From a virus, in the IMG/VR virus record IMGVR_UViG_3300031772_000226, positions 1 through 27,616 of that record: 27,616 nucleotides of DNA. One strand, 5' to 3'. A program made the translations under genes and the position numbers. Positions 1 to 27,616 of this stretch are shown in pieces. The notes under the pieces were generated by a model, which saw only the letters and a list, made by a program, of their open reading frames with translations, was not told where the DNA came from and searched no databases. Position 1 is the first letter of the stretch, and each line of letters opens with the position of its first letter.

Positions 1-1
1 A

Positions 2-640
2 AAGTTAAACGAGCGGTATACCTTTAATCAAACTTGGTACGACGCTCTGTTAAATACAGATTTAGTGCTCTGTACCCGTGACGAAGCCAAAGACTTGGCT
101 CTGAAGCCTGCCGAAAAGCGAAAAATTGTTGAAATTGGAATTTACGAAGGCGCTTCGAGCTGTTTCTGGTCAGATTTTTACATGTCTCACCCGGAATCAC
201 GTTTAATTTCTATCGATCCCTTTACCGGAAGCGATGAACACCACGCTAAACCTGAGAACTACCCTGAATTAGCTCAGATTGAGCTGACGGCTCGGGGAAA
301 TATTGCAAAGTCAGACAACGCAGCCAAGATAGAGATTGTTAAAGGCTGTAGCTGGGACGTTTTCCCTGAACTAAATCGACGTTTTGGCGGAGAAGCCTGG
401 ATTGATGTGCTGTATATCGATGGTGCGCACGATTCCGCTTCTGTTGCACGCGATACTACCCTCTATGTGCCTATGGTTAAAGAAGGCGGAATTGTTATTT
501 TCGATGACTATGGCCACCCGGATGTCCGCCGCGGTGTAGATGGAGCGTTGAACGCGTTCGCATCCATGGAATATGCTATTTATTCAGGCTGGCAATTGAT
601 CTGCAAGGTTAGCAAGATCGCCAACTCTCCAACGAGTTAA
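2..640 (+). CDS. SAM-dependent methyltransferase, class I fold (5' end outside window)
   Basis: A Rossmann-type SAM methyltransferase is seen. A glycine motif I (VEIGIYEGASS) is followed by an acidic residue at the end of strand 2 (ISIDPF), then LYIDGAHD and GGIVIFDDY, the pattern of the Methyltransf_24 group that often acts on sugars or small molecules. The frame is open back to the first bases of the window, and the upstream codons give YTFNQTWYD, which fits the usual N-terminal FxQxWF lead of this group. The GTG at 65 is therefore probably not the true start and the gene is cut by the window edge. It ends with TAA and its last 57 bases overlap a minus-strand ORF tail to tail. Substrate is unknown; a role in modifying host surface glycans or virion proteins is only a guess. 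Confidence 0.8.
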   Translation, partial: KLNERYTFNQTWYDALLNTDLVLCTRDEAKDLALKPAEKRKIVEIGIYEGASSCFWSDFYMSHPESRLISIDPFTGSDEHHAKPENYPELAQIELTARGNIAKSDNAAKIEIVKGCSWDVFPELNRRFGGEAWIDVLYIDGAHDSASVARDTTLYVPMVKEGGIVIFDDYGHPDVRRGVDGALNAFASMEYAIYSGWQLICKVSKIANSPTS

Positions 641-874
641 TTGCAGCTTGCGCTCTTCCACAAGATGCCAAGAACTTATGGTGCTTTTAGTCCCCCAAGG
701 GGCAACGATTGTGATGCTGCTGTCGTCATTTGATATAACTTCGAAGTTGTCAGCCATCGAGCCAGAGGGTAAATAGTTAAAGGGCGACCTCAAACTTTCG
801 GGGCGAGGTACATTTAATGCAGTTAACCTAGCTGCACCCTTTGTAAGAGGGATCTCCTTTAGTCTAGCTCCCAC
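584..874 (-). CDS. Small hypothetical protein
   Basis: A reading frame of up to 96 codons from a GTG at 874; an ATG at 757 would give 57 residues. The C-terminal part (SSITIVAPWGTKSTISSWHL) looks like a compact beta-rich domain and is the most protein-like stretch. It is the last minus-strand gene of the leftward block and overlaps the plus-strand methyltransferase tail to tail by 57 bases. I do not recognise a function. The long start is kept because the upstream residues (NVPRPESLRSPFNYLPSGS) read like real protein. Confidence 0.55.
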   Translation of the reverse strand: MGARLKEIPLTKGAARLTALNVPRPESLRSPFNYLPSGSMADNFEVISNDDSSITIVAPWGTKSTISSWHLVEERKLQLTRWRVGDLANLADQLPA

Positions 875-911
875 AGCTGGTTACTCTTCCTGCTTGCGGT
901 GTTTCACGTTT

Positions 912-1124
912 TTACTTCTTTCCTTCTTCCGTTCTACCCGGCCCCCAACTGTAGAGCAGCGGGTGGGATAAGCAATACTCCCGAAACAATTGTTTGCACT
1001 CATCTGCAGTTATACCAAGGGCTTTTGCAGCTTGCGGCACGTTCCACCTGGCGATAAACAACATCGTCAGCGGATCTTCCTGAGTTGTACGGTTACTTGT
1101 ACAAGTCGATTTTGGCTTAGTCAA
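912..1124 (-). CDS. Small hypothetical protein with helix-turn-helix-like segment
   Basis: Seventy residues from a TTG start that overlaps the stop of the upstream gene; an ATG at 1064 would give a 50-residue product. The segment ARWNVPQAAKALGITADECK has the spacing of a short helix-turn-helix (alanine pair, LGI turn, second helix), as in small phage proteins that name themselves by an 'AAKALGI' core. It is followed by LFREYCLSHPLLYSW. DNA binding is inferred from this pattern only. It lies in the leftward run of very small overlapping genes. Confidence 0.55.
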   Translation of the reverse strand: MTKPKSTCTSNRTTQEDPLTMLFIARWNVPQAAKALGITADECKQLFREYCLSHPLLYSWGPGRTEEGKK

Positions 1125-1290
1125 TGGCTAGTTCACCATCCTTATTCCAACTTAAATAGTTTACAAACGACACATGGTTACTACTTGACTTATAGCTAGC
1201 CACACTGGGCGCGTTTTCTCCACTAACCAACGAAATCAACTTACCAACTTCATTGTAAATGTCCGTTGTCGGACCCTCAAACACACCCAT
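1117..1290 (-). CDS. Small hypothetical protein
   Basis: Fifty-seven residues from ATG at 1290 (MGVFEGPTTD); a GTG at 1311 would add seven residues. Middle part EVGKLISLVSGENAPSV, then SSNHVSFVNYLSWNKDGELAID. Its stop overlaps the TTG start of the next gene by eight bases, which suggests translational coupling. No family recognised. Confidence 0.5.
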   Translation of the reverse strand: MGVFEGPTTDIYNEVGKLISLVSGENAPSVASYKSSSNHVSFVNYLSWNKDGELAID

Positions 1291-1394
1291 GGGTCGGACC
1301 TTGCTCCTCACAGTCTAAAGGCACTAAGGCCCCACTATCGTTGCTACGACTAGTATTTTCACAATTTCTATGGTTTCTACTCTTGCGCAATATT

Positions 1395-1466
1395 TTATTT
1401 CGTGGCCGATGACTCTTCTTCAAGCTCCTCGGCAAGCGCCTGAGCATTTGGTGAAAGGATTGTCAT
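1395..1466 (-). CDS. 23-residue micro-ORF coupled to the upstream gene
   Basis: A 23-codon frame whose ATG overlaps the TGA of the upstream gene as ATGA, the same coupling used by its neighbours. The product starts MTILSPNAQALAEELEEE, which echoes the first residues of the upstream protein (MTLSPAALAVLDAF). It may be a shortened paralogue left after duplication and deletion, or a true micro-protein. Evidence is only the overlap and the shared LSPxA start. Confidence 0.35.
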   Translation of the reverse strand: MTILSPNAQALAEELEEESSATK

Positions 1467-1747
1467 TGTGCCTCCAGCTCGTCGGCGATGGCAAGAAGGG
1501 GGTTCTTACCCCATTTAGCAAGCACTGCGCGAAGACCTGCTGCCTGACAGTGGGGTCCTTGTCTATTTTTCTCAGCGTAATATCCAGCAAGATACGTCTC
1601 GCTAAGTTCTTTATCCGCTGGCACCACCTGATCCGCAGCAGCGCGGAGGGCGGCGGCGAGACATTTACGATCTTGTTCTAGTGCTTCGTCTGGCCATTCA
1701 GCAAGGAACGCATCCAGCACTGCTAAAGCGGCGGGGGAGAGAGTCAT
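1463..1747 (-). CDS. Small hypothetical protein, LSPAA..VLDAF family of picocyanobacteria and their phages
   Basis: Ninety-four residues starting MTLSPAALAVLDAFLAEW, with AALRAAADQVVP in the middle and LLAIADELEAQ at the end. This start and end are typical of a small alanine-rich helical family I associate with Synechococcus/Cyanobium and their phages; its function is unknown. The start at 1747 was chosen because it makes an ATGA overlap with the stop of the upstream gene; the frame runs 18 codons further up but that stretch would overlap the upstream gene heavily. Confidence 0.75.
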   Translation of the reverse strand: MTLSPAALAVLDAFLAEWPDEALEQDRKCLAAALRAAADQVVPADKELSETYLAGYYAEKNRQGPHCQAAGLRAVLAKWGKNPLLAIADELEAQ

Positions 1748-2022
1748 GACTGCCCCCAGCGGGCTAGAACGGCGCGGGCGAAGGCAGCCATGCTGCAACA
1801 TTCGATCACATCAGTAACCGTGCGCTTATCTGTATCTGATCCCCACCAGAACACAGCAAACTCATCAAGCTCCTCATCCGTAGGCCCCACCGGCTGCTCA
1901 GCCAGGGCGGCGCGGGCTTCAATTGCCAACGCATGGGTCTCGCGGCGATCATCCATAAGGAGCTGTCGGTAATGATTCAGCTCATCAGCCATACGGGCGC
2001 ACAAAGCGCGGAAGTCAGTCAT
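1744..2022 (-). CDS. Small hypothetical protein, PTDEEL family
   Basis: Ninety-two residues with MTDFRALCARMADELNHY at the N-terminus, GPTDEELDEF in the middle and AFARAVLARWG at the end. This order of three short motifs is characteristic of a family of small proteins in Synechococcus phages; family membership is from memory and function is unknown. The stop overlaps the next gene as ATGA and the start overlaps the stop of the previous gene in the same way, so the four genes 2538-1463 form one coupled run. Confidence 0.75.
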   Translation of the reverse strand: MTDFRALCARMADELNHYRQLLMDDRRETHALAIEARAALAEQPVGPTDEELDEFAVFWWGSDTDKRTVTDVIECCSMAAFARAVLARWGQS

Positions 2023-2234
2023 TGATCCAGCTCTTTAACAAGTTTCTTCAATGCCTTGAACTCACCCCATGTCAGCCTGATGGTTTGTTCGCCATGGCTG
2101 CTCAGGTGAGCGTCAAAGCCTTCACCGTTGTGCCATAAGGACACTTCGATGAAATCATCAAGCTTGGCAGTGTGATCGAACGTACGCAGGGATGCGAACG
2201 CAGTGTCGAGCTTGTAGCATTTGATGTCAGTCAT
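2019..2234 (-). CDS. Small hypothetical protein
   Basis: Seventy-one residues, MTDIKCYKLDTAF at the start, then a beta-like segment (FIEVSLWHNGEGFDAHLS) and a C-terminal helix (GEFKALKKLVKELDQ). The EVSxWHNGEG pattern recurs in small phage proteins that I cannot assign a role. ATGA overlap with the next gene and an eight-base overlap with the previous gene. Confidence 0.7.
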   Translation of the reverse strand: MTDIKCYKLDTAFASLRTFDHTAKLDDFIEVSLWHNGEGFDAHLSSHGEQTIRLTWGEFKALKKLVKELDQ

Positions 2235-2538
2235 TAAGCAATGCCTCCAATAGCTTTTGCGCTGCTTCTAACAGCAATGGAAGTTCCGCTGGATCCACTT
2301 CAATTACTTGGTCTTCTTGCTGTAGACGCAAAAAGTACCCACCGTCAGGGTCGCCAGCAAGTTGCACCCGAATCCCGCTTCTGGCGATGTAAGTGGCACA
2401 CGCCTCCAGCTCCTGGTCGGCGCCCCAGCGGGCGGCCATCACAGCGACCTGAGCAAACAGGGGATCATTGTGATTGGATTCACTTACCCACTGTTTAATT
2501 AGCTCAGGCGGTGGGGTAATCGGGTGTCGGTTAGTCAT
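2227..2538 (-). CDS. Small hypothetical protein, ITPPPEL..QW family
   Basis: One hundred and three residues. The N-terminus (ITPPPELIKQWVSES) and AARWGADQELEAC are hallmark strings of a small protein family of Synechococcus and its phages; function unknown. The C-terminal half (GYFLRLQQEDQVIEVDPAELPLLLEAAQKLL) appears to be an added beta-plus-helix segment. First gene of the coupled run 2538-1463; 26 bases separate it from the membrane protein upstream. Confidence 0.75.
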   Translation of the reverse strand: MTNRHPITPPPELIKQWVSESNHNDPLFAQVAVMAARWGADQELEACATYIARSGIRVQLAGDPDGGYFLRLQQEDQVIEVDPAELPLLLEAAQKLLEALLND

Positions 2539-2564
2539 TTGCTATTTGCAAATTGCGAATTCTT

Positions 2565-3134
2565 CTATGACTGTACATTCCCCCAAGGGCTGGGCTCTGT
2601 GATCGGAGCAGGCGTCTTGGGTAGTGTGGCAGCAGCGTGCTGAAGTTGAATGTACTGAAGAGCCTGTTTATGCTGGTTTAACTCAGCTGTGATCTGTTGA
2701 GTCTGGGATTCAGCCCATTTTTTTGCATTTGTAGTCAGCTCATCGAGGGCAGATTGGCTATGTGGGTAAGCGAAGACCACACCAGCACCTTGTTTGACTG
2801 CAACTTTTTCCCCGTTGGTGTTCTCTGCAAGTTCCAATAAGAACGCATAAGCTCTATCTACTGGGACATTTGCAAGAAAGCTGAGTTGAATCGGGTCAAC
2901 CACTCCTCTATTTGCTTCGTAGAGAGCCGAAAAACAATTAGTAACTCGTGTAGCAACCTCATCGTTGTGCTTTTGTCGAAGCGCACGTTCGCGGCTGATA
3001 CCCGCTCCACCTATAAGGCCGCCCGCAAAAGCAAGGGAGGCGCCTACAAACTGAGGTGCGGTAATAGACGTGACAACACCGACTGCAGCGCCAGCGACGA
3101 TGGCCAGACTGAAATTAGGATTTAACCGGATCAT
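2565..3134 (-). CDS. Membrane-anchored protein with winged-helix-like domain
   Basis: One hundred and eighty-nine residues. Two hydrophobic segments lie at about residues 8-25 and 29-45, separated by a short turn and followed by a basic stretch (SRERALRQK), so a hairpin anchor with the remainder in the cytoplasm is likely. Residues 66-123 (VDPIQLSFLANVPVDRAYAFLLELAE, then KQGAGVVFAYP) have the helix-helix-wing pattern of a small winged helix. The C-terminus is a long polar helix ending in a proline-rich tail. It overlaps the end of the primase-helicase gene by 20 bases in another frame. The role is unknown; tethering replication to the membrane is a speculation from the neighbour. Confidence 0.7.
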   Translation of the reverse strand: MIRLNPNFSLAIVAGAAVGVVTSITAPQFVGASLAFAGGLIGGAGISRERALRQKHNDEVATRVTNCFSALYEANRGVVDPIQLSFLANVPVDRAYAFLLELAENTNGEKVAVKQGAGVVFAYPHSQSALDELTTNAKKWAESQTQQITAELNQHKQALQYIQLQHAAATLPKTPAPITEPSPWGNVQS

Positions 3135-5889
3135 GTTTCTGGAAAGAGGGATCCCAATAGTTGGTGTTCATGTCCTGAGCAAACTCCACGGGGGAGGGGA
3201 GCCGCTCAGGTCCTTTTGCTGCTCGGTCAGATTGTAAGTCATAAGCCTTTAAACGCAACCCTTTGATGCCTGGGATACCATCGTTTAACACCACTTTTAC
3301 ATTCGGTAGTTTAAGAATGTTCACCATCGCTTCTCGTGTGCGCTCAACAAAACGGTGCTTTGCTGCTGGCTTGTACCCGCAAGATTTGCAAAAGTTTGCA
3401 TAGCTTGGATACAGAGCACCATATGCGTTAGCTACATACATGCCTTTTTCGGCTTCATCCGTGTTTGGTTTGCGGGCGCCTTGACCTACAGGAGTCACCG
3501 TGTTCGGAGCATACAAGCAGCAGTCATGTAACCACGCAACAAACTGATTATTAAAGAGAAGAGCTTCGATGTTTGTTTTGTTTAGTGAAGGAACGTGTTT
3601 TGTGGGATTCGCCAGCACATCCTTCATGATTGCATAGTCCATTGACAGAGCCCAACTCACGATTCCACTCATCTCAGGCACAAAAGCCCCCTCGATTCGA
3701 TCGTCATAAACACTGATCAACTCTTTGCGGAGGCTCGGGTCAACAACTTTGTCCATCAAAATAGTAAGACGACGACGCTCAAGACCGCTACTGGAGTCGT
3801 TTGAAGTAATATGTTCGTTACTTGCGATACACACAAGACATTCTGGCTTAAAGCTAATAATCTCCTTTCCATACTTTCTTTCTGCACGAAGTGTATCTGA
3901 AGCAGAGGTAAGCTTCTTCAGTATGTCCATCCTCCGGTTGTAGTTTGACTCGTCCGTCAGAAGTAGCAGTTTCTTCCCAATTAAGCTATAGCTCTCAAAC
4001 TTGTTTGTCTCGATGACCTCCAAGCTCGACGTGTGAGTGCCGTGGAACCCGGCAAGAGCCACCATCAACTGTTGCATCGTTGACTTGCCAGTACCACCGG
4101 GACCAACCAGATGCAAGAACCGCTCTCCAGCTGTGTAACCCGTCAAAAGAGCACGGGCAAAAGCCTGAATTAAAACTTCTTGTCCTTTATCTAAAGCAGA
4201 AGTAATCCAACGCATGAACTCGGGGCAACGAGCGCTGGTGTTGTATTCGTAGGGAAGCTTGTGTCTCAGATAAAGTTCTTTGTGCTGACCCTCTTCAAAC
4301 TCCAGCGTGGTCGTATCAAGTACACCATTTTTAAAAGGAATAATCCCACGGGATTTTGTCCAGATACTCCGGCGCCCACCATCCGCAGACTTCAACAGCT
4401 TCGCCTTCAGGATCGAGTAGACGCTGTTGATCATTGCGGCGTTATATTTCGCCATGACGCCAGCGGTGACAAATGAGTCTAAAGCTTTTACAATTCTGCG
4501 TTTGATGTGCTGTTCATCTTGATGATACCAAATATCTTGATCTTCATCGTAGTGATAAAATTGATCTAAGTAACTGTCGTAAATAAATGAGTCACCTTGA
4601 TTCGTGACAATAATATCGGCTACGTCGTTTTCAGAAAATTCACGGTTTCTTGTACCGCCCTGCAGGCTTACAAGCTGAGTTGGTGTTGATGGTGTGTTCA
4701 TGTTTTCTTTAGTTTTTGTCTTTGTTTTTAATGTTGATGTTGTTTGATCGACTTTTGGTGAGCTCAGATCAAATTCAGACATGTCGAGTACGGCGTTTAC
4801 AGCCGCGTCTCTTTTTGCTTGAGCAAGAGCTTCCTTTACTTCATGTGACGCGTGGGTGTCAAAAACCGAGCGGCTGACACGTTTGATTTTTTTCCAAGTT
4901 CCCAACTCGCCGAGCTCAGAAGCTAGGGCCACAGCAGGCAGTAACTCCTCAGGGTTTCTGATCGAGTTGAGGATACGGTTGAACTTGCCATCAATGTCAT
5001 GCGGGTAACCATAGATATTATAGAACGCACGGTGTGCCACTGTCAACGGCTCAGTGCACAGAGCAATATTGTTTGCACTACACCAATTCGACCAACCAAG
5101 AAGCTCTTTAAAGACCGCAGCCATCGTCGAACTTCGGTCGCCTACCTCCTCACCATCTAAAACAGAACGGACAGTTGTGGACACCAACCGCTCTGGATCC
5201 ATTCCATTTTCTCGAAGAGTTACAGTTTTTAAAAACTCTTCAGGGTCTCCACCTTCGTCAGTTTCGTTTGAGGGGAGTGCAGCGAACGCCCTCAGGATCT
5301 CGTCAATCTTGTCCGATGGTATGTATTTTCCTGGCTTGGCAAAGATAGCTTGTTCATTTTTAGGGCCATAGAAGAGATTAGGAACAGTCGTGGCCCTAAT
5401 ATCCGAGCCGGGGATTTGTGCATATACTTGCTTACAAAACCACTGATAAAAAGATGCGTTGATTGTTGGTTTTTCTAGACCAAAAACTAACCTAAAACGA
5501 GGCCAAGTAACAGATGTAGATGGGGAGTAGTAAGCAAGAGTAAGATATTTCTTACATATATCAAGTTCTAACGCTTGGTCTATTGTTAGTTCTTGTTTTT
5601 GAACCTTATTGCCTTTCTCATCTTTGTAATCTGCTTGATTGTCGATATCAATAATAATTAAACCAGCTTTAATAACCCCCGTGGCATTCCTTTGCCTCCT
5701 ACCTTCGAGCAAATGCCATGCACACAAGCCAGCTTGCTGGCCTAAAACCTTAGCAAGTTCTTCAGTAGTAAGTTCCGAAGCATCCCAGCCAGAGTTAAAA
5801 GCTGTGAAGTTACCACCTTCCGCAATTTTGCCAAGTTCAGGGTGAAGGTGAGGGACCACCCTAAGGTTTACAGAGCAAATGAACTTCAT
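3115..5889 (-). CDS. Primase-helicase, AEP-like primase plus D5/SF3 helicase
   Basis: A 924-residue two-part replication protein. The N-terminal 200 residues carry archaeo-eukaryotic-primase-like signs: LIIIDIDN with D81 and D83, PRFRLVFGLEKP at 130-141, and an SDIRATTVPNLFYGP block. A threonine/lysine-rich linker lies at 385-405. The C-terminal part is a D5_N/SF3 superfamily helicase: Walker A GPGGTGKS 596-603, Walker B LLLLTDE 641-647, sensor-like SNE 690-692 and an RRR arginine cluster at 705-707. It would prime and unwind DNA at the phage fork together with the PolA, SSB and nuclease in this window. A Met in the linker (residue 397) could give a helicase-only product; this is not proven. 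Confidence 0.9.
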   Translation of the reverse strand: MKFICSVNLRVVPHLHPELGKIAEGGNFTAFNSGWDASELTTEELAKVLGQQAGLCAWHLLEGRRQRNATGVIKAGLIIIDIDNQADYKDEKGNKVQKQELTIDQALELDICKKYLTLAYYSPSTSVTWPRFRLVFGLEKPTINASFYQWFCKQVYAQIPGSDIRATTVPNLFYGPKNEQAIFAKPGKYIPSDKIDEILRAFAALPSNETDEGGDPEEFLKTVTLRENGMDPERLVSTTVRSVLDGEEVGDRSSTMAAVFKELLGWSNWCSANNIALCTEPLTVAHRAFYNIYGYPHDIDGKFNRILNSIRNPEELLPAVALASELGELGTWKKIKRVSRSVFDTHASHEVKEALAQAKRDAAVNAVLDMSEFDLSSPKVDQTTSTLKTKTKTKENMNTPSTPTQLVSLQGGTRNREFSENDVADIIVTNQGDSFIYDSYLDQFYHYDEDQDIWYHQDEQHIKRRIVKALDSFVTAGVMAKYNAAMINSVYSILKAKLLKSADGGRRSIWTKSRGIIPFKNGVLDTTTLEFEEGQHKELYLRHKLPYEYNTSARCPEFMRWITSALDKGQEVLIQAFARALLTGYTAGERFLHLVGPGGTGKSTMQQLMVALAGFHGTHTSSLEVIETNKFESYSLIGKKLLLLTDESNYNRRMDILKKLTSASDTLRAERKYGKEIISFKPECLVCIASNEHITSNDSSSGLERRRLTILMDKVVDPSLRKELISVYDDRIEGAFVPEMSGIVSWALSMDYAIMKDVLANPTKHVPSLNKTNIEALLFNNQFVAWLHDCCLYAPNTVTPVGQGARKPNTDEAEKGMYVANAYGALYPSYANFCKSCGYKPAAKHRFVERTREAMVNILKLPNVKVVLNDGIPGIKGLRLKAYDLQSDRAAKGPERLPSPVEFAQDMNTNYWDPSFQKHDPVKS

Positions 5890-5991
5890 AGGATGATGCT
5901 GAGCGCCTCTAGTATGACCTAAAACCGGCCGAAAGCAACCTAAGAAAAGGTGAAGAAACTTTTCTCGGGCAGCCGTTTGATGGACTCGATT

Positions 5992-6771
5992 CTACGCTGT
6001 CGGGTTTAGCTCGTAGTATTGTTTGACAACTTGGAACCAACTTTCTTCGTCTTTCTCTACTTCTTCGGGGCCAAAAGTAAATATTTGGGTGTTGAATTCT
6101 TTAACAGCTGTCGTGACAATAATCTGAGTCTTTACAATTTTAATTCCTAAACAAGCTTCGGCTGCTGCTTTGTAAGCTGCAAGCTGTAGCTTTGTTTTTT
6201 TAGTTTTAAAAACACCAGAAATTAAAGCTTTTTTAGTTTTTTCGTCAACGTTAAGATTTTTGTTGGGGAATCGAGCAGCGTAGGGTCCGTTGCTGGTTTT
6301 AAAGTCAGCAAGAATAATTTCTGCGTTTGAGTTCATGTAGATCAAGTCACAGCAACCCGCGTAACCATGTCCTGTTTTTTCATCGTAATAATGAATGCGA
6401 CCCACTCCGTCATCTCCAACGTACTTAGCCCAGCGTGGTTGGTTGAAAGGCTTCTCAGACCACAGAACACGACCTCCGCTTAGGAGATCATCCAGCACTT
6501 CAGGTACTCCATCCCAATACGGTTTATACTGCTCTGACGGTATTACACGTAAGCCTCTAAGATAATCTTCTACACTGTTGTGTATCCAAGTTCCTCTAGT
6601 CGCAGCCGCATCAGCTACTCCTGGATTTAACATATTCCAGTGAGCTAATTTTGCGCGGGTAGCTTCAGTTTGAGTTGCACTCAGGATAGATGTGACGGAG
6701 GGTAAGGGCTTTGGTACACCATTGCAGATGTAGTGCCTTAATCCATTAACTGTTACTCGGGTGTTGGACAC
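5992..6771 (-). CDS. PD-(D/E)XK exonuclease, RecB/Cas4-like
   Basis: A 259-residue protein with the motif set of the phage PD-(D/E)XK nuclease family (PDDEXK_1 type). A histidine in RGTWIH (residue 64) is followed by GYAGCCDLIY with D142, then IILADFKTS giving D156-x-K158, and LQLAAYKA with Q196 and Y200. These four elements in this order are the metal-binding active site of RecB-like nucleases. A GTG start at 6771 gives a full N-terminus (SVTSILSATQ is a common lead-in of this family). It lies between the primase-helicase and a methyltransferase-like gene, which suggests end processing in replication or recombination; degradation of host DNA is another option. Confidence 0.85.
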   Translation of the reverse strand: MSNTRVTVNGLRHYICNGVPKPLPSVTSILSATQTEATRAKLAHWNMLNPGVADAAATRGTWIHNSVEDYLRGLRVIPSEQYKPYWDGVPEVLDDLLSGGRVLWSEKPFNQPRWAKYVGDDGVGRIHYYDEKTGHGYAGCCDLIYMNSNAEIILADFKTSNGPYAARFPNKNLNVDEKTKKALISGVFKTKKTKLQLAAYKAAAEACLGIKIVKTQIIVTTAVKEFNTQIFTFGPEEVEKDEESWFQVVKQYYELNPTA

Positions 6772-6797
6772 AATAATCGTGTCAATTTGTCTTCAGC

Positions 6798-7142
6798 TTA
6801 GAACGAACTTAATGCAAATTTACCTTCGTCGCCATCTTCATCGTCATCCCCGTCTTCACTTTCGTCACTATCGTCGTTATCTTCAATGAAAAATTCTTGT
6901 TTTTGATACTGATACTCGCGGTTGCGTTGATCAAGCCTCGACATCAGGCAGAGAGCTGCAGAGAATCCTTCAATAGTTATATCCGCACACTCTTCAGGAG
7001 CGCGTGCACTGCCTTGATAGTCCACACACTCAGTTAAAAGCTGCTGACCTACAATCAGTGCTGCGATCTTATCTAATCTAATATTCTGTTCTTTTTGAAG
7101 CTCGATAAGCTGATCAAGTTTTTGGAATAAACGCTTACTCAT
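6798..7142 (-). CDS. Small protein with coiled-coil start and strongly acidic tail
   Basis: One hundred and fourteen residues. The N-terminus (LFQKLDQLIELQKEQNIRLDKIAALI) is a clear amphipathic helix or coiled coil. Residues 87-107 are almost all D and E, after which the chain ends GKFALSSF. An acidic region close to a C-terminal phenylalanine recalls tails that dock replication partners, but no known family was recognised. Its ATG overlaps the stop of the methyltransferase-like gene (ATGA), so the two are coupled. Confidence 0.7.
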   Translation of the reverse strand: MSKRLFQKLDQLIELQKEQNIRLDKIAALIVGQQLLTECVDYQGSARAPEECADITIEGFSAALCLMSRLDQRNREYQYQKQEFFIEDNDDSDESEDGDDDEDGDEGKFALSSF

Positions 7143-7675
7143 AGTTTGAGGTCTTGCGGACGGTGCCAGCCTACTTCGAAATCAATCTGTGTACTAACTG
7201 CAGCAGCGCTTGCTTTTTGGAAAACGAACCACGCAGAAGTTACAGGATCTTTTGCAGTAGTACCATCTGCACGAAAAGATGGCCTAGGCGAGAGGATCTT
7301 AATGTTTGTCAAAAAAGATTTCTGTAAAAAATCTTCGCGTGCTCGTGTAGGCTCCAAGAACGTTAACCTATCCAGAATGCACACACCTTTTGTAGCGACT
7401 TGGAGCCCACACTCTGTGATCCACTTTGTGTAGTCTTTCATTCCTTGGGTTATTGCGATTACCCAATCAACTTTTCCTTTATGTGACGCCCACCAAACGA
7501 GATCTATCAGATTTTCTTCGCAATCATTTGTTGTAAATTCAATGATTCCTGTTTTGCGGACTTGTTTTTCGAGCTGCCCGTCAAAGTCACAAGGAAGCAG
7601 AACCGCACCATCGATTAGACCAGAGTTCCCGATAGGATCAAAGATATATCGGGGGACGTGGTAAAAACCTGACAT
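7139..7675 (-). CDS. Degenerate DNA adenine-methyltransferase-like protein
   Basis: From ATG at 7675 this is 178 residues and follows the pattern of a family of phage and cyanobacterial N6-adenine-type methyltransferases. Signs are an N-terminal PxYI..P lead, a motif-I position (LLPCDFDGQLEKQV), a TTND string, a WV-initiated strand, LDRLTFLEPTRAREDFL, and RPSFRADGT..DPVTSAWFVF. In active members motif I reads P-C-x-G-D-G and motif IV reads NPPF or NPPY; here motif IV is replaced by VIAITQGM and motif I lacks the glycine pair. The protein is probably not an active methylase. The ATG shares the CATG at 7673-7676 with the divergent nblA start; a longer frame to 7762 would lie antisense to nblA. 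Confidence 0.65.
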   Translation of the reverse strand: MSGFYHVPRYIFDPIGNSGLIDGAVLLPCDFDGQLEKQVRKTGIIEFTTNDCEENLIDLVWWASHKGKVDWVIAITQGMKDYTKWITECGLQVATKGVCILDRLTFLEPTRAREDFLQKSFLTNIKILSPRPSFRADGTTAKDPVTSAWFVFQKASAAAVSTQIDFEVGWHRPQDLKL

Positions 7676-7907
7676 GTCTGAAAAGATGCTGGATAAACTT
7701 CGTTCGTACTTGACGTTAGAGCAAGATTTCACACACCGTGCTTTTTTAGACAGCATGGACAAACTGAGTCCGAAGGAGTCTCGTGAGCTCCTGGGGATTA
7801 TATATGCAAATTATTTGATAAGAGGAAGGATAATTCAAAACATCATAAAATACTGTGAAGCGTACGGAATTCCTCTATCATTGTTTGATGATCTCTTGGA
7901 TATGTAG
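7674..7907 (+). CDS. nblA: NblA-like phycobilisome degradation protein
   Basis: Seventy-seven residues matching the NblA pattern: YLTLEQDFTHRAFLDSM, then KLSPKESRELL and IIYANYLIRGRIIQNIIK, which parallels the LTLEQEF ... REQAQ..L..LY..MMVREN core of cyanobacterial NblA. NblA is a small helical adaptor that triggers proteolysis of phycobilisomes; viral copies are known in freshwater cyanophages such as Ma-LMM01. Here it extends about 15 residues beyond the usual C-terminus (YGIPLSLFDDLLDM). ATG 7674 is taken; ATG 7686 is an alternative nearer to the usual length. It is the only plus-strand gene in a 24-kb minus-strand region, and its first part is antisense to the upstream extension of the methyltransferase-like frame. 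Confidence 0.8.
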   Translation: MSEKMLDKLRSYLTLEQDFTHRAFLDSMDKLSPKESRELLGIIYANYLIRGRIIQNIIKYCEAYGIPLSLFDDLLDM

Positions 7908-7911
7908 ACAC

Positions 7912-7939
7912 AAAAAAGGGACGCCGATTAAAGCGCCCC
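7912..7939 (-). terminator. Intrinsic terminator closing the polA-to-7969 unit
   Basis: On the minus strand GGGGCGC and GCGTCCC form a seven-pair stem (one G-U) around an eight-base loop, followed directly by six T. It lies 30 bases past the stop of the 276-residue protein gene and between it and the convergent nblA. It resembles the terminator at 14404-14430 in sequence. On the plus strand no T run follows, so it probably does not stop nblA transcription well. Confidence 0.85.
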
Positions 7940-7968
7940 TCGGTAGAACAATCCGAAGTGATCTTAGA

Positions 7969-8799
7969 TCAGAAATCTAGACCTGCGGCTTGAAGAGCCG
8001 CTTTTTGTTCTTCGGTTAGTTCTTTTTTGCTGGATGCCTTTTTAGCTGTTGGAGGTTCGGCCTCTTGAGCCTTGGGACCAGGAGTCCCTGCTCCCGCAGG
8101 CAGAGCAGCTAATCCGACAGGTGCCATGCCGTCTAGTCTCTTGGGGTTCGCTTCCATAAACGCATCCTTAAGGGCAGCGTGGTCTTCTCCCAAAGGAAGT
8201 TCAACCAGATTTGAACCGGGGATAGTACTGCGTAAAGCAGATGCCACCAAATCTCCTGCACCACCGCCAAGCCACGCTCCAATATCCTCGATGAGCTTGC
8301 GCTCTTCATCTGTTTGCGCAGGGCGGTCTTTAAATTCAAGAGCATTGTAGTTAATCTTTGCACCGTCAGCACCCGTCATCGGGTCCCTCTCGTTGAAAGA
8401 CTTCTGCACAAATTTTGTTGATGTAATTATTTCACCAACATTAATGCGGTTGTTGTACAGCGTCTGGAAGTACGAGATAAAGTTTTTTTGACTCGACTTA
8501 CCGCTAATGATGCTAGTACAAACGCAGCGTGGAGGAAGTAAACGATGAGAAGGTGAAACACCAATGTAACTAACACGAATAAACTCTTCGTGCGAGCGCA
8601 TACCGAGGTTACCGAAATACGGTGTAAACCCAAGTAAGACAAACTCGATCGGTATCCCGTTATCGTTCGAGTCTGTGATGGCCGCTTCTGGGTCGCTATC
8701 GGATTTCCAACGGCGTGCTTGAAGATCGATTCGAAGTGTGTGCGGTGGGATTTGACAGAGAATCTCATCAGCCGAAAATTTGCCAGCAATAAAAACCAT
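7969..8799 (-). CDS. Hypothetical protein next to SSB
   Basis: A 276-residue protein. Residues 1-130 are beta-rich (RIDLQARRW, IPIEFVLLGF, EEFIRVSYIGVSP), then an alpha-helical middle with GAWLGGGAGDL, then a low-complexity alanine/proline/lysine linker (residues 235-258) and an end helix finishing AALQAAGLDF. The layout, a folded core, a flexible linker and a short conserved-looking tip, is like ssDNA-binding or recombination mediators, and it lies 9 bases after the SSB-like gene. No family assignment is made. Transcription ends at the hairpin just downstream. Confidence 0.75.
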   Translation of the reverse strand: MVFIAGKFSADEILCQIPPHTLRIDLQARRWKSDSDPEAAITDSNDNGIPIEFVLLGFTPYFGNLGMRSHEEFIRVSYIGVSPSHRLLPPRCVCTSIISGKSSQKNFISYFQTLYNNRINVGEIITSTKFVQKSFNERDPMTGADGAKINYNALEFKDRPAQTDEERKLIEDIGAWLGGGAGDLVASALRSTIPGSNLVELPLGEDHAALKDAFMEANPKRLDGMAPVGLAALPAGAGTPGPKAQEAEPPTAKKASSKKELTEEQKAALQAAGLDF

Positions 8800-8808
8800 G
8801 ACCGTAGT

Positions 8809-9456
8809 TTAAAGAGAGAAGTCCAGTGAACCAAGTGCGGCCGTTGACACCTTTCCTTTGTCGGGATCGGCGGCTTTGGCAGGAGCAGCTTTTTTGCTGC
8901 GTGGGAGATAGAGAATTTTCTCAACCCCATAGTTAAGATACTTCCGATTTTCTTTTTCGCTAGTGCTTACGCGCCCTAGAGCGATAGTGGGTGTACCAGG
9001 TGGCAGGTCAGCAAGCTGTGAAGACAGTGCATCCCACGCTGTAAGTTTGAACCATGAGGTTTCGCCCTTTTCGTCTTGCCAAGCAAGCGAGCGGTTGGTG
9101 ACTGTGTTATCTCCTAGTTGAGTTTCCTCTGAGACAGGACCTAGCCCTCCCGTGGAGACAAACATGTTCAAGGCAAGAAGATCATCCCAGTTCTCGTTTA
9201 CCACCACGAGCATAGGCTGCATTTGAAGCACACCATCAGGAGTGGTCTTAGTTGGTCCTATGGCGAAGATGGTTTGCTTTTCTTCAAGTTTTTTAAGAAT
9301 CTTACCTACGTAATGATCCTCCTTCATGGAGAGCTGAACTTTGGTTGCAATACGTCGGTCGCTTGAGGGTAGAGACTCAGCTAAGACGTGTGCAACTTTG
9401 TTTTCGTCGACTTCTGCTGCATCAGTGACGCGCAGACCCAGCATAAAGATGTTCAC
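8809..9456 (-). CDS. SSB-like single-stranded DNA-binding protein
   Basis: A 215-residue protein with an OB-fold-like region at about residues 95-187: a glycine turn (FVSTGGLGPV), an outgoing sheet (TNRSLAWQD), ETSWFKLTAWDAL with W135, F136 and W141, and TPTIALGRVSTS. This WF-x-x-x-AW then GR order is that of SSB proteins. The N-terminal 90 residues (MNIFMLGLRVTDAAEV) start like an SSB but are diverged, so two OB-like halves are possible. A lysine/alanine linker leads to a short LDFSL tail. GTG 9456 is used; ATG 9444 would drop four residues. Expected to coat ssDNA at the phage fork. Confidence 0.6.
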   Translation of the reverse strand: MNIFMLGLRVTDAAEVDENKVAHVLAESLPSSDRRIATKVQLSMKEDHYVGKILKKLEEKQTIFAIGPTKTTPDGVLQMQPMLVVVNENWDDLLALNMFVSTGGLGPVSEETQLGDNTVTNRSLAWQDEKGETSWFKLTAWDALSSQLADLPPGTPTIALGRVSTSEKENRKYLNYGVEKILYLPRSKKAAPAKAADPDKGKVSTAALGSLDFSL

Positions 9457-9982
9457 GGTTTAAAGTCCGGTAAATCGTTGAGCGGTGTACGTTGAGTGCC
9501 TTAGCAATTTCCCTGACGGGAACGCCTTGGCTGGAGAATGCTAGTACCAAATTGGCGTCTGCGTCCCCCAGCTTTGATGCCTTCATTTTTTTGTAAGAGT
9601 TGTGGTACGGGTTAATACAAAGCTTGTTGCCACACGATGGCTTGACACACCCATCTTTATTTATTTCCAGATAATCGAGTATCAATGGACGCACGTAGTA
9701 CTTGTGACCTAGTGCGTACAGCACGGGAGAGCCATTGCAAAATGAACTTTCCCACTCATCACAGACGCCATGTTCGAAGTCGCTCGATGCAAGTCGTCTA
9801 AATAAAATGGATAAGCCTGTATCTTTTATACCTTTATACGAGAGAGAAAATGTATCTGCTTGTAAAGCCCTAGCAATGTCCGAAGCCTGGGCCTGAGCGT
9901 GGTTCGAGTCGTTTGCAGTTACAGCTAGTTCCAGGTTTTTATCTTTTCTTTTTAGTTCTAAGCAGTAGTTAGTAGACGTCAT
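9422..9982 (-). CDS. HNH-like zinc-binding protein with C-terminal HTH
   Basis: From ATG 9982 the protein has 186 residues. The middle holds KYYVRPLIL, then CVKPSCGNKLCINPYHNS, which matches the zinc-knuckle and CxNPxH end of HNH-type domains. The C-terminus (ASQGVPVREIAKALNVHRSTIYRTLNREH region) is a resolvase-like helix-turn-helix. The start was chosen because the frame upstream of 9982 is better explained by a separate small gene that overlaps it by 14 bases. A site-specific nuclease or a regulator are both possible; the catalytic first His-Asn pair cannot be assigned with certainty. Confidence 0.65.
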   Translation of the reverse strand: MTSTNYCLELKRKDKNLELAVTANDSNHAQAQASDIARALQADTFSLSYKGIKDTGLSILFRRLASSDFEHGVCDEWESSFCNGSPVLYALGHKYYVRPLILDYLEINKDGCVKPSCGNKLCINPYHNSYKKMKASKLGDADANLVLAFSSQGVPVREIAKALNVHRSTIYRTLNREHLYAGSARH

Positions 9983-10142
9983 TCGGCTGGAACTCTGCCG
10001 CTTTAATAATACGTTTACAATCTTCTTCGTTGACAGCAAAAATGGGGTACAGTCCAAGCCATACCCCAAACTTTCCTTGAAGTAATTGTTTTATAAGCCT
10101 CATGAGTCGATTATGGCTTTGACCAGCGTAGCTGTCCAGCAT
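9969..10142 (-). CDS. 57-residue hypothetical protein
   Basis: A short frame MLDSYAGQSHNRLMRLIKQLL, then GKFGVWLGLYPIF, ending AAEFQPNDVY. It fills the gap between the 61-residue repeat protein (three bases upstream) and the HNH/HTH gene (14-base overlap), and the close packing supports it being real. The middle aromatic stretch could be a membrane-associated helix but is too short to be sure. No family recognised. Confidence 0.5.
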   Translation of the reverse strand: MLDSYAGQSHNRLMRLIKQLLQGKFGVWLGLYPIFAVNEEDCKRIIKAAEFQPNDVY

Positions 10143-10145
10143 GAA

Positions 10146-10331
10146 TTAAGCGACTAGGCTTAAAGCTTCTTTTGCTTTCTCACCTAGGGTCAAACCCTCA
10201 GCCTCAGTTCCAGCAATAATTTCGGCATCACTAAACCCAGCAAGGCGAGCTCTTTCGAGTGCCTCTAGACCAAAACCGTTTGGTTCTCCATCAGTACCTT
10301 TAAAAGCACGAAAAGTGTTCACAGAAGCCAT
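10146..10331 (-). CDS. Single-repeat small protein (GLxxG repeat)
   Basis: Sixty-one residues consisting mostly of one copy of a 40-residue unit: GLEALERARLAGFSDAEI, then AEGLTLGEKAKEAL. The same unit occurs three times in the neighbouring 299-residue protein upstream, so the two are related. Mostly helical by composition. Function unknown; a binding or scaffolding partner of the larger protein is an inference from the shared unit. Confidence 0.7.
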   Translation of the reverse strand: MASVNTFRAFKGTDGEPNGFGLEALERARLAGFSDAEIIAGTEAEGLTLGEKAKEALSLVA

Positions 10332-10358
10332 GGCTATCAGTTTGTTGACACTTTTATA

Positions 10359-11258
10359 TTAACCGTAAAGAGACATTGCGGATGAGCCTAAACGTGTCCC
10401 TTCTGAAACAGCTCGACGTGCCGCTTCTTGCATACTAATACCTTGAGCTGCTGCAGCTCGTTCGAGACCAGCTAAACCAATGTACCCTTCGGTACCCCCG
10501 CCTGAAGAGCTACTTGCGTAACTTGAAATTGAAGGAGAGGGAGCAGCCGGTGGTTGATAGACTTGATTTGAGCTCACACCTAGTGAACTAGCAGCACTAG
10601 GTCCAAACTTAAGTCCTTGCTGCTGAGCCAACCCTTTAATTGCTTCGTCTGCTAACCCCTGACTCCTCATGCTTTCTACAGCTGTTAGCCCAAGCGCACC
10701 AGGCGTGGCGTCGCCGCTTCTGTAGCTCCCAAGGTCTGTGTTTATACCTAAGCCACGAGCTGCTTGCTCTCCAAATTTGAGACCTTCAACCCGCGCTTTA
10801 CCTAATATATCTTGATTTGAGTATCCGTATTCTTGAGCTTTACCCACACCCATCGCACCGATCGCACCTGGTCCATAACCTTCAGAGATAAAGCTGCTTA
10901 AGAGTCGATTAGCTTTTTCTTTTACAGGTTCTTTTACTTGTTCTTTCTGCGCTTGAGGCGCTTGAGGCGCTTGAGGCGCACTCTCACCAGGTAAGGCAGA
11001 AGGTTTCGGAGCTAGTTCAAATACAGCCGTTCGTGATGGTGTTTGTGGTGCTTTATAAGTTAAGGTACTTGGGCTACGACCTTTGAGCTGACTTTCTACG
11101 CGAAATGTTGGAGCGAAGCCCTCGAAACCTTCTGTAGGTTGATCTTCTTCATCGTCGAATAGACCAGCGAGATCCAAACCAAAAGTCAGTCCTGCTTTAC
11201 GAAACTGCCGACCGAACTTACTAAAATCGTTTTCTGTGGGAGTAGCAGTCATTTCCAA
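10359..11258 (-). CDS. Repeat protein with three GLxxG units
   Basis: A 299-residue protein. The N-terminal 115 residues are acidic then proline/glutamine-rich, including an APQ triplet repeat near residues 94-103. Three related units follow at about 128-170, 187-227 and 258-297. Each starts with a glycine-rich G-[AY]-x-G, has a helix with a Glu or Gln, a turn with G-[YLI]-[SA], and ends E/Q-G-L/T-x-[FL]-G-x-x-A. Units are joined by serine/proline linkers. Not recognised as a known family. It lies downstream of polA in the replication unit, although such low-complexity linkers are also usual in virion proteins. Confidence 0.7.
   Translation of the reverse strand: MEMTATPTENDFSKFGRQFRKAGLTFGLDLAGLFDDEEDQPTEGFEGFAPTFRVESQLKGRSPSTLTYKAPQTPSRTAVFELAPKPSALPGESAPQAPQAPQAQKEQVKEPVKEKANRLLSSFISEGYGPGAIGAMGVGKAQEYGYSNQDILGKARVEGLKFGEQAARGLGINTDLGSYRSGDATPGALGLTAVESMRSQGLADEAIKGLAQQQGLKFGPSAASSLGVSSNQVYQPPAAPSPSISSYASSSSGGGTEGYIGLAGLERAAAAQGISMQEAARRAVSEGTRLGSSAMSLYG
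10949..10975 (+). repeat. 9-bp tandem repeat, three copies
   Basis: Three exact copies of GCGCTTGAG inside the repeat-protein gene, encoding the APQ triplets on the minus strand. It may vary in copy number by slippage. Confidence 0.8.
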
Positions 11259-11335
11259 ACCCAGACAACTCTACAGCTGCCATCATTTACTTTGTTTACT
11301 TTAAGCGATAACTCGAAGCTGCGGTACTTGTCAAT

Positions 11336-11593
11336 TTAGTTTTTTTGTTGTTCAAAAGTTTTGAACCCAAAAAACTGAGGCGCGTTTTGAGTTCGACCAG
11401 AAGCTTCCATTGTTTTAAAACCTTCAAAAGGGGTCACCGCTTTCGACCCACCGAAACTTCGAGCGCCCTCCTCTTCGGTAGCGGCACTTTTCTTAACTGA
11501 CTTCAGCTCTGGGAAGTAGTCCACTAGCAAAGATCTTTTGTTTTCTTCAGGCGTGGTAAGAGGAACGCCAAAAAAATCACCAGCGAATCTCAT
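11336..11593 (-). CDS. Small hypothetical protein with FxGFKT doublet
   Basis: Eighty-five residues, MRFAGDFFGVPLTTPEENKR at the start and two similar strings near the end (FEGFKTMEA and FFGFKTFEQ). The middle is polar and probably unfolded. The FEGF string is also present in the N-terminal part of the repeat protein downstream (GFEGFAP). No function assigned. It lies in the polA unit with 24 bases to the gene upstream. Confidence 0.6.
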   Translation of the reverse strand: MRFAGDFFGVPLTTPEENKRSLLVDYFPELKSVKKSAATEEEGARSFGGSKAVTPFEGFKTMEASGRTQNAPQFFGFKTFEQQKN

Positions 11594-11617
11594 TGACCTA
11601 CGCCTTTTTTAAACAGT

Positions 11618-12508
11618 CTACTTATTTTCAACAAAAAATCGTTTTAAGTCAAAGCCTGGACCAATGGCTCCCTTAAGAACACGCATAGTCATCTTAGCTT
11701 TTTCGTGACATGTGAAGTGTAAAGCTTTCTCTTTATCTGACGTATAACTTACTAGGTTGCGTCTTTCTTTATCTAGACAGTCACTAACGTACATAGAATC
11801 TTTTATAATTACCCACACTTCTTGGAAACGCAGGAGCGGCATTACCTTTGTCTCGTCGAATGTGTACAGGACCGACTTAAAGGCTACCTTTTTATTCGTT
11901 TTTTTGACTACACATTTTTTAATTTCTTCTGTTTTTTTTTGAGTTTCTCTACATTCTTGAGGTTTAGGTAGCTCAAGTTGTCTTTTAAGGCTTCGTGCTT
12001 TGTTAGCTGCTTCGAGTGCACTACTGAACACTTCTATCGTTAAACATACACCTGCGCTCATACGAACACAACCTACATAACCTTCTTCAGTTTTAGCTGT
12101 AAATATATCTTTGTCTCTGACTGTATTTAAATTCGATATTTCTACTGACTGTGATATCTTCTTTTTGGTTGTTTTTGGTACTTCTGTTTTCTCCAACTCT
12201 ATGGAGGTAACAGCTTCTGTATCCGTTTGAATTTTTAAACGACCTTGTTCATGCTCTGTTGGAGATTTTAAATGATCCCACAGGACAGTCGCGTAATGAC
12301 GACGGTCACCTCTTTTGTTTGTTTTAACAAAAACTTCTTTAACAGTACCTACACGAGCTGCACGTAAGTATTTTGCTACAGTGTCCTTTATTTTTTTGTC
12401 AGCAAAAGGACTGACATACGTGATGCTTTTCATGTTCTCTGTGACTCTTTCTCCTACTTTAAACTTACTAGGACAAAGAGGACGATTGCTTCTAGCGGCT
12501 TTATTCAT
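11618..12508 (-). CDS. Hypothetical basic protein with SH3/KOW-like N-terminal domain
   Basis: A 296-residue, lysine-rich protein. Residues 14-92 (KFKVGERVTE, then ARVGTVKEVFVKTNKRG, then YATVLWDHLKSP) have the strand order of a small SH3-like or KOW-like barrel. The middle is a charged lysine/threonine linker and the C-terminus has a second folded part (FQEVWVIIKDSMYVSD). Its ATG overlaps the TGA of polA (ATGA), so the two are translated together; a nucleic-acid-binding accessory of the polymerase is a reasonable guess and no more. Confidence 0.7.
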   Translation of the reverse strand: MNKAARSNRPLCPSKFKVGERVTENMKSITYVSPFADKKIKDTVAKYLRAARVGTVKEVFVKTNKRGDRRHYATVLWDHLKSPTEHEQGRLKIQTDTEAVTSIELEKTEVPKTTKKKISQSVEISNLNTVRDKDIFTAKTEEGYVGCVRMSAGVCLTIEVFSSALEAANKARSLKRQLELPKPQECRETQKKTEEIKKCVVKKTNKKVAFKSVLYTFDETKVMPLLRFQEVWVIIKDSMYVSDCLDKERRNLVSYTSDKEKALHFTCHEKAKMTMRVLKGAIGPGFDLKRFFVENK

Positions 12509-14400
12509 TTTTCGAACCAGGTGTCTCCGAAACTAGCGTCAGCTTTAGATGGTACCTCTTTTAAGATTGTTTCGGCAGCTTCTTTCATACAGCTTTCAAG
12601 AATGTCCTTGTAGTAGTCGACTTTATCTTCGATTGCTTCAAGGACAATTTCGTCGTGAACACAAGCAACTAGATGCGCTTCATTACCTAGGTGAGAACTC
12701 AGCTTAGCTAATGATAGCTTAAGGACATCGGCCCCAGCCCCTTGAATCAGCGTGTTGGCGCAAGCTGTCATCGTGGCGTCGTTGTAAGAAAGCAATCTGC
12801 GTCGTCCGAGTGGTGTCCTGACATAGGTCCAGCCATCCTCCACCATTGCTGACCTCTCTCTGTGCCACTGTCTTAACCGTGGGTAAGCACTATGAAAAGA
12901 CGCGTGTGCGACCTTGGCCTCTGATAAAGAAATTATCTTGCCGCTTTGAGCAGCGTAGGTTTTGTACTTTCTAAACCCCATCCCATACAACAGAGCAAAG
13001 TTAAGTGTCTTACCTTCTTGCCGTTGATTCTTCTGAACCTCTTCGAGCGGAATTTTATAGATCAGACTTGCAGTAACCGTGTGCAGGTCATGTCCCTGTT
13101 TGAATGCCTCAATCATTTGAGTAATTCCAATAAGCTCAGCACCGAGTCGTAGCTCGATCTGACTAAAGTCACAGATAATCAGCTTGTAGCCAGGCGTGGC
13201 GACAAAACACTCACGAAACTCTTTATCGCGAGGGATTTGCTGAGCGTTAATAGCAAACTGGTTTTTAACTTTTTTGGTACTTGTTTTTTTGGCGCCACTG
13301 GAAGTGAAGCGACCTGAGTTGGCTCCGTACTGGTTGTAGCCCGAATGGATTCTGTTAGTAATTGGATTTATATTCGCAATAAGTTTCTCAGCGTGCTCTA
13401 GCTGAGTCTCAACTTTGGTGCGCTTTCTATATAAGTTGAGCAGAGGGTTGTCACTATCAAATTCTGCGAGCTGGATCTGATTAAGAGTCGACTTTCCTGT
13501 TCCCGGACTGACTGGGAGTGCAACGCCAAGTGCTTCAAAACACTTAGTGCACTGGACCCCTGACCCTGGGTTAAACTCTTTTCGAAGATTTTTTCCGATT
13601 GCTAAAGAACCATCGGTTTTTCGTGGGAGTTTGAGTTCGGAAGGCAAAGCTGAGTCGAGCTTAGTGCAGAAGTCTAATGTTATATCATCTAATTTAATCT
13701 GAATAGCGTTTTTTAATGCGACTAACTTACCAATATCTACGTTGAATCCTCTGTAACACATCGAGGCTACAGAATGGATACACTTAGACTCAAGCGAATA
13801 AAGATCTAACAGCGCTTCCTCTGCCAGTTCTTTGAGTTGATCTGCTGCAATTTTTGGAAGGAGATCTACATCTTTAGCTGCATATTCAATCTGTTCGATG
13901 TCCAGCTCTTCTTTGCTCCAGTCAGAGATCTGTTGCTCTTTGCTTATGTCCAGCTCAAGTCGCCTGCTTACTACAGCTTTCAACGAACAACTGACGTCAT
14001 CAAAGTAAGGCTTCTGTAGTTTTGGACTTACTTTTTTTTCTTTAAACCCAGCACGTAAACAACGTTCCGCAATATATGTGTCGAATATCTTGCCTTTATA
14101 ATCTATGTTGATTGAGAAAAGAAACTGTAGGTCAAAGTTTAAATTGTGGCCGAGAAGCATCTCCCGACTTTCGATTAGTTCTTTTAACCCAGAAGTGTCG
14201 GAAATTTTAAATAGATCTAGTACGTATATTACGCGGTCTTCTACTTTCTCATCAGTTGTACACAACTGCAATAAGCGAAGTTTAGAGACATGTGAATCCA
14301 AACCCGTGGTTTCAGCATCCAAGCAAAGCTTCGGGATCTTTTGCAGTTCTTTTAAGGCTTCCTCGAACTGTTGGTTTGTTGTGGCGTAGATGATTTTCAT
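12505..14400 (-). CDS. polA: DNA polymerase I-like family A polymerase with 3'-5' exonuclease
   Basis: A 631-residue phage-type PolA without a 5' nuclease. The N-terminal DnaQ-like proofreading domain has LDAETTGLD with D28 and E30, GHNLNFD with D90 and YAAKDVD with D177, so it appears active. Polymerase motif A is CDFSQIELRLG (D411), motif B KTLNFALLYG (K464, F468 at the position that disfavours dideoxynucleotides, Y472), and motif C VHDEIVLEA (D583). It would be the replicative polymerase of the phage. Its ATG lies only three bases after the T run of the terminator at 14404-14430, so there is no room for a promoter between them. The stop is coupled to the next gene by ATGA. Confidence 0.95.
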   Translation of the reverse strand: MKIIYATTNQQFEEALKELQKIPKLCLDAETTGLDSHVSKLRLLQLCTTDEKVEDRVIYVLDLFKISDTSGLKELIESREMLLGHNLNFDLQFLFSINIDYKGKIFDTYIAERCLRAGFKEKKVSPKLQKPYFDDVSCSLKAVVSRRLELDISKEQQISDWSKEELDIEQIEYAAKDVDLLPKIAADQLKELAEEALLDLYSLESKCIHSVASMCYRGFNVDIGKLVALKNAIQIKLDDITLDFCTKLDSALPSELKLPRKTDGSLAIGKNLRKEFNPGSGVQCTKCFEALGVALPVSPGTGKSTLNQIQLAEFDSDNPLLNLYRKRTKVETQLEHAEKLIANINPITNRIHSGYNQYGANSGRFTSSGAKKTSTKKVKNQFAINAQQIPRDKEFRECFVATPGYKLIICDFSQIELRLGAELIGITQMIEAFKQGHDLHTVTASLIYKIPLEEVQKNQRQEGKTLNFALLYGMGFRKYKTYAAQSGKIISLSEAKVAHASFHSAYPRLRQWHRERSAMVEDGWTYVRTPLGRRRLLSYNDATMTACANTLIQGAGADVLKLSLAKLSSHLGNEAHLVACVHDEIVLEAIEDKVDYYKDILESCMKEAAETILKEVPSKADASFGDTWFEK

Positions 14401-14403
14401 AAT

Positions 14404-14430
14404 AAAAAAGGGGCGCTTTAGCGGCGCCCC
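14404..14430 (-). terminator. Intrinsic terminator or attenuator directly before polA
   Basis: On the minus strand a perfect seven-pair stem GGGGCGC/GCGCCCC with a seven-base loop is followed by six T, then ATT and the polA ATG. It closes the unit that starts at the 20275 promoter. Because polA begins immediately, the hairpin must also affect polA expression unless its transcript starts within the hairpin. Confidence 0.9.
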
Positions 14431-14451
14431 CCAAGGTTAGTGGTTCGCGCG

Positions 14452-15264
14452 TCAAAAAGCGTAGAGCTTTTTCTCGCGAATGCGGCTACTCCAGCGGTGG
14501 CTGATAAAGTCCGAAATGTCGCCCCAATGCTTAGCCACTTTCTGACCCATAGCGGTAGGGGATACGGCGTAAACGGTCCGCTGTAGTCGCTTACTACCTT
14601 CGTCGAGTTCTTTATCGTTGCTTCCGAACTCGATGGTCTCTTTCATCTCTACGAGACCCCACTCCTTCAGGAGAGCTGCTCCGTCACGGATCGACGTATA
14701 CATCGGCGATGCGTGGTAACAAGCGTTACGAGGGACGTTAGGACCTTGGTTCAGGGTATGGTAGTGGCCATCGCCATCCTTGACAAACCCCACAAAGCAC
14801 TGAGAGTCAGGACTAACAGAGCTCCGGTAAGCCATGCCGTTCACACAGAGCGTCGTTATCTGACGCAAAGTTCTTGTGTGACCATCGCTAATACCTTCGA
14901 GGATCATCGCAGCGCCGATTGCTTTAAGACCTCCCATTGTTAAAAGGGAGTCAATGGCCTGGGTAGGTTGTTCGATAACAACGCTGGGTTTGATGTGAGA
15001 GATGCGCTTAGCATCAGTACGGCGATACTGACGCTTGCGAGGTGTCTCCACTCCTTCAATCGCAAACCGAGCAGCCAAAGAGGCCAGCGTGGTGTTTTTG
15101 GTTGCCACGCTGATGGAAAAGAGTTTCTTGGCGTCAATCATTGAAGGATCGACGTGTTCTGCAATATCGATGGTGATTGCAGCTTCTTTTCCAGCAGCGT
15201 TAAGGAGAGCCGTGGCTTCGCTGTTGCCCAGTGTGGTGTCACCGAGTCTGAACTTGACTTTCAT
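14452..15264 (-). CDS. Hypothetical protein, probable winged-helix C-terminus
   Basis: A 270-residue protein. The first 75 residues look compact (KVKFRLGDTTLGNSEATALLNAA, then ISVATKNTTLASLAARFAIEG), then a very basic stretch PRKRQYRRTDAKR follows. The second half has a MGGLKAIGAAMILEGIS helix pair and, near the end, DGAALLKEWGLVEMKETI, typical of a winged-helix recognition helix and wing. DNA binding is inferred. It is the last gene before the terminator, in the same unit as the RavA/ViaA-like pair. Confidence 0.65.
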   Translation of the reverse strand: MKVKFRLGDTTLGNSEATALLNAAGKEAAITIDIAEHVDPSMIDAKKLFSISVATKNTTLASLAARFAIEGVETPRKRQYRRTDAKRISHIKPSVVIEQPTQAIDSLLTMGGLKAIGAAMILEGISDGHTRTLRQITTLCVNGMAYRSSVSPDSQCFVGFVKDGDGHYHTLNQGPNVPRNACYHASPMYTSIRDGAALLKEWGLVEMKETIEFGSNDKELDEGSKRLQRTVYAVSPTAMGQKVAKHWGDISDFISHRWSSRIREKKLYAF

Positions 15265-15345
15265 GTAATGAATGGGTGGAACGAAGGAAGCCTACCTATC
15301 CAATACAAAGACTGTTGAAAATTACAGATTTTCTTAATATTTCCC

Positions 15346-15774
15346 TCACGTAGAGCTGCTAGCCGCCACATCTTTCACCAACGTCATGTTGTCATACCAT
15401 GTTATCAGGTCTCTTGATATTTGCACAGCTATTAGCTTGAAATCGAGTTCACTAAGCATTAATGCCATCTCTATGTCGGCTTTGTTGCCAAGTTTTTTGA
15501 CTCCATAAATTTTATATAAAAACTCACTCAATAATGTGCAGTGTTCCGTAACATCTTTATCGATAAATCTTGTAACGTTTATAAGCTCAGTTGTCGGCAC
15601 ATAAATAAGTACTGCTTCTTTAAATTTAAACAGTGAAGTTTTATCATTATGAAGATTGTGATAAGTGCGGTATAGCTGTTGTGTTACCCAATTATCTAGT
15701 TCAAATTTTTCAGTTGCTGGTGAGTATTCAGCTTCTAACCTTCTAATTGCCGCCGCTTCTAAATGTCTGGTCAT
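15346..15774 (-). CDS. Hypothetical helical protein
   Basis: One hundred and forty-two residues, mostly helix (HLEAAAIRRLEAEY, FELDNWVTQQLYRTYHNL, TLLSEFLYKIYGVKKLG, IAVQISRDLITWYDNM). No family recognised. It lies 53 bases past the VWA protein gene in the same unit and could be a partner of that machine. Confidence 0.65.
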   Translation of the reverse strand: MTRHLEAAAIRRLEAEYSPATEKFELDNWVTQQLYRTYHNLHNDKTSLFKFKEAVLIYVPTTELINVTRFIDKDVTEHCTLLSEFLYKIYGVKKLGNKADIEMALMLSELDFKLIAVQISRDLITWYDNMTLVKDVAASSST

Positions 15775-15827
15775 TTGACTAACAGTAGCTGTTTCCTAAT
15801 CTATGCTGCACAGTTAAAACAAACGCT

Positions 15828-17369
15828 TTACCGAATAGCATTCTGAAACAATTTTGCACTTTCAGGATCATTTGTAGTGTCTATAGTGTGTACAAAATCA
15901 CTAAACTCTTTAAGTACATGTGCTTGTCTACCGATACAAAAGCTAGTCCACTGCAGTCCATGCTCTTGTTTAAAAGCATTTAAACGACGGACAAATGGAT
16001 CCGAAACCTCCGCATTACCATCTGTGATCATCAAAATATCAGATCTCTCCACAAAATTAGTCTTGTTGAGAGCGTGGTCAATCACCGAGCAGAAAGAAGT
16101 CCCTCCTCTTGTCGTCCAGCTCAACACAAAATTCAACAATCTTTCATTATCGGTTCTGTCTTTATCCAAGTGAATACTTTTTTGAATCATGGTGTCGAAG
16201 AGGTGAATGTGTGTTGCACGATTTTGTTGTAAGCATTCTTCCGCAATTACATAAGCAATAGCTTTTGACCAGAGCTCAGATTCACCAGTCATTGAACCAC
16301 TAATATCGATGTACAAAACTACCGGGCCTTTGTCTAACTCTTTAATTTTGGCTTCATAATCTTTCGTAAGTAAAGTTTTCTGGCTGTATTTCAGTGCGAA
16401 AAGAGCACGTCCTTTCTCTGTAGCAGCTAATGCAATTTCTACTGGAAAAGCCTTTATAACTTCATCAGAAAACTTGGCACCTACAATGTCGCTATAGCTA
16501 GTTTGTGATTTACGTGCACGCTTTCGATCTGTCCAGGCTTGACGTAAGGCACCAAGCCTACGCACTAACTCTTTTAATCTTGGATTATTGCTTAGCTTTT
16601 TAGCAAGATTTCGTTTTTGTTCAAGATCATTAAAAATAATACCTTTCCCGCTTTCAGCACCAGCCAGCTGACCCATAGCATCTTGAATGTCTTTCGCAGC
16701 TTGGTGTGCACGATCGACTGCTTTGTCTATTTGAGGTTGAACTACCTCGCTAGCTTGCAACATGGCTTGTTCAATTTGCTGGCCTAATTCTTTACCTTTA
16801 TGGCGAAGCTCAACTGCTTTAGCATCATCGCCTTCTTTCTTGGCTTGCATAAACTGTTCTCTAAGTTCTTGGAGTTGTTTACCTGCATCAGCGAGCATGG
16901 ACGCATCTAGGAGCCCTTTTTGAATTTGAGTTTCAATTACTTCGCTCAACTCGTTAAGTAAATTTACAGCGTTGTTTCCTGCTGTGAATTGGTCTCCGAC
17001 TGAGATCCCGACCAGGTGTGGCCATGCGGGAGAATCACAAATCTGAATAAAAAGACTTACCCAGAACGCAGACTCGGGTTTGTACCCTTTAGGAAATGCC
17101 GGGTTAAGGCCATTTTGTTTGGCATGTAAGTAAGCTTCTATTTCATCAAAGTTGATGACCGTAGTTACGTGCCCTCCGTTGTAGAGAAAATCAAAGAGCT
17201 CTTTGCCAAATCGAGACAACTGTTTGATGTTGTAGTGATCTTCTATGTACTTAACAATGGGGCGAGCATCACGGATAAAGTCATCCCATAAAAAATCTGA
17301 AAGTGCCGATACAGCAAGCAAAAAAGGTTCGTTGTTGACTAAGCGCAAAAACTCGTTGTTGGTTTTCAT
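15828..17369 (-). CDS. ViaA/CoxE-like von Willebrand factor A protein
   Basis: A 513-residue protein with a helical N-terminal two thirds, including a long coiled-coil region at about 145-235, and a C-terminal VWA domain. The MIDAS metal site is complete: DISGSM (D355, S357, S359), T424 in RGGTS and D450 in MITDG. The layout, with the VWA domain at the C-terminus preceded by a helical region, is that of ViaA and other MoxR partner proteins. Its start overlaps the stop of the AAA+ gene upstream as ATGA, so both are made together. Expected to act as substrate adaptor of that ATPase. The target in a phage is unknown. Confidence 0.85.
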   Translation of the reverse strand: MKTNNEFLRLVNNEPFLLAVSALSDFLWDDFIRDARPIVKYIEDHYNIKQLSRFGKELFDFLYNGGHVTTVINFDEIEAYLHAKQNGLNPAFPKGYKPESAFWVSLFIQICDSPAWPHLVGISVGDQFTAGNNAVNLLNELSEVIETQIQKGLLDASMLADAGKQLQELREQFMQAKKEGDDAKAVELRHKGKELGQQIEQAMLQASEVVQPQIDKAVDRAHQAAKDIQDAMGQLAGAESGKGIIFNDLEQKRNLAKKLSNNPRLKELVRRLGALRQAWTDRKRARKSQTSYSDIVGAKFSDEVIKAFPVEIALAATEKGRALFALKYSQKTLLTKDYEAKIKELDKGPVVLYIDISGSMTGESELWSKAIAYVIAEECLQQNRATHIHLFDTMIQKSIHLDKDRTDNERLLNFVLSWTTRGGTSFCSVIDHALNKTNFVERSDILMITDGNAEVSDPFVRRLNAFKQEHGLQWTSFCIGRQAHVLKEFSDFVHTIDTTNDPESAKLFQNAIR

Positions 17370-18550
17370 GATGAAATTTCAGAAATAGATTTAGCCACGG
17401 ATCGACTAGACGATTCGATTAACTGAGTTAACTTTGTTGCAGTTTGTCTGGCGTGAGCAGAGATTCTGTACTGACCCGATTCAAGAATGCTGTCTAGCTT
17501 GCCCGAAAGCGTGTCAAGGTCTCTGTGCATCTTGCGGAGTTTGCCGACAAGGCGATTCAAGTCTTCAACACTACGTGACTCTTGAGAGTGGAGAGCATGG
17601 TATTCCGTAAGAATCCCACTGTGTGCTCGCTTAATACTTTCTAGCAATCTTTCAGCAGTAGGTACTGCCTGCTCTAAAACCTCTTTGATTGCCTGGATGT
17701 CGTCTTTGTTCTGATAAACAATGTGAACCAGAGATCTGTGAAGATGTTCAGGGAACAATTCTTCGTCACCTTGTACCATAGCCCAACCACGCAAAAATTT
17801 AAGAATCTGTACACGGCGGCGATCGCTGATAGTAATGCCTCGGGCGGTTAGGAGATCGATTACTTGGTTGAACGAATCAAGAAAATCATCGCTAACCCTT
17901 AGTGAACAAACCTCAGCTTGGAGAGTTTGTAGATCTTCAAAAGTTAAGCTTGACTTAACTACAGGGCGTTCTTTAATACCCAGAGCCCAGGCATCAAGAC
18001 TTCGTTTAGATGTTGGTTTTTTCAATAGGTCTACTGTTGGTCGGAACAAGAAGCGATCACAGAAAGCTTGCAGTGATTCTTCTTGAGGGAAACTATTTGT
18101 TGCTGCAACGATTGATTGAATGGGAGTCTCAATCACATCACGTCCGTTGTTGAACGTGCGCTCGTTGAGAATTGTCAGCAACGAATTAAGGACAGCAGAA
18201 CTACCTCGGAACAGCTCATCGAGGAAGGCTATGTTTGTTGTTGGCAGGTAACCTCTAACGTCTCTAACGTATTCATCTTTCAGCAACTTCGACACAGCAA
18301 CTGGACCAAACAATTCACTTGGATCCGTCGTGGGTGAGAGTAGATAACCAAAGAATTGAGATCCTTTGAAGCCACTTGATACGGCGCGAACAAGCTCAGA
18401 CTTACCAGTGCCAGGCAATCCAAATAAGAAAGCATTTTGCTTTGTGATAAGCGAAGCAAGCAGACCATCGATGATGTCTTCCCGCTCAAGGAAGCTTGCA
18501 TTTAATGAGGAACGGAGATTTTGTAGATTAGTAAAAAGTTGGTCGTTCAT
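17366..18550 (-). CDS. MoxR/RavA-like AAA+ ATPase
   Basis: A 394-residue protein. The AAA+ core has Walker A GLPGTGKS (44-51), Walker B AFLDE (108-112), sensor 1 AATN (149-152) and an arginine-finger-type CDRF (164-167). The stretch FLDELFRGSSAVLNSLLTILNERTFNNG closely follows the RavA pattern of the MoxR group. A helical C-terminal part of about 190 residues follows, where RavA has its partner-binding domain. ATGA coupling to the VWA gene supports a RavA-ViaA-like pair. In bacteria such pairs act as chaperone-like machines on metalloprotein and respiratory complexes; the phage use is not known. Confidence 0.9.
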   Translation of the reverse strand: MNDQLFTNLQNLRSSLNASFLEREDIIDGLLASLITKQNAFLFGLPGTGKSELVRAVSSGFKGSQFFGYLLSPTTDPSELFGPVAVSKLLKDEYVRDVRGYLPTTNIAFLDELFRGSSAVLNSLLTILNERTFNNGRDVIETPIQSIVAATNSFPQEESLQAFCDRFLFRPTVDLLKKPTSKRSLDAWALGIKERPVVKSSLTFEDLQTLQAEVCSLRVSDDFLDSFNQVIDLLTARGITISDRRRVQILKFLRGWAMVQGDEELFPEHLHRSLVHIVYQNKDDIQAIKEVLEQAVPTAERLLESIKRAHSGILTEYHALHSQESRSVEDLNRLVGKLRKMHRDLDTLSGKLDSILESGQYRISAHARQTATKLTQLIESSSRSVAKSISEISS

Positions 18551-18577
18551 TTGTTTAAAAGTGTTTGAGTTGTTAAA

Positions 18578-19789
18578 TCAAAAATCAAGATCGTCTACTG
18601 AGTCAGCTTTGATAGTTTGTACCTCCTCTATAAGATCCTCTAAATTTGTTGAATGAGCTTTGATTAGTTCACATCGCTGGTCAAACAGAGTCTGCAAGTG
18701 GCGTGCTCTCTGTTGATAAACGTCCTTTTCAACCTGTAGTTCACGGTGCAATTCATCAAGTTGATCTTGATTATCTGCTGAGCTAATCTTACTTAGAAGA
18801 TCACGGTAGGTGCCAGACAGAGCTAAGGAACGCTTTAAGGCTTCAAGCCCCTCGCTTGTGTTGCGAGAGTCAACGATTGCCTGGAGCTCGCTACGGATAT
18901 CAACTTTTAATTCTGCATACTTCTTGTAAGCCTTGTCTTTAGCCTTAGCTGAATCTGACTGAAGTTGAACGCCCACATCAAGTAAATCATTCGATAGCTT
19001 TGAAAGATTTTCAAAGCCAGGGCAGTGTCGTGTGATCAACTGCAGTGTTTCAGCAGTTATCTGCCAAGAACCTCTACGCTTTGTACCACCTGTTTGTCGT
19101 TCACCAACTTTGGAAGAGACACGTACATCTAAATCATCCAATAGATCTGCAGCTTTAGCCAGAACACGATCAGCTGCACCTTCGCGTGCAGCTTCTAATA
19201 CCTCAGTTGTATTAAACATCGCGGCTTCTTGAATCGCCGTGGAAATGGTGTGCTCTTCTTTACTTTTAGATACTCCTATACTCACAGGATTTGGTCCGAC
19301 TACAAACACACGAATCGGATTATCAAACTCTTGTTTAGTAGGAAATATTTTTAAGTAAGCTTCTTTAGCTAGCTTGAAACCTTCAGTATCATCCTTAAAT
19401 AAAGGCTCTAGGAATCCTTCAACAGTGTTGGACCACCTGGTGTATTCACCTAGCCACAGTTTATTTAACTGTTCGTTGTAGCCAGCTGCATCAGAACGAA
19501 TCTTGGCGATTCTTTCCATTGCCTCTTCAAAATAATCTTCGTGAAGGAAGTGAACATCTCCATTGTGGATGGTGCACTCATCGTACAGTTTGCGTTGCTC
19601 TATGCGCAGCAGGTTGAGAAAGTCTTTGAGTTTACCTGATAAATTAGGACGCACAGAAACAGATTGTTGCTTCTCCAGCACATCAATAACACTGTTAGGC
19701 AGCTGGAGATCGACCATTTTGATCTGAGTGCTCTGCCTTACCGAAGCGCTGACAGAGCAGTGAAGAAGAAAGATTTTGTCGTTGTTCAT
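18578..19789 (-). CDS. Coiled-coil protein, possibly DUF3150-like, partner of the AAA+/VWA pair
   Basis: About 403 residues from ATG 19789; a GTG at 19795 would give a GTGA overlap with the upstream stop. The N-terminal 160 residues (LSGKLKDFLNLLRIEQRKLYDEC, then LHEDYFEEAMERIAKIRSDAA) resemble the layout of DUF3150 proteins, which are often encoded next to MoxR and VWA genes; this link is from memory and needs a profile search. The rest is alpha-helical and coiled-coil (320-400). The chain ends DSVDDLDF, an acidic tail with terminal phenylalanine like those of SSB-type proteins. It lies 27 bases upstream of the AAA+ gene. Confidence 0.7.
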   Translation of the reverse strand: MNNDKIFLLHCSVSASVRQSTQIKMVDLQLPNSVIDVLEKQQSVSVRPNLSGKLKDFLNLLRIEQRKLYDECTIHNGDVHFLHEDYFEEAMERIAKIRSDAAGYNEQLNKLWLGEYTRWSNTVEGFLEPLFKDDTEGFKLAKEAYLKIFPTKQEFDNPIRVFVVGPNPVSIGVSKSKEEHTISTAIQEAAMFNTTEVLEAAREGAADRVLAKAADLLDDLDVRVSSKVGERQTGGTKRRGSWQITAETLQLITRHCPGFENLSKLSNDLLDVGVQLQSDSAKAKDKAYKKYAELKVDIRSELQAIVDSRNTSEGLEALKRSLALSGTYRDLLSKISSADNQDQLDELHRELQVEKDVYQQRARHLQTLFDQRCELIKAHSTNLEDLIEEVQTIKADSVDDLDF

Positions 19790-19791
19790 GA

Positions 19792-20217
19792 TCACTTAAG
19801 GCGACGGAAGACGGTGGTAATTTTGTCAGTAATGAGATCGATAGCGCCAGTAAGATCAAGTTGTTTGATCAAACTGTCCCGCTCAATTTTGGCAATCTTG
19901 AGCTTGCGCTCAAGGTCAGCAATTTTCTCGTTGAGCTTGTCGATTTTTGGGTGAGGTGAAGGGACACGATCAACCCGAACAACGATGTTTGTGCGGAATT
20001 CGGGGAACTTGAACAGGGACTCCTCTCCTTTGAATACTGAGAGATTGTGTCCACCGTGTTCCGCGTGGCATAGCAACGTAGTCAGGTTGCTGCGTGCTGC
20101 TTCGTACTCTATGCCGAAGCTTCCGTTAAGCTCAGCCAAAGCAACATCGCAGGCGTCGTAACGCTCAGCGCTGATGCGTCCCTGTTCAACCAGGGATTGT
20201 GTAGTGATCTTACCCAT
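19792..20217 (-). CDS. Small coiled-coil protein, first gene of the AAA+/VWA unit
   Basis: One hundred and forty-one residues. The first 70 residues are a mixed domain (RYDACDVALAELNGSFGIEYEA, CHAEHGGHN), then a clear coiled coil at about 90-120 (KIDKLNEKIADLERKLKIAKIE). No known family recognised. It is preceded by a good promoter with a leader of about 50 bases and its stop overlaps or abuts the next gene, so it starts the operon. Confidence 0.7.
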   Translation of the reverse strand: MGKITTQSLVEQGRISAERYDACDVALAELNGSFGIEYEAARSNLTTLLCHAEHGGHNLSVFKGEESLFKFPEFRTNIVVRVDRVPSPHPKIDKLNEKIADLERKLKIAKIERDSLIKQLDLTGAIDLITDKITTVFRRLK

Positions 20218-20274
20218 GTGATGTGATTAAGAGGGAACGCACCACGTTAAGGGCCGGTGCCGCCCATGCACAGC

Positions 20275-20303
20275 AATGTACATCCTTCTGCTCACCTTGT
20301 CAA
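20275..20303 (-). promoter_or_regulatory. Sigma70-type promoter for the AAA+/VWA operon
   Basis: On the minus strand TTGACA (20303-20298), a 17-base spacer and TACATT (20280-20275). It faces the gene starting at 20217, with a predicted leader of about 50 bases. This is one of the two best promoter matches in the window. The rest of the 258-base gap (20304-20475) is AT-rich with T/A runs and no frame. Confidence 0.8.
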
Positions 20304-20475
20304 CCCTTGAGCACAGAGTTAGCTTTGGTAAAGCTGAGGTTAAGTAAGTACAACTTTTCTTAATTAAAAATCTTTTTTTAAGTTATAAGGTAGCAACAAA
20401 ACTGGAGTGCTTAAATAATATTTATCTTTTTGATTTGTGTCTCAGAGTGTAAACATGTAAGACTTGTGATTGGTA

Positions 20476-20991
20476 TTACATAAGTCCCTTACTACGAGAT
20501 ACTTTTGCATCAAAGTTATAGCGCCCTGTGTGCCTGTAGCTCATCCGAGGTTCAGCAGACATCTCTGTAAAGATGATCTGACCGCATCTCATACCAGGCC
20601 AGAGTGGAAACGCCGAGAACTGTTTAGCGTTCTTAAACTCAAGCGTTAGCACCGAGTTGTTAAAACCAGGGTCGATATAGCCGGCCATAAGGTGCTCCAG
20701 ACCAGCACGTGCGAGTGAAGACTTCAATGCAAACTTTGCGCAAATATCATCTGGAATGTTAAAGACTTCGATTGTTTCAGCAAGGATAAATTCATTTGGC
20801 TGCAGTAAAAATGGGTTGGATCTTGTGTGTTCCGAAATATCTTTTGCCAGTAGGCCACCATCTTTTACTTCGATGTAGAAGTTTGTGCCAAGAGTTACAT
20901 CAAGACTCGCAGGGTTAAGCAGCGTGGGATCATAGGGTTTAACCATACCGCCCTCGCAGAGAGCTTCGATTTGCCAGTCAGGGAGAACCAC
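20476..20991 (-). CDS. dcd: dCTP deaminase, Dcd/dUTPase family
   Basis: A 171-residue protein of the trimeric dUTPase-like fold. Motifs are LNPASLDVTLG (26-35), KSSLARAGL (90-98), AGYIDPGF (103-110), and VLTLEFKN with E118 in the catalytic glutamate position of dCTP deaminases. Length and the SLDVTLG motif point to dCTP deaminase rather than a plain dUTPase. It would convert dCTP to dUTP and so feed dTTP synthesis for phage DNA. Starts with GTG at 20991, 24 bases past the MarR-like gene. No strong terminator was seen after it. Confidence 0.88.
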   Translation of the reverse strand: MVLPDWQIEALCEGGMVKPYDPTLLNPASLDVTLGTNFYIEVKDGGLLAKDISEHTRSNPFLLQPNEFILAETIEVFNIPDDICAKFALKSSLARAGLEHLMAGYIDPGFNNSVLTLEFKNAKQFSAFPLWPGMRCGQIIFTEMSAEPRMSYRHTGRYNFDAKVSRSKGLM

Positions 20992-21015
20992 AGAGAGTAG
21001 AAAGCTTGAATGAGA

Positions 21016-21372
21016 TTAACCTAAACGGCTGTAAATTTCATCAAATAATTCACGACCTTTAACTGTAAGTTTTACGAGCTTGATTCTTTGATCTGCGTGC
21101 CAGGGCTCACGGTTGATCAGGCCCATGCCCAGCCCTCCTTTCTGAGTTTGTGTATCCAGTAGGCTACAGTTCCGACTAACGCTTGACTTGGGGATGTTTA
21201 ATCTCCTGGAGATGTCTGTCTGAAGAAGTCCTTCAAGAGACTCTCCGATAGTAAGAAAGATAAGAAGTGTAGTACAGGAAACTTCACGCGGATTGTACCG
21301 TGCAAAGGGTTCTATGACACGGGAAAGCACAGAACAGCGTGTCGGGACAGATGCGATTGTATTTGATATCAT
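21016..21372 (-). CDS. MarR-like winged-helix regulator
   Basis: One hundred and eighteen residues. ESLEGLLQTDISRRLNIPKSSVSRN is a helix-turn-helix of MarR type (Q-x-D-I-S-x-x-L-N-I-P-x-S-S-V-S-R), then a wing (GGLGMGLINRE, then RIKLVKLTVKGRELFDEIY), which is the usual end of this family. Its ATG overlaps the TAA of a small membrane protein gene as TAATG. It sits between the early small genes and dcd and may switch early transcription; the target is not known. Confidence 0.8.
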   Translation of the reverse strand: MISNTIASVPTRCSVLSRVIEPFARYNPREVSCTTLLIFLTIGESLEGLLQTDISRRLNIPKSSVSRNCSLLDTQTQKGGLGMGLINREPWHADQRIKLVKLTVKGRELFDEIYSRLG

Positions 21373-21527
21373 TAGCAGCCAGGAGCTAGGTAGAGTTTAC
21401 CGTTAGGAGCCGTGGGACACTGGATTAGTTCAGTTTTTGATGAAGGACCATTACGCAAGACTACGCCAAGAAGAACTGCGGCGGAGAATATAAATGCAAG
21501 GAGTTGGAGTTGTTTGTAGTTATACAT
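21372..21527 (-). CDS. 51-residue single-span membrane protein
   Basis: A short gene starting MYNYKQLQ, then one hydrophobic span at about residues 9-24 (LLAFIFSAAVLLGVVL), and a small tail with two cysteines (LIQCPTAPNGKLYLAPGC). Positive N-terminus and the cysteines suggest the tail faces the periplasm. The stop overlaps the MarR-like start (TAATG), which supports a real, coupled gene. It could be a small membrane-acting host-takeover protein, but no homologue was recognised. Confidence 0.65.
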   Translation of the reverse strand: MYNYKQLQLLAFIFSAAVLLGVVLRNGPSSKTELIQCPTAPNGKLYLAPGC

Positions 21528-21570
21528 TGTGAGAAGTTGAGTTAATTAGTTCTGACACTTAATAAGAACA

Positions 21571-21936
21571 TTAGTACATTGGAACACGGCTGACGGTGTA
21601 ATCTTGGCGATCTTGCATAGGGATCACATCGTCTTGTGTAGTCAGAAACCACTCAAAATTAGTTTGTGATACGCAAGCGCCACAGAACTCACGCAAGATA
21701 GCGTTTAGACGTGACTTAGTTGTAGAAGTCCGCCAGCCGCAGTTATTTACTGTTACTGCGTTGGGGGTGATTGTGGCGATTAGATTGTCGTGCAAGTAGA
21801 CGTTGCAGCGGTCGATGATGCGATCGTCGTTGTCTACTGGGTGAGGGAAGTGAATACACTCAACGCGAGTGTTATCAAGGTTGAGATCCTTACGCCCCAT
21901 GATAGCGGCGAGCATCTTACGTTCAATTGTTCGCAT
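21571..21936 (-). CDS. Conserved phage hypothetical protein, GWRTSTTKSRLNA type
   Basis: One hundred and twenty-one residues. The start MRTIERKMLAAI and the string NVYLHDNLIATI..VTVNNCGWRTSTTKSRLNAIL match a family of small proteins I know from diverse phages, often in early regions; function unknown. The leader just upstream shares an A/C-rich string with the leader of the gene at 22877. Confidence 0.8.
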   Translation of the reverse strand: MRTIERKMLAAIMGRKDLNLDNTRVECIHFPHPVDNDDRIIDRCNVYLHDNLIATITPNAVTVNNCGWRTSTTKSRLNAILREFCGACVSQTNFEWFLTTQDDVIPMQDRQDYTVSRVPMY

Positions 21937-21971
21937 GATTGTGTTGGTGTAATTGTGTGCGGTGTTTCGCG

Positions 21972-22169
21972 TTAGCGGCTGCTAGATGTTGGTGAGACTG
22001 AATACTTAAATGGTTTGTTCATGTCATAGATAACTTTGTATTTGATGCCGTTTGTGCTAAATGTTTTGATAATGTCTGATAGTTGTTCTTGGGTTGGATT
22101 GTTTAATGTGATTGGCTTAAGTTCAGGCCAGCGTGGATCTGGCAGTGGTGCAATAGTTACATTACTCAT
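21972..22169 (-). CDS. Small hypothetical protein
   Basis: Sixty-five residues, MSNVTIAPLPDPRWPELKPI at the start, TQEQLSDIIKTFSTNGIKYKVIYD in the middle and a serine-rich end. The middle looks like a helix-strand unit. No family recognised. Spacing to neighbours is 35-50 bases. Confidence 0.6.
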   Translation of the reverse strand: MSNVTIAPLPDPRWPELKPITLNNPTQEQLSDIIKTFSTNGIKYKVIYDMNKPFKYSVSPTSSSR

Positions 22170-22218
22170 TGGTTTAGTGTGTGAATGTTGTATTTATCAT
22201 CTGCTGTAAGTTAAATCA

Positions 22219-22443
22219 TCAGAAAATACCTCGTGATTCGATGTGAGCTTGAATGGCAGCATCAGAAGGTTCCCACCCTTCAAGATACTCAAGGGCCGGG
22301 ATAATGTTGTCTTCGATTTGATCGAGTACATCAGAGGGAATCGTGCTGTCGTTCCGAATGATCTTTTTAAACTGAGCGAGCGAGTGATAGGCGAGAGAGT
22401 GCCAACTCAAAGCGTAAAGATCGTAGGGGATGTGATTTGACAT
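22219..22443 (-). CDS. Small hypothetical protein
   Basis: Seventy-four residues, probably all helix (LAQFKKIIRNDSTIPSDVLDQIEDNIIPALEYLEGW), ending with DAAIQAHIESRGIF. No family recognised. A 15-base string in its leader (22462-22476) recurs in the structured block at 24849-24863, but such a match is not unusual by chance. Confidence 0.6.
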   Translation of the reverse strand: MSNHIPYDLYALSWHSLAYHSLAQFKKIIRNDSTIPSDVLDQIEDNIIPALEYLEGWEPSDAAIQAHIESRGIF

Positions 22444-22505
22444 GATGAGAAAGAATGAGAAATGATGACCGTAGAAAACACGCGTGGCTAATAATCAGGC
22501 CCCAA

Positions 22506-22673
22506 TCATGATTCCCTCCATGCTTTGCAGCAACGTGAGCTGATGTAATAGTCAGCAGAGTAGTCAGCGTAGCGATACTCTCGCACTGTACAAGATGCCT
22601 CTTGGTATGAATCAAACTCGTCGATAGTTTCTAAGTAGTTGTGATTGATAGAGCGGCGTTGGATGTAATACAT
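22506..22673 (-). CDS. 55-residue hypothetical protein, MYYIQRR type
   Basis: A short frame MYYIQRRSINHNYLETIDEF, then REYRYADYSADYYISSRCC and KAWRES. Strand-helix-strand layout. It resembles the gene at 23801-24043, whose start is MFYLHRRTSYGRY followed by an E-Y-E stretch, so the two may be paralogues. The next gene upstream ends nine bases before its start, and the block is packed in this way throughout, which supports it. Confidence 0.6.
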   Translation of the reverse strand: MYYIQRRSINHNYLETIDEFDSYQEASCTVREYRYADYSADYYISSRCCKAWRES

Positions 22674-22682
22674 GATTAGTCT

Positions 22683-22877
22683 TCAGAATGTGATGGTTTG
22701 ATTGAAACTAGAGAAAGTCTTTGTCCGTAGGTATTCGATCAACTGTAGATCTTCCTGGGCCCAGTCACCACCGGGATGGTCTGGAGTTTCGTTGATTAGT
22801 TTTAGAAGATCTTGTTGGTATGCGCTAATCATGCGGCGCATAAAGTTACGATCGACTTTAGTCTCAGTGTCGTACAT
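22683..22877 (-). CDS. Small hypothetical protein
   Basis: Sixty-four residues, mainly helix (FMRRMISAYQQDLLKLINETPDH, then QEDLQLIEYLRTKTF). No family recognised. The leader (CACACAATTACA then ACAACA) is close to that of the gene at 21936 and contains no purine-rich ribosome site. Confidence 0.65.
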   Translation of the reverse strand: MYDTETKVDRNFMRRMISAYQQDLLKLINETPDHPGGDWAQEDLQLIEYLRTKTFSSFNQTITF

Positions 22878-22918
22878 TGTGCTGTTGTTGTAATTGTGTG
22901 AGTTGGCCCGCGAAGCGG

Positions 22919-23131
22919 TTAGTCAAAGTCTTTAGGGTCTATATCTACAGGGCGCTGGATAACCTTGTCGCCTGTATCTTCTACCTGGGAAGTGATAACA
23001 ATTCGACCACACAGTGCGTTGTACGCAGCAGGACACTCATGCATTAAATGACGGCGCATCTCTTGCGACATGTAGTTCTTAAGTGTGTGCAAGATCTGAT
23101 CTTTGTGAAAGACTCGAATGTGGTTGTACAT
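22919..23131 (-). CDS. Small hypothetical protein
   Basis: Seventy residues from ATG 23131 (MYNHIRVFHKDQILHTL). Contains YMSQEMRRHLMHECPAAYN, CGRIVITSQV and an acidic end. A helix followed by a strand. No family recognised. Start was taken after the stop of the upstream gene, five bases apart; a TTG at 23143 would overlap it. Confidence 0.65.
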   Translation of the reverse strand: MYNHIRVFHKDQILHTLKNYMSQEMRRHLMHECPAAYNALCGRIVITSQVEDTGDKVIQRPVDIDPKDFD

Positions 23132-23136
23132 AGTAA

Positions 23137-23448
23137 TTACCAAAAGTTACCTAGACGAAACTCAGAAACAAAGCTGTGGGCAATAGACTCAGCAGCTGCA
23201 AGACGTTCAGGCTTAGGAAAGTAAGTGTTCCAAGTTGTTGCCATAGAGCCATAGCACAGTTTGTAATCCTTAGCAGCTGGCACAAGTAAGTAACGCTCGA
23301 TGTAAGCGATTGCACGATCAAGATTGAATGTGCCTTGCTTGTAAAACTTAGATAAAGTTTTGCCTACACTGTTGTAATGAACAGAGGAGAAGTTGAGCGC
23401 GTAAACTTCAAGCTCACGCGCAGCAATGGTGTCGATTGTGGGGGCCAT
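23137..23448 (-). CDS. Small hypothetical protein
   Basis: One hundred and three residues. RELEVYALNFSSVHYNSVGKTL, then NLDRAIAYIERYLLVPAAKDY, CYGSMATTWNTYFPKP and AAAESIAHSFVSEFRLGNFW. The helix-rich pattern with the alternating Y and L is like other small cyanophage proteins that handle no known reaction. No function assigned. Confidence 0.7.
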   Translation of the reverse strand: MAPTIDTIAARELEVYALNFSSVHYNSVGKTLSKFYKQGTFNLDRAIAYIERYLLVPAAKDYKLCYGSMATTWNTYFPKPERLAAAESIAHSFVSEFRLGNFW

Positions 23449-23463
23449 GATGATAAGATTTGC

Positions 23464-23634
23464 TCAGTAGTTGTAGGAAGGAAAGTCAGACTCAGACTCT
23501 ATAAATTCTAGGTATGCGTACACATTCTGCATACTCCAAGACCTATAGAACTCGTGTTGATTGTTGTTGCGACAATCAATCCAGTTCAGTGAGTCGTAGT
23601 CGATTGCGATTGCATCGGTGAAATAGTTAGTCAT
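23464..23634 (-). CDS. 56-residue hypothetical protein
   Basis: A short frame MTNYFTDAIAIDYDSLNWID, then HEFYRSWSMQNVYAYLEFIE and an acidic, tyrosine-rich end. It fills the space between 23448 and 23637 exactly, with two bases to the gene upstream, as the neighbouring small genes do. No family recognised. Confidence 0.6.
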   Translation of the reverse strand: MTNYFTDAIAIDYDSLNWIDCRNNNQHEFYRSWSMQNVYAYLEFIESESDFPSYNY

Positions 23635-23636
23635 TG

Positions 23637-23798
23637 TCAAATTTGCATGGCAAACAGTTGGAAAGCATCAAGCAAGTTGCTGAAATCTTCCTCTTCTATA
23701 GGATCGACATCACCAGACAATGAGAGTTGATTAAGTGCGGCAAGAATAAACTCAACCTCGCGACGATTAACGAAGTTAAAGTACGGAATTGGTTGCAT
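23637..23798 (-). CDS. Small hypothetical protein
   Basis: Fifty-three residues from ATG 23798 (MQPIPYFNFVNRREVEFILAAL), then an acidic stretch (DPIEEEDFSNLL). The ATG is taken because it lies just after the upstream stop; a longer frame to 23837 would run into that gene. Probably two helices. No family recognised. Confidence 0.6.
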   Translation of the reverse strand: MQPIPYFNFVNRREVEFILAALNQLSLSGDVDPIEEEDFSNLLDAFQLFAMQI

Positions 23799-23800
23799 GA

Positions 23801-24043
23801 TTAACCTTTGATAGTTTGGAGGATGGAGTAGTCCCAATCATCTACATCTAGAAAGTTGTGGTGATCAGGATCATAGTTAATAAGCATATGGTTGTATGCA
23901 ATATCGGCATCTGTAGAAACCCATACATTGTCGCCAACGTAACTATTAACGCAATCACGGAAGGCAAACTCTACATAATCAGTCTCATATTCACCCATTA
24001 ACTGATACCTACCGTAGCTTGTGCGGCGATGTAAATAGAACAT
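23801..24043 (-). CDS. Small hypothetical protein, MFYLHRR type
   Basis: Eighty residues. The first half (MFYLHRRTSYGRYQLMGEYET) resembles the gene at 22506-22673. The second half is acidic and aromatic (DADIAYNHMLINYDPDHHNFLDVDDWDY). No family recognised. Confidence 0.65.
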   Translation of the reverse strand: MFYLHRRTSYGRYQLMGEYETDYVEFAFRDCVNSYVGDNVWVSTDADIAYNHMLINYDPDHHNFLDVDDWDYSILQTIKG

Positions 24044-24069
24044 GATCAGATTGCGATGGTGTTGGTTAG

Positions 24070-24240
24070 TTAAACAGTGGGTTCCACAATGTGATCGCGT
24101 ACATACTCACACTTAGTGTCACGAACCGTTAGGCGACAAGTCTCTGCAAAATACAGATTCTTGTCGTGAAGAATCGTAACCTGCGTGGGAGTTAGCTTCA
24201 TTACGGAAGACTCAAACGAGATACGTTGTGTTTCAGTCAT
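24070..24240 (-). CDS. Small hypothetical protein
   Basis: Fifty-six residues from ATG 24240 (MTETQRISFESSVMKL), then LTPTQVTILHDKNLYF and an end rich in charged residues. The frame is open to 24288, but the internal start is preferred because the 13 bases before it are identical to those before the next gene's start at 24574, with the same first codons (ATG ACT GA). No family recognised. Confidence 0.65.
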   Translation of the reverse strand: MTETQRISFESSVMKLTPTQVTILHDKNLYFAETCRLTVRDTKCEYVRDHIVEPTV

Positions 24241-24253
24241 ACGATGTACCTGT
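24233..24253. repeat. 21-bp direct repeat, copy 1, over a start codon
   Basis: This sequence is identical to 24567-24587. On the minus strand both include ACAGGTACATCGT, the ATG and the first bases of the gene. The two sites are 334 bp apart and set the start of the genes at 24240 and 24574. Confidence 0.85.
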
Positions 24254-24268
24254 AATAAACAACAAAGG

Positions 24269-24574
24269 TCATGAATAGTAACGGCCAATGATTACATCAT
24301 CACCGCACAGTTTGACTAACGTGCCACTGAAGTAAGAGTCGCTGGCTATACCGTGCCAACCCTTAAACATGCCGTCAGGATTAGTGTTGGTCAAGAAGTC
24401 AGCGAGATTGTAATAATCTCCGCGATACTTAAAGAATGAAAAATCATGATTGAAATCTTCATCCTTCATCCAATCAAATTGGTGGCGGAGTTTGGTACGC
24501 TCAGGTTGTGAAAGTTCGCAAGCGGAGAATAGCCTGCGTGGTTGGTTGTTGGTCCTAATTGTCAGCTCAGTCAT
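24269..24574 (-). CDS. Small hypothetical protein, first gene of the leftward block
   Basis: One hundred and one residues. RRLFSACELSQPERTKLRHQFDWM, then FFKYRGDYYNLADFL and HGIASDSYFSGTLVKLCGDDVIIGRYYS. This YxLxDF and GxxSDSYFSGxxV pattern is a familiar conserved small protein of phages and bacteria of unknown role. It lies directly after the control region (TATACT box and leader hairpin) at 24606-24634. Confidence 0.75.
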   Translation of the reverse strand: MTELTIRTNNQPRRLFSACELSQPERTKLRHQFDWMKDEDFNHDFSFFKYRGDYYNLADFLTNTNPDGMFKGWHGIASDSYFSGTLVKLCGDDVIIGRYYS

Positions 24575-24587
24575 ACGATGTACCTGT
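24567..24587. repeat. 21-bp direct repeat, copy 2, over a start codon
   Basis: Second copy of the repeat at 24233-24253. The exact match extends over the leader and start codon and then stops, so it is the translation initiation region that is shared, not the coding part. Confidence 0.85.
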
Positions 24588-24605
24588 GAAACTGTTGTAG
24601 ATGGT

Positions 24606-24634
24606 GAGGGCAGAGGCCCTCAGTGTGCAGTATA
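24606..24634 (-). promoter_or_regulatory. Possible early promoter box and leader hairpin
   Basis: On the minus strand TATACT (24634-24629) is a good -10 box, but no clear -35 box lies 16-18 bases upstream. It is framed by the short inverted repeat TGTGC/GCACA. Just after it, GAGGGC-CTCT-GCCCTC (24621-24606) forms a perfect six-pair hairpin in the leader of the first gene of the leftward block. Confidence 0.5.
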
Positions 24635-24684
24635 GCGCACAGGGAGAGCGTCATACACAAACGCAGAAACGAAACTTTGCACCA

Positions 24685-24700
24685 TGATCAAATGTGATCA
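24685..24700. promoter_or_regulatory. Palindromic operator-like site TGATCA-N4-TGATCA
   Basis: Two perfect TGATCA palindromes separated by AATG, centred about 70 bases upstream of the predicted start from the TATACT box. The two-half-site form and the lack of a -35 box suggest an activator or repressor site; no regulator is named. Confidence 0.4.
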
Positions 24701-24768
24701 CGAATACATACAAACCACCCCATAAGTAGAGCCCGGTACGTAATACCAGGCCCCACTAAAGAGTGACT

Positions 24769-24785
24769 CGGGGAAACTGACCCCG
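24769..24785. other. Hairpin CGGGG-AAACTGA-CCCCG, left copy
   Basis: A five-pair GC hairpin with loop AAACTGA. A second copy with the same loop and one extra base is at 25887-25902, in the same orientation, 1.1 kb away. Confidence 0.75.
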
Positions 24786-24835
24786 AATTAAAGTTAGTTA
24801 TAGCGTGCATTTAGCACACAAAGAGTATTAAATTG

Positions 24836-24936
24836 TGTCCGCAAAGGGATGATGACCGTAGAAGAGAATCCCTACGGCTCTGTCCAGCGTACCTGCATTA
24901 GAGACAGGTACTCTGGACACAACATCCCTGCGGATA
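24836..24936. ncRNA. Three-way-junction structured RNA candidate
   Basis: Outer helix P1 pairs 24836-24842 and 24845-24851 with 24923-24936, about 14 pairs with an AA bulge. Inside are P2 (CCGTAG 24856-24861 with CTACGG 24872-24877) and P3, two runs of seven pairs separated by one C/T mismatch (24881-24895 with 24905-24919, loop of nine). Strand and promoter are not known; the reverse strand could fold too. AGGGAT at 24845-24850 can instead pair with ATCCCT at 24868-24873, which would break P1 and P2. No known RNA family was recognised. Confidence 0.6.
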
Positions 24937-25710
24937 AAGAGTGTTAGTTATTGCGTTACTTCTCACCACGCATGCTCCCTGGACTTCATACGGGTTCGAC
25001 CCGACTTGCCTGTCGTCATGGTATGGCGATTGTAACTCAGCACAACTGTAGGAAGTTAAAAACCTACAGCAGCGGACCAAGGGCCTTCCGGGCAAGGCAC
25101 TAGCTCCAAGCCTCCCTTAACTTGGCACGCAGGCCATGGTCGGGTGAGCGGGAGATTCTAGTACTGGTGGGGGGCTTAGGCCATCGCTGGCTTATGGGCA
25201 CACCCTACCTATGGTTACTAGCCTCAGGGGTATCAGTCCGCAGCCCGTCGGAACTGCCAGCCTACAATCCGTCGTCTCGCCGTCTCGGCCCCTAGGGGCC
25301 TACTTGTGGCGACGTCCCGTCTGTAAGCCAGCCGAACGATGGCTGAGCTGTTATGTGATTGGCGAACCTCTCGGCTCGCTTCCTGGAATCCTACAGCATG
25401 GAGCGCAGCTAGTCGGAACGATTGTTACGGGATTGAAACAGTTGGTTACTTACGGCTCATGCAATGCAGAGGAACACTCTCGCCAGACTGTATCCCTAAC
25501 CAAATCGACTAGCGACGCGTGGGCTGATCGGATTGTCCAGGTGCGCCGCTCGGTGTCCCGATTGGCTTGGATACAGTATGGGCACAGCAGGCGCCCTAGG
25601 TCAACCCCCTAAGCCATAAGCGTTGCTTATCACTAGGTGAACCCAGTGCAGCAGAGAACGAACCGCGCACGACATGCGCACACGCGCGAAGAAAAACGCG
25701 CACCCCCGCC
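24937..25710. other. GC-rich, hairpin-dense segment without a convincing gene
   Basis: No frame in this 0.77-kb stretch looks like a protein. It is clearly richer in G and C than the genes on its left. Exact or near-exact hairpins are frequent: CGGG-TTCGA-CCCG (24991-25003), CTGTAGG/CCTACAG (25046-25069), TAGGCCA-TCGC-TGGCTTA (25177-25194), the 14-bp palindrome GGCCCCTAGGGGCC (25287-25300), AGCCAGCC/GGCTGAGCT (25326-25349) and ATAAGC-GTT-GCTTAT (25616-25630). It may be a long structured RNA, a replication origin or inserted DNA; sequence alone does not decide. Confidence 0.6.
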
Positions 25711-25784
25711 CGCACGCGTACACACACGCGCATACATACACGCGCGCACACACGCACACGCACACGCGCATACGCGCACGCACG
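25711..25784. other. 74-bp perfectly alternating pyrimidine-purine tract (Z-DNA type)
   Basis: From 25711 to 25784 every step is pyrimidine-purine: 16 CG, 17 CA and 4 TA dinucleotides with no interruption. A looser CG/CA-rich stretch precedes it from about 25663. Alternating CG/CA tracts of this length are known to flip to left-handed Z-DNA under negative supercoiling. Frames through it encode only Arg/Val/Cys/Ala runs and are not genes. Confidence 0.9.
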
Positions 25785-25786
25785 AG

Positions 25787-25801
25787 GTTTGTATAACAAA
25801 C
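25787..25801. other. Hairpin after the alternating tract
   Basis: GTTTGT-ATA-ACAAAC, six perfect pairs around a three-base loop, two bases past the alternating tract. About 30 bases on there is a run of eight T (25829-25836) preceded by a weak AGGC/GCCT pairing. This may be a weak rightward terminator. Confidence 0.6.
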
Positions 25802-25886
25802 TAGGCGCAATCTGCCCGCAATTCGGCCTTTTTTTTATATATGGAGCTGGTGTGACGACGGGGGCGAGAAGGGTCTGTGCTTCGGC

Positions 25887-25902
25887 GGGGTAAACTGACC
25901 CC
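25887..25902. other. Hairpin GGGG-TAAACTGA-CCCC, right copy
   Basis: Second copy of the hairpin at 24769-24785, with one extra T in the loop, in the same orientation. It lies 31 bases before the tRNA. Together the two copies bracket the non-coding block. Confidence 0.75.
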
Positions 25903-25933
25903 TAAAGGTCCAGTACCAGTATATTAGCAGCGC

Positions 25934-26006
25934 GGGGGTCTAGCTATCTGGTGAAAGCGGTCGACTCATAATCGATTTCAGGTGAGTTCAATCCTCACGA
26001 CCCCCA
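25934..26006 (+). tRNA. tRNA with CAU anticodon, probably tRNA-Ile2 (AUA-reading)
   Basis: A full cloverleaf of 73 bases: acceptor GGGGGTC/GACCCCC, a D arm GCT/AGC, an anticodon stem GTCGA/TCGAT with loop CTCATAA (anticodon 25967-25969), a T arm GTGAG-TTCAATC-CTCAC and discriminator A. The 3' CCA is not encoded. CAU may be elongator Met or Ile2, where lysidine makes it read AUA. The CGACTCATAATCG core equals that of E. coli tRNA-Ile2, and the nearby partial plus-strand gene uses AUA codons at least four times. Ile2 is favoured, not proven. Confidence 0.92.
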
Positions 26007-26013
26007 TACCCAT

Positions 26014-26040
26014 AAAAAAATCGCCCCGCGTGGGACGATT
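26014..26040 (-). terminator. Intrinsic terminator of the DUF6717-like gene
   Basis: On the minus strand AATCG-T-CCC pairs outward around loop ACGC: AATCG/CGATT, one mismatch, CCC/GGG, then seven T. It starts 30 bases after the stop of the gene at 26070. The plus strand also has A/T-rich flanks, but no T run follows the stem immediately. Confidence 0.75.
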
Positions 26041-26069
26041 AGTAAAAAAATTTCGGTTTTGATACTGTG

Positions 26070-26408
26070 TCACTCAAACTTTACATATAGTTCATCGGGA
26101 TGTTTATCAAAAAACTCCAATGTTGCGGGACAAAGCCAGCCTTTCAAAAAGTTTTCGTACGAATACCAAGCACCACCTGCTTCCATTTCACATTTTATAA
26201 GTTTTCCGTGCGAATAAGGAAAATTACGTGCTGAGAATATAATTCTGTGTGTTTCTTTTGTTGGGTCACTGAACTTTTTGATGAAGTAATCGATAATTTC
26301 TGGGACTCCGCAGACAAAAGGCTCGTCTTTAAGTCCTCTAGACAGGTCGGTAAAGGCCCAGGTGTCGCAGTGTCGATAAATTTTGATGGACATCATGGCG
26401 TTTGACAT
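26070..26408 (-). CDS. DUF6717-like hypothetical protein
   Basis: One hundred and twelve residues matching the pattern I know as DUF6717: KIYRHCDTWAFTDLSRGLKDEPFVCGVPEIID, then RIIFSARNFPYSHGKL, GGAWYSY, GWLCPATLEFFDKHPDELYVK. Members are small single-domain proteins of unknown function in bacteria and phages. It stands alone between a good promoter (26439-26466) and its own terminator, a monocistronic unit. ATG 26408 is used; ATG 26396 or 26393 is also possible. Confidence 0.8.
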   Translation of the reverse strand: MSNAMMSIKIYRHCDTWAFTDLSRGLKDEPFVCGVPEIIDYFIKKFSDPTKETHRIIFSARNFPYSHGKLIKCEMEAGGAWYSYENFLKGWLCPATLEFFDKHPDELYVKFE

Positions 26409-26411
26409 GTG

Positions 26412-26450
26412 ATACAGTGTTCATGTGAGTACTTGTCCAGTATACAGTGT
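26412..26450. promoter_or_regulatory. Direct repeat ATACAGTGT pair, operator-like
   Basis: Two copies of ATACAGTGT (26412-26420 and 26442-26450), 30 bp apart, about three helical turns. One covers the -10 box of the promoter and the other the start of the transcript, as a repressor site would. Confidence 0.4.
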
Positions 26451-26466
26451 CGGAAAGGCTTGTCAA
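26439..26466 (-). promoter_or_regulatory. Sigma70-type promoter of the DUF6717-like gene
   Basis: On the minus strand TTGACA (26466-26461), a 16-base spacer and TATACT (26444-26439). Leader of about 24 bases to the ATG. A strong match to a housekeeping promoter. Confidence 0.8.
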
Positions 26467-26468
26467 GC

Positions 26469-26491
26469 AAGCGGGCCGCGCTTTTTGTTTT
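26469..26491 (+). terminator. Terminator-like hairpin before the rightward gene
   Basis: AAGCG-GGCCG-CGCTT followed by TTTGTTTT on the plus strand, ending 27 bases before the ATG at 26518. It could stop transcription from the tRNA side or attenuate the rightward gene. Confidence 0.5.
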
Positions 26492-26517
26492 AAGATAAAG
26501 CTAGGGTTTTTAGTCTC

Positions 26518-27616
26518 ATGTACTCGTACGGATATAAGGTTCCTGGTTTACAAGATCAAATTGCTCGTCAACGGCAAACACAACCTCGCGGAGTTGAACC
26601 TGATGCCCCCGTGGGTGTTGTCGTTCCCACGGGTGCAGCACCTATTAGTAGTGCAAGTGTTGATGATTCAGTACCGCTAGCGCCCAATCCGGTGCCTTTG
26701 GTAGCCACTCCTGCGCCAAGAGCCCCTGCTCAAGAGCAGTCTATGAGCCCTAGAGCATTTTTTGAATCTCAGATTCTTCCAGAAGTCAGAGCGGTTTTGG
26801 GAGATACAGGAGTTTATAGTGCTTATAACCAGAATAGAGATAGAGTCCGTGAAGAGTCGTATTCAAATAGTCTCAACCAGTCTGAAAGAGAAAACTTTGA
26901 GCGTCTTCGCGGAACTCCTGTACCTTCACCTGTTCGGTTTCCAGAAACTATTTCATTAAGGGGGTTAGGTAGACTTGAGGAACAACCGGGTATTACTGGA
27001 TTATTTAATCAACTTGTTAATACTAATGAGGAGATAAACCAGTTACGTACACCAAAAATTACTGAAAGTTTTGGTAATCTTCTTACTAAGTACCCAGAAC
27101 TTAATTCTGTTTTTTACACTGAACCTGATGAAAGAAATCGAGCATCTCGTGTTCGAGAATCAGGTTTTACTCCTTACTTAGATTATGTAGATAAAAAGCA
27201 AGTTTTTTCTGCACCAGAAGCTCGTGCAGAGTTGTATAACAAAATTCTTGCTAGTAAAGATAACATTTTAGGTAGCAGTTTTGAAACTTCTGAATTAGGT
27301 GAGACCTTAAAAGCTATCGAGAGTGACTACATAAGTGGTGACACCCAGAAACAGTTTGAAGCCCGTCAGCTTCTAGAAACTTTATTAGGTGATCCTGAGG
27401 AGTTAAACCGGATAGAAACTCCTGCGTATCGTGAAAGTCGCCCTGTTATTGGTGGCGGCCGCTACGTGGAAGTTAAAGATAACCCTTTAGTGAAAAAAAT
27501 TAACCAACGGGCTAAAGCATTTAATGAAATGTATGGTCAGTTAGATGAAACTGATAAACAAAATTTAGCTCGGGTGTATCCAGGGTTGAGCACTATAAGT
27601 AACTGGAATGAGGAAC
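26518..27616 (+). CDS. Large hypothetical protein, first rightward gene (3' end outside window)
   Basis: An open frame of 366 codons from ATG 26518 (MYSYGYKVPGLQDQIARQ) to the window edge. Residues 25-75 are a proline/alanine/valine-rich linker, then charged helical sequence with repeated L-x-x-L and E/R pairs (ESQILPEVRAVLGDTGVYSA and similar) and no catalytic motif. AUA and other AT-rich codons are common. Low-complexity start, long helical body and position at the head of the only rightward block suggest a virion or morphogenesis protein, which is inference. No clear ribosome site precedes the ATG. Confidence 0.75.
   Translation, partial: MYSYGYKVPGLQDQIARQRQTQPRGVEPDAPVGVVVPTGAAPISSASVDDSVPLAPNPVPLVATPAPRAPAQEQSMSPRAFFESQILPEVRAVLGDTGVYSAYNQNRDRVREESYSNSLNQSERENFERLRGTPVPSPVRFPETISLRGLGRLEEQPGITGLFNQLVNTNEEINQLRTPKITESFGNLLTKYPELNSVFYTEPDERNRASRVRESGFTPYLDYVDKKQVFSAPEARAELYNKILASKDNILGSSFETSELGETLKAIESDYISGDTQKQFEARQLLETLLGDPEELNRIETPAYRESRPVIGGGRYVEVKDNPLVKKINQRAKAFNEMYGQLDETDKQNLARVYPGLSTISNWNEE

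Follow-up and report, generated by a model that had tools for sequence, protein, structure and literature searches.

The Locus

The stretch of DNA analysed (the window) has 27,616 nucleotides and corresponds to positions 1 to 27,616 of the viral IMG/VR record IMGVR_UViG_3300031772_000226; the part studied here extends from 14404 to 20303. All cassette genes and polA are on the minus strand in the order D141, C405, MoxR, VWA, B142, A270 and then polA. A DNA-level search in phages with this sequence yielded zero matches. The features are:

20476..20991, minus strand: dCTP deaminase, near the cassette in 32 of 65 contigs (about half)
20275..20303, minus strand: promoter of the sigma-70 type, TTGACA-N17-TACATT, located 86 bp before D141
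19792..20217, minus strand: D141 (141 aa), with a coiled coil predicted in the C-terminal part; C405 always follows directly
18578..19795, minus strand: C405 (405 aa), third component, predicted helical, possibly DUF3150-like fold, invariant C-terminal Phe (AF2, Foldseek, plasmid homologues, C-termini)
17366..18550, minus strand: MoxR AAA+ ATPase, RavA-type core without LARA/RavA_C (bpMoxR, hhalign, invariant motifs, tree)
15828..17369, minus strand: VWA protein whose C-terminal VWA domain has an invariant MIDAS; its start overlaps the MoxR stop (ATGA)
15346..15774, minus strand: B142, poorly conserved operon gene with no assigned role, outside the core machine
14452..15264, minus strand: A270, protein without family match that stays with polA
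14408..14432, minus strand: hairpin with T tract resembling an intrinsic terminator, directly next to the start codon of polA
12505..14400, minus strand: polA, family-A DNA polymerase (PF00476, 1.1e-63), the syntenic partner of the cassette

Counted in the single sequence, neither type of signal is above chance (11 promoters found versus 13.3 expected; 7 terminators versus 8.9). Promoter and terminator are credible because they are conserved among relatives: TTGACA-N16-18-TAnnnT occurs 66–93 bp upstream of D in 31 of 47 non-redundant relatives (0.14 expected), the spacer in these 31 always being 17, and 3' of A a hairpin with a T-tract is found in 37 of 42 relatives, the stems differing in sequence yet remaining complementary. 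Both signals named in the initial annotation are thus present and backed by conservation, and the comparison supports a bounded operon that would extend from the promoter to the terminator. The coiled-coil gene that had been placed in this operon is D141. MoxR, VWA and C405 are under strong purifying selection (pN/pS 0.12–0.16).

The MoxR ATPase and the VWA Protein

In profile searches the ATPase falls inside the MoxR group, with complete motifs as originally described: it matches Pfam bpMoxR at 5e-55, the family that RavA from Escherichia coli matches as well (1.5e-56), and has all features of the MoxR family, i.e., Walker A and B, sensor 1, arginine finger, sensor 2 and a bpMoxR/AAA_5-type profile. 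Walker A (GxPGTGKS) and the DE of Walker B (D111, E112) are invariant in 36 divergent homologues, as are N152, D165-R166-F167 and S242-D243-R244-R245.

The VWA protein, whose gene overlaps that of the ATPase by ATGA as had been noted, indeed has an intact MIDAS, the residues D355, S357, S359, T424 and D450 being invariant in 42 sequences. Its match to VWA_CoxE is weak but consistent (42 of 42 family members). The predicted fold matches that of p892 from the archaeal Acidianus two-tailed virus (ATV; Foldseek); the model is of low confidence (pLDDT 69) and was used for family-level fold matches only. With the active sites intact, the assignment to a phage MoxR/VWA pair of the chaperone type holds.

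The pair was initially described as RavA-ViaA-like. As in RavA-ViaA from E. coli, the AAA+ core is of the same subfamily, the genes are adjacent, and a C-terminal VWA domain carries a MIDAS. The ATPase aligns with RavA by hhalign at 99.85% over 262 columns, and the VWA protein aligns with ViaA, but only in columns 231–502, i.e., in the C-terminal ~260 columns including the VWA region. These similarities would be expected of a true RavA-ViaA chaperone taken from a bacterium. The defining domains, however, are not there: the LARA and C-terminal domains, which profile searches find in E. coli RavA, are absent from the window MoxR, and hhalign gives no alignment of the ViaA N-terminal region to the N-terminal part of the window VWA protein, which is of a different kind. 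Furthermore, the phage genes are viral core genes with an additional obligatory partner, C405, and in the MoxR tree the phage and cyanobacterial plasmid copies form one supported clade apart from RavA, the branches being long. A bacterial RavA-ViaA origin is highly improbable, and as a family name "RavA-ViaA-like" had to be given up, the ViaA alignment being C-terminal only and the plasmid-borne trios (see below) being better relatives. CobS/CobT were also considered as nearest kin and were dismissed, the similarity being weak.

The Third Component and Its Neighbours

C405 is predicted to be helical (AF2 model, pLDDT 84). In Foldseek the second-ranking match is a named DUF3150 protein (probability 1.00, E 3.8e-5) with TM-scores of just 0.24–0.34, whereas in HMMER the DUF3150 profile of Pfam (PF11348) does not match C405 at E 10. 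Of the proposed DUF3150 likeness, the part that stands is a tentative match of the predicted fold to phage DUF3150 proteins; the sequence profile remains silent. When all C405 members were scanned with Pfam and PHROG, weak coiled-coil-type matches alone appeared (e.g., LemA), a fold search of the PDB gave no significant match, and in the collection of papers searched none uses the name DUF3150. A scan of a genome collection for C405 was also negative; it required exact peptide patterns, which diverged plasmid forms would escape. The C-terminus of C405 is an acidic tail ending in an invariant Phe, mostly as Asp-Phe. Two candidate homologues, N4 gp20 and the DUF6744 protein next to the Moorella phage pair, were rejected on comparison.

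B142 evolves fast (23–35% in distant relatives) and is often not detectable elsewhere. For A270 a profile search found no family match; its C-terminal part may have a winged-helix-like pattern. The gene before polA in phage S-EIV1 was compared as a possible A270 homologue and rejected. Likewise, g276 and g215a were dropped as candidates for a phage SSB, for which Pfam SSB, Enc34 SSB and PDB comparisons gave no support; the C-terminal Phe of g276 is not conserved.

Synteny with polA

The genes D, C, MoxR, VWA and A are located just upstream of polA in 67 of the 67 contigs scored, which are those that carry this PolA with an upstream sequence longer than 6.5 kb; D141 was found in every one of them. 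Conversely, D, C and VWA accompany MoxR in all 65 of the contigs with MoxR. It should be noted that many of the contigs in these co-occurrence counts were themselves found via the cassette. Contigs from the PolA scan with no locus in common with the other scans have A followed by VWA, and MoxR where the sequence reaches that far. Four genomes have neither A nor polA in the 8 kb downstream of the cassette; in these D-C-MoxR-VWA is intact and the polymerase lies in another part of the record, with A beside polA in both of the split-block genomes that were checked. The description as a self-contained set thus has to be modified: what is conserved as a unit is D-C-MoxR-VWA, B142 evolves fast, A270 follows polA, and the whole is fixed before polA.

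The lineage is a large one of uncultured phages, the hosts of which are probably cyanobacteria. The nearest terminase is that of phage S-EIV1, which shares the terminase (53%), a primase and an exonuclease; in this one genome compared, D, C, MoxR, VWA and this PolA were not detected. From this comparison it looks as if the block moved as a unit. Synteny with polA as such indicates co-inheritance, not a shared client.

In the one relative mapped in full (84 kb), the cassette occupies 29–35 kb and belongs to a rightward block that also includes polA and primase-helicase; the genes for endolysin, fibre, portal-like protein and terminase point leftward and are located elsewhere. This arrangement bears on a possible function as virion-assembly chaperone, for which there are precedents: the MoxR-VWA pair of ATV has been linked experimentally to virion tail development, and a similar role has been proposed for group 2.2 jumbo phages (PMC4124505; PMC7824862). 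Indeed, the window MoxR finds the MoxR-type ATPase of ATV (p618) by tblastn, and the VWA fold resembles that of p892. The ATV pair, however, is implicated in extracellular tail development and no C405 is known there. At least 14 kb separate the cassette of the mapped relative from the genes for lysis and structure, which are on the opposite strand, and in the stretches examined the cassette has no synteny with structural genes. We therefore consider a role in virion assembly distinctly unlikely.

The location also bears on the question of whether the machine serves host takeover by remodelling or inactivating a host complex such as RNA polymerase, a membrane complex or a photosynthetic complex. 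Early expression would fit the conserved promoter, which belongs to the housekeeping sigma-70 type, and those bacterial MoxR-VWA pairs that have been characterised target complexes of the cell (PMC10585395; PMC9976466). However, the universal tie to one polymerase lineage and the location in a replication block would not be expected, and takeover genes usually turn over fast, whereas the trio is under strong purifying selection. Host takeover is thus unlikely.

Related Systems on Plasmids and in Other Phages

C405-MoxR-VWA occurs in the same order on plasmids of cyanobacteria, namely pCHRO.01 of Chroococcidiopsis thermalis, pA of Chroococcidiopsis CCNUC1 and pREC4 of Acaryochloris marina. The three proteins are homologous to those of the phage over most of their length, and gene order and strand are the same. 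The plasmid trios differ in having no D141, A270 or polA, in the presence of HigA/HigBA between MoxR and VWA in Chroococcidiopsis, and in being accessory, some copies being partly decayed (L281, L286). The trio is thus core in the phage lineage and accessory on plasmids. Because the plasmid copies are without PolA, the trio can presumably work outside phage replication.

The plasmid trios adjoin genes for HigBA (toxin-antitoxin), AbiE and recombinases, and MoxR-vWA ternary conflict systems, likewise composed of MoxR, VWA and a third protein, are known in multicellular bacteria (PMC7159879). The cassette could accordingly be a plasmid-borne module of this type, domesticated by the phage for counter-defence or superinfection exclusion. 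But at curated cut-offs none of the Pfam-covered VMAP, FtsH, STAND, iSTAND, beta-propeller or effector domains is found in C405, VWA or MoxR, and PADLOC-DB gave weak matches of MoxR alone (E 0.003–0.007), zero for the other proteins and no defence system. Moreover, the phage copies differ from conflict genes in being uniform and core and in not being exchanged. This origin is very unlikely, and the role against host defence that had been suggested finds no support.

In phage N4, which has its own DNA polymerase, the AAA and VWA proteins gp24 and gp25 are encoded beside dCTP deaminase, and the relative L097 of the window family also has VWA-ORF-dCTP deaminase. The N4 genes are core genes on middle transcripts (PMC4193335). 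The profile similarity of the two families is weak, however; gp24 matches AAA_5 weakly, and gp25 has a DUF2201_N metallopeptidase domain that is absent from the window VWA protein. In the phage pairs of CL131 and of Moorella phage MTATph1, MoxR and VWA are homologous (the MTATph1 VWA aligns over 435 columns), but the loci have no C405 and LPD29 or DUF6744 are the neighbours instead. Other phage pairs, that of N4 included, likewise have genes of DNA metabolism nearby, which speaks for a link with replication: the CL131 pair directly abuts a gene for a pol III beta-clamp, and the Moorella phage has RNR and resolvase genes within several kb.

Proposed Function

For C405-MoxR-VWA (with D141) we favour a three-component AAA+ remodelling machine that belongs to the replication module and is core in this uncultured phage lineage related to S-EIV1 by its terminase, a reading to which we give almost an even chance. 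From conservation and context we infer that remodelling of a replication complex during infection is the most likely function, in which C405 and VWA would serve as adaptors; of the roles listed in the initial annotation, replication appears to be the best supported. MoxR would form the hexameric motor, and VWA would dock on it, its MIDAS metal gripping an acidic ligand. C405, with its acidic tail and terminal invariant Phe, and D141 would present or select the client, most plausibly an assembly of the phage polymerase and primase-helicase, and ATP hydrolysis would drive the assembly, loading or stripping of the DNA-replication complex. The hexamer, the formation of a complex, the choice of client and a part in replication are thus what we would predict. 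Because the lineage always carries the trio among its replication genes and plasmids share it, it looks more like a device of its own, dedicated and linked to replication, than like a bacterial RavA-ViaA copy that was borrowed.

A bolder proposal, which is rather unlikely, is that the trio represents a new class of three-component replisome-remodelling AAA+ machines, obligatory for an abundant cyanophage lineage and common to cyanobacterial plasmids, in which the acidic tail of C405 with its terminal Phe would act as an SSB-tip-like element or as MIDAS ligand and couple the ATPase ring to the polymerase or helicase.

Significance

MoxR-VWA pairs are chaperones for metalloenzymes and membrane complexes and, in a few viruses, serve in virion assembly. 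Both the conserved third partner and the constant association with a phage DNA polymerase suggest clients of a class that has not yet been shown for MoxR-VWA systems. With three proteins, intact active sites and a conserved operon, the system is compact and testable, and C405 gives a lead on DUF3150-type proteins. Through the shared machine, cyanobacterial plasmids are connected with a lineage of uncultured phages.

Cassette genes and relation to known systems

The 27.6-kb window is a complete IMG/VR phage contig, and its cassette reads as follows:

Minus strand: D141 (141-residue protein with a predicted coiled coil), C405 (405-residue protein with a predicted helical fold), MoxR, VWA, B142 and A270 (both uncharacterized), then a family-A DNA polymerase (polA).

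The initial annotation had described a MoxR ATPase and a VWA protein with an intact MIDAS, their genes overlapping by ATGA, and this is confirmed: the MIDAS is intact, MIDAS and catalytic residues are invariant in 36–42 divergent homologues, and the ATGA overlap of MoxR stop and VWA start is kept in most relatives. The accompanying interpretation has partial support. The pair is of the MoxR-VWA kind, as had been proposed, but the label "RavA-ViaA-like" is not supported as a family assignment: identity with RavA-ViaA is rejected by domain content, and the MoxR tree places phage and plasmid sequences in one supported group, with long branches, separate from RavA. The Pfam family of the window MoxR is bpMoxR, which E. 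coli RavA matches too. Several "phage" records matching RavA or ViaA do not look like phage genes but like DNA of a Salmonella or E. coli host. Also rejected were a VMAP-type system (Pfam scans) and, for the window pair, the type of gp24-gp25 from phage N4. A role in conflict is possible; the cassette is not among the PADLOC-listed defence systems. C405-MoxR-VWA is most aptly described as a MoxR-VWA system of a new form with three components.

The third component

Neither Pfam nor PHROG has a dedicated family for C405, and no match to it turned up in the isolate phages searched. AlphaFold2 gives a good model of the protein (pLDDT 84). Among its top viral fold matches are one annotated as a DUF3150 protein and one from Podoviridae sp. 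ct2iq11, a phage with a VWA protein that is also among the fold matches of the window VWA. Because the TM-scores of the C405 matches are low, "DUF3150-like" is, on the model, a supported lead rather than a membership. The C-terminal Phe, usually in Asp-Phe, is invariant in 39/39 non-redundant phage members and is preceded by a variable, mostly acidic tail; plasmid homologues end in AGF. The phage tail recalls those of SSB and T7 gp2.5 and might, by analogy, be a tip of that type; equally, the acidic tip could be a ligand of the VWA MIDAS.

A tblastn search of plasmids with C405 led to cyanobacterial plasmids of Chroococcidiopsis (loci L280, L281, L284) and Acaryochloris (L285, L286). In both genera, genes for a C405-like protein, an AAA ATPase and a VWA protein keep the phage order; on other plasmids one Chroococcidiopsis copy (L281) is broken and one Acaryochloris copy (L286) has C405 alone. 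Profile comparisons of phage with plasmid proteins gave 98.7% and 98.4% for C405, 100% for MoxR and 99.9% for VWA, N-terminal part included; the best value of Chroococcidiopsis plasmid proteins against the phage C405 HMM was 6.8e-24. On Chroococcidiopsis plasmids, MoxR is separated from VWA by HigA or HigBA genes.

Conservation and operon limits

IMG/VR searches yielded loci that fall into 113 groups, a few of them unrelated polymerase hits. Upstream of polA, 67/67 contigs with a window-type polymerase and >6.5 kb of upstream sequence carry the full set of D, C, MoxR, VWA and A, and D, C and VWA were found in 65/65 MoxR contigs with flanks, both counts being biased in that the cassette itself was the route to many contigs. 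Those obtained from the polymerase scan alone are consistent as far as their short upstream parts reach. Four genomes have no polA in the 8 kb that follow the cassette on its downstream side; the polymerase is elsewhere in the record in 4/4, and in the 2 checked it is adjoined by A, as a fragment or a copy. D-C-MoxR-VWA is thus one unit and A-polA another. B142 is fast-evolving and went undetected in a number of relatives, and is therefore outside the machine. C405, MoxR and VWA have pN/pS = 0.12–0.16. Among relatives the C405-MoxR gap can be as short as a few bp or as long as about 950 bp (at about 9186–10133 in one of them, L077).

From the window sequence alone, neither promoter nor terminator classes are above chance expectation. 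Among relatives, TTGACA-17-bp spacer-TAnnnT occurs 66–93 bp before D in 31/47 non-redundant loci, as against 0.14 expected from shuffling. The A-polA interval holds a hairpin and T tract in 37/42 relatives, with stems that diverge and stay complementary, and many of these hairpins run right up to the start codon of polA; in the window, a terminator-like hairpin and T tract (14408–14432) abut the start at 14400. Because a terminator-like element thus abuts the start codon and no obvious Shine-Dalgarno sequence lies between the two, attenuation or unusual translation of polA is suggested across the lineage.

Genome context and likely host

In an 84-kb relative, the one mapped in full, the cassette lies at about 29–35 kb in a rightward block with polA and a 923-residue primase-helicase, whereas the opposite strand bears, in other parts of the genome, the endolysin, fibre, portal-like and terminase genes. 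The isolate nearest by terminase is Synechococcus phage S-EIV1 (53%), which has a primase and an exonuclease in common with the window lineage, so that a cyanobacterial host is likely. A search of S-EIV1 did not detect D, C, MoxR, VWA or the window-type polymerase.

Two uncharacterized replication-block proteins, g276 (7969–8799) and g215a (8809–9456), are highly conserved among the relatives compared (76–90% and 62–90%). The former ends in LDF in many relatives, not all; the latter appears OB-fold-like by eye, and SSB profiles gave no match. A protein at 7139–7762 (minus strand) weakly matches a DNA methyltransferase PHROG family (3e-06), and a tRNA-Met (CAT) at 25934–26006 (plus strand) stands beside the switch point to plus-strand genes.

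Proposed mechanism and client

In NorQ-NorD, the AAA+ ring is bound by its VWA partner, the MIDAS being needed for the target and not for ring binding (PMC9976466). By analogy, MoxR would serve as motor and VWA as adaptor, while C405 and D141 together would form the part specific to the client. Host takeover by such a machine is possible, as is a role in virion assembly, which has a precedent in the p618/p892 pair of Acidianus two-tailed virus (PMC4124505) and has been put forward for jumbo phages of group 2.2 (PMC7824862). Other phage pairs lie, like the window cassette, among DNA-metabolism genes: that of CL131 directly adjoins a beta clamp and that of N4 the dCTP deaminase, N4 gp24 and gp25 being core genes with middle transcripts (PMC4193335). 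In a distant relative (L097, 11491–13880), VWA, a small ORF and dCTP deaminase echo the N4 gp24-gp25-dCTP deaminase order. Because the cassette is constantly associated with the polymerase and sits in the replication block, we consider a replication complex the most likely client of the phage machine.
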